From Deltaproteobacteria bacterium (GTDB lineage: Bacteria; Desulfobacterota_D; UBA1144; Nemesobacterales; CSP1-2), in assembly GCA_016187835.1 (NCBI GenBank), contig JACPIY010000058.1, forward strand, positions 1 to 61,597: a DNA stretch of 61,597 nt. Reading direction: 5' to 3'. The notes beneath the pieces were generated by a model that was not told the DNA's origin, did not search any database, and worked only from the letters and a program-made list of their open reading frames with translations. A program made the position numbers and the translations under genes. Below, piece by piece: positions 1-61,597 of the stretch (positions within the stretch are counted from its first letter, which is position 1; every line of letters starts with the position of its first letter).

Positions 1-2
1 AT

Positions 3-131
3 GTATTTAGTCAATTGATCAAGCGGATGACCAAGCAGAAGGCAATCGTTCGGATAGCTAAGAAGTTATTGAACAGGATAAGATATGTATGGAGGCATAA
101 AGAGGCTTATGCTTGCGGATTGATTTCATAA
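3..131 (+). CDS. IS110-family transposase, C-terminal end (cut by window start)
   Basis: An open frame enters from the left edge and stops at 129-131. It encodes about 42 residues, including RMTKQKAIVRIAKKLL and a short basic tail. The KxKAIVxxAxKLL pattern is typical of the extreme C-terminus of IS110/IS116/IS902 transposases (Transposase_20 end), which are DEDD enzymes that recombine the element site-specifically. Only the tail lies in the window, so neither catalytic region can be judged. It differs in sequence from the IS110-type transposase at the right edge, so the two are separate elements. Confidence 0.65.
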   Translation, partial: VFSQLIKRMTKQKAIVRIAKKLLNRIRYVWRHKEAYACGLIS

Positions 132-411
132 GTAATAGAGACTGGATCTGGGAAATCTCAAACATTAGAGTGTGGACCGCTGTCGATAAACTGCAAAGAA
201 AATGTTTTCCTGAGAGTGCGGCCACAGGTTTGAGTAGTTTGATGAATTTAATGCAGCACTGCATGAATGCAGATGACTGTTTATAACAGATTGATTCAAG
301 ATAGTGGTTGTTTCGATATCAGATATATGAGACTAAAAAAGCAGGAAGGGATTCGTTTGCTCAAAGATGCAAATTTTTTGGAAAGAGCCCTTGACTTTTT
401 ACATAACAGCT
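132..411 (+). mobile_element. Probable 3' noncoding end of the left IS110-type element
   Basis: No convincing gene is present in this stretch. It follows the transposase stop and runs to a motif reading CCCTTGACTTTTTACATAAC at about 389-408. This resembles the end of the right-hand IS110-type element, where a CTTGACAGGGACTGG-type motif occurs. IS110-group elements have long noncoding ends, one of which encodes the bridge RNA. The boundary is inferred; no intact second copy is available to fix it. Confidence 0.35.
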
Positions 412-514
412 TGCCGAAGGGCTTCTCGCAATGACCTTCTTTTTTATGCAGTTAAAGAACATAGAATTAACATAGGTTTGAGTTACGAGCAGGTTGTGGG
501 GAATTTGTTTCTAT

Positions 515-542
515 GTAGGGAACGCATATATGCGTTCCCTAC
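515..542. repeat. Interspersed palindrome, GTAGGGAACGCATA type (copy 1)
   Basis: A perfect 28-bp palindrome made of arm GTAGGGAACGCATA and its exact reverse complement. Near-identical copies are at 31797-31824 and 42219-42246. It belongs to a wider set of palindromes in this window with GTAGGG or GTAGAG rims and different cores. Confidence 0.9.
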
Positions 543-610
543 TTTTTCGATGATACGTTGCAGATTGCTGCAGGCTATTTCAATTCAGTGCTGCGACTAT
601 GGTTAGGAAT

Positions 611-1435
611 CTATTTCATTTTCACTTTCCAGGAATCCTTGGCAACCTTCCATTCCCCGTCCTCAAGCTTCATCTCAATCGAACCTGTTGATTTTTCTCC
701 GTCGCGGAGTCCTTCGGCTTTCAACAGAGCTTCGTTACCTTTAATCTCACTTCCGATGATGTTTAAAGTTGTCGGCTTGGCGGTTTGCGCTAATTCGATA
801 ACCATCATTATCGTTTCCTAATCCACTTCCTTGAAGACCTCGCTTGACAGATATTTCCGCAGTTCATTTTTATCTCCCGACATCAGGGCACGGTAATATG
901 CAGCGTAGGCTTTTGACGCCGGGTCGTTCGCGCCCTGGATTTCAACACTCGGCGGTTCGGCTTTCTTAGGTTCGCCCATTTTGACGGCAAATGAAATGTC
1001 ATAAGAGAAAGTGTACTTACTAAAAGTATTTTCGTTCGGCGTTGAAATCTTGCCTGTAATCTCATTATTATCGAATTTGGAAAGCGTCAACACACCATTT
1101 CCGATGGTGCCGAGCTGGTCTTCACATATCGGGTGATAAATTGCGTTTAACCCGGGCGTTAGTTCTTTTGTTTCCTTTGAAATCGTAAAGACAATCCCGC
1201 GAACTTTATCCGCCGCTGCGAGATTGTTAAGCCCAAAAGGAATATCGTCCTGAGCAACTGTCTTATCAGTGAGAACCACAATCAAATCAGAAGCTCCTTC
1301 ATCAACATAAGCATGCTTTAACTCGGTGCTCGATCCGTTGACGGTCAAAGTTCCTGAAGCGGAATTTTCAGTTGCCGCCTGTAAGGACAGCGCCAAAAGG
1401 ACTAGTGCAGCCACAAAAAAACCGAGTCTTATCAT
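611..1435 (-). pseudogene. Secreted hypothetical protein split by an in-frame TAG
   Basis: The first part (1435 down to 818) encodes 205 residues with an N-terminal signal peptide (MIRLGFFVAALVLLALSLQA) and a region ending SSEVFKEVD. A TAG at 818-820 interrupts it. The same frame then continues with ETIMMVIELAQTAKP and ends KVAKDSWKVKMK at 611. The tail after the stop looks like a DUF4878/NTF2-like ending, in which 'DGEWKVAKDSW' is a common pattern, so the 271-residue product was probably one protein. No frame change is needed. The cause may be a nonsense mutation or a base error. Function unknown; an exported protein is likely. Confidence 0.65.
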
Positions 1436-1509
1436 GTAGTTTCTCCTTTTATACCTTTTATTTGTTTTGAATAGCGATTCCTAAACAGAAGTTATCCCAT
1501 ACATAAAAA

Positions 1510-1560
1510 GCCCACCAGGCTTGCTGGTGGGCGAGATGGCAACGAGCAAGACTCGTTGCC
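1510..1560. repeat. Two adjacent hairpins between divergent genes
   Basis: GCCCACCAG/CTGGTGGGC (1510-1532) and GGCAACGAG/CTCGTTGCC (1538-1560) form two perfect 9-bp stems six bases apart. They lie between two genes transcribed away from each other, so neither can be a terminator for those genes. They look like REP-type interspersed elements. Confidence 0.7.
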
Positions 1561-1758
1561 TACCCATTTAAAAGACTACTCCTAACCCAAAAAGCACAGG
1601 TTCCGCAATTGCCGGTCAGTTTATATCGCCCGTAACCATTAATCAACACGCAATTGAACAGGTTATTCGAGGCTCTAATCGGCCCTTATTAGAGTGGAAG
1701 CAAAGTTGGAGGAGAGACGTTGCAAAGTGCCCCAACCTTAAGAGGTGCACTATTTGTC

Positions 1759-1832
1759 GTAGGGGCAGACCCACGCGTCTGCCCTAGCAAGTGCATCAGC
1801 AAAAGTGGATGGCGGGACAGGAATGTCCCGCC
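1759..1832. repeat. Two more short palindromes (GTAGGGGCAGAC and GGCGGGACA stems)
   Basis: GTAGGGGCAGAC...GTCTGCCCTAG spans 1759-1786 and GGCGGGACA/TGTCCCGCC spans 1811-1832. The first has the same GTAGGG rim as other palindromes in the window. The interval 1436-2070 has no gene and consists mainly of such elements plus a direct-repeat copy. Confidence 0.65.
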
Positions 1833-1920
1833 TATCGGGGAATAACATTAGGTGATAGAAGGCAGGGTTTTCTAACCCCGCTCAACCAATGCGGTGAAAG
1901 AGGCAAAAAAATAGAAGAGA

Positions 1921-2000
1921 AAAATGTATGACTCGTTCCCCCAACGAGCCGTTCGTCTGAGGAGGCCTCAAGGGCTGATGAGGGCATCAGCCCCTACAGT
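1921..2000. repeat. 80-bp direct repeat, copy 1 (upstream of lipase pseudogene)
   Basis: This copy matches 3586-3665 over about 80 bp with a modest number of mismatches. Both contain ACGAGCCGTTCGTCTGA and CTGATGAGGGCATCAG, and both end CCCTACAGT. The two copies bracket the LCAT-like gene in the same orientation. Confidence 0.8.
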
Positions 2001-2070
2001 TGCATAAATCCAAAATCGTATTTTAAGCGTATATAAGACGCATATTTCCACTATTCAAGGCGGTTTAGAT

Positions 2071-3488
2071 ATGAAGCGGATAGTAATTATTTACATGGCA
2101 TTTGTGTTTTTTATAGCAGGATGCGGGGCTGAGTACAAAGTTCCCGACCTGGGCGGTATTTATACAAGAGTCGCGAGTGCTCCCGACCTGTATAAAAACC
2201 CGATTATCGTAATTCCTGGCATCCTCGGCTCAAAGCTTGTTGACAAAGAATCGGGACGTATTGTCTGGGGAGCTTTTGATGGAGGCTATGCGAATCCCGA
2301 GAAGCCGGACGGGGCAAGGCTAGTCGCACATCCTATGAGAAAAGACGTCCCTCTCGGTGAGCTTAAGTATGACGTGTATCCGGACGTGGTTCTGGACAGG
2401 GTAAAGGTAAGAGTGATTGGCCTTTCTCTTGTCCTCCGTGCTTATGTAAACATACTCAGTGCCCTGGGTGTGGCCGGGTATCGCGATGAGACCTTAGGAA
2501 CTAAAGGGCAGATTGACTACGGTAATGAACACTTTACCTGCTTTCAGTTTGCTTACGATTGGAGACGCGATAATGTGGAGAATGCAAAGCGCCTTCACGA
2601 GTTTATTCTGGAGAAGCGCGCTTATGTTCAGGAGGAGTTCAAAAAGCGCTACTGGATTTAGAATTATGATGTAAAGTTTGACATCGTTGCGCATTCAATG
2701 GGAGGACTTGTGACGAGGTACTACCTGCTCTACGGAGGTGCAGACCTGCCGGACGACGGCGTCGAGCCTGAAGTTACATGGGAAGGAGCAAAGTATGTAG
2801 ACAAAGCTGTCCTTGTCGGAACGCCCAATACGGGCGCCGTATCTGCGATTGTCGAGACGGTAAACGGTAAAGAACTTGGCCCGTTCCTGCCGACTTACGA
2901 GCCTGCAATTATCGGTACGATGCCTTCTGTATATCAACTCTTTCCCAGAACCAGGCATGGAGTTCTACGCGACGAAACCGGAGCTGCGCTCGACATAATG
3001 GGTCCCGAGCTTTGGATAAAAATGGGCTCGGGTCTTGCGAACCGCGGACAGGATAAATTTCTTCAACACCTTCTTCCCGATGTTTCTGACCCTAATGAAA
3101 GGCGAAGTATTGCTCTCGATCATCTGAGAAAATCCCTAAAGCGCGCGGAGCAGTTCCATAGGTCAATTGATGCTTCCTCCAAACCTCCTGATGGATTTAG
3201 AATGTATCTCGTTGCCGGTGATGTGGTTCCTACGGAAGCGGTTCTTACGGTCAACAAAAGCACGGGGAAAATTAAAGTGAGCGAGGAGGCTCCGGGGGAC
3301 GGAACGGTGATTCGTTCAAGCGCCCTGATGGGTGTGAGAGGGTAGGACAGGATGAATGGACTCCTAATCTCGTGACGCCGATTGAGTGGACGAATGTGAC
3401 GTTTCTTTTTAGAGGCCACCTCGGAATAACAAAGGATCATGCTTTTACGGACAATGTTCTGTTTCTTCTACTCGAAAAGCCTAAATAG
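2071..3488 (+). pseudogene. LCAT-type lipase/acyltransferase lipoprotein, broken
   Basis: The product resembles lecithin:cholesterol acyltransferase-type alpha/beta hydrolases. It has a lipoprotein signal (FFIAGC lipobox), the IVIPGILGSKL block, a WRRD stretch, the nucleophile motif AHSMGG and GDGTV carrying the expected catalytic Asp. A TAG at 2659-2661 interrupts the frame between KKRYWI and NYDVKFDIVAHSMGG. At about 3337-3345 the frame stops after GVRG. The other frame then continues VGQDEWTPNLVTPIEWTNV and on to DHAFTDNVLF, which would carry the catalytic His, and ends at 3488. Adding one G restores the reading. Two independent lesions make this the most damaged gene here. Flanking 80-bp direct repeats suggest it sits in an exchangeable block. 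Confidence 0.8.
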
Positions 3489-3585
3489 GGTGAGCTCAAC
3501 AAAACAGAACAACAGCAGAAGAATCGTTAACCGCAATGGATATATAAACCCTTAATTTTCTAGGTGATAAGAGTCAAGCATGAAA

Positions 3586-3665
3586 AAAATGTAGGGCGCG
3601 TTCCCGGAACGAGCCGTTCGTCTGATGAAGCCTCAAGAACTGATGAGGGCATCAGTCCCTACAGT
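3586..3665. repeat. 80-bp direct repeat, copy 2 (downstream of lipase pseudogene)
   Basis: Second copy of the repeat described at 1921-2000, in the same orientation, 98 bp after the lipase reading frame ends. Confidence 0.8.
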
Positions 3666-3824
3666 CGTATCTCAAAATAGTATAGCTCAGAGTTTCATCG
3701 GTTAGTGGGGCTTGATTAATCAAACCCCTACATCTTTATATTCGAAAAACCAGCTATATCCTGAACTTAATCTCATTCTCGACGCTTCTTATGATGTATT
3801 ATTGAGGAATTGTGTAACCCTTTG

Positions 3825-3851
3825 GTAGAGACCCCATCAACGGCGTCTCTA
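3825..3851. repeat. Palindrome with TAGAGAC/GTCTCTA rims
   Basis: TAGAGAC...GTCTCTA with a GC-containing core, lying 11 bp from the stop of the AAA ATPase gene. It could contribute to 3'-end formation but has no T-run. It belongs to the GTAGAG-rim palindrome group. Confidence 0.6.
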
Positions 3852-3861
3852 GAAATTTTTC

Positions 3862-5360
3862 TCAATGCGCGCTTACGGTTCTTTCCCTTGCCCACTCGCG
3901 GAGCCAGGCGATTCTTTCCGCCATAGTGATTGATAGCGGGCGCGTGAGTTTAAGCTCGTCCAGAAGAATCTGATTGGAAAGTTCTTTCTTAGCGGAAAAA
4001 GCGGTATAGAGACCGGAGACAATTACCTGCTCAATCTCGGAGCCGCTAAAGCCATCTGTTGCTTCTACAAGAATCGGAAGGTCAAACTGATTCGGCTCCT
4101 GTCCCCGCTTTTTAAGGTGTATTTCAAAGATAGACTTCCTTGACTCAGCGTCCGGTAAGTCTACAAAGAAAATTTCATCAAAACGGCCTTTTCGCAGAAA
4201 TTCAGGCGGAAGCTTGGTAACATCATTGGCGGTAGCCACGATAAAAACGTCTCCTCTCCTATCCTGAAGCCAGGAAAGGAATGTGCTAAATATTCTCGCG
4301 GAAACGCCCCCATCCTCATTGCTGCTCGATGAAGAAAACGCCTTTTCAATCTCGTCTATCCACAGTATAACCGGTGACAATTTTTCCGCAGTTTTGGTTG
4401 CTCTTTTAAAGTTCTTCTCGCTTTCACCTATGTATTTGTTGTAGAGATTTGATGAGTCGAGTTTGAGCAAGGGCATGCCCCATTCCATTGCAACGGCTTT
4501 GGCACATAGGCTTTTACCACAGCCTGGAACTCCAAGAAGCAGAACGCCTTTAGGAAAGGAAAGACCGAATTCCATTGCCCTTTTTGGATCAATGATTATC
4601 TCCCGACGCTTGTCAAGCCAGGATTTTAAACCTGCAAGGTCTGCAATGTCAGCCATGCTTTCCTCTACAGGGTAATATTCAAGAACTCCCTCCCGCTCCA
4701 CAATATCCTTCTTCGCCTCTATAACCCGCCTGATATCCTTCGGGGAAAGCTTACCGTCTTCGACAATGACTCTGGTAAGAATCTTTTCCGCTTCCATAAG
4801 AGTAAGGCCTTCATATTGTTAAGGATCTTATTCATATCCTCGAGGGTAATTTCGACCTTCACATTCATCCTGATATGCAGGTCTCTGATTATTCGCTGAA
4901 GAAGGTTCCTGTACTCCTCCATTTCCGGGGCAGGGAGGTTTAGCTTTGCGCTCATTGGTTTTAGAGAATCGGGAATATTAATATCCAGACCCGTTATAAT
5001 GATTACTCCGTCATTTTTCGAGAACTGCATGGCTGAATCCTTGAGCTTTGCGACAATTAACTTGTCTTCCAGGTAATCCGCAATCCCACTGAAGTGATAA
5101 ATAGCCACAAACTCCGAGTGCTCAATGTGCATAAGTGTGGTGGATAGGTCGGCAGATTTATAAACGGCGCCTTTGATATCTTCGCGTCTCAGTCCTTTTG
5201 TGGCTGTCCAGGAGAAAAAAGGAAGTTTAAGATGGTCTGCGAGGTGTTTAAAAAGCGTATCTGCACGATCCTCTTCGGCGGTATCCACAAAAATAATGCA
5301 GTAACGAGAATGTATTAGAAGTTCGAGGTCCTTAAGCGGGTCTTTTGCTATTGTCATCAT
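3862..5360 (-). pseudogene. Ycf46-like AAA+ ATPase, single frameshift
   Basis: The upstream reading frame (5360 to about 4806) gives an N-terminal domain starting MMTIAKDPLKDLELLIHSRY. The downstream frame gives LMEAEKILTR, EGVLEYYPVEES and the ATPase module: Walker A GVPGCGKS, Walker B ILWIDEIE, sensor VATANDV and FLRKGRFDE with the arginine region. The combined protein of about 500 residues matches the Ycf46-like family layout. The frames overlap at 4719-4797 and the switch needs one extra G near 4806-4811 (reading NNMKGLTLMEAEKIL). Family members are soluble AAA ATPases of unclear role; in cyanobacteria they are linked to CO2 and pH responses. The lesion may be a true frameshift or a base-call error. 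Confidence 0.75.
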
Positions 5361-5966
5361 GAAAGAAGAGCTGAAGAAGGACTTAAGATTGCGTAGATTT
5401 TAACTCCTGAGTGCCTTTCACGGATACGTTTCTAAGAATAGTGCTGTGTGGATTTAATTTCAAGTAGGATGCTGCTTGAATAAGAAAGCAATGGGGATAA
5501 GGCTTGGTCGAGGTTTAACTTGATAATTCCCTATAGCTTACTAAAGGGTTTCCACTACACTGTCATTGCGAACCCATTCACCCTTCGATTATACTCAGGG
5601 CATGCTTTGTTCGGTGTATCCTCCGTGAAGAATCTCTTTTTTCATTCATTTGTCATTTCGAACCTGCGTGAGACATCTGGATTTCTCGTGGAATTTATCC
5701 TGAGCCGAGTCGAAGGACTCGAAATGAAAAACTCAGTATCAGATTGCTTCGTCGCGGAGTCTACCCTGAGCACATTCGCGGAGCCTGCACTGAGAGAATG
5801 GAAGTGCTCAGTGTAAACTCTGCCGAAGGGCTCCTCGCAATGATAGTAGTGACGGTATTTATTATAAGGCCATACCCTGTAGCTTGCTTCAGTTATTGAT
5901 TACTTTGCTTTTCAACCTCTCAGCGATTCTTCTAAAATAGTATCTAGCGCTTTAGGTGTACCTTTT
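5361..5966. repeat. Gene-free stretch of degenerate interspersed repeats
   Basis: I see no gene here. The stretch holds mixed repeat fragments: CTGTCATTGCGAACCC at about 5560, ATCCTGAGCCGAGTCGAAGG near 5697-5716, and GAAGGGCTCCTCGCAATGA at about 5824. Related fragments recur near 410-435, 39135-39165 and 46445-46500. Reading frames in it are repeat-derived. Confidence 0.6.
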
Positions 5967-6854
5967 CTATCGCTTTTCTGGTTTCAGGACTTGACGAACG
6001 GCAGCTATGACCTGGGAGTGGAGCTTGCCGTTGGTTCCTACGATACCTTTATTGCGGTCCAGACCTCGGCCGACCGAAAAATCAAGCGGGTGGCCGTAGA
6101 CATCCGTGACCTCGCCGCCAGCCTCTTTTACAATAAGCCAGCCTGCTGCATGATCCCAAATCTTTTCTACATAATCGGCTCTTGTGGGAAGTCTCAGATA
6201 AATCGAGGCATCGCCACGTGCGATGACGGCATATTTGCACTGACTGTCAATACGCACAGGCGGTGCCGTTACGCCGAGTATTTCGGTGATAAGGGCGGCG
6301 TCGCTATGAGAGGAATGGGCGGATTCGACAGATTCACAAAACGACGCCATCGAAGGATCACCGATATTCGCTACGTTAATTTGTATTTCCGTCGGATCAT
6401 CAAAAGAACGAATATTTGCACCTTGACGCTTAACAGCGATGAAAAGACATCCCTTCGCTTCATCAGGACGATTGGCGTGGACTGGAAGGTTGGGACAGCC
6501 AAGCACGCCGAGAACAACCTCTCCCTTCTCTATGAGCGCCAGTGCTATGGCGTATTGTTCTCCCCGGAGGAGTACAGCGTTGACATGGTATAGGACTTTT
6601 TCCTTGACGTTTGCGTTCTTGGATATCCTGAGATCAGCAGCGTCTTCCTCGGCCGTGATCGGACCGTTTGGAAATGCTCTCATAAGTTCCAGGCTTATTA
6701 CTGCCTGTGCGCCAAAGTCAGCGACGGTAACGGGCGAATTGTCTCTCTTAGACATTGTCTCTTCAGATACGAGGGAAGCTTGAACTGACTGACACAGTAG
6801 ACAAGCTTTTAGCACGGCTTGAACAGCTACAAAACGCTCAGATTCATAATTCAT
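5967..6854 (-). CDS. HAL2/CysQ-like 3'(2'),5'-bisphosphate nucleotidase, catalytic loop missing
   Basis: The 295-residue protein resembles the plant/yeast HAL2 branch of the inositol monophosphatase superfamily, which hydrolyses PAP formed in sulfate assimilation and sulfotransfer. Visible blocks are DNSPVTVADF, the metal-binding acidic ITAEED, YAIALALIEKGEVVLGVLGC, the third motif IWDHAAGWLIVKEAGGEVTD and GRGLDRNKGI. Between KEKVLYHVNAVL and LRGEQYAIAL the family normally has a further stretch ending WTLDPIDGTKGF. Here it is absent with the frame intact. DPIDGT supplies two metal-binding aspartates, so this copy should be inactive as it stands. A PAPS-dependent sulfotransferase lies 2 kb away, a sensible pathway neighbour. 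Confidence 0.75.
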   Translation of the reverse strand: MNYESERFVAVQAVLKACLLCQSVQASLVSEETMSKRDNSPVTVADFGAQAVISLELMRAFPNGPITAEEDAADLRISKNANVKEKVLYHVNAVLLRGEQYAIALALIEKGEVVLGVLGCPNLPVHANRPDEAKGCLFIAVKRQGANIRSFDDPTEIQINVANIGDPSMASFCESVESAHSSHSDAALITEILGVTAPPVRIDSQCKYAVIARGDASIYLRLPTRADYVEKIWDHAAGWLIVKEAGGEVTDVYGHPLDFSVGRGLDRNKGIVGTNGKLHSQVIAAVRQVLKPEKR

Positions 6855-7023
6855 AATTGACTCCTGACAATGAAGATAATTTATCTAGGGGAATTATAAC
6901 AAGAAATTTTGGAAGCAACCAATAGAGACAGGTCTCTATGTCTAACATGATAAATGGTGGACAAAGAAGTTAGCTCTACAGACAAAGCATGTATACGCTC
7001 TCGAAAATTAGACCTAACTCACA

Positions 7024-7902
7024 CTAAATAGCATGAATTCTACGCATAAAAGGAATTATTACATGAGTTACAAAAGGTGGATGGAATAAGAGGAAAAAAG
7101 GACATGCTGTAAATATGAAAGCAAAAACCCGCCCTGTTAGACCGCGCGCCAAACTTAATCTCCTGCCGAGATTAGATCGTTCAAGCAACACACCGAGGCT
7201 TTGTAATATGAAGTATGCGGTGGGTAGGCCATACCCTGCTTTTGCAGGTAAAGACGTAATGAGTTCATGAGCGAGTCCTGAGGCGAGGAATGTCATAAAA
7301 GTAGCTCCGGCAACACCAAGGCGATGAAGTAGGGGTTCAAACACAAGGTCCTGTGCAAGTTTGTGAATGGCAAGATTCCATCTTGTGCCCCAGAAATTTG
7401 TAAGGGTGGTCGCAAGAGCGGGGGAATTCATTATGGGTTGAGCGTTGATTCCTAACGATTGCCAGAGTAATGCGCTAATATGAAAAATTCCAAAGAAGCC
7501 AAGAAAAAGAAGACCAAGGATTCCGACCCAGCCGACCAGTAAGGTTTGGTTTGATGGTATCAGTCTTGCGATGCCCCAAAGCAAAACCACTCCCAATACA
7601 GTTTTGAGAACCGCAATATACCAGGTGGTTGGATTAGGTTTTTTAATTTTTGTTCTTCTATCAAGGAAAGCCTCAGCGTCTATTCCGGGCCATCCTATAA
7701 AGTATCCGAATGAGAGCCATGCCGTTGGACGTACTCCTTTTTCCAATGCATTGGACCAAGTAAACCACTTACATCCTGCATATATTGAAAAACCCATTAT
7801 CCACATGAAAGCCCAATTGGAAAAATACGGTTGAGAAGTAAAAGCAAAAGTGGGTAAAACCAAAAGCGGCAAAAATTTAAACCATCCTGCAGTTAGACGC
7901 AT
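7024..7902 (-). CDS. Wax-synthase-type membrane-bound O-acyltransferase (MBOAT_2)
   Basis: A 292-residue polytopic membrane protein, with hydrophobic segments over most of its length. It contains FWGTRWN and, further on, ASGLAHEL. These match the FWxRRWN and conserved-His motifs of wax synthase-like acyltransferases, which esterify long-chain alcohols or other hydroxyl acceptors with acyl-CoA in the membrane. The acceptor cannot be told from sequence. It stands alone, with gene-free DNA on its promoter side. The start is the first Met before the first hydrophobic segment. Confidence 0.7.
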   Translation of the reverse strand: MRLTAGWFKFLPLLVLPTFAFTSQPYFSNWAFMWIMGFSIYAGCKWFTWSNALEKGVRPTAWLSFGYFIGWPGIDAEAFLDRRTKIKKPNPTTWYIAVLKTVLGVVLLWGIARLIPSNQTLLVGWVGILGLLFLGFFGIFHISALLWQSLGINAQPIMNSPALATTLTNFWGTRWNLAIHKLAQDLVFEPLLHRLGVAGATFMTFLASGLAHELITSLPAKAGYGLPTAYFILQSLGVLLERSNLGRRLSLARGLTGRVFAFIFTACPFFLLFHPPFVTHVIIPFMRRIHAI

Positions 7903-8877
7903 GGGATTACTTTACGCAATACCTTATGATTAGCCGGTTGTTTTTTCTTTATTTTAATCTAAAGTTCATCAATTGTTTTTTAAGAAAACTTTAGCATACA
8001 TAAACTTCTGTGGCAGGCAAGACTCTTTTCCATTGCCCCTAGTTCCTTTCTTTTGAGAGGAAAAGAAGTTATCACCATAAGTAATTCGTATCGATTCTTA
8101 CAAAGAGGAATTTATTCAAACTTTTCGTCTAAATTTAAGCAAAATCAAAAAAAGGAGGTGGATGATTTTTCACTGATTATTCAAGATTAAGAACTGGTTT
8201 TAAACACTTTTGAATGAAAAGAAATGGTATTTTTCTCCAACTAGATCGCATAAAATCTATTGGCTTGATACATTCTGGGGTGTCATTTTCAGAAGAGTTA
8301 ACAATTGGGATACTGTATAATCTTCCATTTTTTCTGATGGGACAGGGTTCAAGAGAGAAAAAAGATTATCAGTATCTTTCACAATTATGTTTTTAACCTT
8401 GAACTCAAGTTAATTAAGATAAATCTCATTGTTCTAGTTTAGAAGTATAGAAAGTCAGGTTTGATGAGAACGTTAAATGGTTATAGGTGTAAAAATCTCC
8501 AAACAGACAATGTGGAGCTAAGTCTCACCTAGTTTAATAATACAGGCCTTAGAACAATTGGGTTAAGAAAACATGATTTTTAGCTGTCATCCCGAACTTG
8601 TTTCGGGATCTCTTTTGTAAATATGGGATGCTGAACCAAGTTCAGCATGACAACTAAACCCTTCGCGGACCTTATTACTTGGCTTCGCTAAGTACTGGCT
8701 GTGAGATATCGAAGCGCTAGGAGTGACAGCCTTGAGAATTTTGACAGAGGGTGAAAATCGTGCTGACATTGTCCGACAGAATAAATCTTGATTATTAAAT
8801 AAAAAAATTATATTACATATTAAGGACATTAGTGTTATAAATCAAAACCAATCTCCCTATAACCAATGCCCACTTCT
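7903..8877. other. 975-bp stretch without a convincing gene
   Basis: AT-rich DNA with only very short frames. One at 8214-8396 (60 codons) lacks a ribosome site and recognisable features. Repeat material occupies 8587-8650. A purine-rich AAAAAAGGAGGTGGATGA at about 8147-8164 resembles a ribosome site but leads only to a five-codon frame. Confidence 0.5.
8589..8648. repeat. Interspersed repeat with two palindromes (ATCCCGAA and ATGCTGAA stems)
   Basis: ATCCCGAA...TTCGGGAT (8589-8609) and ATGCTGAAC...GTTCAGCAT (8628-8648). This CCCGAACTTGTTTCGGGA type is a familiar dispersed intergenic repeat in many bacterial genomes, and the peptide frames across it are not genes. Confidence 0.75.
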
Positions 8878-9510
8878 CTATTTACGATTGCGATAAAGAT
8901 TGGGGTCTACCGCATAACTCATCTTTTCCTCATCTAACGTGTTGCCTAGAAAGCGATTGATCTCCTTGATGTATGGGGTTGGGTTTGCAAGCATCTGATT
9001 GTAGTCAACATATAGCACGGAGAAGTTCGGTTGAGCTTTTAGCCATTCATCGACCTTTTTCAGGTGTATCTTGAAAAGATTTCCTATTTCTTCGTCGCTG
9101 ACTCCGTCATCAGGCACGCCACGGTTTTCGAGCATCTTCTTGTGTGATGCCAAGATTTCTTCCATTTTTCTATTTATGAATATCACCTTGTATTGATATT
9201 TGAGGGGCAGATATTTCAGGAGTTCTGAGATTATCTTGACGACCTTACCCTGAGCGTCTTCAAGCCATTCCTGATCACCTTTATTAACCTTCTTAACCCG
9301 TTCAAACTCGTAGTATCCTTTTGGATTGTCCGTGTCGGCTTCGCGGATATTATCGGTCAATACCGTAAGACCACCGGCTTCCAGCATCTTCATCATCATT
9401 GAAGTGCCGGAACGAGGCAGGCCAGATACTATTGTGATTACTCGCTGATTTGGAGCTGGTGTTGAATCGGTTTTAAATATCTTCTGAAATAATTGTTTCA
9501 TGCTTTTCAC
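8878..9510 (-). CDS. Sulfotransferase family protein
   Basis: A 210-residue soluble protein. Residues about 26-40 read TIVSGLPRSGTSMMM, the 5'-phosphosulfate-binding loop (PxxSGTS) of PAPS-dependent sulfotransferases. A 'VLYVDYNQMLANP' stretch later fits the family core. It is shorter than most (usually 250-350) but looks complete: it has a clear start and ends in the usual helix. The acceptor is unknown. It is followed on the same strand by a small unknown gene and the ZnuABC block lies upstream. A HAL2-like nucleotidase 2 kb away would normally clear the PAP by-product. Confidence 0.8.
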   Translation of the reverse strand: MKSMKQLFQKIFKTDSTPAPNQRVITIVSGLPRSGTSMMMKMLEAGGLTVLTDNIREADTDNPKGYYEFERVKKVNKGDQEWLEDAQGKVVKIISELLKYLPLKYQYKVIFINRKMEEILASHKKMLENRGVPDDGVSDEEIGNLFKIHLKKVDEWLKAQPNFSVLYVDYNQMLANPTPYIKEINRFLGNTLDEEKMSYAVDPNLYRNRK

Positions 9511-9561
9511 CTTTCTCTGTAAATTTTTGTGGATTTTCTAGCCACTGCTTTGTATTTAACT

Positions 9562-9759
9562 TTATTGCTTAGGCTTGTTGCTTATAGCAATCTCCAAGTG
9601 ATATTTAGTGAGATAACCTTCTTTGCAGGTTGCAAAATCAGAATAATTCTTATTTATCGAGTGTATAAAGTCAATTGGGCTAAAGCCTAGTTTTTTGATA
9701 AGTCGTATTACTTTAGTTCTGATGTCAATAAAACTTAAGTTAGTAAGTTTTATTGACAT
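9562..9759 (-). CDS. Small hypothetical protein (65 aa)
   Basis: Sequence begins MSIKLTNLSFIDIRTKVIR and ends AISNKPKQ. It lacks a signal peptide, a membrane segment or a known motif. It sits 15 bp after the nuclease-like gene on the same strand and 51 bp before the sulfotransferase, so it could be part of that transcription unit. It may also be a chance frame. Confidence 0.35.
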   Translation of the reverse strand: MSIKLTNLSFIDIRTKVIRLIKKLGFSPIDFIHSINKNYSDFATCKEGYLTKYHLEIAISNKPKQ

Positions 9760-9774
9760 CCATCCTGTAAGCTT

Positions 9775-10293
9775 CTAATCTCTTTCCCACAATCCTTTAC
9801 CTTGCTCTCTAGCTTCTGCCTCTATCTTCAAAAACAGGTCCTTAAATTTTACGTTGGGGGTGTTTGTAACTGCCCTGGCATATCCATCCTCAAGGAGCAA
9901 GGCAATAAGCATTTTTCCACCGGGCAAATACACATAGGCTAGAATTGACCCAGAGCTATCTCTTGTCTCTTCATCAAATTCAAGTTTTACCGGGGTTCCT
10001 CTTCTAAGATTGGATTTAGTAAAGTATGTTGCATCATCTGAAACTTTTTCAGGTATTTCAACGCCAATTAATCTGACCTTTTCTATCTCCTTATTTGAAA
10101 GCTGGCAGTGAAATCTATCGCCATCAATTACTTGTATTACGTCACATTTAATGTATTCGGGAAAAGCGAACCTGAGTTTTTCTTCTGCGTCCTCATATTT
10201 GCTGCATCCTGCTAAGAGAAGAGGAGCCAATACCCAAGCTAGTACTAGAGGCATGGATTTATAGGTTTTAAGCCTTATCTCAGTAATTGACAT
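9775..10293 (-). CDS. Thermonuclease (SNase)-like lipoprotein, catalytic residues altered
   Basis: A 172-residue protein with a lipoprotein signal (LLLAGC, lipid Cys30) followed by a staphylococcal-nuclease fold: VIDGDRFHCQL, KVRLIGVEIPE, SILAYVYLPGG, GYARA and GKGLWERD. Aligning to SNase, Asp21 (D59), Arg35 (R74) and Glu43 (E82) are kept. Asp40 is Glu79, Thr41 is Ile80 and the catalytic Arg87 is Ser116. It is therefore probably a weak or inactive nuclease tethered to a membrane. It follows the ZnuB gene by about 20 bp on the same strand and may be co-transcribed. Confidence 0.75.
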   Translation of the reverse strand: MSITEIRLKTYKSMPLVLAWVLAPLLLAGCSKYEDAEEKLRFAFPEYIKCDVIQVIDGDRFHCQLSNKEIEKVRLIGVEIPEKVSDDATYFTKSNLRRGTPVKLEFDEETRDSSGSILAYVYLPGGKMLIALLLEDGYARAVTNTPNVKFKDLFLKIEAEAREQGKGLWERD

Positions 10294-10313
10294 ATCAATT
10301 ACTCCACGATCAT

Positions 10314-11180
10314 TTAGGTCAATACTAAAAGCTTAATCTCCCGCCAACATATCCCGATAAGAAAAAACAAAGCCGCGCAGGTAGTTATTGAAGCTCCGGT
10401 TGGCAGAGATAAAATAAAAGAAAAGAAATAACCTAACCCCGCTGATAAAACACCGATCAAAACCGAGAGAATAAAAACCCGATTTAGGCTCTCGGTTAAA
10501 AAAAGAGCAGTAAGAGGAGGAAGAACCGTAAGACCAAAGACAGGTAATGCCCCAAGTGCTCGCGTTGTAACTGCTATTACAATTCCGACGGTGAGTAATA
10601 GAACTGTATTTAGTATTCTTACCGGATACTTGAATAACTGTGCTGTCTCAGGGTCGAAAGAGACAAATATAAAATCCTTAAAGAATATACAGTGAATGAG
10701 AATAGAAAAAAAAGCCACAGCGGGCACAATATAAACCTCTTTTGGATCGACAACGACAGCGCTTCCAAAAAGGATGTCGGCGATGTCGTGGGCTTCATGC
10801 GTGATCAGGTTACCTATAATCACTACTGCTCCAGAAGCGAGCAGATATCCAAAACCTATTGCTCCTTCCTGGCTTATACGAAAAAAATCCTTCTTTAGAG
10901 CAAAAAAGAGAGCAGCTAATGCAGTCATAATCAAAGATATAGCAAAGGGATCAATCATGGAACCGAGTGAACTAAAAGCTGAGAATCCCCCTATATAGAA
11001 AGCAAGAGCCACACCAAAGCTTGAGACCTGAGAGAGCATTGCACCCACAAAAACAATCCGGCGTAGCACTACATAAACTCCTAAGAATCCACATATAGCC
11101 CCTGATACAGCCCCAACAATCATAGGGTCACGCCAAAGAAAGTAACTTTTTATAAACTCTCCAAATGAAGAAATATCCAT
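10314..11180 (-). CDS. znuB: Zinc/manganese ABC transporter permease (ZnuB-like)
   Basis: An ABC-3 family permease of about 288 residues with eight or so hydrophobic segments and the family pattern GAVSGAICGFLGVYVVLRR near the N-terminus. It forms the membrane channel for Zn2+ (or Mn2+) import with the ATPase encoded just upstream. I chose the ATG at 11180 because a CAGGAG site lies five bases before it. An in-frame TTG 18 bp earlier is less likely. The gap to the ATPase stop is 26 bp. Confidence 0.88.
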   Translation of the reverse strand: MDISSFGEFIKSYFLWRDPMIVGAVSGAICGFLGVYVVLRRIVFVGAMLSQVSSFGVALAFYIGGFSAFSSLGSMIDPFAISLIMTALAALFFALKKDFFRISQEGAIGFGYLLASGAVVIIGNLITHEAHDIADILFGSAVVVDPKEVYIVPAVAFFSILIHCIFFKDFIFVSFDPETAQLFKYPVRILNTVLLLTVGIVIAVTTRALGALPVFGLTVLPPLTALFLTESLNRVFILSVLIGVLSAGLGYFFSFILSLPTGASITTCAALFFLIGICWREIKLLVLT

Positions 11181-11206
11181 ATTATCTCCTGATTGCAAAC
11201 TAGAGC

Positions 11207-11983
11207 TTATCTATCTCTGCCCCCAACTGCTGCGTATATTCGCATCTTGCCTGCAACCTGCTCTATGGTTACGTCCAGTCCAAAGATTCTACTTAAGGTT
11301 TCACCGCTGAAAACTTCCTCCATAATTCCCGCACTGAAAACACCGCTGTCTTTATCAACCACGACCACATGATCGGCAAATCTGGCAACTGTGTTGAGAA
11401 AATGACTCACCATAAGAACTGTTAGTTTGTCCTTCTCTTTTATTCTTCCCAAGAGTTCCATAATCGCTGTTTCCCCTTTGATATCCATTGATGCCGTGGG
11501 TTCATCAAGAATCAATATATCGGGTTCACCAGCAAGGGCATGGGCAAGAAGTGAACGCTGTTTTTCACCTCCTGAAAGCGACCTAAATGGACGATCCTTC
11601 AAATGAGGGATTTCAACCCTCTCGAGACAGGACATGACAATCTTCCAATCTTCTTTTTTAACACCTCTGCCAACGGGAATTCGTATATACCTTCCCATGG
11701 CCACAAACTCGGAAACGGAGATTGGAAATATATGATCAAATTTCTCACGTTGTGGAACATATCCAAATGTCAGAGGCTCATCTTCTCTATAGTGCACTTT
11801 TCCTGATACAGGTGGAATAAGACCCAGAATAGTCTTGAGCAGTGTCGTTTTTCCTCCGCCATTCGGGCCGATTATTCCCCAGAACTCTCCCTGTTTAATG
11901 GACAGATTGATCGAATCAAAAAATTCTCTTTTATCGTATCCGATTGCCGCATTTTCTAGCTTTATTAGAAGAGGTAAATTCAT
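11207..11983 (-). CDS. znuC: Zinc/manganese ABC transporter ATP-binding protein (ZnuC-like)
   Basis: A 258-residue ABC ATPase. Walker A is GPNGGGKTT, the Q-loop lies in FGYVPQREKF, the signature is LSGGEKQR, Walker B is ILILDEPT and the switch His lies in MVSHFLN. It drives metal import through the neighbouring permease. A GGAGATGG ribosome site precedes the ATG. It lies between the substrate-binding protein and the permease in one transcription unit. Confidence 0.9.
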   Translation of the reverse strand: MNLPLLIKLENAAIGYDKREFFDSINLSIKQGEFWGIIGPNGGGKTTLLKTILGLIPPVSGKVHYREDEPLTFGYVPQREKFDHIFPISVSEFVAMGRYIRIPVGRGVKKEDWKIVMSCLERVEIPHLKDRPFRSLSGGEKQRSLLAHALAGEPDILILDEPTASMDIKGETAIMELLGRIKEKDKLTVLMVSHFLNTVARFADHVVVVDKDSGVFSAGIMEEVFSGETLSRIFGLDVTIEQVAGKMRIYAAVGGRDR

Positions 11984-12021
11984 TTGTCCATCTCCATTGC
12001 TTGGGTAAATAAACTCATTTT

Positions 12022-12075
12022 GGGAGTTCCCTGAGTCTTATTGTTCTGATGCGGGAGAGTATCCAGGGAACTCCC
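12022..12075. repeat. Inverted repeat inside the znu operon
   Basis: GGGAGTTCCCTG (12022-12033) pairs perfectly with CAGGGAACTCCC (12064-12075) across a 30-base loop, in the gap between the binding-protein stop and the ATPase start. It could lower expression of the downstream genes or stabilise the upstream message. No T-run follows on the coding strand. Confidence 0.6.
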
Positions 12076-12097
12076 CAGAGTCATAAGGCCTCTGACT

Positions 12098-13057
12098 CTA
12101 ATTAGAATCCTGAAAATCACCTGCTTTCGTTGTTATACTTGCTAATTTAGATGTAACTTCACCTACAATTGCATCAAAGAGGTCGAAATATGTATTTATT
12201 CCTTCACGTACACCAACGCTCGAAGGGAGAACAAGAAAAGAAGCGCCTGTTTTTTCAGCGATAAGAGCAGGTACCTTTTGGGGGTAATAAGACTCAGCTA
12301 TAATGAGCCTTATTTTATCCTTTTGTAATTTTCTGATTAGCTCCGCCACATAAGAAGGCGAAGGTGGAATCCCAGGCTTTGGCTCTACATATCCTACTTC
12401 TTCAAAGCCAGCCCAGTCAGAGAAATAAACCCAGCTTTTGTGATAGGTAACGATTTCGGTTTCCTTGTAAGGAACGAGCTTTTCATCCCATTCCTTGATC
12501 TTTTCGTTAAGACGTCTCACAAAATCCCCTAGACGTTCGTCATAAAAGGAAGCATTTTCGGGGTCTATTTCCTTTAGCCTGTCTGCGATTCCTTTTGCAA
12601 TTGGGATTCCATTTCTTGGGTCAAGCATATAGTGAGGGTTGCCACCCGGATGTATGTCTCCCATGCTTCGGTCAACTTTTGTAGTAGGCATTTCGAGGAT
12701 GTTTGGAATCAGTGTAGAACAATCCAGGTTGCCGATATTTCCTGTAAGAATCTTTGAGTTTCTTGCTCCCGTAATAAGCGGAGGAAGCCAGCCTAGTTCT
12801 AGTTCCAAACCGGTATAGAGCAATAAGTCGGCTCTGTTTAGACTAAGAATTAGACTCGGCTTTGCATCAACAAAGTGAGGGTCTTGATAGCCTTTTGAGA
12901 GGCTTTTTACCTCAACCTTGTCTCCTCCTATTTCCTCTGCAATATCCCCAAAATTGGGAACGGAACTAACTATTTTTACTTTCGCAAATGCATCGTGGGC
13001 GGAAATAAGCAAAAAAATGGAAAAAACCATGTAGAAAAAAATCTTGTACAGTTTCAT
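12098..13057 (-). CDS. znuA: Zinc/manganese ABC transporter substrate-binding protein (ZnuA/TroA-like)
   Basis: A periplasmic metal-binding protein of about 319 residues with a cleavable signal (FSIFLLISAHDAFA). Metal-ligand His motifs are visible: DPHFVDAKPS, GDIHPGGNPHY, and VTYHKSW; AESYYPQK fits the acidic C-terminal site. A long His-rich loop is absent, so the metal may be Zn or Mn. I chose the ATG at 13057 because AAAGGAGGC lies seven bases before it; a TTG further upstream overlaps that site. It is the third gene of the metal-uptake cluster. Confidence 0.88.
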   Translation of the reverse strand: MKLYKIFFYMVFSIFLLISAHDAFAKVKIVSSVPNFGDIAEEIGGDKVEVKSLSKGYQDPHFVDAKPSLILSLNRADLLLYTGLELELGWLPPLITGARNSKILTGNIGNLDCSTLIPNILEMPTTKVDRSMGDIHPGGNPHYMLDPRNGIPIAKGIADRLKEIDPENASFYDERLGDFVRRLNEKIKEWDEKLVPYKETEIVTYHKSWVYFSDWAGFEEVGYVEPKPGIPPSPSYVAELIRKLQKDKIRLIIAESYYPQKVPALIAEKTGASFLVLPSSVGVREGINTYFDLFDAIVGEVTSKLASITTKAGDFQDSN

Positions 13058-13110
13058 TAGAGTTGCCTCCTTTTTCAAAGTTTTTTAAAACGGATGAGCT
13101 CTATGAACGC

Positions 13111-14255
13111 CTATGGATTGAACGTGAGCATGGCAGCATAACGAAGTTCCTTTCCGAAAAGACCAAGCGTTTCTTCCTCTTCTCCTTCTATTGGCGAAAT
13201 TCGATCGTTTGTATCTACATAATCAAACCTAACCCCGGTGTCCCACCTTTTAGCAAAGCGATAAACAATCTGTCCATATGCTCCCCAATCGTCTAAGTTG
13301 CCTTCTGGTGTTTCAGCTTGTCTGTATATGAATTCGGATTGCAATTTAATCTCCTGATATGATGAGTTTTCTAAAGGACGGTATTTGGCGAATAGGTCTA
13401 GACCATAGAGATTCGAGCGGTTGCCGCGTTCTGTACCGTTGGAGGCTGTTGCAAAAGAACCCCCCAGACTCAGAGACATGGCGTCCGAGAGTTCAAAGAA
13501 GTTGGAAAGATGAGCTATATAAAGAAGCCTCGCTAGATTGTTTGCATTCTCATCGCGGGCAAAGGTAGTCGTTTCCAATCCATCGGGACTATTAACAGAG
13601 GCGCTTAGCTCTGAAAACCAGGGGAGCGGTAGAAGAAAATTAAACTCTACCCCTGTGGGGTTCAGATGTTCTCCTAGAAAAGCAGCAGCAGTAAGAGGTA
13701 AAGTTACGAAGTCTTGAAAGTGTCTATGTTGAGTGTTAATCCTACCGAATTTACTCCTCATTAAGCCTACTCTTATCTGTGAGTTTAAAGGAAGGGAAAG
13801 AAGAGTAGTAGCGTACATTTCCTCTATTTCAAATTCATTACGATTCACTGAAAAGAAGGTATCTGCTCTAAAATATGGGTCTATAGTGGCCTGGAAGGCG
13901 AATTCGCCCTCCTGCAGATTAATGCCGGTATTTTCAGGGTCTACCTCAGCATGGATAATTGGGTCGTCTTCGGAAAAATAGGCTGCTGCGAAAGTCCCGA
14001 TAACGCTTATATCGGGGTTCAAACTCTGCACAATTCTTTGTTTTCCTCTTTTTGTTTTTTTGACTCTTCTTCGAGTATTCTGTTTTTCTCTTCAAGCTCC
14101 TCCAACTTTTTCTGCATATTTTCCATTTGTTGGCGGAGTTCCTGCATATCTTTTTTTATATCATCCCTTTCCTCAGTCTGAGCCTCTTTGTATAAAAGGG
14201 GGGAAAAGGTCAAAAAAGCGGAAACAAAAATAACAGTAAACCTTTTAATCCTCAT
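13111..14255 (-). pseudogene. Periplasmic coiled-coil plus outer-membrane beta-barrel protein, frameshifted
   Basis: The upstream frame (14255 to about 14035) encodes a signal peptide, then a coiled coil (ERDDIKKDMQELRQQMENMQ, LEELEEKNRILEEESKKQ). The second frame begins IVQSLNPDISVIGTFAAAYF and continues as about 300 residues of alternating polar and aromatic strands, such as FRADTFFSVNRNEFEIEE and QIRVGLMRSKFGRINTQHRH, ending in a strand with YAAMLTFNP. The switch at about 14033-14040 needs one added base. The layout matches putative outer-membrane proteins found beside ZnuABC in other bacteria, so I infer a metal-related pore or receptor. It starts the operon with a GGAGGTG site and ends 53 bp before ZnuA. 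Confidence 0.7.
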
Positions 14256-14344
14256 ATTTCACCTCCAAATAGTAATTAGCAGCTACTGTTTATAAGTAGT
14301 CTAACCTGATGATTTTTTGATTTGGGGATTGTTTGTAGAACTGC

Positions 14345-14674
14345 TTAAATGGTTGGAGGAGAACGAGGGATTTTATTTGATTCTAAAGATAAAGACGGAA
14401 TTAAAACATTAAAATTTAAATAACCTATTAGAATTCCTAAGTTATTGGAATGAAGTGTATTAACAAAATTATGGGGTTTAATATTTCCGTTAAGACGGCA
14501 TGCTGAACAGAATTCATTATAATGACTGAGGTATGCTGATTTCGATTGAGAAATCTTTTTGGAATAAGTGCCGAAATTAAAAGCGTGATTGTGAACGCTT
14601 AAGGAGAGGACAAAAAATAGGGCTAAGATTGAAATGAATAGTACTGATATATTCTTTGTTCTTCGATCTTCCAT
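14345..14674 (-). CDS. Small exported His/Cys protein upstream of zinc uptake genes
   Basis: A 109-residue protein with one N-terminal hydrophobic segment (ISVLFISILALFFVLSLSVH) followed by HNHAFNFG and later NEFCSACRLNGNIKPHN. Small exported proteins with an HxH and a CxAC motif commonly accompany metal-uptake operons, so a periplasmic metal-linked role is plausible. I do not recognise a specific family. It is co-directional with the downstream barrel gene, 89 bp away. Confidence 0.5.
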   Translation of the reverse strand: MEDRRTKNISVLFISILALFFVLSLSVHNHAFNFGTYSKKISQSKSAYLSHYNEFCSACRLNGNIKPHNFVNTLHSNNLGILIGYLNFNVLIPSLSLESNKIPRSPPTI

Positions 14675-14775
14675 TTAGATTACTTTCGGGTAGAAGTTTT
14701 GCAAAAACCCTTTTCAAGATCTAAACAAACGAATAAACTAATACCATAGTTCCCTAAAACAAGCAAGTTCAATTG

Positions 14776-14803
14776 GTAGGGGCACATTGAAATGTGCCCC
14801 TAC
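14776..14803. repeat. Palindrome GTAGGGGCACATT/AATGTGCCCCTAC
   Basis: Perfect 13-bp arms with a 2-base centre, between the metal cluster and the SDR gene. Member of the GTAGGG-rim palindrome group. Confidence 0.85.
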
Positions 14804-14851
14804 TACTAATTTCGGATTTATTATTCCGGAGTCCACGTTGTTAGCTAAGTT

Positions 14852-15561
14852 CTACTTTGCGATCCAGCCCCCGTCTACGGAAAGCATTGTCCCGTTCATA
14901 AACCCCACGTTATCATCGCATAAGAACAAAACGGCGTGAGCAATCTCTTCCGGTCTTCCAACGGCATCTGGTCGAATAAACCTTCAACCATTGGTGTAAC
15001 GATTGTTCCCGGGCAGATTGCATTTACACGAATTCCTTTTGCTGCGTATTCAAGAGCCATGCTCCTTGTAAGTTGTGTAATAGCTCCTTTAGTTGCATTA
15101 TACGCTGCTACCCCTGGAACAGCCTTAAGTCCTAGTACAGATGAGTTGTTGACTATGCAGCCTTTTCCCTGTTTTAACATGTGGGGTATAGTGTACTTTG
15201 ACATTAAGTAAGTTCCTCGAACATTAATATCAAATGTCTTATCCCATATTTCTGTCGGCGTTTCATGTGTTATTGCCATGTGGAGGATACCGGCGTTGTT
15301 GAATAGTATATCAATACGGCCGTATTTGTCGATTGTATAGTCCACAGCTGCTTTGCAGTCTTCCTCTTTTGAGACATCACTAACAATATAATCGATCGTT
15401 AAACCATCTTTCTTTGCCTCTTCTACGGTTTCCTTTAAGGTTTTCTCGGTACGTCCGGTGATTACAACCTTTGCGCCTTCCTTCGCAAAAAGAATAGCAG
15501 TTGATTTTCCAAGCCCCAGACTTCCGCCTGTGATAAGAGCCACTCTATCTGTGAGTTTCAT
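14852..15561 (-). pseudogene. Short-chain dehydrogenase/reductase, frameshifted near the C-terminus
   Basis: A classical SDR: TGGSLGLGKS (cofactor glycine motif), NNAG, catalytic Ser in VNNSSVLG and YNATKG. The frame reads normally to FDQMPL and then runs into nonsense (EDRKRLLTPF). One added G at about 14958-14962 gives the expected ending GRPEEIAHAVLFLCDDNV then GFMNGTMLSVDGGWIAK, stopping at 14852. The restored protein is about 236 residues. Substrate unknown. GGAGG lies upstream of the ATG. As sequenced, the C-terminal part of the substrate pocket is lost. Confidence 0.8.
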
Positions 15562-15804
15562 TGTATGACGACCTCCAATATTATTTTTTTTAAGATTATA
15601 AGGTAATTTGATTTATTATCAAGAAATTTAGGTCTGGGGATGCTACAATGATTTTTTCGTAAGAGGTATATCCTACAAGAAATTGAATTCATAATGAAGA
15701 AGGTGGAATCTTTATTTAATTTTTATAGGGTAGGGGGTAACCGAAGGTATACTTTTTATGAAAATATGGTCGAAGTTAATTTTTTATGAAATAGGGAGTA
15801 ATTT

Positions 15805-16896
15805 ATGAGAAAAAAATTAGTGATTCTGTGCTCTTTAGTGGGCATATTCGGTATCATTATATTAGTGAATTGCGGGGGTGGCGGCGAGGGAACAACAGAG
15901 TCAAAATCTAATGGTCTAGAGATAAAACTTGTTGCCAACGGGTTAGCTTTCCCGGTTACCATAGCATGTACTTCGGATGGTCGTATCTTTTTCAATGAGC
16001 TTCAGACGGGCAAAATACGCATTATACAAAATGGCACATTACTCTCTAAACCATTTGCCACTATTGCAGTATCTACCAATGGGGAAAACGGATTAATTGG
16101 ACTTGCTTTCGACCCTGACTATGAAAGTAATGGGTTTGTCTATATATTTCATACTCATCCCAATCCTTTTCGCAACCGTGTAGTGCGTTTCACTGAAGTA
16201 AACAATATCGGTACTGAGAAGACACTAATTATTGATAATCTTCCCGCAGCAAGGATACACATCGGCGGGAACATAGGATTTGGGCCGGACAGAAAGCTTT
16301 ATGTAACGATAGGTGATGTTTCAAATCCGGCTAATTCTCAAAGCCTCAACAATCCGGCTGGTAAGATTTTGAGGTACAATTCAGATGGTTCGATACCACA
16401 GAACAATCCCTTTCCCGACTCGCCTATCTTTGCTCTCGGACTGAGAAATAGCTTTGATTTTGCTTTTCATCCTATAACGGGGGTAATTTATGCTACCGAA
16501 AACGGGCCTGATTGTGACGATGAAATAAATAGGATAATTGAAGGGGATAACTATGGTTGGCGTCCAAATTATCCCTGCGGAGATAAAGATACTCAATTTA
16601 TAGGTCCGATCATAAGCTTTACCCCTCCTATAGTTCCTACCGGTATTACTTTTTATACAGGCGATCAATATCCAGAGTTTGCTAATGATCTCTTCTTCGT
16701 TAATTTCGATAGAGGGTCTGAAGGGAAGATTCAACGGATTGATTTATCCGGGAAGAACCTAGACCAAATAGATAGCATAAGCACCTTCTTGGTAGACAAT
16801 GAATTTGGGGGACTGCTCGATATAATTACCTGTTCCGACGGTAATCTCTATTTCTCAAATTCTACTTCTATAATGAGGATTATCAGGAAGCGTTAA
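15805..16896 (+). CDS. PQQ-dependent sugar dehydrogenase-like lipoprotein (GSDH family)
   Basis: A 363-residue protein with a lipoprotein signal (LVNC lipobox), then a Gly- and Thr-rich linker and a soluble glucose/sorbosone dehydrogenase-type beta-propeller. Family blocks include LAFPVTIACTSDGRIFFNE, GLIGLAFDPDYESNGFVYIF, FGPDRKLYVTIGD, GKILRYNSDGSIP, GLRNSFDFAFHP and NYGWRPNYPCG. Family members oxidise sugars using PQQ, but many of the broad family have unknown substrates. No PQQ synthesis genes are in the window. A hairpin 135 bp downstream can terminate it. Confidence 0.8.
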   Translation: MRKKLVILCSLVGIFGIIILVNCGGGGEGTTESKSNGLEIKLVANGLAFPVTIACTSDGRIFFNELQTGKIRIIQNGTLLSKPFATIAVSTNGENGLIGLAFDPDYESNGFVYIFHTHPNPFRNRVVRFTEVNNIGTEKTLIIDNLPAARIHIGGNIGFGPDRKLYVTIGDVSNPANSQSLNNPAGKILRYNSDGSIPQNNPFPDSPIFALGLRNSFDFAFHPITGVIYATENGPDCDDEINRIIEGDNYGWRPNYPCGDKDTQFIGPIISFTPPIVPTGITFYTGDQYPEFANDLFFVNFDRGSEGKIQRIDLSGKNLDQIDSISTFLVDNEFGGLLDIITCSDGNLYFSNSTSIMRIIRKR

Positions 16897-17030
16897 GTTG
16901 TCTCCTGTCTTGTGATTTCTTTGCTGTTCTAGTGGATCTCGAGAAATGACCTACAGACAACCTAGGAATAAAAGCTCCCTGAAATTGTTCGAAGATTTAA
17001 ATGCCTGGGTTTTATTTAATGGAAAAAATT

Positions 17031-17070
17031 AAGGGCGAGCCGTGAAAAAATGTTTCACTGGCTCACCCTT
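17031..17070 (+). terminator. Hairpin terminator after the sugar dehydrogenase gene
   Basis: AAGGG-GAGCC-GTGAAA pairs with TTTCAC-GGCTC-CCCTT, giving a 16-bp stem with two single mismatches and a short A-rich loop. It is followed by TTTTGG. Confidence 0.6.
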
Positions 17071-17188
17071 TTGGAGGATGGTGGTCGAATTAATCCTTAG
17101 AAAAAATATAAGTCAGCAATTTCTTACTCATAATTCTATATTCTATCTTCTTTTATAAAAATCGCCTTTTTATTTCTGTCCAAGTTAA

Positions 17189-17440
17189 TTACAAGGAATC
17201 AAGAATTCTCCCATTCCCTATAGACTGTCCGCACGTTTCACAAAATTTTTCGTCTTTTTTTGTTAACTCGTGGTAACCGACCCAAAGTCCTGATTCTCTT
17301 CCTTCACATATTGTACATACCCATGTTCCGCAAAGTATTTTATTGCCATTTCTGTCCTTATCGGAATCTTTAACTTCGAATATCAGAAAGCCATCACATT
17401 TTTCACAGCGAGTATTTGTACGAATTATCTTTTCTTTCAT
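17189..17440 (-). CDS. Small zinc-ribbon protein
   Basis: About 83 residues carrying three CxxC pairs: TRCEKCDG, WVCTICEG and KFCETCGQS. Two or more zinc sites are likely; nucleic-acid or protein binding is possible. The preferred start is the ATG giving MKEKIIRTNTR; an upstream ATG would add 11 hydrophobic residues without a clear ribosome site. It has no evident operon partner. Confidence 0.55.
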   Translation of the reverse strand: MKEKIIRTNTRCEKCDGFLIFEVKDSDKDRNGNKILCGTWVCTICEGRESGLWVGYHELTKKDEKFCETCGQSIGNGRILDSL

Positions 17441-17661
17441 TTTGGCCAGTCCTTGAAGATATATTATTAACATAAAGTGAATCTTGCTATAGATAAATTA
17501 GACCTTGGTAGGATTTTTGATTGAAAAATCTACTTATTGTTTCCAAATCATATAACTTTAGTTCTAAGCATTTAATGTCTTAATTGCAATCTTTTGTCCA
17601 AGTGATAAGCGTTGTATGTAAACGGGTTTATCTGCGCAAAAATTTAAGCAAAAGGCTTTTC

Positions 17662-17689
17662 TTGACATATAAACCAAATCCCCTAGAAT
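17662..17689 (+). promoter_or_regulatory. Sigma-70-type promoter
   Basis: TTGACA (17662-17667) and TAGAAT (17684-17689) are separated by 16 bp. The site lies about 165 bp upstream of the 197-residue unknown gene and could drive it. Confidence 0.45.
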
Positions 17690-17852
17690 TTTATTTAAGG
17701 CCATAACGTTAGGTGATATTCAAATGGGGTGACCTTTACGTATTATGAATTTTTAATTTTCTTCCCACAGCTATTATAGACTCGGTTTTGTTCGAAATAC
17801 ATAATATGTTATAAATTTATTATCAAGTTACGAAAGTTAATTAGGTGCCCTT

Positions 17853-18446
17853 ATGACAAAGCTGTTTAGGGTAGCATCGAAAGTTAACAACTTTTCTTAT
17901 CAAAAGAGGGTTTATGACTCTGTGGAAATTTGTTGGTTTGTTATCCACAGGGAGACTCCTTTTGTCTCTTACGTAGAATTAATGAAAAACTCCGGAAAGG
18001 AATTGAATAATTCGCAAGATATGTTTGAAAATAATATTAAGGAGCTTTTTACTGAGCAGGAGGCTAATATCCTTAAGGAATATCTTCTTAGAAACCATAA
18101 ACAGAAATGTGAGATGAAAAGGGCGGACCTACTTCTTGAGGCTTACACTTTAGGGTATGGGGATTTAGTGCCGGATTCTGGAGAGGGTTTTTACAAGTTA
18201 AACGAGGAGGATAGCTATGACCTGCCTTTCGTTGTATGGGGCTACTATGATATAACCCATGCAGAAGATGTTAGTTGGCTGGCTTACGGAACTGAATTTA
18301 TAGAAAGGGTATTGGATAAAATCGGGGTGTCTATAACCGATAAAGAGAAATTGAGTGAAGCAATTGAGGAGTTGAAAGAAGAAGGATTGTTTGTGGAAAA
18401 AGGTGTTAAGAAGAAGAGCAGAGTAAAAAGTGAAGGCTTCAAATAA
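17853..18446 (+). CDS. Hypothetical protein (197 aa)
   Basis: A soluble acidic protein that I do not recognise. It contains EICWFVIHRETPFVSYVEL and VVWGYYDITHAEDVSWLAYG. The C-terminus is Lys-rich and helical (EAIEELKEEGLFVEKGVKKK). No signal peptide or membrane segment. It is isolated, with AT-rich gaps on both sides and a good upstream promoter. The codon pattern looks coding throughout. Confidence 0.6.
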   Translation: MTKLFRVASKVNNFSYQKRVYDSVEICWFVIHRETPFVSYVELMKNSGKELNNSQDMFENNIKELFTEQEANILKEYLLRNHKQKCEMKRADLLLEAYTLGYGDLVPDSGEGFYKLNEEDSYDLPFVVWGYYDITHAEDVSWLAYGTEFIERVLDKIGVSITDKEKLSEAIEELKEEGLFVEKGVKKKSRVKSEGFK

Positions 18447-18800
18447 AGACTAAACGGATTTTTGCTATACTTCTTTTTTATTGCTTTTCGTGTTGATTCT
18501 TGTTTTTATCTTGAGAAACAATCATTTTAAATTAACCTTTCTTTACGTATTATTGAGGAAGCAAATCTGCTTTGAGGTAGTGAGCTTTTTTACACACTAG
18601 AAAATATTTAGTGCCTGTTTTTGTAATATGGATTATGCTAGAAATTTAATTGGTTAAATGCAAAATAATGGAAACGAGGTTAATTTTTCTTTATTTTTCT
18701 TTTAATATAGCAACCTTAAAAGTTTGTGTTATAATTTAACAATTTTTTTACAGTAGAATAAAATCAAACAAATTCTTTTTGGACATGATTAAACACAACA
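18447..18800. other. 354-bp AT-rich gap
   Basis: Very AT-rich with T-runs; I see no gene, hairpin or repeat that I can support. Confidence 0.5.
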
Positions 18801-19436
18801 ATGAAACACGACAAGCTGTATTCTAAACTGGCAAAGATTTATGATGTGGGCTTATATCTCAATGGCACCAAAAAAGCTTATGATTTTTTCGTTAAACAAC
18901 TGCCCTTTCCGGAGAGCAAACGAATTAAAGTCTTGGATGCTGGCGCTGGTACTGGTCAATTTACTCTAGCTATCTTAAGGAGATTTCCAAATGCTAAAAT
19001 TGTGGCTTTTGACTTAAATGAAAATATGATTGAAGAATTAAAGATCACTCTAAAGAATAAAGGATTAACTAAGTCAGTAAAAACATTTATCGCAAATGCC
19101 AGCGGTCCGATTCTCCATGTCGGTGATGAAAAATTCGACTTGGTTGTTACTTGCGGAGTTTTGGAATACGTTTATCCAGAAGACACCATTAAAAATTTAG
19201 CTGACTACCTTAAACCTTCCGGTTATTTCTTTAACTCTCCTGTTAAAGATAATATATTCGGTAAACTTCTTGGTACGGCATTTGTATTCAAGCCTTACAG
19301 CCAGGAAAGAATTATCCAGGCATTTACAAGCTGCGGTTTTAATCTGCTTAAGTTACTGAAAATACCGATTCAGTATTTGCCCGCAAGTTTGATGAAAGAA
19401 GGGTACTTATTCAGAGGAAACAGTAGTCGGCTGTGA
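18801..19436 (+). CDS. Class I SAM-dependent methyltransferase
   Basis: A 211-residue protein with the SAM-binding motif I VLDAGAGTGQF, motif II region IVAFDLNENMIEEL and FDLVVTCGVLEYV as motif IV. The order matches Methyltransf_11/25-type enzymes. The substrate is unknown; the LxxYLKPSGYFFNSP block resembles small-molecule or lipid methyltransferases. It ends nine bases from the convergent Suc_Fer-like gene. Confidence 0.8.
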   Translation: MKHDKLYSKLAKIYDVGLYLNGTKKAYDFFVKQLPFPESKRIKVLDAGAGTGQFTLAILRRFPNAKIVAFDLNENMIEELKITLKNKGLTKSVKTFIANASGPILHVGDEKFDLVVTCGVLEYVYPEDTIKNLADYLKPSGYFFNSPVKDNIFGKLLGTAFVFKPYSQERIIQAFTSCGFNLLKLLKIPIQYLPASLMKEGYLFRGNSSRL

Positions 19437-19444
19437 TTCTAGTG

Positions 19445-20344
19445 CTAAAGCGTTTTATGCTCAATAAACTTATATTGGGCTATTAGTGATTTCTCTTCAT
19501 CGCTACAGCTTGTATAGTTTTCCAGTGCTGATGAGTTCCTCTGTATATGAATTAGGTGCACTCTCGCATCGAATTCTGAAACAAATTCAATAATCGAGTT
19601 GTTTTTATCAAGCTTGTTAATTCCCTTTAGACGAAGACTTGGGATTTTTCTAATACCTGAGCTTGTTCTTAGAAAATATTCTGCTGCCTGAGCATCGGAG
19701 GTGTAGCACGAACGACCTCTATAAATTTCAAGACAAATATTCTGCTTCCTATATTCCCTGATTAAATTCCCTAAATCTCTTTCCCTGACACGACCGTAGT
19801 AAATGCCATGGGGAAGGCACAAGAAATTGGCTGCAAACCGATGTCCTCCCAGATGTGTGCACTGCCAGGTTAAAAAACCGTTTTCTTGTTTTACTGTCTC
19901 CATGTATAAGGGCACACCGAATTTGCCGCAACACTTATCGTGTGTGCCATGGGTGCATACTAAAAAGAGAGGCTCTTTTCTTAAAGAGGAGCTACCCGAT
20001 ATAATTGCGGGAATGTCCCAAGAGAGTATGTCTTCGTATTTGGAAAGACTAAATTCAAATAGTTTTGGTTCGAGCTCTTGTGAAACCCCAATATAAAACT
20101 TTATCGTGTCTTCGTGGTTTTTATGCCGTTTGATTAGCTGGAGACGCGAATTGGGAATGGAGTTTATGTACTCAGAAAAACGTTTTTTTATCACATCGGG
20201 AATTTTACTGCAAGAAAAAGCCTTTTTATCCCAGGATTGTTTATATTCCAGTAAAAACCAAATATCCACCCTTGGTACGGTTCCGAACATCTGCTCTTTA
20301 GTTGCAAGTGAAAGTTCGGAACAGAAAAAGTTTTTCTCAGACAT
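19445..20344 (-). CDS. Sucrase/ferredoxin-like (thioredoxin-fold [2Fe-2S]) protein
   Basis: A 299-residue protein with CTHGTHDKCCGKFGVPLY and QCTHLGGHRFAANFLCLP, the defining motifs of the Suc_Fer-like family (Pfam PF06999). Members have a thioredoxin-like ferredoxin fold thought to hold a [2Fe-2S] cluster through these Cys and His residues. The physiological role is unclear. The adjacent flavin reductase is transcribed divergently and a shared redox role is possible. Confidence 0.8.
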   Translation of the reverse strand: MSEKNFFCSELSLATKEQMFGTVPRVDIWFLLEYKQSWDKKAFSCSKIPDVIKKRFSEYINSIPNSRLQLIKRHKNHEDTIKFYIGVSQELEPKLFEFSLSKYEDILSWDIPAIISGSSSLRKEPLFLVCTHGTHDKCCGKFGVPLYMETVKQENGFLTWQCTHLGGHRFAANFLCLPHGIYYGRVRERDLGNLIREYRKQNICLEIYRGRSCYTSDAQAAEYFLRTSSGIRKIPSLRLKGINKLDKNNSIIEFVSEFDARVHLIHIQRNSSALENYTSCSDEEKSLIAQYKFIEHKTL

Positions 20345-20472
20345 CTTAACCTCTCCTCATCTAGACAAGGGATTGCCCTCGTCTAAAGCCTAGAATTTTA
20401 CATAATACTTCGGTATTCTAAAATCATTCGTTTGACTGTTAGTATGCGTTCGAGGCTAAGGATAGGTTGCAG

Positions 20473-21054
20473 ATGAGCAAAGAAGAAGAATCTTCGGTTG
20501 CAGGAATATTTTGGTCGCTTGCCCCTGTTGTTGCAATTTCAAGCTCCTGGCAGGGCAAGGTCAATGCTCAGATCGCCGTAACCGTAATTACAGCGTCAAT
20601 TGTTCACTCTGTTCCGAGGCTCATTCTAGGAATTTGGAAGGGGAATTATACGCACGAATTTATTGCAAATAGCAAAGCATGTGCTGTGCACCTTCTAAGG
20701 AAAGAGCAGCTTGGTTTGGTAAAAAACTTTGGTTTCTACACCGGCAGGGAACGGGAGAAGCTCAAAGATGTTCCTTACGATTTGGGAGTGACCGGAAGTC
20801 CAATTCTCAAAGATGCCCATTCCTATGCAGAATGCAAGATAATTAATGCGATGGATGGGGGAGATATGACTGTTTTCCTGGCTAGTGTTGTGGATGGGAG
20901 AATAATTAGTGGTGGCGAGTGGATGACACTTGATTACTTTTACTACGCCGCTCCTTCCGAATGGATTGCGGAATATGGAGAAAAGCTTTCTCGCTCTGTG
21001 GCTTTATCACTGGGGGGGATTAATAATATAGACTACACCCCTTGGACCCCATAG
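20473..21054 (+). CDS. Flavin reductase-like FMN-binding protein
   Basis: A protein of about 193 residues with the split-barrel flavin reductase domain: SSWQGKVNAQIAVTVITAS, FIANSKACAVHLL, then YAECKIINAMDGGDMTVFLASV with a GE at the end of the core. Such proteins bind FMN and use NAD(P)H or serve as subunits of two-component oxygenases. I prefer the ATG at 20473; a TTG six bases upstream is also possible. A 5' AAGGA lies about 11 bases upstream. Confidence 0.75.
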   Translation: MSKEEESSVAGIFWSLAPVVAISSSWQGKVNAQIAVTVITASIVHSVPRLILGIWKGNYTHEFIANSKACAVHLLRKEQLGLVKNFGFYTGREREKLKDVPYDLGVTGSPILKDAHSYAECKIINAMDGGDMTVFLASVVDGRIISGGEWMTLDYFYYAAPSEWIAEYGEKLSRSVALSLGGINNIDYTPWTP

Positions 21055-21304
21055 GTTCTGTTAGAATTTATTAAAAAAATTAAAAAAATTACCTCTTGAC
21101 ATTTAAAGTAATATACTTTATTTTTATATGTAAACTTAATTTAGAAACTTAACAAGTCATCCTCCATCCTCCTTTAAGAAAACGGGAGTGCTTCTAAAAA
21201 GATTAGGGGTATTCCCGTTTAGTTTTATATATAATATCTAGCTGCTAGGTTTGGTATGAAAGCGTATCACTAAATATTAATCCTGAATTTAATTTCTTTA
21301 ATAA

Positions 21305-21462
21305 GTGTGATTTCTTTTTGGTATTCGGAAAAGATCGACAAAAGTTCTTTTTCAATATTCCATTCCACGAAAACAAATTGATGGTGTGATTTCTTTTTGG
21401 TATTCGGAAAAGATCGACAAAAGTTCTTTTTCAATATTCCATTCCACGAAAACAAATTGATG
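21305..21462. repeat. Perfect 79-bp tandem duplication in the transposase 3' end
   Basis: The 79 bp at 21305-21383 are repeated without change at 21384-21462, each beginning GTGTGATTTCTTTTTGG. Because 79 is not a multiple of three, the duplication changes the reading frame of the last residues. The identity of the copies points to a recent event or an assembly artefact. Confidence 0.9.
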
Positions 21463-22534
21463 ACTGTACTTTTCCGGCAAAAAGATAATTTCATTTAAGA
21501 CGGTGATAAATGCCTTTGTTTTCGCCTCCCATGATTCAACAAAGCGAATGAAGTATACTTTCTTGCCCTTGGCAGATACCAACTTGTCAGTAATGATGTT
21601 CTGATTCTTCTCAAGATACCGAAACGGTGTATTGACAATGAGACGAGCGTATCTGAATGTAAAAAGGTCTCTACTCTCTTGATTGAAGCGTTCGCATTCT
21701 TGATCAATCTGTTCAAGGCTGGTGAAGAAATTCTTGTTCCACACCTTTTCATTAAACACGCGGTTGTGGCCTTCGACATGAGGATTTGTCCATGGTTTTG
21801 ACGGCGCTCCAAACAACGGAGTCACATCTAGATTCAAGAGGAACCGTATGAACATACCTACCGCCCTCTTGCCTCTGGCTGTGCCTCTGAACTGGAGGCC
21901 ATTGTCAATTCTACACACATCAGGGAAAGGATAGATGCGCCATTGGTGTTCAAGTCGTTCAATGGCATACAGCGCTTTTTCGGCTTCAATCCTTGCTATT
22001 TCGTACAATTTGAAAGGACGATAGTAACTGGTTGAAAAGATATTGATCGGTTCGCTCCTTCCTACAATATACTTCTTTCCGATAAAATCTGCTGATTGAT
22101 GGACATACCCGAGATTCTTGATTGACTCTACCGGATATAACAGATATTCCGCGCCGCCTTTCTTTTTCTTCTTTGGTTTTCGTGTCTGAAGTCCTGCTTT
22201 GCGGATTGCTTCTTCAATAAACCAGATTGTCGGACGTTGATCTTTGGAATACTGTTTTGCATAATCCATTTGGATGTATTCGCTCCCATGGAAGTACCTG
22301 TTCTCTGCAAGCCGCTCTTTCTTTAAAGCGCAAATACGATCCACGACTGTATCAGTATACTTTCGGGCTTTACCTTTTTGCCAGCCTCGGTCATCTGCAT
22401 ATTCTTTCTGGCACAACCATTCAGAAATTGTCGGCTGGCGAATCCCTAAGATACGAGCTATCTCTCTTCTTGATTTGCCCTGTCGAGATAATTCGTGTGC
22501 CTTTTGAAAATTTTTTAGCTTCGTCTTTTTTCAT
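21352..22534 (-). pseudogene. IS transposase with integrase core, frameshifted N-terminus and altered C-terminus
   Basis: The N-terminus starts MKKDEAK at 22534. At the A6 run near 22510 one surplus A shifts the frame away from the helix-turn-helix (AHELSRQGKSRREIARILGI, then RQPTISEW). The other frame carries it and continues into the rve core: YVHQSADFIGKKYIVG, CRIDNGLQFRG (second Asp) and NPHVEGHNRVFNEKVW (Glu). This fits IS481-like DDE enzymes. A 79-bp tandem duplication at the 3' end changes the tail after SEYQKEIT to PSICFRGMEY. In the undisturbed copy the protein would end LIKEIKFRINI near 21270. It is probably inactive unless frameshifting occurs at the A run. Confidence 0.75.
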
Positions 22535-22672
22535 GGTGTAATTGATGAGTTAATGTTAATATAATTTTCAACCTACACTTTCATCATCTTACACTACAGG
22601 AAAATCTTCAATTATTCGTTTTTAAAAGTGATACGGTTTTATACCAAGGTTAGCCGTTAAGGGTTAAAGTCG

Positions 22673-23425
22673 GTGATTAAAATTTTATCTGATAAATTGC
22701 GATTGAAACGGCAATTTGCAAGTATTGGGCTTATATTCCTCCTAATTTTAGCCAATGGATGCGTATACATGAGACTTCTACAGGTTAAAAGGCAACTGTC
22801 GGACTTTAACAGCTATTTTCAAATTAAGGAAGAAAAAGGGCTTACTTTAGTATTCCTAAAACCAATTCTTCTCGGTGGTGATATTGTATGGCTTATGAAA
22901 AGTATTCCTACATCTGAGAAAAAAACCGACAAAGGTGAGTTGTGGCAATACGTTCTTGAAAAACAGTATCCAGGTCCAAAGAATGAAGAAGGCAAGTTCG
23001 ATATTTCCATCTCTATGTACTTTGAGAACGATAGACTCCGCCAAATCAACTTTCCAGAGCGTTTTCTTGAGTACATTTCCAAGCCTATGCTTATTAAGAT
23101 GATGAAATCAATGGGAGATGCCGAAATAGATAAATCGGAACGCAGAGCAGGTTCGAAATTTCAAGCTAGGAGTTCTCTGGAGATTCCTAGGAAGCAACAA
23201 GTTGTTGAGGTTTTGGGCTTACCTTTTTCAGCTAAAGACTCCAAAAATACATCTACTTTCATTTACAAGTACAATTTGAGGGACCGAAAAACCGACACTA
23301 CTAGTGGCGAATTCAGATTAGCGATGGGGTTTAATTTTCAGAAAGAAGACTATAGGTTGATTCAAGCGGAGACTAATCTAAATGGTCTCAGGATGTCTCT
23401 CGATTTTTCTTTTAATGAAAAGTAA
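22673..23425 (+). CDS. Hypothetical lipoprotein (250 aa)
   Basis: Starts at GTG with a basic N-terminus, then IGLIFLLILANGC, a clear lipobox giving a lipid-modified Cys30. The mature part has repeated beta-like blocks (LWQYVLEKQYPGP, DISISMYFENDRLRQINFPE, FRLAMGFNFQKEDYRLIQAE). I do not recognise a family. It begins 26 bp after the IS element, so its native promoter may be lost. Confidence 0.65.
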   Translation: MIKILSDKLRLKRQFASIGLIFLLILANGCVYMRLLQVKRQLSDFNSYFQIKEEKGLTLVFLKPILLGGDIVWLMKSIPTSEKKTDKGELWQYVLEKQYPGPKNEEGKFDISISMYFENDRLRQINFPERFLEYISKPMLIKMMKSMGDAEIDKSERRAGSKFQARSSLEIPRKQQVVEVLGLPFSAKDSKNTSTFIYKYNLRDRKTDTTSGEFRLAMGFNFQKEDYRLIQAETNLNGLRMSLDFSFNEK

Positions 23426-23826
23426 ATAGAAGCTCCAAAAGAATAAGAGGTCAAGCGCTCCTCTTGAGTTTATCTAATTTTTCTTGGGTTTTTTTATTAA
23501 GCCTACCCATTATAAAATTATTGAATTTTAAAAATTCTACTAACACATAGGAGGACGAAAAGCTTCACCTATTATTTGATGAAGCTCGTTTAACAACCAT
23601 GATATTTTTGACTCCCCTAACACCCTATTTAGAGTCAATTGAGGAAAGTCGAAAAGAGCGTATTCCATAGTAAACCGCTGCTGTTTGTTTTCCTTCAGTT
23701 TTTTGAAAATTGACGTTCTAAATAGGTACCTTACAATGGTGCTTGTAAAAATGAATTTCGGCGTAGTAACTAAACCTGATTAATAGTTGATTACTAAAGT
23801 TTGAATTTTAAGTTAATTTATTTCAC
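23426..23826. other. 401-bp gap between lipoprotein and ispE
   Basis: No gene seen. A short stem AAGAGG...CCTCTT at 23445-23465 followed by T-rich sequence could be a weak terminator for the lipoprotein gene. The rest is AT-rich without repeats I can support. Confidence 0.45.
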
Positions 23827-24690
23827 ATGAAATCTATTACCCTTCTCTCGCCAGCAAAAATCAACTTGACATTAGAAGTCCTTGAAAGAAGGACGGACGG
23901 ATATCACGAAATCAGATCAATTATGCAGCCTGTAAATTTATTTGACGAGGTAAAGGTCGAAATAGAAGAGGGAAAAGGAGTCGAAATTGAATCTACGGGC
24001 CTCAAGATTCCGCAAGGAGAAGAGAATATTGCCTGGAAAGCTGCCGATATTTTTATTAAAGAAAAGGGATTTAATATTAGAGTGAAAGTTTCAATAAATA
24101 AAAAGATTCCTCTTGGCGCAGGACTTGGCGGCGGAAGCAGCAATGCTTCGGCAGTTTTAGTAGGGTTAAACAGAATCACTAAGAGATTGAGCGAAGATGA
24201 ACTTTTAAAGCTTTCGCCTAGGATAGGTGCCGACGTCGCGTTCTTTATTCATTGCAGGAGCGCTATTGCTCAGGGGATTGGAGAAAAAATAACCTTATTA
24301 AATGATTTTCCTCTTCTTTATTACATTCTTATAAATCCTGGTTTTGAGGTGTCAACGAAGAAAATTTATGAGCTCTGTGATAGAATCGATAGAAAGATTT
24401 TAATAGGGAATGATATGGAAAGTATAATCTCTCTTTTTAAGAAAGGAGAATTTCCCCTCAGGAATGATTTAGAAAAACCCGCCTTGATTCTTTATCCGGA
24501 GATAGAAGAATTAAAAAAAAGATTAATCGGCATGGAGGTGAAAGCGGTCTCAATGACAGGAAGTGGTCCTACGGTCTTTGGAGTTTTTAGAAATGAGAAG
24601 AAAGCAAGAATTGTTTATGACTATCTGAAAGACAGCAATACTTTCAAGACTTTTCTCGTTCAGGGAATTTCGGGATGGCATAGGTTATAA
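23827..24690 (+). CDS. ispE: 4-diphosphocytidyl-2-C-methyl-D-erythritol kinase
   Basis: A 287-residue GHMP kinase that phosphorylates CDP-methylerythritol in the MEP isoprenoid pathway. N-terminal SPAKINLTLEVLERRTDGYHE, the ATP-binding motif PLGAGLGGGSSNASAVLVGL, GADVAFFIHCRSA and the C-terminal MTGSGPTVFGVF are all in order and length is typical. A tRNA-Gln follows 121 bp downstream. No good ribosome site is visible before the ATG. Confidence 0.93.
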   Translation: MKSITLLSPAKINLTLEVLERRTDGYHEIRSIMQPVNLFDEVKVEIEEGKGVEIESTGLKIPQGEENIAWKAADIFIKEKGFNIRVKVSINKKIPLGAGLGGGSSNASAVLVGLNRITKRLSEDELLKLSPRIGADVAFFIHCRSAIAQGIGEKITLLNDFPLLYYILINPGFEVSTKKIYELCDRIDRKILIGNDMESIISLFKKGEFPLRNDLEKPALILYPEIEELKKRLIGMEVKAVSMTGSGPTVFGVFRNEKKARIVYDYLKDSNTFKTFLVQGISGWHRL

Positions 24691-24811
24691 AATCCTCTCC
24701 GGGTAACACCCTTATTATTGTATTTGCCTTAGGAAAAAAAGCTTGGTAATATCTCAAAGGCAATTGTCCATAAATCCATGCTCTAAATAATTCATTTCAA
24801 AACTAAATAAC

Positions 24812-24886
24812 TGGGGCGTCGTCTAATCGGCAGGACTCGGGCCTTTGGAGCCCGCTATGGTGGTTCGAATCCACCCGCCCCAGCCA
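24812..24886 (+). tRNA. tRNA-Gln (anticodon TTG)
   Basis: Acceptor TGGGGCG pairs with CGCCCCA; D-stem GTC/GAC; anticodon stem CGGGC/GCCCG with loop CTTTGGA giving TTG; T-loop TTCGAAT. The CCA end is encoded. Confidence 0.95.
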
Positions 24887-24946
24887 GTAGGATTGACCGT
24901 TAAAAAGGGTTTGCTCTGGGCTTAATCTTAGAAAAGAGACAAACTA

Positions 24947-24975
24947 TTGACAACAGATTATTTAAGCAGTATTTT
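24947..24975 (+). promoter_or_regulatory. Likely promoter of the riboswitch-pil operon
   Basis: TTGACA (24947-24952) and TATTTT (24970-24975) are 17 bp apart, about 45 bp before the riboswitch closing stem. The -10 is weak, but the spacing and place are right. Confidence 0.45.
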
Positions 24976-25020
24976 TGAGCTAAGACTTTAGTATTAAACT
25001 TTAGTATTAGTACTTGATGT

Positions 25021-25120
25021 ATCTAACCGAAAAAGGCAAACTGGGCGAAAGCTCAGGACGCAAAGCTTACGGTCTTGAAGTTCTATAGAACTTAAGATGG
25101 CGAGGTCACCGAAGTTAGAT
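25021..25120 (+). promoter_or_regulatory. GEMM-I (cyclic di-GMP class I) riboswitch
   Basis: A closing stem ATCTAAC (25021-25027) pairs perfectly with GTTAGAT (25114-25120). Inside are the conserved GGCAAAC, a hairpin with a GAAA tetraloop (CTGGGC-GAAA-GCTCAG), GGACGCAAAGC, and a second hairpin ending GATGGCGAGGTCACC. These match the GEMM-I consensus. The base before CAAA is G, as in c-di-GMP sensors; the related cGAMP-sensing variants found before pilus genes in Geobacter usually differ there. It lies 255 bp before pilM. A downstream hairpin may be the expression switch. Confidence 0.9.
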
Positions 25121-25272
25121 ATGGAAGAGATAATATCCATATATAAACCGGTTCCCAAAAGAACCCAAAGATTATTTCTGAACTACCTGACTTGTTATAA
25201 GGTGTTATCTAAAATACAAATTTGTTATTCCTGGGTTTTATGGACTTTGGTATTAAGATTAAAAAATCTTAT

Positions 25273-25296
25273 GACAAATGGCTTATGCCATTTGTC
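25273..25296 (+). terminator. Hairpin between riboswitch and pilM (candidate switch terminator)
   Basis: GACAAATGGC-TTAT-GCCATTTGTC, a perfect 10-bp stem with a 4-base loop, followed by TCAATTCTTT. The T-run is broken, so termination strength is uncertain. Confidence 0.5.
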
Positions 25297-25375
25297 TCAA
25301 TTCTTTAAATTGCGTATACTATTGCGAAAAATTGTAAAAGGTGGTTAAATTAGACTAGTAAGTTAGGAGGATGAC

Positions 25376-26425
25376 TTGTTTTTAGGGAAAAAAGAGGTAG
25401 TTGGTCTAGATATAGGCTCAAATTCGATTAAGCTTGCGGAGTTAAAGGAGACTAAAAAAGGTTACCAGTTAAAGAATATAGGAGAAACTCTTTTACCACC
25501 TGAAGCAATAGTCAACAAGGTTATAACCAATCGAGATGCAGTATCTGAAGCGATATATTCTCTAATTGAAGAACTCAGAGTAAAAACTAAAAACGCCGTA
25601 ATATCAATTTCCGGGCACTCTGTAATCATAAAGAAGGTTAGCATTCCCAAAATGAGTGAAAAGGAATTGCGTGAGGCTGTTCCTTGGGAACTTGAGCAAT
25701 ATATACCCCAGAGCATTGAAGATGTGAATTATGATTTTCAGATTCTTCCAGGACCAACCCCAGAAGGCAACATGGATGTTCTAATTGTAGCTGCCAAAAA
25801 GGATATTACAAATGATTACATAAATGTTGTAAACGATGCTGGGCTAAATCCGGTGGTAGTGGATGTTGATGTGTTTGCGCTTGAGAATATGTATGAAGCA
25901 AACTACCCGGAGTCTGGGGGAGTAGTTGCATTAGTTAATATTGGTGCTTCCGTAACAAACATCAATATCTTAAAGAATGGAATCTCGGTTTTTACAAGAG
26001 ACATAACAACCGGAGGGAATCAGTTCACTGAATTGATACAAAAAGAGTTTGATGTGGGTTACGATGAAGCTGAAAAAATGAAAAATTCTCTTGGTCGTTC
26101 AGATGTTTCACCGGAGCTTGACAGAATATCACAGGACTTTACGGATTTAATCAGCGGAGAAATAAAAAGAACACTAGACTTTTTTTCTACCACATTGTGG
26201 AGAGAGAAAGTGGATAAGATCATGCTTGGGGGAGGTACTTCTAAGGTTCCGCGCATAAGAGAGGTGCTCGAAGATATTACTAACGCTCCAGTTGAGCTTC
26301 TAAATCCTTTTAGAAATATCCTCTATAGCCCTAACGATTTTGACCCTGAATATATTTTAGACATAGCTCCCAAGATGGGGGTAACTATCGGACTTGCCCT
26401 AAGAAAGATGGGAGATAAGACATGA
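25376..26425 (+). CDS. pilM: Type IV pilus assembly protein PilM
   Basis: A 349-residue actin-like ATPase with VVGLDIGSNSIKLAEL at the start and IGASVTNINILKNG later. PilM is cytoplasmic and binds PilN's N-terminus, forming the inner-membrane alignment complex with PilO and PilP. The start is TTG: an AGGAGG lies five bases before it and the nearby ATG at 25371 reaches a stop after four codons. It is the first gene of pilMNOPQ; the PilN start overlaps its stop (ATGA). Confidence 0.93.
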   Translation: MFLGKKEVVGLDIGSNSIKLAELKETKKGYQLKNIGETLLPPEAIVNKVITNRDAVSEAIYSLIEELRVKTKNAVISISGHSVIIKKVSIPKMSEKELREAVPWELEQYIPQSIEDVNYDFQILPGPTPEGNMDVLIVAAKKDITNDYINVVNDAGLNPVVVDVDVFALENMYEANYPESGGVVALVNIGASVTNINILKNGISVFTRDITTGGNQFTELIQKEFDVGYDEAEKMKNSLGRSDVSPELDRISQDFTDLISGEIKRTLDFFSTTLWREKVDKIMLGGGTSKVPRIREVLEDITNAPVELLNPFRNILYSPNDFDPEYILDIAPKMGVTIGLALRKMGDKT

Positions 26426-27051
26426 TAAGAATAAACCTCGTTCCTGTAGAAGAGAGAAAGCACGTAAAGGGACTTGGCGAGTTTATCATAGGTATTTTCA
26501 TTCTACTTGCTGTGCTTGTGCTGCTTATAGCTACGAATTTAATCCAGAATAAAAGAATCGCTGATGTAAACGACAAAATTACGGGCGTAAAGAAACAGAT
26601 TGCCAAGCTTGAAGACGTTAAGAAGAAGGTTGAGGAATTTAAGGCAAAAAACAAGGATCTCGAAGAAAGGATTAAGGCAATAGCAATACTTGAAGAGAAC
26701 CGCACTGGACCGCTGTTTGTTATGGATTCCCTTGCGAAAGCCATTCCTGACAGAGCCTGGATTGATAAATTTTCTGAGAAAGCAAATGTAGCGCAAATGG
26801 ATGGTATGGCGTGGGATGAAATTACTGTTGCGGATTTTATGAAAAAGTTGCAGTCTTACCCCTACTTTCAGAATGTAGAACTTAAGGTTATCAAAACGAA
26901 AGAAATACAAAAGCTTCCTTTGAAAAATTTTGTGATTGAGTCCAGACTGAATTACTCAGGTAAGACCCAAGTGGAAGAAGATCAGAAAAAAACTGAGACA
27001 CAAAAAAAGACAAAAGTAAATCGGCGTGAAGCTGGGGATAACAATGGCTAG
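26422..27051 (+). CDS. pilN: Type IV pilus assembly protein PilN
   Basis: A 209-residue bitopic inner-membrane protein starting MIRINLVPVEERK, the conserved PilM-binding motif INLxP. A hydrophobic span (GIFILLAVLVLLIATNL) and a coiled coil follow, then a ferredoxin-like periplasmic domain. The C-terminus is Lys- and Thr-rich. It overlaps the preceding gene by four bases, so the two are translationally coupled. Confidence 0.9.
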   Translation: MIRINLVPVEERKHVKGLGEFIIGIFILLAVLVLLIATNLIQNKRIADVNDKITGVKKQIAKLEDVKKKVEEFKAKNKDLEERIKAIAILEENRTGPLFVMDSLAKAIPDRAWIDKFSEKANVAQMDGMAWDEITVADFMKKLQSYPYFQNVELKVIKTKEIQKLPLKNFVIESRLNYSGKTQVEEDQKKTETQKKTKVNRREAGDNNG

Positions 27052-27700
27052 TATTCAGAATGTAGCGGAATCCATAAATCAAAAACCGTTTCGAGTTCGT
27101 CTTGGTATTTTGATTGGAATAATTGTGGTTATCTGTGGTCTTTATTGGTATTTCTTCTGGTCACCAAAATCTGAGGAGCTAAACAGTGCTAGAGCCGAAC
27201 TTCAAAAAGAGGAAAAGAAATTAAACGAGTACCAGGCAATAGCTAGGGAGCTTCCAAGGTTTGAGCAGGAATTTAATAAACTAAACAAGGAGTTTGAAGA
27301 ATCTGCTCGCAAGCTTCCCGAAGAGAAAGAGATTCCAACTTTAATTGATGGTATATATAAAGAGGTGTCCGGTTCCGGATTGGAGTCGAATACTTTTGCC
27401 CCTAAAGGAGAGGTGAAAAAAAATATATATGCTGAGATACCCATAGAAATGGAAGTTTACGGTTCTTATTACGATCTCGCAAATTTCTTTGATAGGGTCT
27501 CCAGGCTTCCAAGGATAGTAAATATTAGGGATCTTAACTTAAGCCGGGAACAGAAAAAGAGAAGAGGCGATAGCACGCTTCTTACGGCTGATTTTACCAC
27601 CGTCACTTTTAGATTGCTTCCCCCAGGTTCTACACAACCGGAAACTGATACTAAAGGGAAAAAGAGAGCTAAACCAAAGAGGTCTGCTGAAGAGAAGTAA
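27044..27700 (+). CDS. pilO: Type IV pilus assembly protein PilO
   Basis: About 218 residues: a short N-terminus, one membrane span (LGILIGIIVVICGLYWYFFW), then a coiled coil and the PilO periplasmic core ending with MEVYGSYYDLANFFDRVS and IVNIRDLNL. PilO heterodimerises with PilN. I chose the ATG giving MASIQNVAES; a GTG 18 bases earlier is possible. The start overlaps pilN by 8 bp. The tail is basic. Confidence 0.9.
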   Translation: MASIQNVAESINQKPFRVRLGILIGIIVVICGLYWYFFWSPKSEELNSARAELQKEEKKLNEYQAIARELPRFEQEFNKLNKEFEESARKLPEEKEIPTLIDGIYKEVSGSGLESNTFAPKGEVKKNIYAEIPIEMEVYGSYYDLANFFDRVSRLPRIVNIRDLNLSREQKKRRGDSTLLTADFTTVTFRLLPPGSTQPETDTKGKKRAKPKRSAEEK

Positions 27701-27715
27701 AATAAAAGAAGGAGG

Positions 27716-28204
27716 ATGGACGGTATTAAAAAGCTAATAATCTTTTTAATAATAATTATCTTTATATTGCCGGTTCTTAGCAGTAAGGCCCAAGAATCTG
27801 AGAAAACAGATATTGTTAATACACCAGTTTTATCTCAGGAAAAGCCTCTCTACCGTCCCCAAGGTAACCGCGATCCATTCAAGCCGTTTATCAAAATAGT
27901 TGAGCAAAAAGAAGCAAAATCTGAGGTAAGTACATTACTCCCGCCGATTAAGAGATATTCTCTTGACCAATACAGGTTGGTGGGGATTTTGTGGTCTGAG
28001 CAGCAACCTAAGGCCATGATTGTTGATCCAGAGAGGAACACCTATGTGCTTGGAATAGGGGATGAGATAGGGAATAGTCAGGGAAGGGTTATAGAGGTTA
28101 GGGACAACGGTATTCTTGTGGAAGAACGAAGACAACTGGAGGATGTCTTTGGTCAGAAAAAGATTGAGACTAGAAAGTCTATTTTAGCATTCAGAGAAGA
28201 GTAA
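27716..28204 (+). CDS. pilP: Type IV pilus assembly protein PilP
   Basis: A 162-residue exported protein. An N-terminal hydrophobic segment without a lipobox Cys is followed by RPQGNRDPFKPF, the family's RDPF motif, and a beta-domain (YRLVGILWSEQQPKAMIVD, GDEIGNSQGRVIEVRDNGI). It links the PilNO complex to the PilQ secretin. A GAAGGAGG site precedes the ATG. Confidence 0.9.
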   Translation: MDGIKKLIIFLIIIIFILPVLSSKAQESEKTDIVNTPVLSQEKPLYRPQGNRDPFKPFIKIVEQKEAKSEVSTLLPPIKRYSLDQYRLVGILWSEQQPKAMIVDPERNTYVLGIGDEIGNSQGRVIEVRDNGILVEERRQLEDVFGQKKIETRKSILAFREE

Positions 28205-28263
28205 CATTACAAAGTAATTATTCAAAGATTTATAAAAGATTTATAAAGGAGGAGGATGGTGGA

Positions 28264-30077
28264 ATGAAATTTCTACTGAAAGGAATTTTTATTAGTGTTT
28301 ATCTAATTGGGCTTCCCCTGATTTCTAATTCCCAAACACAGATTCAATCTCAACAATCTGTTCAATCTTCTTCCAAACAAAATGATAATATCGGTTTAAA
28401 CAAAGTTGAAGATATTAGTTTTGAGGTTCTAGATGGCGCCGGAGTTGTGACTATAAAAACCTCCTCTCCTGCGAAATATGAGCAACTTTCAAAAGAGGAA
28501 GCAAAGGTTAGCATAAAGCTTGAAGACGTGTATCTTCCCCCAGAGCTGCAGGTTTCGCGGGACGTGAAGGATTTTGATAGTCCGGTTAATTTCGTATCTT
28601 CTTTCAGCGACCCAGTCGAGGAAAGTGACGTAATTGTAGCGGTAGAGCTCAAGGAGGACGTGTCATCTCAGGTTCAGCAAATTGGGAATTTAATCAAGAT
28701 TAAGCTTGGAAAAACAAAAGTAGAGAAACTGACTGAGGAGAAGGAAACCGAGTTCGTTCTAGAAGAGGAAAAAGGGCCTCTCTGGGCTTTTGATTTTCGC
28801 ACTGCGACAACGCCGGGGGCAAAAAAGGCTTATCGTGGTCAGCTCGTCTCTTTCGATTTTAAAGATGCCGATATAAGAGACGTGCTTAGAATCCTTGCCG
28901 ATATAAGCGGCTTTAATATTATTGTTTCAAGTGGTGTAAAAGGTACCGTTACCTTAAAGCTTTCGAATGTGCCCTGGGATCAGGCTCTTGACGTTGTGCT
29001 TGAGGATTCAGGGCTTGGAGGATTTGTGGAGGGAAATGTGATTAAGGTAGCTCCTCTTAAGGCTCTTCAACAAAGACAGATTGCAATTCGGGCCGCCGCT
29101 AAGTCAAAAGAACGGCTTGAACCGCTTACTACAAAACAGGTTTTCGTAAACTATGCCTCTGCGGAGGAATTAACCCCTCTTGCGGAACCACTACTTAGTG
29201 ACAGGGGGGATATCAAGGTTGACACACGCACAAATAGTATACTGGTAACGGACACGGGAGCCAGGGTTGGGCAAATAGAGGAACTCGTAAAAAGCCTTGA
29301 TACAAGAACACCTCAAGTTCTAATAGAATCCCGGATAGTTCAGGCAACTCTTGATTTCACACGTGAGCTGGGAGTTCAGTGGGGATTTAACTATAGAGCC
29401 TCTGCTGCTACGGGCAATCCTACAGGAGCGATTTTCCCTTCCAATATTGGAGTAGGTGGTGTTGTGCCTGGAAATCCCGGTCCTTTTGGAAGTATAGGAG
29501 ATAATTTTCTAATAGACCTGCCTGCGGCTGTGGGTACAGGATCAGGTGGAGCTTTGGGAATAGTCCTTGGAAGTATTACCGGAGCTTACGATCTTGATAT
29601 AAGGCTCTCAGCGCTTGAGAATAGGGGTGACGGACGAATTCTATCCTCGCCCAAGGTTTTAACCCTGGATAACCAGGCTGCCCGAATTGAACAGGGCGTT
29701 TCAATTCCATTCCTCCAGCGGGAACCCAAACCCAATTTGTGGATGCAACACTGAGGCTCGAAGTCACTCCCCAGGTAACGAACGACGGCAGAGTTCTCAT
29801 GAATATAAAGGTTACGGACAACGCCCCCGATCCTTCGATTGTGGGAGCAAACGGTCAGCCTGCCATAAGAAGAAATGAAGCCGAGACTCAGGTTCTTGCA
29901 ATAGATGGTGAGACGATTGTAATTGGCGGTATTTTTACGAGAACGTCAACCGAAAACCTGGCCGGAATTCCCTGGTTTTCAAGAATCCCTCTTCTTGGAT
30001 TTCTCTTTAGAAACACCCAGACCATTGATCAGAGAAGGGAGCTTTTAGTTTTCATAACGCCAAGAATTATAAGGTAA
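28264..30077 (+). pseudogene. pilQ: Type IV pilus secretin PilQ, single frameshift
   Basis: About 604 residues in all. There is a signal peptide, an AMIN-like N-terminal domain, SFDFKDADIRDVLRILADIS (secretin/TonB short domain), N1-type domains (LLSDRGDIKVDTRTNSI) and the secretin core GDGRILSSPKVLTLDNQAAR. The frame breaks after FLQ at 29715-29722. One more base gives AGTQTQFVDATLRLEVTPQV in the second frame, which continues with the conserved IPLLGFLF and ELLVFITPRII and stops at 30077. So the outer-membrane channel lacks its C-terminal barrel part as sequenced. An otherwise intact operon suggests a base error is quite possible. Confidence 0.85.
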
Positions 30078-30093
30078 AAGGAGGAATAAAATA

Positions 30094-30663
30094 ATGAATA
30101 AACCCCTCTTGGGTTTTGCTTTATTTCCGACTATTATTGTTTTAACTCTTATCGTTGGGGTAATCGGACAAGGCTGTGCTGGAGATAATCCACCATTTGC
30201 TCCTTTTGGCTCAGAAATAACGATTTTAAATCCTATCGAAGGCATTATCATACCTCCACTCACTCTCGAACCTATAACAGTAGAGGCGCTTGTTACAGAT
30301 CCTGATGGACTACCACTAAATGATGTAAGAGTATTATTTTCTCTTTCATTTTCAGGGACTAATTCTCTTGTAGTGGATACGGATGGGGATGGTCTTGGAG
30401 ATGCCCGTGCTCTTCAACTTGTTGATCCGGACGCATGCGGAGGTGTTCGGTGTGAATTAGTACCTATAAGTCAGTGGTTTGGATTGGATGCATTTGTTGA
30501 TTCTCCTTTAGAAAAACTTACCGATGATCGCGGGGTTGCGGATGTAATAATACTGATAAGCGGTGATAATAGATGTATAGATGCTACTCTAACGGTATCA
30601 ACACAAAGCGGTGCCGTTGATACTAATGATTTTGAAGTCAATCAGGATGATGATTGTCCATAA
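30094..30663 (+). CDS. Hypothetical lipoprotein in the pil operon (1)
   Basis: A 189-residue protein with a hydrophobic signal ending VIGQGC (lipobox). The mature part looks like an immunoglobulin-like beta domain: TVEALVTDPDGLPLNDVRV, VDTDGDGLGDARAL and TDDRGVADVIILISGDNRC. The 'DPDGLPLNDVRV...DDRGVA' layout is that of Big/invasin-type domains. It begins 16 bp after pilQ with its own ribosome site (AAAGGAGGA). A pilus-linked or surface role is inferred from position. Confidence 0.7.
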   Translation: MNKPLLGFALFPTIIVLTLIVGVIGQGCAGDNPPFAPFGSEITILNPIEGIIIPPLTLEPITVEALVTDPDGLPLNDVRVLFSLSFSGTNSLVVDTDGDGLGDARALQLVDPDACGGVRCELVPISQWFGLDAFVDSPLEKLTDDRGVADVIILISGDNRCIDATLTVSTQSGAVDTNDFEVNQDDDCP

Positions 30664-30690
30664 CAAATCCTTTTTAGGAGGTTATAACTC

Positions 30691-31548
30691 TTGAAAGAAT
30701 TGATTAAAACCTTGTTTAATAATGCAAGCAGCTATAATAAAAGGCGATTTTTCACCCATCTAATTGCAATGTCTTTAATCCTGGTTTTTGTGGGGGCTTC
30801 TTGCACCAATAGCTTAGATGGCCGTAATTCAGACGACCCTATTGCTAGTATAATTGGTATTTTTGCCGACATTGTTTTTGGAAATGGAAGCGATGTTGGT
30901 GTAATACAAGTTTCTACAGAGGCTCTCCCCCCTGGATCCACTATTGAATTTAATGGAAACCCAATTTGTTTATTCAACGAAGATATAGTCCTCGATAATA
31001 ACGGTGAGGCGTTTGCAAATTTCCTCGGGCCGATATTTATCTTAGATGGGGCAACTCTCAGAGCGGCCCTTGAATCCGAAGATGGACTTCTTTCCGTAGC
31101 AATAGCTGAACCTATTGCGGTTGAGATAACTACATCAGAGGGGTTGGTACAGAAGAAAACCGGCAGTGCAACGGTCAGGCCTACTGGTATAATACCACCG
31201 GAGGAAGTAGAGGACGTTACTTTTGATCCCATGGCACCTCCTGTTCCCGTCGCCTTTACGTTTCAAGCCGTAGGTGTCGCTGCAGGCATGGATGTTGAGG
31301 TTGAGGTTTTAAACGGATTGGGAACCGTTGAGACTACACCTGTACTGGGGAATGGTACATTTGTTGTTAACTTCACTCCGAGCGGCGCAGGTGACGCAAT
31401 TTTGTGCGTTAGTATTATACTTGCCAATCCATCAGATACCAACTCTCAATGTCCGAATGTTCCCGAAGAGGCTAGAACGGCGGAAGAGTGTATTTTAATT
31501 CCTATTACTGAACCGGCACCGACGCCTTCTCCAACACCTGGACCCTAA
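30691..31548 (+). CDS. Hypothetical lipoprotein in the pil operon (2)
   Basis: A 285-residue protein. It starts with TTG, eight bases after AGGAGGT, then a signal and lipobox VFVGASC. The mature part resembles a filamin/Ig-like fold (VIQVSTEALPPGSTIEFNG, FTPSGAGDAILCVSI) and ends in a Pro-rich tail of TP repeats. It follows the previous lipoprotein by 27 bp and a strong terminator lies 23 bp beyond the stop. Function unknown. Confidence 0.7.
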   Translation: MKELIKTLFNNASSYNKRRFFTHLIAMSLILVFVGASCTNSLDGRNSDDPIASIIGIFADIVFGNGSDVGVIQVSTEALPPGSTIEFNGNPICLFNEDIVLDNNGEAFANFLGPIFILDGATLRAALESEDGLLSVAIAEPIAVEITTSEGLVQKKTGSATVRPTGIIPPEEVEDVTFDPMAPPVPVAFTFQAVGVAAGMDVEVEVLNGLGTVETTPVLGNGTFVVNFTPSGAGDAILCVSIILANPSDTNSQCPNVPEEARTAEECILIPITEPAPTPSPTPGP

Positions 31549-31571
31549 CGTTTTCTTCTTTTAGCTCGCTC

Positions 31572-31612
31572 AAAATAAGAAGTGCAGAGCTTGTCTCTGC
31601 ACTTCTTATTTT
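31572..31612 (+). terminator. Strong terminator of the pil operon
   Basis: An 18-bp perfect stem, AAAATAAGAAGTGCAGAG and its complement, with a 5-base loop; the right arm ends in TTTT. It can act in both directions. Confidence 0.9.
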
Positions 31613-31733
31613 ATGGTGTTTTGACTTCTGATTATATCAATTCTGAGAGACATTAGTATATTATCATTTCAAGCAGGAGTGTATTATGTATTTATAATGG
31701 TTTTTAGTTATGAAATTGATAATTAGTAAACTG

Positions 31734-31826
31734 TGGAAGAGACACATTGCAATGGGTCTCTTCCATATGAGGCAGTTTGTGATGTGTGCTATTATAGTAG
31801 GGAACGCATATATGCGTTCCCTACTA
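31734..31826. repeat. Two long palindromes 29 bp apart
   Basis: 31734-31765 is a 32-bp palindrome (arm TGGAAGAGACACATTG, one mismatch). 31795-31826 is a perfect 32-bp palindrome (arm TAGTAGGGAACGCATA), whose core is copy 2 of the GTAGGGAACGCATA element. They show GTAGAG-like and GTAGGG rims side by side. Confidence 0.9.
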
Positions 31827-32006
31827 CAGCCCTATGGTGTTTATTACTTGGTTAAATTTTCAAAGATCACCAATCCCCCTACAAATTTGCTTGACTTAAC
31901 TCCCAACTTTTTGTTTAATATTTAATGTATCTTCTAAGGAAAAGTTAAATTAGTGGAATAACTTTATCATTTATATAAAATAAAAAGGTTTAGAAAGGAG
32001 AATACC

Positions 32007-33440
32007 ATGGCTAAAGAATATGGGTTTCTGGTTAACGGTAAATGGTTGCAGGGTGCGAAAAAGAGAGAGATAAAAAGTCCTTATAATGATGAAGTCGTTG
32101 GCGTAATAAATATCCCTGCCTTGAAAGAAGCGAAAGAGGCAATAGATAGTGCTGAGAAGGCATTTGAGAAATTCAAAGAAAGCCCGAGCTACGAAAGAAG
32201 GGATGTGCTGAGGCGAATCGCTGAAGGGATTGAGAAAAGAAAAGAAGAATTTGCAAAGGTACTTGTTGAAGAGGGTGGAAAGCCCTTAAAAACTGCAAGA
32301 GTGGAGGTTGGTCGTGCCATTACAACCTTCACAGTCGGAGCGGAAGAGGCGAGCAGGTTTGCCGGGGGAGAGGTTATTCCCATTGATGTTATTCCCGGAA
32401 GTGAAGAGAGATTCGGCATGGTGAGACGCTTTCCGCTTGGGATCGTCATGGGAATCTCTCCTTTTAACTTCCCGCTTAACCTTGTTGCCCATAAGGTTGC
32501 TCCCGCAATTGCATCCGGAAACGTAATGATTCTCAAACCCGCATCACAAACCCCTCTTTCTGCTCTTACATTGGGGGAAGTTGTTACGGAAGCGGGACTG
32601 CTTTCCGGCGGTCTCAATATCATCCCTCTTCCCGGCTCTCAAATAGAACCAGTAATTGAAGATGAGAGGATAAGAAAGATTTCGTTTACGGGTAGCGATG
32701 AAATAGGATGGGGGCTTATGAGTAAGTTTGCAAAAAAGAAGGTTACACTTGAACTTGGAGGAAATGCAGCAACGATTATTGATGAAGACCCTCCAGATAT
32801 AGACTTTGCCGCTAGCCGAAACGCCTGGGGAGCTTTTTATCAGGCGGGGCAGAGCTGTATTTCCGTTCAGAGGATGTACGTGCATGAAAAGATATTCGAT
32901 AAATTCCTCGACAAGTTTATTTCGGCGACAAAGGCTCTTAAGGTTGGAGATCCGATGCTTGAAGATACGGATGTTGGACCGGTTATTGATACTGATTCGG
33001 CTGACAGAATAATGAAATGGATTGACGAGGCTCTGGATAGCGGAGCAAAACTTCTTACCGGTGGAAATAGAGACGGCCGTTTGATTGAGCCTACGGTTTT
33101 AACGAATGTTCCGTCAACTTGTAATGTAAGCTGTGATGAGGTTTTTGGACCTGTCGTGCATATAGAGAGATATAAAAACTTTGATGAGGTTCTCAAATGG
33201 GTGAACGATAGTAGGTATGGACTTCAGGCTGGGGTCTTTACAAAGGATATGAAAAAGGCGTTTAAGGCTTATAATGCTCTAAACGTAGGCGGAGTAATTA
33301 TAAATGACTATCCAAGCTTTAGGGTGGAGAATATGCCCTATGGCGGTGTCAAGGATTCTGGTGTAGGAAGGGAGGGACTAAAGTATGCGATAGAGGAGAT
33401 GACAGAACTAAAACTTATGGTTGTTAATTTGAAAAATTAG
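32007..33440 (+). CDS. Aldehyde dehydrogenase (NAD(P)+-dependent)
   Basis: A 477-residue ALDH that oxidises an aldehyde to its acid. Motifs are MGISPFNFPLNLVAHKVAPA, the NAD-binding FTGSDEIG, the catalytic Glu in LELGGN, the catalytic Cys in GQSCISVQR (about residue 284) and GPVVHIERY. The set resembles the lactaldehyde/non-phosphorylating glyceraldehyde-3-phosphate dehydrogenase branch; the substrate is uncertain. It has an AAAGGAG ribosome site. It precedes the acyl-CoA mutase genes by about 250 bp on the same strand and may feed branched-chain acid metabolism. Confidence 0.88.
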   Translation: MAKEYGFLVNGKWLQGAKKREIKSPYNDEVVGVINIPALKEAKEAIDSAEKAFEKFKESPSYERRDVLRRIAEGIEKRKEEFAKVLVEEGGKPLKTARVEVGRAITTFTVGAEEASRFAGGEVIPIDVIPGSEERFGMVRRFPLGIVMGISPFNFPLNLVAHKVAPAIASGNVMILKPASQTPLSALTLGEVVTEAGLLSGGLNIIPLPGSQIEPVIEDERIRKISFTGSDEIGWGLMSKFAKKKVTLELGGNAATIIDEDPPDIDFAASRNAWGAFYQAGQSCISVQRMYVHEKIFDKFLDKFISATKALKVGDPMLEDTDVGPVIDTDSADRIMKWIDEALDSGAKLLTGGNRDGRLIEPTVLTNVPSTCNVSCDEVFGPVVHIERYKNFDEVLKWVNDSRYGLQAGVFTKDMKKAFKAYNALNVGGVIINDYPSFRVENMPYGGVKDSGVGREGLKYAIEEMTELKLMVVNLKN

Positions 33441-33527
33441 CAGTAGGGATTGTTCGCAAAAACGGATGTAGTTTGGAAAATCGTTATTGGGATCAAGTTT
33501 TAAAGTGATTTTCATATATGCTTTACT

Positions 33528-33557
33528 GTGGGGGGGGCACGTTGTAACGTGCACCCA
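33528..33557. repeat. Palindrome GTGGGGGGGGCACGTT/AACGTGCACCCAC
   Basis: Imperfect palindrome between the aldehyde dehydrogenase and mutase genes; the rim is a variant of the GTAGGG type. Confidence 0.6.
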
Positions 33558-33638
33558 CGTTGCTGGAGGTAATAGTGATAACAACCCTCGCGGTTGCTCA
33601 AAAGGGAGAGCGGATAGGATAAGTTGTCGAAAATTACT

Positions 33639-33665
33639 GTAGAGACAAGCTACAGTGCGTCTCTA
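33639..33665. repeat. Palindrome GTAGAGAC...GTCTCTA
   Basis: GTAGAGAC and GTCTCTA rims with a 12-base centre, 28 bp before the mutase start. It may influence expression of the mutase. Confidence 0.65.
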
Positions 33666-33692
33666 TTTGAGTTAGGTATTAAAGGAGGTTGA

Positions 33693-35159
33693 ATGTCATT
33701 CGATAAAGAAGAACTGGAAAAAATCAAGGAAGAGATCTGGGAGCAAGAATATAAAAAGCTGCCAAAAAGAGAAGCAAATTTTACAACAATTTCAGGAATG
33801 GATGTCCCGCCTCTTGCTACGCCTGCAGAAGTAAATAGCTTTGACTGTATAAGTGATCTAGGGTTTCCCGGTTCATATCCATTTACTCGCGGAATTTATA
33901 GCACGATGTATCAGGGAAAGCTCTGGACTATGCGTCAGTTCGCAGGATTCGGCACTCCGGAGGATACAAATCGAAGGTTTAAGTTCTTGCTTGAGCAAGG
34001 ACAGACCGGTCTTAGCACCGCATTTGATATGCCTACACTCATGGGGTATGACTGCGATCATCCGAGAGCAATGGGTGAGGTCGGAAAAGAGGGAGTGGCG
34101 GTTTCTTCCCTTGCCGATATGGAAATGCTTTTTGATGGTATAAGGCTTGATGAAGTGACGACCTCAATGACCATAAATTGTACCGCAAGCATAATACTTG
34201 CCATGTATTTAGTTGTTGCGGAAAAGCAGGGCGTGAGCTGGGACAGACTCGATGGTACTATTCAGGCGGATATGCTAAAGGAATTTATAGCACAGAGAGA
34301 ATGGATTTGCCCTCCGGGACCTTCTGTAAAGCTCGTAGTTGATTTAATTGAGTTTTGTTCAAAACTCGTCCCCAAATGGCATCCGGTTTCAATCTCCGGT
34401 TACCACATTCGTGAAGCTGGCTCCACTGCCGTTCAAGAACTCGCTTTTACCCTTGCCGATGGGATAGGGTATGTTGAGGAGTGTATAGAGCGCAGCCTTC
34501 ATGTTGACGATTTTGCTCCTCAACTTTCTTTCTTTTTTAACGTGCATAATGATTTTCTTGAAGAGGTTGCGAAGTTCCGTGCTGCAAGAAGGATGTGGGC
34601 AAAGATTATGAGAGAGCGATTTGGAGCGAAGAATCCAAAATCTTGGCTTTTAAGAACCCATGCTCAGACAGCGGGATGTAGTCTTACAGCTCAACAGCCT
34701 TTGAATAATATAGTAAGGGTTGCAATTCAGGCTTTGGCTGCGGTGCTTGGCGGTACCCAGTCTCTTCATACAAATTCTATGGATGAGACGCTTGCTCTTC
34801 CTACTGAAGAGGCCGTAACGGTTTCTCTTAGAACTCAGCAAATTATTGCGGAAGAAAGCGGGGTTGCAAATTCCATTGATCCGCTTGGCGGAAGCTATGT
34901 TATAGAGGTTCTCACAAACAGGATTGAAAAAGAGGCTTTTGATTATATAAAAAGGATAGATGACCTAGGAGGCATTATTAAGGCGATTAATATTGGATTT
35001 CCACAGAAAGAAATTGCCGACGCTGCTTATCGGTACCAGCTTGAGCTAGACAGGGGAGAAAGAGTGATTGTGGGTGTAAACAAGTATATTGCTGATGAAG
35101 AGATTCCGATTCAAACTCTAAAGATTGATGAGAAAGTAGATGCTGGTCAAGATTCGTAA
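33693..35159 (+). CDS. B12-dependent acyl-CoA mutase large subunit (isobutyryl-CoA-mutase-like)
   Basis: A 488-residue TIM-barrel subunit of an adenosylcobalamin acyl-CoA mutase: [74 protein letters not shown]. Methylmalonyl-CoA mutases carry a Tyr and an Arg that bind the carboxylate, at positions 89 and 207. Here the equivalents are Phe83 and Gln201, at the same 118-residue spacing. Isobutyryl-CoA mutase also has Phe and Gln. It is therefore unlikely to act on methylmalonyl-CoA. The protein ends at [10 protein letters not shown], short of the usual 540-560 residues, so the C-terminal tail is missing. The cobalamin-binding subunit follows. AAAGGAGG precedes the start. Confidence 0.88.
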
Positions 35160-35163
35160 GTAC

Positions 35164-35352
35164 TTAGCCACTAATAAACACGAATTTGCACGAATAGCCA
35201 AGCACCAATGACCAAACTCCAAATCACAAACAAATTCAAATTTTCAAATACCAAACATTTAGAATTTAGAAATTGAATATTGTTTGCAATTTGTGATTAA
35301 GAATTTGGGATTTCTATTTGATTCATGCTCATCCGTGTCAATTCGTGGCTAA
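35164..35352. repeat. 189-bp imperfect palindrome between the mutase subunits
   Basis: Left end TTAGCCACTAATAAACACGAATTTG pairs loosely with GTGTCAATTCGTGGCTAA on the right, written here by ends only. Inner arms CAAATCACAAAC and CAATTTGTGATT also pair. This TTAGCCAC...GTGGCTAA type is a known dispersed long-inverted-repeat style. It begins four bases after the large subunit stop. Confidence 0.75.
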
Positions 35353-35384
35353 ATATCTACAAGACTTTATTCAAGGAAGCTACT

Positions 35385-35795
35385 ATGGGAGATGAGATAA
35401 GAGTAAGAATTCTAATTGGTAAAGCAGGGCTAGACGGACACGACAGAGGTGCAAAAATCGTTGCCAGGGCATTAAGGGATGCCGGATTTGAAGTCATATA
35501 CACCGGGCTTCATCATACGCCCGGGATGATAGTTGAAACTGCTATTCAAGAGGATGTTGATGCTGTAGGGATCAGTATTCTTTCTGGTGCTCATAATCAT
35601 ATTTTCCCTGAAATAATCCGTTTGCTTAAAGAAAAAGGGGCCGATGACATTACAGTATTTGGTGGCGGTATAATTCCCAAAGATGATATTTCCGGGCTTG
35701 TGGAGAAGGGGGTTAAGGCGATATTTGAACCCGGCACTCCTACGGGAGATATAATAAAATGGGTAAAAGAAAACGTGCAACTTAGAAATCCATAG
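35385..35795 (+). CDS. B12-binding small subunit of acyl-CoA mutase
   Basis: A cobalamin-binding domain of about 136 residues with [20 protein letters not shown] (DxHxxG, the base-off His ligand), [10 protein letters not shown] and [10 protein letters not shown]. It holds the adenosylcobalamin for the large subunit. The chosen start is the ATG with AAGGA upstream; the frame could extend 20 residues into the palindrome but that part is not conserved. It forms a two-subunit enzyme as in archaeal and many bacterial mutases. Confidence 0.9.
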
Positions 35796-35830
35796 AGGTA
35801 GAGACACGCTGCAGGGTACCTCTACTACCT
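35796..35830. repeat. Palindrome AGGTAGAG...CTCTACTACCT
   Basis: GTAGAG-rim palindrome directly after the mutase small subunit. Confidence 0.55.
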
Positions 35831-35841
35831 ACAATCTCGAC

Positions 35842-36480
35842 ATGAAGTGTATCCTCTGTGAGCAAAGAAAAGCAAAAAGATACTGTCCGGCAAAGAGAAT
35901 ATCTATTTGTCCTGTGTGCTGCGGTGAGAAGCGGGGAGTCGAGATAGATTGTCCCTTGGATTGTCCTTACTATGTCGAGGGACAGAAGTACCAGCAAGAA
36001 AAAATCACAAAACAAAGATTAAAGAAAGAAGGCGTCCAGCCTTACATCAGACGCGCCGAACTCTACAATAAGATCCCGGAAATATTTGCCAAGATAGAGC
36101 TTGTACTTACCGGTTTATTCCGTATAGACGGTAAACTCAGGAATGAAGAGGTCGCCGAGGCACTTGAGCTTGTTATTAAAACCCTTGAAACAGAGAAGAA
36201 AGGAATACTATATGAGTACAGGTCTGAAAGCAGAATTGTCAATGAACTTGCGGGACGTGTGCTTAACCTCTTGAGAGAATACACAGACAGAACCCAAATT
36301 GGTCAAGACAGGATTAGCCTTGATTTTGCAAAAGATGTAGTCGAGGAGTTTCTAAAAGAAATTAAATTTTACATGGAGATGGATTCCAATCCTCAAAGCT
36401 ATTTGATTCATATCTCCCGTTATCATCCTGAGAAGTCCGGTGCAACACAAAGTGGCGGGAGCCTGATTATCTCACCTTGA
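35842..36480 (+). CDS. Hypothetical protein with N-terminal Cys-rich zinc site
   Basis: A 212-residue protein. Residues 1-45 hold KCILCEQR, RYCPAKRISICPVCCGEKRG and DCPLDCPYYV, ten Cys in all, a likely zinc-binding module. The rest is helical and charged (FAKIELVLTGLFRIDGKLRN, DFAKDVVEEFLKEIKFYME). I do not recognise a function. It follows the mutase genes closely and might belong to the same unit. Confidence 0.6.
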   Translation: MKCILCEQRKAKRYCPAKRISICPVCCGEKRGVEIDCPLDCPYYVEGQKYQQEKITKQRLKKEGVQPYIRRAELYNKIPEIFAKIELVLTGLFRIDGKLRNEEVAEALELVIKTLETEKKGILYEYRSESRIVNELAGRVLNLLREYTDRTQIGQDRISLDFAKDVVEEFLKEIKFYMEMDSNPQSYLIHISRYHPEKSGATQSGGSLIISP

Positions 36481-36559
36481 AGGGTTATAACGTGAACTCT
36501 ATATAACTTTTCAATGGCAGTATGACCGTAAGTTTTTTCTTTGATTCCGATGATTATAA

Positions 36560-36739
36560 CTAAGCTTTATCCCCGCCCGATGCGGCAAGACCTATTATTG
36601 CAGCAATTACTGCAACTATACCTGCAACTTTAAAATAGAACTTCCAATCCAAGGATAAGCCGATGGCAAATAAATAAGCGAGGATTGCAAAAAGAACGAG
36701 ACAAACTATTAGACTTCCAACTACATTTGTTTTCAGCAT
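36560..36739 (-). CDS. Small membrane protein (about 59 aa)
   Basis: Two predicted membrane spans (VVGSLIVCLVLFAILAYLFA and VAGIVAVIAAIIGLAASG) joined by a short polar turn. A GGAGG lies eight bases before the chosen ATG. Family not recognised. Confidence 0.6.
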   Translation of the reverse strand: MLKTNVVGSLIVCLVLFAILAYLFAIGLSLDWKFYFKVAGIVAVIAAIIGLAASGGDKA

Positions 36740-37068
36740 AATTTGAGCCTCCAAACTATATTATCTGGTAGCAATGTGAACTGGGGAAATTTTATCCGAA
36801 TATGAAATGACATACAAGTTTAGATCGATAACGCACATATATATATATTTGATTTTTTATGTTTGTAATTGTGTGGGGTTTAATTGAACGCCCCTGCTGC
36901 TTGAATATTAAATGGGCCTAGTTTATGCTGGACTTGCGCCGTGAAATTAAGCATGTAAGCTTAAGGTAGTTTCTAAGCATATATGTAATCACGTAATAAA
37001 CATTGACTGACGCACATGAATTTAAGATCGTAGGGGCGTTTAATTGAAAGTCCCTACTCAATCCAAGC
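36740..37068. other. Gene-free stretch with two GGGG..CCCC repeats
   Basis: No gene seen. Related palindromes with a TTTAATTGAA core occur at about 36871-36897 and 37031-37056. A short AT-repeat lies near 36836-36846. Confidence 0.5.
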
Positions 37069-39003
37069 ATGAAGCTTCCCAGCCCAGACGAGATAATAAG
37101 ACTCATGAAAAAACCGAAATACCACCCTATGAGGGCAAGGGAGATTTTAAAGCGTCTTGGTGTGCCTAAAGAAAGCAGGGAAATTTTTAAGAAGATTCTA
37201 AGGAAACTGGTTCACGAAGGAAAAGTTACCATAATAAGAGGTGGCAGATATGTACTATCTGATGGAGTCGGTGAAATTGGCGATGTTGAGAAAATTAGGG
37301 AAGTTAAAGAAGAAAATAAGTCTTTGCCAACTAATTCTTTACACAGGATGCCGAGGGATGGAAAGATTCTTGGTAAATTCATAAGAACCGGGAAAACTGG
37401 GATAGTTTTGCCGAAGAACGGGAGGGTTCCCTCTCTAATTGTTAAACTCAGCGAAGTAAAAGGGTTGAGAAGTGGAAGCCTTGTTGTGGCAGAGACTCTT
37501 CGCCTATCCAAACGTAGTGGTCGCCCGATTGGAAAGGTAGTTGATGTTCTTGGAAAAGCGGGAACTTTGGACGTAGAGAAGAAAGGGCTTTTTGTGGACT
37601 ATAATCTCCCCGAAGAGTTTCCTTCCGAAGTTATGAAAGAGTCTCGAGAAATCCCTTCACAAATTCTTCACGAGGATTTAGCGGGGAGAGTTGATTTGCG
37701 TGGATTTTTGACAGTCACAATTGATAACGACACGGCTCAGGATTTTGATGATGCGGTGGCAATATCCCGAACGGATTCAGGTTATAGACTCTGGGTTTCG
37801 ATTGCGGATGTCTCTTACTACGTAAAAATAGGTACCGCGGTTGATACCGAGGCGCTTCAAAGAGGAACAAGCACTTATCTTCCTGAAAGTGTAATTCCTA
37901 TGCTACCCGAAAGGCTTTCAAATCACATATGCAGTCTCGTGCCTAGCGAAGACAGGCTTACAAAAACCGTTGAGATGGACTTTAATCAGCAAGGGATTAT
38001 GGTTGATTTTAAGATTTATAACAGTGTGATAAGAAGCAGCGCTCGGCTCACCTATACTCAGGTTTCCGAGATGCTTGAGAAAAAAAGAAGGTTTATTAAG
38101 AAGGATAAAGAATTGGTTGAGAGCCTCAAAATTATGAAGGAGCTTTACGAAAAGATTAGAGAAAGAAGTATTGCGGCGGGAAAACTCGACTTTAATATAG
38201 CTGAGCCTGAGCTTATAAGAGACGAGCTTGGAAGGACGGTTGATGTTGTAAAATCGCAACGAAACATAGCACATGGAATAATCGAAGAGTTTATGATTGC
38301 TGCAAATAACGCAGTTGCAGAGTTTATATTCCGTTCAAGGAATCCATCTATTTACCGTATTCATGAACTGCCTGATATTGCTTCACTTAAGGATCTTGCT
38401 GCAGCTTTAAATAAGCTGGGCTACTTTCTTCGTGTAGATACAAGACTTAAGTCTCTCGACATTCAGAAGGTAATTTTTGACTCCAAAGACACCCCTGTAG
38501 AACTTGCTGTAAATACGATGCTTCTTCGCTCTTTAAAAAGAGCGGTTTATTCTACTGAAGTAAAAGGACACTTTGGTCTTGCACTTGATCATTATACTCA
38601 TTTTACTTCTCCCATAAGGCGTTATCCCGACCTAGTTGTTCACAGGATCATTAATTCTCATATAAATGGAAGAAGAGTCCCGTATGATGAGGAGTCCCTC
38701 GAGTGGATAGCAAGTCACTCCTCTACTAGGGAGAGGTTTGCAGTAGAAGTTGAAAGGGAAGCAAGAAATCTTGAAAGAGTTTTCATGATGAAATCTCATG
38801 TGGGAGAGGAGTTTGAGGGTTTCGTGATAAGCATACTTCCATTTGGGATATTTGTTGAGCTAAAAGAGATTTTTGTCGAGGGCTTTGTTCCCAGAGAGAA
38901 GATAAGAAGGGGAAGATGGTTTGAGATAGGACATCAGGTGAGAGTAAGGGTTATTGAAGCCGATGTGGAGAGAAGGAGAATCACGCTAGAATTGGTTTTT
39001 TAG
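37069..39003 (+). CDS. rnr: Ribonuclease R
   Basis: A 644-residue 3'-5' exoribonuclease: N-terminal winged helix (residues about 1-70), cold-shock-type OB folds, RNB catalytic domain with DNDTAQDFDDAVAI, HYTHFTSPIRRYPDLVVHR (conserved), and a C-terminal S1 domain (GEEFEGFVISILPFGIFVEL). It degrades structured RNA. It is shorter than E. coli RNase R (about 813), lacking the basic C-terminal tail. The stop is TAG. Confidence 0.93.
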   Translation: MKLPSPDEIIRLMKKPKYHPMRAREILKRLGVPKESREIFKKILRKLVHEGKVTIIRGGRYVLSDGVGEIGDVEKIREVKEENKSLPTNSLHRMPRDGKILGKFIRTGKTGIVLPKNGRVPSLIVKLSEVKGLRSGSLVVAETLRLSKRSGRPIGKVVDVLGKAGTLDVEKKGLFVDYNLPEEFPSEVMKESREIPSQILHEDLAGRVDLRGFLTVTIDNDTAQDFDDAVAISRTDSGYRLWVSIADVSYYVKIGTAVDTEALQRGTSTYLPESVIPMLPERLSNHICSLVPSEDRLTKTVEMDFNQQGIMVDFKIYNSVIRSSARLTYTQVSEMLEKKRRFIKKDKELVESLKIMKELYEKIRERSIAAGKLDFNIAEPELIRDELGRTVDVVKSQRNIAHGIIEEFMIAANNAVAEFIFRSRNPSIYRIHELPDIASLKDLAAALNKLGYFLRVDTRLKSLDIQKVIFDSKDTPVELAVNTMLLRSLKRAVYSTEVKGHFGLALDHYTHFTSPIRRYPDLVVHRIINSHINGRRVPYDEESLEWIASHSSTRERFAVEVEREARNLERVFMMKSHVGEEFEGFVISILPFGIFVELKEIFVEGFVPREKIRRGRWFEIGHQVRVRVIEADVERRRITLELVF

Positions 39004-39280
39004 GTTTTATCTGAGTTTTAACGACATTATTTTTTGTTCAACATGTTTGTCCGCTCTGCAAATAATACAAAACGTAGAGGACTAATCGAATAACCCTGAG
39101 CCCTCGGTCTCTGCTGTCCAGGAGATGAATATCCGATCATCCTGAGCAGAGTTGAAGGATGCTTATTTTAGATTACACAAGCAACATCATTCCTTAGATA
39201 GGGTCTGGAGGAAAGGAATTTTTTGATAATGCTGGGTACTTCCTTTACCGTCATGCTTGTATGCACTATGTGATCTTTTT

Positions 39281-41167
39281 CTATAAGGAGTTGGTATGCT
39301 TCTTTCTTCTATGTATTCTCCTCAAGCCAATCACCGATAATGGAATTATAAGCATCAATAAATTTGATATTGTCCATGCACTGCTATTAAATGATGTGCG
39401 AGCTAAAGAACAACCGCTGTTACCACCATCTCCATTGCCATTTTCACTATTGTTACCTTGTGTTACCGACTGCACCGCGTCGAAAGCGTCAACCCTGCCG
39501 AAACCAAATATATCATCAAATCCGCCCTGACCTAAATCTATTGCTGTATCTCCTAAAATGTTTGCAGTCTGAGCAGGTGTGAGATTCGGATTTTTATCTA
39601 ACAAGAGTGCGACAACGCCGGCTACGTGAGGTGCTGCGGCGGAAGTGCCAGCGAAAGTGCCCGGAGCAGAACTGGGGAAATCACCTGCACCGGTGATAGA
39701 AACTCTATCGGGAGCTACCAAGTCTGGCTTGGGCCTGCTCTCAGATGGAAAGGAGATTGTAACCGGTCCCTGAGAACTAAAGGGTTCAATATTATTGGGA
39801 TTATTAGAATGAACTGCACCTACGGCAATAACATCCGAAACTGCAGGATGGCCAAAAATGCTGTCTTCTGGAACATTAAATTCTTGGGGTATAACTGGAC
39901 CGTTAAAAAACATTTCAAGGGTTCTTGCTTGACCGCTAAAACGGTTTATTACTATGTCAACAGGAAGATTGTTCGGACTTGGATTCTGAACCCCAGCGAG
40001 TTCTATTGGATCGTCGTTTCCATTTTGGACATCATCACTCCTAGTGATCTCTTCTCCGTCAGAAGGGTCAAATATAAAAAGGTCATAGTCGTTTGAGGAT
40101 TGTCCAAACCGGTCGTTCCACTGCAGTACAAAGATAACAGTTTGTTGAGGAGGAATAAGAACCCTCATTGCTACATCGCTTGAGTGTCCAGCCGCGAAAC
40201 CGAAGTCATGGAGATTGTTATCTCCGTTTGATGGTTCAGTATCTCTGTATAAGGCTTGATAGTGCTGGTCTGCGTCGTTACCACCGGCGGAGACAAAAAC
40301 CACGCCTTGATCTACAGCGTCGGCAGCAGCCTCAGCTACGGGTCCGTCTTCAAAAAAGGGTTCACCGAGAAAACCTAAATCATCAATAATGACGTCAGCG
40401 TTATTGGCGCAAAACTCTATCGAACCTATCATTTCTACGCTGGTATTAGGTCCTGAAAAAAAAAGGAGGGCTCCAGGGGCTATATCGTGGATTATTTCCA
40501 TTAAAGCTGTGCCTTCATCTCCATTTCCCGGAAGTACAGGATTAATTTCTATATCATCAGGAAGGTCTCCTGTTGCCTGTGATACGGAAACACTATCGGC
40601 TCCATCTGAGATAGCACAAACCCTTATCCCTGAGCCATCAAATCCTAGTATGTCCCTTACATCATCAGAACCTAAGATCGCATCGCCCTCAGTTTCAACC
40701 GAACCGGTTCTCGTTTTCCCGTAGCTAGGTGGAGTCACTTTTGTGACAAAGCTCAGGTTCGATAACTCATCCAATTTATCAAATGGAACCCAGCCTTGAA
40801 CTATTTTGTATTTTGGTTTTGCTATCTCGATTATTACTCCAAGTGATTCTAAGTGAGCAAGGTTTCCCTTGTTAACTTCTTCGACATTAATATAGGTTTG
40901 AAAGTCACCGGAGTCGTTGATTTTAACCATGGGAGTAGATAGTTCTTCGGGCTTGTAGTTCTGGATGTTGTTTCGTGTAACTCCCATCGTTTTCATTTTC
41001 GTCAAAGCTTCTTTTATCTGAGGGCTTAATTTAGATTCTTCTTTATCGGATTTTTTATCAGGCATTTTATATTCTGCGGATGAATCAGCTGCCATAGCAT
41101 TGTATTTTGACGGAGAGCTAAGTACTAATAGACCAATGGCCAATAGACCGAGAGTAATTTTGCTCAT
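39281..41167 (-). CDS. Subtilase-type (S8) serine protease with a Cys C-terminal sorting tag
   Basis: A 628-residue secreted protein with a signal peptide. In its catalytic domain the Asp is in AISDGAD (about residue 187), the oxyanion Asn in SAGGND and the Ser in GTSAAAPHVAG (about 508). The usual HGT catalytic motif is replaced by EGT in GDEGTALMEIIHDIAPGA, so a Glu sits where His is expected. An insert (FGQSSNDYDLFIFDPSDG) resembles a beta-sandwich. The C-terminus has a Gly-rich linker, SGCSLA, a membrane span and an RRIHRRKK cluster, the plan of MYXO-/JDVT-CTERM sorting signals. An AGGGAGG site precedes the start. Confidence 0.85.
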   Translation of the reverse strand: MSKITLGLLAIGLLVLSSPSKYNAMAADSSAEYKMPDKKSDKEESKLSPQIKEALTKMKTMGVTRNNIQNYKPEELSTPMVKINDSGDFQTYINVEEVNKGNLAHLESLGVIIEIAKPKYKIVQGWVPFDKLDELSNLSFVTKVTPPSYGKTRTGSVETEGDAILGSDDVRDILGFDGSGIRVCAISDGADSVSVSQATGDLPDDIEINPVLPGNGDEGTALMEIIHDIAPGALLFFSGPNTSVEMIGSIEFCANNADVIIDDLGFLGEPFFEDGPVAEAAADAVDQGVVFVSAGGNDADQHYQALYRDTEPSNGDNNLHDFGFAAGHSSDVAMRVLIPPQQTVIFVLQWNDRFGQSSNDYDLFIFDPSDGEEITRSDDVQNGNDDPIELAGVQNPSPNNLPVDIVINRFSGQARTLEMFFNGPVIPQEFNVPEDSIFGHPAVSDVIAVGAVHSNNPNNIEPFSSQGPVTISFPSESRPKPDLVAPDRVSITGAGDFPSSAPGTFAGTSAAAPHVAGVVALLLDKNPNLTPAQTANILGDTAIDLGQGGFDDIFGFGRVDAFDAVQSVTQGNNSENGNGDGGNSGCSLARTSFNSSAWTISNLLMLIIPLSVIGLRRIHRRKKHTNSL

Positions 41168-41295
41168 TGATGAACCTCCCTCGAATCATTTAGTTTTAAC
41201 ATCATGCATTTTAACTCAATAATCATATACAAAGTTACAATTTCTAATACTGCCGAGAAGATGTGTGCGGAGAAACAAAGCGAGCTCTCTCCGGA

Positions 41296-41934
41296 TCAAT
41301 CAGCAATTATAAATTCTCTGATTAAATTATAAGGCTCCTTTACTTTTTCTAAATCAATTATCGGAGCTACAGAATAAGCGCCTGCCTTTAGATACTGAGC
41401 AGCTTCAAAGGGACTCATTATATCTGTCGGAATCAATTTTATCATGGGGAATATTCCACTCATAAATACAAACCAGGCCAGTCCTCCCATTTGTCCGCAT
41501 GGAAAAAGGCTTGCCGAATCAGCTCTTAAATCATAAGCATTAAATACTTCTGTAGGTGTAAGAGAACCTACGGCGAGAAATACTTTTTCTTTTTTACACC
41601 TTCTTATAATGCCCTTATCTACGTGTGTGGAAAAGATAAATACCGCTCCAGCGTTTATTGCAATCCTTGCCTCTTTCTTTGTTGAGATGGAAAAGACTCC
41701 GAGGTTTCTCTGTCCATTTCTCTTAAGGGATTTCAATAAGTCTTTAACACCGGAGATCTTAAAATCAATACCGATTTGATTAAATCCATTTTCCTTTGCA
41801 TAGTTAGACGCTTCATTTACGGAGGCAAGAGAATTCCCCGTGAGCAATAAAATGATTTTTCCCTTTTCAATACGTTCTATTGTTTGTTTGTAGATTTGTT
41901 TGGATGATGATTCTTCGGTAATTCTTTTTGACAT
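41296..41934 (-). CDS. KDPG/KHG aldolase-like protein lacking the Schiff-base lysine
   Basis: A 212-residue TIM-barrel protein of the Eda family: GKIILLLTGNSLASV, AINAGAVFIFSTHVD, VGSLTPTEVFNAYDLRAD, and PTDIMSPFEAAQYLKAG. The catalytic Lys of Eda lies in a K-(L/F)FPA motif; here it is SLFPC with Ser142. The catalytic Glu of the early strand appears as Asp57 (GIDFKIS). Aldolase activity by the usual mechanism is not expected. Eda copies normally neighbour edd; none here. Confidence 0.75.
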   Translation of the reverse strand: MSKRITEESSSKQIYKQTIERIEKGKIILLLTGNSLASVNEASNYAKENGFNQIGIDFKISGVKDLLKSLKRNGQRNLGVFSISTKKEARIAINAGAVFIFSTHVDKGIIRRCKKEKVFLAVGSLTPTEVFNAYDLRADSASLFPCGQMGGLAWFVFMSGIFPMIKLIPTDIMSPFEAAQYLKAGAYSVAPIIDLEKVKEPYNLIREFIIAD

Positions 41935-41951
41935 TGTTTAATTGTAACTGG

Positions 41952-42032
41952 TTAGCCACGGAGGTCACAGAGATCACAGAGAAATTTTTTTAATACTATA
42001 TCCTCCATTTCCTCTGTGTGATCTGTGGCTAA
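41952..42032. repeat. Inverted repeat TTAGCCACGGAGGTCACAGAG / CTCTGTGTGATCTGTGGCTAA type
   Basis: An imperfect 81-bp palindrome, left arm TTAGCCACGGAGG and right arm CTGTGGCTAA. A sister element is at 45079-45156. Confidence 0.75.
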
Positions 42033-42064
42033 ATTCTATACTGAGTAGTTATGATTTGTTTCAT

Positions 42065-42152
42065 CGGAGGGGGTGGGATTCGAACCCACGAGAGCCTGAA
42101 AGACTCTACCGGTTTTCGAGACCGGCGCCTTGGACCACTCGGCCACCCCTCC
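42065..42152 (-). tRNA. tRNA-Ser (anticodon CGA)
   Basis: Acceptor GGAGGGG/CCCCTCC; anticodon stem CCGGT/ACCGG with loop CTCGAAA giving CGA; long variable arm; T-loop TTCGAAT. 88 nt. CCA is not encoded. Confidence 0.95.
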
Positions 42153-42218
42153 TGAATAAATTTACAGGAATTAAAATACCCTGTTTTATATCTCTAATCT
42201 ATAGATGTGCATTGATTA

Positions 42219-42246
42219 GTAGGGAACGCATATATGCGTTCCTTAC
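42219..42246. repeat. Interspersed palindrome, GTAGGGAACGCATA type (copy 3)
   Basis: Same 28-bp element as at 515 and 31797 with one base change in the right arm. Confidence 0.85.
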
Positions 42247-42302
42247 CTCATGACCTGATTTAATTCTTTAGAACCATGTCGGTGTAATTTCAGCAAAAGG
42301 CT

Positions 42303-44852
42303 TTGGAAAAGCCTTTTGCTGTGTTACCTTTTTCACAAGTGGAAAAAGAATATTTTTCAGAAAAAACCCGAGAAGAAATTGAAGAGACTGTAAAAAAATC
42401 TTCAGGAAACGAGGTCTTCTTTGTAGGCTCTCTTGATGAAAATGGAATTGTTGATGGTATAAAAGTCGTGGCTCGTGGGAACGATTACTCCGTTCCCGCT
42501 ATAGTGGACTCCGCAGAATCGGGGGACGTGGTAATTCACAATCATCCTTCGGGGAATTTAACTCCTTCAGATCAAGACATACAAATGGCGGGTCTGTTTG
42601 GAAATCAGGGGGTCGGTTTCTATATAGTAAATAACGATATATCCAGGGTGTACGTGGTTGTCGAGCCCTTTGCGAAACAGGACCTAAAGAAACTCGATAC
42701 TCGGGAACTAAAAAAGCTTCTTCTTCCTGAAGGTAACATAGCTAAGGTTATGGCTTATCAGTACGAAGAGCGTCTGGAACAATTAAAGATGCTTGAAGCC
42801 GCGACTTCTGCTTTCAATGAAGATTCGATTTCACTTATTGAAGCGGGAACAGGAACGGGAAAGACACTTGCCTATTTGATACCCGCCGTTTATTGGTCTC
42901 TTTTAAACGGAGAAAGAGTAGTTATCTCCACAAACACAATTAATCTTCAGGAACAGCTCATTGAAAAGGACATACCTCTCCTGCATCGTGGATTAAATGA
43001 AGATTTTAAATATTCACTCGTAAAGGGTATGGGAAATTATCTCTGTCTCCTCAGGGCTGAAACCGTTCTCGACGGGCTTTTGGATCTTGCTGATGATGAT
43101 GAAATGGATGCCTTAGGGAGTGTTATTGAATGGTCAAAGATTACCCAAGATGGTTCTCTTTCGGATTTGAGTTTTAGTCCGCCCCCGGAGGTTTGGGATA
43201 AGGTTTCTGCTGAGAGTGAAAGCTGCCTTAGAGTGAGGTGTCCACATTACTCAAAGTGTTTTTTCTATAAGGCTAGGAGAGAGCTTGCTTCTTCGCAGAT
43301 TCTCGTCGTAAATCATCACCTGCTTTTTTCTGACCTGTCCTTAAAAGGAGCTAGCGAGGCAAGCGAAACCGGCATTCTTCCACCTTATAAGAGGATTATT
43401 TTTGATGAAGCACATCACGTCACAGATGCTGCAACGTCCCACTTTGGAATGAGAACGACTAAATATGGGATTATCAGGATGCTGAGGCGTCTTAAGAGAA
43501 AGGGCAGCAGCGGCGAGATGAGGGGTCTTATCTTTTATACGGCTTCTTTAGCAACAAAGCTTAAAAAATATTACAGAAAGGGAATAGTAGGGAGTGTGCT
43601 AAGAAGGGTAGAAGAGTTTCTCTCCCCTCAAGTTGATTCTGTTGAAGAATATGTAAGAGATGCTTTTGATGATCTTTATTATTTTGCGACTAATAGCACT
43701 GAGGCAAAGGGAGAATCTACTGAGGAAATCAATCTCAGAATCACTGAAGATATAAGGATGCGGGAGGACTGGGAAAATATTGATAAGAAATTTTCAATTC
43801 TTAGAATTAAGCTAAAAGAACTGCACGAAGAAATAAAAACGTTTGTAGAAGTGCTGATAGACTATGAAGCCGAAAACGATGTAGCAAGAGTTATTATGGA
43901 ATTCAAAGGAATTGCAAACAAGCTAGGCTTTTCATCTGATGTGATTCACTCCTTTCTAGATTCGGGGGAAGACGGGTACGTAAGGTGGATTGATGGAAGA
44001 GTAGGGAAGGGAGGGATAATTTCAGGAATCGGCCTTTCGCCGCTTGATATTTCATCTCATCTAAAAGAGAGACTCTATTCAAGATGCAAGACGGTTGTTA
44101 TGACATCGGCCACTATGGCTGTAAGAAAGAGTTTCAAATTTTTAAGATCTGAACTCGGTTTGGAAGATAATGAAAGGGTAGAGGAGTTTATAATTCCATC
44201 GTCATTTAATTATAAAGAGCAAGCTCTTGTTGTAATTCCCACGGATATTCCAGAGCCTGTAGAAACTGGATATTCGGACAAAATAACTCCAATTATTATG
44301 AAAGCTGTACGAGCGTCTTTCGGAAACGCCCTTATTCTCTTTACGTCTTATTATCTTCTTGATAAGGTCTATAACAAGATTCGAGACGAGCTCGGGGAAC
44401 TTGGAATCCTCTCTTTAAAACAGGGAAGCCTTCCGAGAACAAGGCTACTTGATAAATTTAGAAGTGAAGATAAATCCGTCCTTTTCGCAACTGATAGCTT
44501 CTGGGAGGGAGTGGATGTTCCGGGTGAGGCTTTAAGAATGGTAATAATCACGAGACTCCCCTTTAGGGTTCCGACAGAGCCGATTATAGAAGCAAGGGTC
44601 GAACATATGGAAAATCAAGGGATAAATTCGTTTCTCGAATACACCGTTCCCACTGCCGTTCTTAAATTCAAACAGGGTTTTGGAAGACTTATAAGAACGA
44701 AAACCGATAGAGGAGCAGTTTTGGTTCTTGACAAAAGAATAGTGAGCAAAAGCTACGGAAAGTACTTTCTCGACTCGCTTCCAAAGTGTAATAAAGTTGC
44801 GGGAACGGCTGAGGAGATAATAAAGGAACTAGAGACTTTTTTTGGACATTAA
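42303..44852 (+). CDS. JAB/RadC-like metalloprotease domain fused to a DinG-type Fe-S helicase
   Basis: An 849-residue protein. The N-terminal JAB/RadC-like domain has VVIHNHPSGNLTPSDQD, a full JAMM metal motif (HxH-x7-S-x2-D). The rest is a DinG/XPD superfamily-2 helicase: Walker A EAGTGTGKT (about 180-188), four Cys for an Fe-S cluster (about residues 247, 307, 312 and 319, in LCLL and SCLRVRCPHYSKCFF), DEAHH at about 369, TSATMA, and the motif VI region FKQGFGRLIRTKTDRG. DinG resolves DNA/RNA structures such as R-loops and G-quadruplexes. The start is TTG with a purine-rich region before it. A tRNA-Gly follows. Confidence 0.88.
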   Translation: MEKPFAVLPFSQVEKEYFSEKTREEIEETVKKSSGNEVFFVGSLDENGIVDGIKVVARGNDYSVPAIVDSAESGDVVIHNHPSGNLTPSDQDIQMAGLFGNQGVGFYIVNNDISRVYVVVEPFAKQDLKKLDTRELKKLLLPEGNIAKVMAYQYEERLEQLKMLEAATSAFNEDSISLIEAGTGTGKTLAYLIPAVYWSLLNGERVVISTNTINLQEQLIEKDIPLLHRGLNEDFKYSLVKGMGNYLCLLRAETVLDGLLDLADDDEMDALGSVIEWSKITQDGSLSDLSFSPPPEVWDKVSAESESCLRVRCPHYSKCFFYKARRELASSQILVVNHHLLFSDLSLKGASEASETGILPPYKRIIFDEAHHVTDAATSHFGMRTTKYGIIRMLRRLKRKGSSGEMRGLIFYTASLATKLKKYYRKGIVGSVLRRVEEFLSPQVDSVEEYVRDAFDDLYYFATNSTEAKGESTEEINLRITEDIRMREDWENIDKKFSILRIKLKELHEEIKTFVEVLIDYEAENDVARVIMEFKGIANKLGFSSDVIHSFLDSGEDGYVRWIDGRVGKGGIISGIGLSPLDISSHLKERLYSRCKTVVMTSATMAVRKSFKFLRSELGLEDNERVEEFIIPSSFNYKEQALVVIPTDIPEPVETGYSDKITPIIMKAVRASFGNALILFTSYYLLDKVYNKIRDELGELGILSLKQGSLPRTRLLDKFRSEDKSVLFATDSFWEGVDVPGEALRMVIITRLPFRVPTEPIIEARVEHMENQGINSFLEYTVPTAVLKFKQGFGRLIRTKTDRGAVLVLDKRIVSKSYGKYFLDSLPKCNKVAGTAEEIIKELETFFGH

Positions 44853-44969
44853 TCGGTTTTTCATCTTGCACTCAATCGGAATGTTAAGAAAACAATTTTT
44901 TAAGATCTTTAATATAATCGGGTTTCTTGACAATCTCCCTTCACCTTGCTATGTTTAAAGACTTAAAGA

Positions 44970-45046
44970 GCGGGAATAGCTCAGCTGGCTAGAGCATCTC
45001 CTTGCCAAGGAGAGGGTCGCGGGTTCGAATCCCGTTTCCCGCTCCA
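44970..45046 (+). tRNA. tRNA-Gly (anticodon GCC)
   Basis: Acceptor GCGGGAA/TTCCCGC; anticodon stem TCTCC/GGAGA, loop TTGCCAA giving GCC; T-loop TTCGAAT. CCA is encoded. Confidence 0.95.
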
Positions 45047-45078
45047 GCTCCGAAGTAATCCACAAGACAATCTATAAA

Positions 45079-45156
45079 TTAGCCACAGAAATCACAGAGC
45101 AAATTGAGAAATTCTTTTGCAAGCTATTCTCAGTGGCCTCTGTGTTCTCTGTAGCT
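45079..45156. repeat. Inverted repeat TTAGCCACAGAAATCACAGAG type (copy 2)
   Basis: Sister of the element at 41952-42032, with left arm TTAGCCACAG and right arm CTCTGTAGCT. Confidence 0.7.
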
Positions 45157-45162
45157 CTGCAG

Positions 45163-45768
45163 TTAATCTTCCATAGACACATACCCCGGCTGAGAGCGGA
45201 TTCGGTCGCACCAGTTTTGGACGGCGGGAAACGGAGAAAGGCTGACCTCACCTTCTTCAGCAGCGTTCACGTAAGGATAACAACCAATGTCGGCTATCGA
45301 ATAAGAGCCGGCCAAGAACTCATTTTTCTCTAAATGCCTATTTAGAATATCAAGAACCGCTTTTCCGGCCTCACGAAGCGCCGTAAGCTCCTTTTCATTT
45401 TGGTTCTCCTTTGGAACGAATCTCGTCATGAAACGCGCTCTCGCGAGGGCAGGATCAAGCGTTGTCTTGCCGAAGAATAGCCACTTAGATATTAAACCCA
45501 AAATCTTTGGGTCATCTGAATAAAGATGGTTAGGTGCAAATTTCCTTCCGAGATAGAGAAGTATTGCATTCGACTCCCACATTATAAAATCTTCATCAAC
45601 AAGGCCGGGGATTTTTTTGTTTGGATTTATGGCTATGAACTCAGGTTTGTTTTGTTCTCCTTTAAAAATATCTACATTAATCCTTTCATACTCGACTCCA
45701 AGTTGACTCAGTGCCAGCCTAACTTTATAGCAATTTCCAGAAAGCGGATGGTCATATAGTTTAATCAT
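45163..45768 (-). CDS. Glutathione S-transferase family protein
   Basis: About 201 residues from the ATG giving MIKLYDHPLSGNCYKVRLAL. The N-terminal thioredoxin-like half has a conserved cis-Pro (KIPGLVDED) and WESNAILLYLGRK; the C-terminal half is helical with EFLAGSYSIADIGCYPYV. An ATG 87 bp upstream overlaps the thioesterase stop by four bases, and its extension contains a palindrome, so I prefer the downstream start. Substrate unknown. Confidence 0.85.
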   Translation of the reverse strand: MIKLYDHPLSGNCYKVRLALSQLGVEYERINVDIFKGEQNKPEFIAINPNKKIPGLVDEDFIMWESNAILLYLGRKFAPNHLYSDDPKILGLISKWLFFGKTTLDPALARARFMTRFVPKENQNEKELTALREAGKAVLDILNRHLEKNEFLAGSYSIADIGCYPYVNAAEEGEVSLSPFPAVQNWCDRIRSQPGYVSMED

Positions 45769-45789
45769 CGGGTTCTGGGGCGGTGATTC

Positions 45790-45822
45790 ACCCCGTGAGA
45801 TGGGTTTTACTATCTCATGGGG
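45790..45822. repeat. Palindrome ACCCCGTGAGAT/ATCTCATGGGGT
   Basis: A 12-bp stem with one G-T/mismatch position, just before the GST start and in the path between the thioesterase and GST genes. Confidence 0.6.
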
Positions 45823-45851
45823 TAAAGAGGCAGGGATTTCAGCAATTATCT

Positions 45852-46346
45852 TCAATCCTCTAAATATTTCAAGAATTTCTCGGTGAATCTTTCCTTTCCC
45901 ATTATCTTGAATAGCACTTCTTTTTTAGGAATATAGTAGGCCACTCTGCTTCTAGTACAAATCTCATTTTCGTCATTCAGTATGTTTGCAGTAACAAAAA
46001 CTCTTCGACCTTGAATCTTATCAATTTTGCCTCTTATTTCGAGGAAAGACGAGGTCTTAACCGCATTCAAGAAGTCCATTTCAACTTTCACTGTAACGCC
46101 GATTTTCTTCAACCTGTCAAACATTGCCCAGAAAGCTACTTCATCAACAAGAGCGCACTGAACTCCGCCATGAAGAATACCGGGGAATCCGGAAAAATGG
46201 TCTTCAGGTTTTATCCTTACAAACACCTCTTCCTTTTCATCATCGGCATAAAATTTCATCCTGAGTCCTAAATTGTTTCTTGGGTCGCATGCAAAACACC
46301 CGTAGCCTGGAAAGTCAATAAAAACATTTTCTATTTCACGAATCAT
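45852..46346 (-). CDS. PaaI-type hotdog thioesterase
   Basis: A 164-residue hotdog-fold protein with HGGVQCALVDEVAFWAMF, the helix motif of acyl-CoA thioesterases of the PaaI/YigI group, and a leading CFACDPRNNLGLRMKF. It likely hydrolyses an acyl-CoA. It is followed by the GST gene on the same strand. Confidence 0.85.
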   Translation of the reverse strand: MIREIENVFIDFPGYGCFACDPRNNLGLRMKFYADDEKEEVFVRIKPEDHFSGFPGILHGGVQCALVDEVAFWAMFDRLKKIGVTVKVEMDFLNAVKTSSFLEIRGKIDKIQGRRVFVTANILNDENEICTRSRVAYYIPKKEVLFKIMGKERFTEKFLKYLED

Positions 46347-46444
46347 AGGGTAGTAATTGTATCTAAAAGGAGAATTACGGCAACTTTTTATTTACAGGAG
46401 GCAACTACACAATCCTAAACAGCAGTGCATCCAAAAAGAAAGGT

Positions 46445-46505
46445 GTCATCGCGAGCATTAGCGAAGCGATCTCATCTTTTTTGGAGATTGCTTCATTACG
46501 CACTA
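46445..46505. repeat. Fragment of a dispersed TCATCGCGAGC / GATTGCTTC repeat
   Basis: A fragment of a common repeat with inverted AAGCGATCTC and GAGATTGCTT parts, in the gap between the thioesterase and gyrA. Confidence 0.55.
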
Positions 46506-46524
46506 TCTAAGAATCGAATTGTTA

Positions 46525-48960
46525 TTAGACTTGATCCCTCTCAACAACCTTCGCCACAGCGGCTACCTTTTCTCCGGGTTCGAGTTCAATGAGTCGTAGA
46601 CCCTGTGCTCCTCTTCCGTAAACGCTTATTTGTGAAGCCTCCATCCGAATTACCTTTCCATGAGTCGTAATTAGTATGACCTGCATATCGTTTGTCACTT
46701 GAAACGCTCCTACAACCCGCCCATTTCTATCCGAAGTTCTAATCGTCATAACCCCTTTTCCTCCCCGCCCGGTTAAACGATACTCAGAGACAGCCGTTCT
46801 CTTCCCATAGCCCATCTCAGCAACTGTAAGAATCTGAGCATTCGGATTTTGAACTACCTCAAGACTAACAACCTCGTCTCCCTCATCTAGCCTGATACCA
46901 ATGACCCCGGTAGCGGTTCTTCCCATATCTCTTACTTCATCTTCTTTAAACCTGATAGCCTGACCAAAACGTGTTGTAAGCAGAATATCGTCCTCTCCAC
47001 TAGTTATTCCGGCGCCTATAAGTTCGTCATCATCTCTCACGTTCACTGCCACAATTCCACCCACGCGGGGATTTGAATAAGCCATAAGCTCGGTTTTTTT
47101 CACAATGCCTTTTTTTGTAGCCATAATCACAAACTGATCCTCTTTAAATTCACGTACAGGAAGGACGGCAGCAATACTCTCACCCGAGGAAAGGTTTAGC
47201 AAATTGACTATTGCTTTTCCTTTTGCCGTCGGTCCGGCCTCGGGAATTTCATGAACCTTCAGCCAATAGCACCTTCCGAGATTCGAAAAAAAGAGAACAT
47301 AATTGTGAGTAGAAGCTACAAATATCGTTTCTATGAAATCGGTATCCTTTGTAGTCATACCGGTTTTGCCCTTCCCGCCTCTTCTCTGACTCCTGTAAAC
47401 GCTGAGCGGGGTATTCTTTATATATCCCTCATGAGTAATCGTCACTACCATGTCCTCATCCGCAATAAGGTCCTCAAGAGAAATCTCTTCGACACTATCA
47501 ATAATCTCAGTCCTTCTTTCATCACCGTAACGGTTCTTAATATCTTCAAGTTCACTTATAATAATATCAAGAATCAGCTGCTCCTTTTGGAGAATCTCTT
47601 TTAGATTATCGACGGTTTTGATCAATTCATTTCTTTCTTCAATTATCTTCTCTCTTTCGAGGGCCGTGAGTCTCTGGAGTCTCATGTCGAGAATCGCTTG
47701 AGCCTGCTTGTCTGAGAGAGAAAGCTTCGACATCAAGCCTTCTTTTGCCTCCTGAGGGCTCTCCGATTTTCTAATTAAAGCGATAACCTCATCGAGATGA
47801 TCTAGTGCAATCTTAAGCCCATCTAATAGATGAAGTCTTTCTTCAGCCTTGCGAAGCTCATATTGAGTGCGTTTGGTTACGACTTCCTTTCTGTGCTCTA
47901 TAAACTGACCAATTAAATCTTTAAGCGGAAGAACTCGAGGCTGATTTCTCACGAGGGCAAGCATTATGATCCCGAAGGAAGTGTCCATTGGGGTATGTTT
48001 ATAAAGCTGATTTAATACGACCTCCGCATTTTCACCACGTTTTATTTCTACGACAACTCTAATTCCTTCTCTATCCGACTCATCACGTATGTCTGCGATA
48101 CCCTTTATCTTTTCATCCTTCACAAGATCAGCGATGCGTTCAATCAACTTTGCTTTGTTAACCTGGAAAGGAATCTCGGTGATGATTATGCTTTCCTTCT
48201 CTCCCTTTTTCTGCTTCTCAATCTTTGCCCTTGCTCTAATTTTAATAATTCCCCTACCGGTAGAATAGGCTTCTCTTATGGCTACTTTCCCGCATATAAA
48301 ACCACTTGTGGGAAAATCCGGGCCAGGTATATATCCCATCAACTCGTCGAGTGAGATACCAGGATTCTTAATCTGAGCGATTATGGCGTCTACAAGCTCT
48401 CCTAAATTGTGTGGCGGAATGTTGGTTGACATTCCAACGGCAATTCCCGAAGAACCGTTTAAAAGGAGGTTGGGGATCTTTGCAGGAAGAACCACAGGCT
48501 CAACGGCGCTTCCGTCATAGTTAGGTATAAATTCAACTGTTTCCTTGTCTATGTCATCCAGCATTTCGCTTGCAATCCTTGCAAGCCTAACCTCCGTATA
48601 ACGCATAGCGGCAGGAGGGTCTCCATCAATAGAACCAAAGTTTCCCTGCCCATCCACAATCGGATAGCGCATTGAAAAATCCTGTGCCATTCTCACAAGG
48701 GCATCATAGATGGCCGCGTCTCCATGGGGATGAAATTTACCCATCACATCACCGACAATCCTTGCGGATTTTTTATATGGTTTATTCCATTCGTTCCCCA
48801 GCTCGTACATCCCATAAAGAATTCGTCTGTGAACCGGTTTTAGGCCATCTCTCACATCGGGAAGAGCGCGTCCAATTATGACGCTCATCGAATAGCTGAG
48901 ATAAGATTCTTTCATCTCATCTTCGATGTTTATAGGCACTATCTGAGAAGCTGTCGCCAT
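46525..48960 (-). CDS. gyrA: DNA gyrase subunit A
   Basis: An 811-residue type II topoisomerase subunit: [40 protein letters not shown], the active-site Tyr in MRYTEVRLA, and [11 protein letters not shown] (GyrA box) in the C-terminal beta-pinwheel. It cuts and rejoins DNA and pairs with GyrB, which is not in this window. A strong AGGAGGTG lies nine bases before the ATG. Confidence 0.97.
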
Positions 48961-49306
48961 TTAGATACACACCTCCTAATATTTACAATTCCCCTACAGA
49001 ATGTTACAGGAACCATAGAAATTCCTTATTTTTTCTGGAAAGGTTTCAAGTTCTTTTTTCCGATGAGACGATCCTGTATTTAGCAGGGAGAATTATCAAT
49101 TTAATGCATATATAGAATATATGTAAGGTGACTGTGTGTCAAAGAAAAAAACGAATATGAGTGGGCTAGAAGGAAGGAATAAAAGGAATCGATACTTGCT
49201 GTGGTATGCTATCTCAAATGGTATAGCCGACAACTTATAGAATAATTGTTTGCTGGTAAACTTTAGCTCAGTAACTGCTGTTGCTTATTCATCTTGTGCT
49301 TACCTC
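48961..49306. other. 346-bp gap upstream of gyrA
   Basis: Contains the gyrA ribosome site and presumably its promoter. I see no gene or repeat I can support. Confidence 0.4.
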
Positions 49307-49978
49307 TTAACCAGATGGCTTAGTTGTTTTCTTAGCTGAGGTATCAACAAGATATCCTACACCTGATAAAGAATCTACTCCAATCTGAATTAGGCGATAG
49401 GCTGTATTTTCTTCAGGTGTATTCTCTTCTATGAGAATTGGAGCAGATTTAACAGAACTATTATTAGAATGGTATACAATATAGAAGAAGCAACCGTTTT
49501 GAATTACGCCTTTATACATGAGTTTAGTATCCATAGATCGCTTGCCTACCCAATTGTTTGACCCTAGGTCATTCTCACTGAGTATGAATGTAACTTGTGT
49601 ATTTGCATAATTTATATCCGGTGAAAACCACTGCACTTTTCTCGCCACTGATTCGTCAATTTTAACATCCTCAAGGTGAGAATGCGGAATAACTATATCC
49701 ATAAGCTGATATAGTGAGGGAAATAGCTCTTTTCTTTGCCATGTTTTGATGTGTCGCCTGCCAAACAATTGATCCTTTATTTTATTATCTGACTCCATAA
49801 ATTCGCATGTAAATGAAGTCTGGCATTCCCCGGACTCATGTAAACTAGTTTTTATATCACCAGCTAGGTATCTTACAGCTACATAAATATCATTTTTATT
49901 TGACCACACCCTCCAAATAGACGAATTAGGCCCATCTGAAGATCCAAAAGCAAATCTTAAAGTATTTCCTTCACTCAT
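49307..49978 (-). CDS. Conserved hypothetical protein (223 aa)
   Basis: It starts SEGNTLRFAFGSSDGPNSSIWRVWSNKND then VAVRYLAGDIKTSLHESGECQ, written here in parts. I recall similar unnamed proteins in varied bacteria but no function. No signal peptide or membrane span. It lies alone between gyrA and the decarboxylase. Confidence 0.6.
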   Translation of the reverse strand: MSEGNTLRFAFGSSDGPNSSIWRVWSNKNDIYVAVRYLAGDIKTSLHESGECQTSFTCEFMESDNKIKDQLFGRRHIKTWQRKELFPSLYQLMDIVIPHSHLEDVKIDESVARKVQWFSPDINYANTQVTFILSENDLGSNNWVGKRSMDTKLMYKGVIQNGCFFYIVYHSNNSSVKSAPILIEENTPEENTAYRLIQIGVDSLSGVGYLVDTSAKKTTKPSG

Positions 49979-50233
49979 TGTACTGACAGCCTAGTCATCG
50001 GTCACATAGATTGCATAAGTATAATATAACCATTCAAATATAGTGAGATGGAAGTGCTTACAACTTAATTACGCTTTGCCCCAACCCTCGATTTTGGCTA
50101 TACTTCCCTTCAAAAATAAACAAGGAGAACGGTAACGTCTGCACCGTACCGCGAAATACTCAATAAAATCCGGCTTACGTTCCCTCAACCTGTAAGCGAC
50201 AAGGTTCACGACTCTTACGTCGTCTATACAGTC

Positions 50234-51775
50234 ATGCGGGCATTAGACAAAGTGGATGACCTTAAAGGAGAACTTCCAATACTTGGGAAACGGGAACCAC
50301 TTGATTACCAGGATGCACAAAAGGCGCGATTACGTTTAGAGCCGTACCCATTAGAATATGTTACAGAAGAGTTGGTAAAGTACCTGGAGGGCATGACTAT
50401 ATGGGGACATCCCCGCACTCAGCAGAACGTTGTTCCTCCTCCCACTATTGCATCTCTTATCGGTATGATGCTTGCCGAAGTTTACAATCCAAATATTGCC
50501 TGGGATGAGTATAGCCACAAGGTCGCACTTGCCGAAGTTGAGGTAGTGGCAATGACCTCGGCACTTATCGGATATGACCCTGAGCAATCATCGGGTGTGT
50601 TTACTTTTGGAGGCACAGGTACAACTTTCTACGGTATGAAAGCAGGAATTGAAAAAGCCATGCCAGATGCAATGGAAGATGGTGTAAGAGAGGATGCGGT
50701 AATTTTCGCGAGCGATTGCAGCCACTACTGCCGTTTCAACGTCGCCGGTTGGCTGGGCTTGGGTGGAAAGAACCTGGTCACTATCCCTACAAACTCGCGA
50801 AACGAGATAGACATTCCCGCGCTTCGCAATGCGGCACGCGAGGCTTTGGCAGAAGGCCGGAAGATTGCCGGTTTTATCTGCACTATGGGCACTACCGATG
50901 CCTTTGGTCTTGACGATTTAGAAGAAGTCGTGCAACTGCGGGACCAGTTGGTAGAAGAGTTTAAATTGACGTATTACCCCCATGTCCACGCAGACGCAGT
51001 GATCGGGTGGGCGTGGTCAGTATTTAACGATTATCTTTTTGAAGAGAACCCCCTCGGGTTTCGACCCCGCACCGTCCGCGCCCTTGCCGGAGCCTGCCAT
51101 CGAATCCAGCATTTGCATCTTGCGGACTCAGTCGGTGTGGACTTTCACAAGACTGGATTCACTCCTTACATATCAAGCCTGGTGCTATTCAAAGACCGAA
51201 AAGATTTGCAACTCTTGATGCGCAGTCAAGAGCGGATGCCATATCTCTACCAATTTGGCGAACACCGGCCGGGAATGTTTACAATGGAAACCTCTCGCAG
51301 CGGTTCGGGCGTGCTTGCAGCTCTTGCGAACCTGAAATTGTTCGGAAAACAAGGTTTGCGGGCAATTCTGGGGCATATAGTTGAAATGGCGCAACTCCTT
51401 CGGGAGCACCTTGAGGGACACGCTTATACAACAGTGCTCAACCGCGACAACTTTGGCACGGTAACTATCTTCCGGGCATATCCGGAAGGAGTGGATACTT
51501 TTGAGATTAAAGAGCAGGAGCTGAACGACCCGGGGTTTCGCGACACGCTTCTTCGTCACAACGAATACAACCGTCGCATTGCGGAATACGTCCACACCGA
51601 AGCGATGGAAGGAAGAGGAGTTGTCCTTTCGCTCACTGACTGCTACCGCAACACCTCTTACGGGGAGCCGGTCGTAGGACTCAAATCCTATATACTGTCC
51701 CCCTTCGTAGACGAAGAAAACGTGGAGGCGATAGTGGAGAAGGTCTTGGAGGCGAGGGAGAAGGTTACTCCCTGA
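50234..51775 (+). CDS. PLP-dependent group II decarboxylase-like enzyme
   Basis: A 513-residue PLP enzyme related to glutamate/tyrosine/aromatic-amino-acid decarboxylases. It contains TIWGHPRTQQNVVPPPTIAS, FTFGGTGTTFYGMKAG, SDCSHYC, GTTDAFGLDDLEE, HVHADAVIGWAW and the PLP-binding Lys in GVDFHKTGFTPY (about residue 305). Substrate uncertain. The coding signal continues upstream: the same frame from 50120 reads APYREILNKIRLTFPQPVSD and DKVHDSYVVYTV but has no ATG, GTG or TTG. An AAGGAG at 50122-50127 points at ACG or GTA, which is unusual. Confidence 0.8.
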   Translation: MRALDKVDDLKGELPILGKREPLDYQDAQKARLRLEPYPLEYVTEELVKYLEGMTIWGHPRTQQNVVPPPTIASLIGMMLAEVYNPNIAWDEYSHKVALAEVEVVAMTSALIGYDPEQSSGVFTFGGTGTTFYGMKAGIEKAMPDAMEDGVREDAVIFASDCSHYCRFNVAGWLGLGGKNLVTIPTNSRNEIDIPALRNAAREALAEGRKIAGFICTMGTTDAFGLDDLEEVVQLRDQLVEEFKLTYYPHVHADAVIGWAWSVFNDYLFEENPLGFRPRTVRALAGACHRIQHLHLADSVGVDFHKTGFTPYISSLVLFKDRKDLQLLMRSQERMPYLYQFGEHRPGMFTMETSRSGSGVLAALANLKLFGKQGLRAILGHIVEMAQLLREHLEGHAYTTVLNRDNFGTVTIFRAYPEGVDTFEIKEQELNDPGFRDTLLRHNEYNRRIAEYVHTEAMEGRGVVLSLTDCYRNTSYGEPVVGLKSYILSPFVDEENVEAIVEKVLEAREKVTP

Positions 51776-51888
51776 TAAATTTACATCTTATTTCATATCG
51801 AAATACTGACTTGATAGCATTCTTAACATAAATCTATCTGCAGTACATATAGCCCCCGCTCTCTCTTTTAAATCTCGTCTTTTAGCTA

Positions 51889-51919
51889 ATGTAGGGGCGG
51901 GGTAACCCCGCCCCTACAT
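51889..51919. repeat. Palindrome ATGTAGGGGCGGGGT... (GTAGGG rim)
   Basis: A near-perfect 31-bp palindrome with arm ATGTAGGGGCGGGGT, after the decarboxylase gene. GTAGGG-rim group. Confidence 0.85.
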
Positions 51920-52105
51920 GTTAACGCTTTACAACAAATGTACATTGTAAAACCTTCTTTCGTTTATCGTTGATCAGCCGCTTTTTGTTTTGACAATCGA
52001 TAAAAAAATCCTAGTGCTACCACTAAAATAGTAGAAAACTCCTAATCCAGAAATACACCAAAAGTGCTATAGATTTCATGTTTAAAGAGTAAAAACAATT
52101 ATACA

Positions 52106-55100
52106 ATGAGTAGAAACATTTTTACTAACTTTAAAATCACAACTTTAATATATCTACTAACAATACCTATATCGAGCAATCTATTCGCATTAACTATATA
52201 CGATGGCGGCTATGATGAAACAGGATTCCAACCGAACAGAGTTTATTTAAATTATTCACCCCATGAGTTCATAAATCCCTATTCCGGAAATTTAACACTC
52301 TCTCATACGGATGTAACATTGCCGGGAAACGGAGGTCTGGATTTAACAATTCAGAGAAACTACAACAGCAAAGTTTTATATTTACCTCCCCCACTCGCAG
52401 CCTGGGTACCCACTGAAGGTGCAATGGGAATTGGTTGGGATTTACACTTCGGAAGAATTGCACCCTTTGGCGAACCCTTTCTACCTGCTGCAGGATTGAC
52501 AATGTCCGATGGCTCTGTATATCTCATTTACAACAATAATCACCAAAATATTAATTCTCATGTGAATGCCGGTTACATAGCCGAGAATTTTGCAACCTTA
52601 AATTTTGATGAATCTAACGAGGTATGGACTATGTCTCTTATTGATGGAACTGTCTATACCTTTGATCAACAAATTAGAAATTCTACCGGCTACGCGGAAG
52701 AATATTTTGCAAGTTCCATAAAAGACAAAAATGGAAATGAGATAAAGATTGGATACTATGATTGTTGCAACTTCCAGGTAGATGTTGACGGGTTTAGAGG
52801 TACTCTAGGCACATGTCCAGGTGATAATTCAGTAGTTAGAAAAGCATCTCACATTAAGCAAATAACAGATAGCGTCGGCAGAGTTATAAAGTTCAATTGG
52901 CTTAATAATTTATGTAGATCGAATAACCAATCGAATGTAATTAATTCAATAGATGTAAACGGGAAAATTTACAATTACATATATAACCCAGTTCAAATTA
53001 CCTCAGGCGATGGTCAGGTTGAAGATATAGCTTATGCTTTAATTGAGGTAAAACCCCCTGATGGTCCTAGCTGGGCATACAATTACGAGTCTGATGGTGT
53101 TCGTCCTGATGGAGAGATTAAGTCCGTTAGATACCCTTCCGGCGGTGTAGTGGAATATGCTTTTGATACTTTTACTCCGGATCCTCAGCAACACGTTGAT
53201 TGGTTTTCCAATACAATACCTCTCAAAACAAGGGCAATAACATCTCGAAAGGCTTCCGGTCCCAATATGACACCTGGGACGTGGACATATTCTTACGGGC
53301 TCTTAGAAAATAAAAACAGTACTACTGTAACCGAACCCTGCGGTAACAAAGTCGTATATAAGTTTCATGGAGTCCTTGAAAGTTCTTACATCGGCGATTG
53401 GGCAATTATGCTACTAGATGAGAAGAAGGTTTTCGATAGCGATAATAACCTCATCCAATTTGAGAAGAATACATGGAACCCATATCAGATGTCGGCAAAT
53501 GCCAACAGAGTAGAGCAAGGATTCTTCTTCCCTCTCTTAGCTTCAAGAACTATTTCAAGAGAAGGCAATGATTATGTTACTAATTTTACATACAACGCTT
53601 TTTATGCGGCGCCGACTAAAATTGAAGAACTGGGAGAATTAACAAGAACAACGGATATATCGTACTTCGAAAACATTTCAAGTGGAAACTATATAGTCGG
53701 GAAACCCCTTGTTTCAACCCTAACAGATGGTGTCGAGACAAAAACAATTACAAACTCCTATGACGCTAAAGGAAATCTCATTTCAGAGGATAAATACGGT
53801 GTAACCACTGAATTCTCTTATCTTCTAGATGGGAATTTAGCGTGGGAGAAGAACGCAAGGGGTTTCTACACCCATTTTGATCAATATAGCTTTGGAACAG
53901 CCGGTCGAATTAGATATGGTTCTTCAAATGCTTCAGGATCAGACCCAATTTACTCTGAGACAAGAACGATTAACTGGGAAGGAACCATCGGAAGCTTAAC
54001 AAATGGAAGGGGGTATCAAACTTCTTTTAGCTACGATGGTATAAATAGATTAACTGGAGTAACTCCACCTCCAAGCGGTGAAGCAGTAACCTTAATTACC
54101 TATGATGATATAGGAGGTCGGAGCTATAAAATCAAAAAAGGTATTTCTGAAGTTCAATACAATTTTGATGGTTTGGGAAGGCAAATTGGCACCCAATCAA
54201 ATGTTGGCGTGTTTACTGAAAAAAGATACGACCAATGCGGCCGCAAGATATATGAATCGCTCCCATTCTCTTTCGACGGCTCAACTCCAAATACAGGTGA
54301 TAGTTTCACTTATGATGCTCTAGATAGAGTAACGAAAATTACCCATCCTGATAGCTCCTCTATAAACTATTCCTATTCAGGCAATAACGTGACGATTAGT
54401 AATGAAAGAAACATCAATACGACTTTTAATTTCAAGTCTTTTGGGGATCCGGAAGACAAAAGGCTTATCAGTATCAGAGATTCTCAAAATAATATAACCT
54501 CTTATGAATATAATTTTCTTGGAAACATTGTTCGTGTTGATTCACCAGTAGGTGGGGATCGAGTCTTCACCTATAATTCCAAAAATTTCTTGGTTTCAGA
54601 AACCAATCCGGAAAACGGGACAACAGCTTACACTCATGATCCAATAGGTAATGTCACTTCAAAAACCGATTCCAAAAGTCAAACAACTCAATATCAATAT
54701 GATGGTTTAAACCGTTTAATATTGGTTGATTACCAATCAAATGAGGACGATGTTACTTATCAATATGACAATGCAAACAATAGAACTTTGATGCAAAGTA
54801 GTTCAGGAAGTTACTGGTATTCATATGAGTATGACCAATCAAACAGGTTAACTAAACAGACCGTAAATCTAGGCAGCACGACCTATATAGTTGATTTTGT
54901 TTATGATGAAAGAAATAACCTTATTCGAACTGTTTACCCTTCCGGCGAAGTGGTTAATTACAACTATGATCCCGCAAACAGGTTGTTGGACATATACGAT
55001 CCTTCAAATATACTGTTTATTGGTAATATCCTTTATCATGCTTCAGGATCCCCCAATCATTATATAAATGCCAATTATGTCAGCTCAGACTTCACTTTTG

Positions 55101-58100
55101 ATAATCGTCACCGTTTAAAGACTGTTAAGATTTCAAGACCATTTCCTGAGTTAAAAGTGACCAAAGATGGTTTAGGCAAAGGTACTGTAAAAAGCGATCC
55201 TCTTGGAATTGATTGCGGTAACGATTGTTCGCAGATTTATCCTGCAGATGGCATAACGGTAACATTGACTGTAGAGCCCGATCAAGATTCAAATTTTGTC
55301 AACTGGAGTGGAGACCCTGATTGCTCGGATGGTGTAGTGCTTATGGATGCGAACAAGACCTGTATCGCAACCTTCGCATTGAAATCTAATCAGTTCGCAC
55401 TCACAGTGAATAAAGCAGGCACCGGGACAGGAACTGTGACAAGCAGTCCAGCGGGAATAGATTGCGGAAGCGACTGTACTGAGAATTATAATGCCAATAC
55501 TCAGGTGACTTTAACACCAACTCCCGATGCAAGCTCAAACTTCACAGGCTGGAGTGGAGATGCCGATTGCTCTGATGCTGTGGTTATCATGGATGCAAGT
55601 AAGACCTGCACCGCTACTTTTGAACCAATACAACAATTTACCCTTACAGTGAACAAAGTTGGTACCGGAACAGGAACCGTGACATGTAGTCCCACAGGAA
55701 TAAATTGTGGAAGCGATTGTACAGAAAATTATGTTGCAAATACCCCCGTAACACTAACTGCGATACCTGCTGCTGGATCTAAATTTATAGCTTGGACTGG
55801 AGATGCAGACTGTACAGATGGCACAGTCACAATGGATGCAAACAAGATCTGTACTGCGCAATTCTCACCACTGCTTACGCTTACAATTGAAAAGAATGGT
55901 ACAGGAACTGGAACTGTTGTAAGTGTTAACTATGAAGGAATAAATTGTGGAAGTGATTGCTCGGAAGGCTATGACGAAAATTCTCTTATAGATATAAATG
56001 CAATTCCTGATCCTGATTCAAACTTTGCAGGCTGGAGTGGAAACCCAGATTGTTCGGATAATCTTGTTACTATGGATATAAGTAAAACCTGTATTGCCAC
56101 ATTCAATCTCCTACCTTCTAACCAACATACATTATCTGTAAACAAACAGGGTGATGGTTTTGGAACAGTTACTAGTACTCCAGCCGGTATTAATTGCGGT
56201 AGCGATTGTACCGAGGCTTATAATGATAATACACAGGTAACGCTAACACCAGTTCCTGTTCCGGGCGGTGGTTCAATCTTTGGAGAATGGAGTGGAGATG
56301 CAGATTGTTCTGACGGTGTAGTTACAATGGAGGTAAATAAAACTTGTACCGCCACTTTTACACAATCTGCACAGCGGTTCCATCTTTCAATTGATATCAA
56401 GGGTTTTGGAGAAGTACAAGGATTGTCCGGGTTCCCTTTTCAAAATGAAATTAGAATAGATTGTACAGGATTAGGTGATCTTACTCCTTTTCAGTTTAAT
56501 AACGATTGTGAAGAAGATTATGCAGTTAATACCGAGGTAGAATTTAAAATTTTTACATTATCGGAATGCCCCCCAGGTCCTGGCGAATTTTGTACCGACC
56601 CTGAGATCGACTATAATTCGACTTTCTTAAGTTGGGAAGGCGACCCTGATTGCTTAGATGGTGAAGTTACAATGGATGCAGATAAGACCTGCACCGCTAT
56701 CTTCACACCATTTAAGCTGGATGTATTTATAACTGGGGGAGGAACGGTAACTATAAGTCCTCAGGGAAATACCTGTACTATCTTTCCTGCTTGCTCTGAC
56801 TATTATCAACCAAATACACAGGTAACTCTAACGCCAGTTCCCAATGCTGGATCAGCCTTTTCGGGCTGGAGCGAGGATTCAGATTGCTCAGATGGTATAG
56901 TCACGATGGATACGGACAAGAAATGTAGAGCTACTTTCACTGGGTCCTCGCAGCAATTTACTCTCACAGTTAATAAATCCAGTACTGGAACTGGCACAGT
57001 AACGAGCAATCCTAGTGGAATAAATTGTGGTGCTGATTGCACACAGGATTACGATGTTAACACACAGGTAACACTAACCGCGGTCCCTGATGCCGGATCA
57101 ATTTTTGATGGATGGAGTGGCGATTCGGATTGCTCGGATGGCGTAGTTAGCATAGATGCAAATAAGTCTTGCACCGCCACTTTTACGCAATCATCAAACC
57201 AGCTTGTACTCACGGTGACCAAATCCGGCACTGGGACAGGTACCGTAACCAGCAGTCCTGTGGGAATAAATTGTGGTAGTGATTGCACGGAGAACTATGC
57301 TATAAACACGGTAGTATCTTTGACCATTACACCCGACCCTGGATCGAGATTTGTAGGTTGGAGTGGCGATCCAGGGTGCAACGATCAATTGACACTAAAT
57401 ACGAATAAGAATTGCATAGCAACTTTTGAACCGGATCTATTTACTCTAACTGTAAATAAGAGCGGAGTTGGGACCGGAACCGTAACCAGCAGTCCTGTCG
57501 GTATAGACTGCGGAACTGATTGTTCGGAGAATTATCCACCTAACACACAGGTAACTCTCACTGCGGTACCCGATTCGGATTTCGTATTTGCCGGATGGAC
57601 TGGAGACGATGAGGATTGCTCAGATGGAATTGTTACTATCGATTTTTCAAAAAACTGCACAGCCAGATTTGGATTACCATCGGCACACTTTGCGTATGTT
57701 ACAAATGAAGGGGATAACAGCGTATCAGTTATAGATACTTCATCAAATATCGTAGTTGATACTATTAATGTTGGAGATTCACCAGTAGGTATCGCAATTA
57801 GCCCTGATGATGCGTTTATCTATGTAGCTAACCAATTTGGCGATAGCGTATCAGTGGTTGATACATCAACAAACGGTGTAATAGCCACGGTTAGTGTAGG
57901 ATTTGGGCCCAGACACTTGGCTGTCAGTCCAGATGGGACCCGGGTTTATGTAGTGAACGAGTTTGAAAACAGCCTATCAGTGATAGATACCTCAACTAAC
58001 TCCGTGGTAAACACAATAACTGTAGGCGACACACCTCAGGAGGTGGCAGTTAGCCCCGATGGGATGCGCGTTTATGTAACAAACTATGTTGATGGCAGCG

Positions 58101-60736
58101 TATCGGTGATAGATACGTCAACAAATACTGTTATCGATACAGTGTTTGTCGGGATCTTACCTAAAGGTATAGTAATTAGCCCTGATGGCAGCCGTATTTA
58201 TGTAGCCAACTCCCGGGATGACGTCAGTTTTCCTGACGGCAATAGCGTATCAGTTATAGAGACCTTAACAAATTCTGTAGAAAATAATATTAGCGTAGGA
58301 ACCGGTCCCTGGAGTTTATCATTTAACCCGGATGGGACACGCCTGTATGTTGCCCATCTTTACGATGATGTTATTTCGGTCATAAATACAGCAACAAACA
58401 GTGTAATTAATACCTTATCTGTTGGATTGACCAGCTCAGACATAGCAATAAGCTCTGATGGAGACAAGCTCTATTTAGTCCATGATTTTGATAATCTTGT
58501 ATCTATCTTAGATATATCAACGGGATCTGTGGTGGATACGGTAAATGTTGGAGACTTTCCCCTGGAGATCGTAATATCGGGCTTTGAGAATGTCCCACCA
58601 GAGCAGTTTGCACTCACGGTGATCAAAACCGGTAATGGAACTGTCACAAGCAGCCCGACTGGGATAGATTGCGGAGATGATTGTACTGAAAATTACAACG
58701 TGGACACGCAAGTAACTCTGACAGCGACTCCTGATGCAGGTGCTAGCTTTAGTGGATGGAGCGGAGATGAGGACTGTTCCGATGGGATAGTTACTATGGA
58801 TGCAAATAAGACCTGCACTGCCACTTTTACCCAGCAGTTTACACTTACAGTAACCAAAACCGGTAACGGAACAGGCACTGTAACGAGCAGTCCTACTGGA
58901 ATAAATTGTGGTAGCGATTGCACTCAAGATTATGATTCAAATACAGAGGTAACCCTAACTGCTACGCCAAGTTTTGGCTCCGGCTTTACCGGCTGGAGTG
59001 GAGACCCTGACTGTTCTGATGGAATTGTCACTATGGATGCAAATAAGACCTGCACCGCTACTTTCGGTACAGCTAGACTCATAGTGAATAAAACCGGTAC
59101 AGGAACTGGTACTGTCACGAGCAATCCTGCGGGAATAAATTGCGGAAGTGATTGTACGCAAAATTATGGTTCGAATACGGAGATAACTCTAACTGCTGTG
59201 CCAAGCACTGATTCTAACTTCAATGGCTGGAGTGGATATCCAGATTGTTCGGATGGAATCGTTACGATGAATGTAGATAAGACCTGTACCGCTACTTTTA
59301 ATAAACCTAAACTCACAGTGACTAAAACCGGTACAGGGACTGGTACTGTGACCAGTAGCCCATCGGGAATAAGCTGTGGTAATGATTGTACACAAAATTA
59401 TAATTTGAATACTCAGGTGACGCTGACTGCAACGCCTAGCTCTAATAACGTCTTTGGGGGATGGAGCGGAGGCCCCGATTGCTCAGATGGTGTTGTTAGA
59501 ATGGACTCGGATAAAACTTGTACTGCAACCTTTAATGTACTCACACTTACAGTGACTAAAACTGGTACAGGATCAGGAACGGTAAAAAGTAGTCCTACCG
59601 GAATAAGCTGTGGCACTGATTGTACACAAAATTATAATTTGAACACACAGGTAGCGTTAACCGCCACACCAAGTACTGGTTCTGTATTTGGAGGATGGAG
59701 CGGAGATCCGGACTGCTCAGATGGAGTTGTTATAATGAATGCGGCTAAGACCTGTACCGCTACTTTTACACAATCCTCAGGGAAGTCTACACTCACAGTA
59801 ACCAAAGCGGGTACAGGGACAGGAACAGTTACAAGCAACCCTTCCGGTATAAACTGTGGAAGTGATTGTAGTGAGAATTACAACACGAACACACAAGTAA
59901 CTCTGACAGCAACGTCAAGCGGGGATTCTGTCTTTGCAGGCTGGAGTAGTAATTCTGATTGTACAGATGGTATTGTTACAATAAATGCCAATAAGACCTG
60001 TACCGCTACTTTTAATAAACCCAAGCTCACGGTGACCAAAAAAGGTACAGGTTCCGGAACCGTAACTAGCAGTCCTGCCGGAATAAATTGCGGAAGCGAT
60101 TGTAACGAGAACTATAGCATGGGTACGCAAGTGACGCTAACGGCAACACCAAGTCCAGGTTCATCCTTTGCCAGCTGGAGCGGAAATTCAGATTGTTCAG
60201 ATGGAATTGTCACTATGGATCTAGATAAAGCTTGTACCGCTACCTTTAATAAGCCTAAACTCATGGTGACTAAAACTGGCACGGGAACAGGGACGGTAAC
60301 TAGTAGTCCTACCGGAATAAACTGCGGAAGTGATTGTAACCAAAATTATAATTTAAACACGCAGGTAACACTAACTGCTACACCAGGTACTAATTCAAAC
60401 TTTACGGGGTGGAGTGGAAATTCAGACTGCTCAGATAGTATTGTTACTATGAATGTGGATAAGACATGCACTGCTACTTTTAATCAATCTTCTGCCAGTA
60501 TAAATAATTATAAAAACGCTATAAAAGCTAAAGCTGAAGATTTATCGAATAAATCAGCTAATGAGAAATCAGATTCCTTAGAAAACCGTAAAGATAGCTC
60601 CTTATATTCTAAAGTATCTTCATATGTGGAGTCTTTAAGACTCAGTGTTTTATCAATCCTTTTTGCAAGTAACGTATTTGGCCAAACAGTCCCCCCAACA
60701 ACATTTATTGACTTGGGAATTGGGGTCACCCATTAG
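52106..60736 (+). CDS. Giant secreted RHS - four-Cys repeat - YVTN propeller protein
   Basis: A 2876-residue protein. Residues 1-29 are a signal peptide (LIYLLTIPISSNLFA). Residues about 40-1010 are RHS/YD-repeat sequence (HEFINPYSGNLTLSHTD, YQYDGLNRLILVDYQS, YDPANRLLDIYD). The usual RHS core end and variable toxin are missing; the YD part switches directly after FDNRHRLKTVKIS into ten 77-residue repeats (about 1014-1855). A seven-bladed YVTN propeller follows (about 1860-2158; YVTNEGDNSVSVIDTSS). Eight more repeats (about 2168-2795) and a tail with VESLRLSVLSILFA end it. Each typical repeat has four Cys: INCGSDC, DCSDG and KTCTATF. Adhesin-like surface structure is the likely role. Confidence 0.85.
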   Translation: MSRNIFTNFKITTLIYLLTIPISSNLFALTIYDGGYDETGFQPNRVYLNYSPHEFINPYSGNLTLSHTDVTLPGNGGLDLTIQRNYNSKVLYLPPPLAAWVPTEGAMGIGWDLHFGRIAPFGEPFLPAAGLTMSDGSVYLIYNNNHQNINSHVNAGYIAENFATLNFDESNEVWTMSLIDGTVYTFDQQIRNSTGYAEEYFASSIKDKNGNEIKIGYYDCCNFQVDVDGFRGTLGTCPGDNSVVRKASHIKQITDSVGRVIKFNWLNNLCRSNNQSNVINSIDVNGKIYNYIYNPVQITSGDGQVEDIAYALIEVKPPDGPSWAYNYESDGVRPDGEIKSVRYPSGGVVEYAFDTFTPDPQQHVDWFSNTIPLKTRAITSRKASGPNMTPGTWTYSYGLLENKNSTTVTEPCGNKVVYKFHGVLESSYIGDWAIMLLDEKKVFDSDNNLIQFEKNTWNPYQMSANANRVEQGFFFPLLASRTISREGNDYVTNFTYNAFYAAPTKIEELGELTRTTDISYFENISSGNYIVGKPLVSTLTDGVETKTITNSYDAKGNLISEDKYGVTTEFSYLLDGNLAWEKNARGFYTHFDQYSFGTAGRIRYGSSNASGSDPIYSETRTINWEGTIGSLTNGRGYQTSFSYDGINRLTGVTPPPSGEAVTLITYDDIGGRSYKIKKGISEVQYNFDGLGRQIGTQSNVGVFTEKRYDQCGRKIYESLPFSFDGSTPNTGDSFTYDALDRVTKITHPDSSSINYSYSGNNVTISNERNINTTFNFKSFGDPEDKRLISIRDSQNNITSYEYNFLGNIVRVDSPVGGDRVFTYNSKNFLVSETNPENGTTAYTHDPIGNVTSKTDSKSQTTQYQYDGLNRLILVDYQSNEDDVTYQYDNANNRTLMQSSSGSYWYSYEYDQSNRLTKQTVNLGSTTYIVDFVYDERNNLIRTVYPSGEVVNYNYDPANRLLDIYDPSNILFIGNILYHASGSPNHYINANYVSSDFTFDNRHRLKTVKISRPFPELKVTKDGLGKGTVKSDPLGIDCGNDCSQIYPADGITVTLTVEPDQDSNFVNWSGDPDCSDGVVLMDANKTCIATFALKSNQFALTVNKAGTGTGTVTSSPAGIDCGSDCTENYNANTQVTLTPTPDASSNFTGWSGDADCSDAVVIMDASKTCTATFEPIQQFTLTVNKVGTGTGTVTCSPTGINCGSDCTENYVANTPVTLTAIPAAGSKFIAWTGDADCTDGTVTMDANKICTAQFSPLLTLTIEKNGTGTGTVVSVNYEGINCGSDCSEGYDENSLIDINAIPDPDSNFAGWSGNPDCSDNLVTMDISKTCIATFNLLPSNQHTLSVNKQGDGFGTVTSTPAGINCGSDCTEAYNDNTQVTLTPVPVPGGGSIFGEWSGDADCSDGVVTMEVNKTCTATFTQSAQRFHLSIDIKGFGEVQGLSGFPFQNEIRIDCTGLGDLTPFQFNNDCEEDYAVNTEVEFKIFTLSECPPGPGEFCTDPEIDYNSTFLSWEGDPDCLDGEVTMDADKTCTAIFTPFKLDVFITGGGTVTISPQGNTCTIFPACSDYYQPNTQVTLTPVPNAGSAFSGWSEDSDCSDGIVTMDTDKKCRATFTGSSQQFTLTVNKSSTGTGTVTSNPSGINCGADCTQDYDVNTQVTLTAVPDAGSIFDGWSGDSDCSDGVVSIDANKSCTATFTQSSNQLVLTVTKSGTGTGTVTSSPVGINCGSDCTENYAINTVVSLTITPDPGSRFVGWSGDPGCNDQLTLNTNKNCIATFEPDLFTLTVNKSGVGTGTVTSSPVGIDCGTDCSENYPPNTQVTLTAVPDSDFVFAGWTGDDEDCSDGIVTIDFSKNCTARFGLPSAHFAYVTNEGDNSVSVIDTSSNIVVDTINVGDSPVGIAISPDDAFIYVANQFGDSVSVVDTSTNGVIATVSVGFGPRHLAVSPDGTRVYVVNEFENSLSVIDTSTNSVVNTITVGDTPQEVAVSPDGMRVYVTNYVDGSVSVIDTSTNTVIDTVFVGILPKGIVISPDGSRIYVANSRDDVSFPDGNSVSVIETLTNSVENNISVGTGPWSLSFNPDGTRLYVAHLYDDVISVINTATNSVINTLSVGLTSSDIAISSDGDKLYLVHDFDNLVSILDISTGSVVDTVNVGDFPLEIVISGFENVPPEQFALTVIKTGNGTVTSSPTGIDCGDDCTENYNVDTQVTLTATPDAGASFSGWSGDEDCSDGIVTMDANKTCTATFTQQFTLTVTKTGNGTGTVTSSPTGINCGSDCTQDYDSNTEVTLTATPSFGSGFTGWSGDPDCSDGIVTMDANKTCTATFGTARLIVNKTGTGTGTVTSNPAGINCGSDCTQNYGSNTEITLTAVPSTDSNFNGWSGYPDCSDGIVTMNVDKTCTATFNKPKLTVTKTGTGTGTVTSSPSGISCGNDCTQNYNLNTQVTLTATPSSNNVFGGWSGGPDCSDGVVRMDSDKTCTATFNVLTLTVTKTGTGSGTVKSSPTGISCGTDCTQNYNLNTQVALTATPSTGSVFGGWSGDPDCSDGVVIMNAAKTCTATFTQSSGKSTLTVTKAGTGTGTVTSNPSGINCGSDCSENYNTNTQVTLTATSSGDSVFAGWSSNSDCTDGIVTINANKTCTATFNKPKLTVTKKGTGSGTVTSSPAGINCGSDCNENYSMGTQVTLTATPSPGSSFASWSGNSDCSDGIVTMDLDKACTATFNKPKLMVTKTGTGTGTVTSSPTGINCGSDCNQNYNLNTQVTLTATPGTNSNFTGWSGNSDCSDSIVTMNVDKTCTATFNQSSASINNYKNAIKAKAEDLSNKSANEKSDSLENRKDSSLYSKVSSYVESLRLSVLSILFASNVFGQTVPPTTFIDLGIGVTH
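55140..57680 (+). repeat. Four-Cys repeat array A (ten copies)
   Basis: Ten copies of a 77-85 residue InlB B-repeat-like unit (GTGTVTSSPxGINCGSDC...GWSGDxDCSDG...KTCTATF). Copies 6 and 7 are divergent: the sixth gains an extra stretch with PPGPGEFCTD and the seventh loses part. Coding repeat only. Confidence 0.85.
58605..60480 (+). repeat. Four-Cys repeat array B (eight copies)
   Basis: Eight further units, more alike than array A. Three junctions share the linker FNKPKL (between copies 3/4, 6/7 and 7/8 of this array), which suggests recent tandem duplication. Confidence 0.85.
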
Positions 60737-61149
60737 CCAGTCCCTGTCAAGAGGCAAAAATATTCCTTACATTTAATCTTGTTCATATCATCAGTTCCCT
60801 GCAGGCTTATCCAACACGCACCCGTTATTTTATTCATTCGGTACAGTATGAGCATAATAAGCTGATCCGCACCAGTCACCCATCGGGATCAATCCTGAAC
60901 AAATTTCAGTACCTGGCTTCACTAGAAGCCCCAAAAAATCTTCGGTTTCAAACCATGTCCACTTTGTTTTAACAGACCTATGGCTTACCATCATTCACTA
61001 TGGTTTCCAACCCCTTGTTGGCTCATGGCTTAGGCGTATCAGACAAAAAACCAGCATTATTTCTTGTGAATGAAACGGCTTCCAATCAGGCCTTGTGGTT
61101 TTTAACCAACCCCATTACTGGTTCACCGTTTCATTCATCTTCTAACCTC
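60737..61149 (-). mobile_element. 3' noncoding end of the right-hand IS110-type element
   Basis: No gene seen. The interval separates the giant gene's stop from the transposase stop. The CCAGTCCCTGTCAAGAGGC at 60737-60755 is the likely element end, on the complement reading GCCTCTTGACAGGGACTGG. IS110-group elements encode their bridge RNA in a noncoding end; for IS1111-like members it lies 3' of the transposase, so this interval is a candidate. Confidence 0.4.
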
Positions 61150-61597
61150 CTACACAAACACTTTGTTCTCATCAAAGGGCACCTGGTCTTTGATGATGTA
61201 ATAACAGGCCCTTGCCAGTTTATGAGCCAATGCCTTTGTCGCTACAACATTATTTCTCTTCGCCGCTTTCCTCTGATAAAACCTTCGAGCTTTCTCATTA
61301 TAACGCTTGGCAAAGTTGGCAGCTTCTATGAATGCCCATGACAAGTACTTATTCCCATTCTTCTCATTGTCCTCTCCTTTCTTCTTGTCGTTGCTCCTAT
61401 ATTGGCTATCCACACAGCGGCAGTATGATGCGTAGTGTCCTACTTCTTTAAATCGTCCTATATCCCCTGTCTCCAGCATGATCGTGAGAGCCAGGGTGGG
61501 TCCGATACCGCTAACGGTTAGCAAATGCCGAAAGGCAGGTTGCAATTGAACCCGCTCCTTGACCACTCGCTCCAGTTGGGTAATCTCGGTTTCCAGA
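61150..61597 (-). CDS. IS110-family transposase, C-terminal part (cut by window end)
   Basis: About 148 residues reading in from the right edge. LLTVSGIGPTLALTIMLETG and FKEVGHYASYCRCVDSQYRS are the helix-hairpin-helix and Transposase_20 (PF02371) core of IS110 enzymes, with the Ser-type region of this family, then KNGNKYLSWAFIEAANFA. The frame stays open to the edge, so the N-terminal DEDD domain lies outside. It differs from the left-edge fragment. Confidence 0.88.
   Translation of the reverse strand, partial: LETEITQLERVVKERVQLQPAFRHLLTVSGIGPTLALTIMLETGDIGRFKEVGHYASYCRCVDSQYRSNDKKKGEDNEKNGNKYLSWAFIEAANFAKRYNEKARRFYQRKAAKRNNVVATKALAHKLARACYYIIKDQVPFDENKVFV

What the first reader, a model, noticed from the sequence alone, without database searches (positions are those of the whole stretch)
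52106..60736. Giant RHS-like protein with its C-terminus replaced by four-Cys repeats and a propeller
An RHS/YD-repeat protein normally ends in a conserved core followed by a variable toxin domain. Here the YD repeats stop abruptly after FDNRHRLKTVKIS and an array of InlB-type repeats begins at once. It is interrupted by a seven-bladed YVTN propeller and then continues. This architecture is not one I know as a standard class. It could be a non-toxic adhesin built on an RHS secretion shell, or a fused product of domain shuffling. There is no obvious immunity gene or toxin domain next to it.
Basis: partly seen in the sequence, partly recalled or inferred. Interest (0 to 1): 0.62.

Follow-up and report, generated by a model that had tools for sequence, protein, structure and literature searches.

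The report
IS-cut shell half of Rhs toxin
This giant gene from a Dadabacterium is the cage-and-adhesion half of an exported Rhs-type toxin whose killing end is missing because a jumping gene landed in it, and its relatives in many other bacteria make the cage and the toxin as two separately exported proteins, an arrangement we did not find described.

Summary
In detail: 52106-60736 encodes 2876 aa made of a signal peptide, DUF6531/YD-repeat half, 10 four-Cys InlB repeats, a 7-blade YVTN propeller, 8 more InlB repeats, and no RHS core or toxin. The interpretation changes. (1) The array belongs to the family: four other Dadabacteria have it at the same junction. (2) The one complete relative (G003) carries on after the array into a signal-peptide-like segment, more YD repeats, a full RHS core, an Ntox10 toxin and an adjacent Imm27 immunity gene. 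(3) The window copy stops early because an IS110/IS1111-type element begins at 60722 and supplies the last four codons and the stop; the same terminus lies at eight other sites in two other genomes. (4) In other phyla the relatives are mostly split: a Sec-signal shell gene without core, often with PKD, FN3 or propeller domains added, beside one to five small genes each with its own signal peptide, RHS core, variable C-terminus and often an immunity gene (16 loci downstream, 4 upstream, 1 single-chain). The window genome has a stand-alone gene of that type on another contig. Best reading: an IS-truncated shell/adhesion subunit of a Sec-exported, often two-chain Rhs toxin. Assembly in trans is inferred, not shown.

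The parts
52106..52189 (+). N-terminal Sec signal-peptide-like segment (aa 1-28)
   Evidence: passes the crude hydrophobicity/small-x-small test; no SignalP available
52190..55138 (+). RHS shell part (aa 29-1011): DUF6531 at aa 55-115, RHS/YD repeats
   Evidence: Pfam; AF2 model of aa 28-1165 with pLDDT 84.7, all top PDB hits are Rhs/teneurin/TcB-TcC shells, best 7q97 RhsA E 3e-37; 55-63% identical orthologues
55148..57670 (+). first array of 10 four-Cys InlB-type repeats (aa 1015-1855)
   Evidence: PF18998; local HMM; same junction in L037-L040
57683..58600 (+). seven-bladed YVTN/lactonase-type beta-propeller (about aa 1860-2165), no Cys
   Evidence: TIGR02276 x7 and PF10282; also in L037 and L040; G003 has FG-GAP_2 at this place
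58607..60481 (+). second array of 8 four-Cys InlB-type repeats (aa 2168-2792)
   Evidence: PF18998 and local HMM; 1 repeat at this place in L037, 4 in L040, 2 in L038
60482..60616 (+). charged linker (aa 2793-2837)
   Evidence: sequence; aligns loosely with the linker of G003 and of the C19 gene
60617..60685 (+). signal-peptide-like hydrophobic segment in mid-protein (aa 2838-2860)
   Evidence: conserved in G003 and at the start of the stand-alone C19 gene; test; cut short by the contig end in G001
60686..60721 (+). first 12 aa of the resumed RHS part (TVPPTTFIDLGI), then cut
   Evidence: aligns with TVPPTTFIDLEY of the C19 gene; 33 of 35 bases identical there
60722..61597 (-). IS110/IS1111-type insertion sequence, cut by the contig end; its terminus supplies codons GVTH and the stop TAG (60722-60736)
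   Evidence: terminus GGGGTCACCCATTAGCC at eight other sites with different flanks in G004 and G005
61150..61597 (-). C-terminal part of the transposase (Transposase_20)
   Evidence: PF02371 E 4.4e-17

Best explanation
The ORF is the shell-plus-display half of a Sec-exported Rhs polymorphic toxin of a Dadabacterium, truncated by an insertion sequence. A signal peptide sends it out of the cytoplasm. The first ~1010 aa fold as the wall of an Rhs/YD shell. At a turn between two YD strands a long array of disulfide-type InlB repeats with a propeller is attached, most likely a stalk or adhesion module facing outward. In the intact gene of the relative G003, a signal-peptide-like segment and the rest of the shell follow: the RHS core (a presumed aspartyl autoprotease plug) and a C-terminal toxin, with the immunity gene next door. 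In the window copy an IS110/IS1111-type element cuts the frame 12 codons after that segment. A stand-alone gene in the same genome (contig C19), with its own signal peptide, YD repeats, RHS core and variable C-terminus, is of the type that relatives in other phyla use as the separate second chain. It could plug this shell in trans or take over the toxin role. Shown: domain order, conservation, IS boundary, toxin/immunity in the complete relative, split gene pairs. Inferred: export route, outward placement of the array, autoproteolysis, assembly in trans, killing of neighbouring bacteria.
For: Same N-part and same array junction in four other Dadabacteria. G003 continues into RHS core, Ntox10 (E 8.6e-53) and an Imm27 gene (E 2.6e-22) overlapping by 4 bases. 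IS terminus mapped by eight other insertion sites. Shell fold predicted with good confidence and matched to Rhs shells in the PDB. In 20 of 22 evaluable relatives elsewhere, core and C-terminus lie in a separate gene with its own signal peptide; these second genes carry TIGR03696 above cut-off. Tandem copies are 85-94% alike in signal peptide and core but 18-29% in the C-terminus, at the shuffled level of 22%. Toxin/immunity pair Ntox24 (weak) with Imm53. The window genome holds such a stand-alone gene on C19.
Against: Only one Dadabacteria gene (G003) is complete; G001, G005 and G006 run off their contigs. The C19 gene is far from the window gene and shares only about 134 bases with it at 72% identity, so partnership is a guess. 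No interaction, export or toxicity was tested. C19's own C-terminus and the small ORF after it match no known toxin or immunity family. What lies beyond the IS is not in the assembly.
Confidence: 0.8

Rival explanations
1. The window protein works as it stands as a non-toxic surface adhesin: RHS half-shell as anchor or export scaffold, InlB array and propeller as binding parts.
For: Adhesion-type modules make up two thirds of the protein. The frame is intact up to the IS. The Nitrospirae relative L063 ends its shell gene with FN3 and propeller-like repeats. The number and kind of modules vary between genomes as in adhesins.
Against: Complete relative G003 ends in core, Ntox10 and Imm27. The stop codon is supplied by the IS, not by the gene. 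Even L063 has a signal-peptide core gene upstream.
Confidence: 0.12
2. The window copy is simply a dying pseudogene: the IS killed the toxin gene recently, and the C19 gene is an unrelated orphan cassette of the kind known from enterobacterial rhs loci.
For: IS truncation; no other RHS core in the assembly except C19. Orphan Rhs-CT modules without full-length partner are known (PMC3967940).
Against: No stops or frameshifts in 2872 codons, though a recent hit would look the same. C19 has its own ATG and signal-peptide-like start, unlike most enterobacterial orphans, and split pairs are the rule among relatives.
Confidence: 0.35
3. The architecture or its truncated end is an assembly chimera.
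For: The contig ends 861 bases on, inside a repeat element. G001's contig ends at almost the same spot, which suggests a repeated sequence there.
Against: Array junction and order recur in four independent genomes. The IS begins at its true terminus, as at eight other sites, which a random misjoin would not produce.
Confidence: 0.05

Closest known systems
Rhs polymorphic toxins (T6SS Rhs effectors such as RhsA 7q97, WapA)
   Same: DUF6531/YD-repeat shell fold; the complete relative has RHS core, variable toxin and immunity gene
   Different: Sec-type signal peptide, no PAAR or VgrG part; a ~1250 aa InlB/propeller array in the shell; in relatives core and toxin form a separate exported protein
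Tc toxins, TcB-TcC (TcdB2-TccC3, YenB/RHS2)
   Same: Rhs shell made from two polypeptides, cargo chains exchangeable (PMC11067744); a propeller associated with the shell
   Different: No SpvB hit in the window protein; second chain in relatives is only core plus toxin and has its own signal peptide
Bacterial teneurin-like proteins (TLP, 9ifo) and teneurins
   Same: YD shell with propeller and extra domains, toxin in shell, Sec signals in some TLPs (PMC13018210); 9ifo among the fold hits
   Different: Propeller here is YVTN type, inside the InlB array and not before the shell; no single-chain core in most relatives
Mosquito SGS1 (8fjp)
   Same: Receptor-like domains, a propeller among them, inserted into the sequence of an Rhs/YD shell (PMC9935623)
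   Different: Other domains and other insertion points; eukaryotic
Orphan Rhs-CT cassettes of Enterobacteriaceae
   Same: Displaced core/C-terminus modules with immunity genes next to a main rhs gene (PMC3967940)
   Different: Those usually lack translation start and export signals; here 27 of 31 core genes have a signal-peptide-like start

Membership tests
RHS/YD-repeat protein | YD repeats and DUF6531, RHS shell fold | tested here: met
RHS polymorphic toxin (window protein itself) | RHS-associated core (TIGR03696) | tested here: not met
   no hit in the window protein, no core motif; present in G003 by local core HMM and in C19 and split relatives by TIGR03696
RHS polymorphic toxin (window protein itself) | C-terminal toxin domain and adjacent immunity gene | tested here: not met
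   none in the window; present in the G003 relative: Ntox10 and Imm27
T6SS Rhs effector | PAAR/prePAAR or VgrG part and no Sec signal | tested here: not met
   no PAAR or VgrG domain in the window protein; signal-peptide-like N-terminus
Tc toxin B component | SpvB domain and partner TcA | tested here: not met
   no SpvB hit; TcA was not searched for genome-wide
Split Rhs (two-chain organisation of this family) | shell gene without core next to a separate signal-peptide core-toxin gene | tested here: inconclusive
   20 of 22 evaluable relatives; in Dadabacteria fused in G003, stand-alone but unlinked in the window genome
Split Rhs (two-chain organisation of this family) | shell and core proteins assemble into one capsule | not testable with these tools
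   no complex prediction or experiment available
InlB B-repeat array | tandem ~76-aa repeats matching PF18998, four Cys each | tested here: met
YVTN beta-propeller | seven ~42-aa YVTN repeats | tested here: met
   TIGR02276, 7 stretches
IS110/IS1111 element | Transposase_20 domain and a recurrent terminus at different sites | tested here: met
   the N-terminal DEDD half lies beyond the contig end

The most novel reading that the evidence does not exclude
A widespread but undescribed class of Rhs toxin in which the shell and the core-toxin are two proteins exported separately by Sec, with tandem sets of exchangeable core-toxin/immunity cassettes, and in which the shell subunit carries a lineage-specific adhesion or receptor array. 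They would meet outside the cytoplasm to form a loaded capsule. The Dadabacteria gene would be a fused version that keeps the second signal peptide inside, possibly cut by signal peptidase into two chains again.
Probability: 0.5. Interest if true: 0.76.

Novelty: new variant of a known kind. Interest (0 to 1): 0.62.

Why it matters
Known Rhs toxins are read as one chain that must fold around its own toxin before secretion, with Tc toxins as the main two-chain exception. If relatives of this gene make shell and core-toxin separately and export both by Sec, then loading of an Rhs capsule outside the cytoplasm, exchange of toxins without recombining the large gene, and targeting by added receptor domains become directly testable in culturable bacteria such as Acidovorax radicis, Undibacterium jejuense and Pseudomonas jinjuensis. 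It also places toxin/immunity pairs and a modular adhesion array in Dadabacteria, for which no Rhs paper was found in the open library.

Tried and rejected
Search for the missing 3' half of the window gene in the same genome: only the C19 paralogue and the window's own stub were found. The IS110 N-terminal half on C79 is a different element, not the continuation. Idea that C19 is the displaced half of the window gene: rejected, because the overlapping 134 bases are only 72% identical. Idea that the array is unique to the window or a chimera: rejected. Idea that a conserved internal start codon precedes the signal-peptide-like segment: a GTG exists in the window (the V of SYV), but G003 has Ile at that place, so it is not conserved. 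Eight literature searches, including Dadabacteria with Rhs and split, bipartite or tandem Rhs with signal peptides, gave no description; the library holds open-licence papers only.

Full report
Observation. The frame 52106-60736 is real and uninterrupted, 2876 aa. It holds a signal-peptide-like start, DUF6531, YD repeats to aa ~1011, 18 InlB-type repeats in two blocks (10 and 8) and a seven-bladed YVTN propeller between them. All 18 repeats have at least four Cys, and the propeller has none. There is no RHS-associated core and no toxin domain. The window is a whole contig (C50) of a 2.86 Mb, 107-contig genome. Its nearest named relatives are Candidatus Dadabacteria.

Relatives in the family. 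Searching the N-part in 60 related genomes finds full-length orthologues in four other members of the same family (G001, G003, G005, G006), 55-63% identical to the window over the N-part. All four pass from YD repeats into InlB repeats at the same residue. G001 has the order 10 InlB, propeller, 1 InlB, RTX repeats; G005 has 8 InlB, propeller, 4 InlB, RTX; G003 has 7 InlB, FG-GAP_2, 2 InlB, RTX, and G006 shares its first 7 InlB repeats before its contig ends. The architecture is therefore conserved and modular, not a chimera. Between the two closest orthologues (G003 and G006), shell and array both show purifying selection, dN/dS about 0.27 and 0.24.

The true end of the gene. Only G003 is complete. 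After its RTX part it goes through a linker and a signal-peptide-like segment (SYIESLRLILVSVLFASNAYAQ) into YD repeats, the RHS core, and a C-terminus that matches Ntox10 (E 8.6e-53). The next gene, overlapping by four bases, matches Imm27 (E 2.6e-22). Zhang et al. 2012 list Imm27 as the main immunity protein of Ntox10 (PMC3482391). The window protein has the same linker and segment (SYVESLRLSVLSILFASNVFGQ), then TVPPTTFIDLGI, and stops. The sequence from 60722 on (GGGGTCACCCATTAGCC...) is the terminus of an element found at eight other sites with different flanks in G004 and G005. It carries a Transposase_20 domain on the minus strand. The last four codons and the stop are thus encoded by the element. 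The rest of the element and whatever lies beyond are not in the assembly; the only other RHS core in the genome is on contig C19.

The C19 gene. G000:C19:26095-27690 encodes 531 aa with its own ATG, a signal-peptide-like start (SLILLLLLFATNAFAQ), TVPPTTFIDLEY, YD repeats, TIGR03696 core (E 6.3e-22) and a C-terminus of unknown kind. A 69-aa ORF and a 58-bp direct repeat follow it, and a copy of that repeat also precedes it. The short overlap with the window gene is 72% identical over 134 bases and 33 of 35 bases at its end, as expected for paralogues with some gene conversion.

Relatives outside Dadabacteria. A scan of 84,980 genomes gave 34 loci, in Nitrospirae, Chromatiales, Halieaceae, Burkholderiales, Hahella, Pseudomonas and others, with the InlB array only in Dadabacteria. 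In all relatives that are long enough, the region matching G003's tail follows the N-part within about 0-60 residues, so the Dadabacteria array sits in what is elsewhere a continuous shell. The predicted secondary structure puts the junction between two strands. But elsewhere the shell gene stops before the core. PKD, FN3, TSP3, PQQ-propeller, Golvesin or Ig domains are often added at its end. The core lies in a separate gene of about 300 aa that starts with a signal-peptide-like segment. Such genes are directly downstream in 16 loci (L067, L070, L072, L075, L076, L079, L080, L081, L083, L084, L085, L087, L088, L089, L090, L091) and upstream in 4 Nitrospirae loci (L063, L065, L066, L074). One Nitrospira gene (L064) is single-chain. 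Several of these loci are from sequenced isolates (L070, L084-L088), so the split is not a metagenome artefact. A crude test finds a signal-peptide-like start in 27 of 31 core genes and in 41 of 272 control positions. In L079 five such genes stand in tandem: signal peptide and core are 85-94% identical, while the C-termini are 18-29% identical, the level of shuffled sequence (22%). Small genes follow them; the first pair is Ntox24 (E 1e-4) with Imm53 (E 3.5e-37), a pairing listed in PMC3482391.

Mechanism. The N-part is predicted as an RHS shell (pLDDT 84.7), with RhsA, other T6SS Rhs proteins, teneurin-like protein, TcdB2-TccC3 and SGS1 as hits. The segment before the resumed RHS part in Dadabacteria corresponds to the signal peptide of the separate core genes elsewhere, so the Dadabacteria gene looks like a fusion of shell gene and core gene; its split point lies about 200 aa further upstream than in the other lineages. 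The array lies at the end of the shell half, where other lineages carry other binding-type domains. Known parallels are receptor domains inserted in the Rhs shell of SGS1 (PMC9935623), TcB-TcC with exchangeable cargo (PMC11067744, abstract) and orphan Rhs-CT recombination (PMC3967940). That shell and core chains meet outside the cytoplasm, that the array binds target cells, and that the toxin kills neighbouring bacteria are inferences.

Limits. One complete Dadabacteria gene; no SignalP; no complex prediction; no experiments; literature limited to open-licence papers. The parts on the two sides of the IS were not joined or rebuilt.

Noticed in passing
G000:C19:25939-28052 (L058 5940-8053): Stand-alone signal-peptide/YD/RHS-core/variable-C-terminus gene with a 69-aa ORF behind it, flanked by a 58-bp direct repeat (93% identical); further partial copies of the repeat on C78 and C22.
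   Followed up: partly
L079:13769-19852: Betaproteobacterial locus with five tandem signal-peptide plus RHS-core genes, near-identical cores and unrelated C-termini, small genes between them (Imm53, DUF6959).
   Followed up: partly
L081:13269-16349: A 1024-aa variant of the core gene with Ig-like repeats between its signal peptide and the RHS core.
   Followed up: no
window 60722-61150: About 430 bases of non-coding sequence between the IS terminus and the transposase stop, the place where IS1111-type elements may encode their guide RNA; many short remnants of this terminus (29-150 bases) in G004 and G005.
   Followed up: no
L060:2-2332 (G001:C7): RHS core-toxin fragment at a contig end whose pre-toxin region resembles that of the C19 gene, with a different C-terminus and a 112-aa ORF after it; probably the 3' part of, or a cassette for, the G001 orthologue.
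   Followed up: partly
L101:1-740 (G000:C79): A second, different IS110-type transposase N-terminal half at the start of a contig.
   Followed up: no
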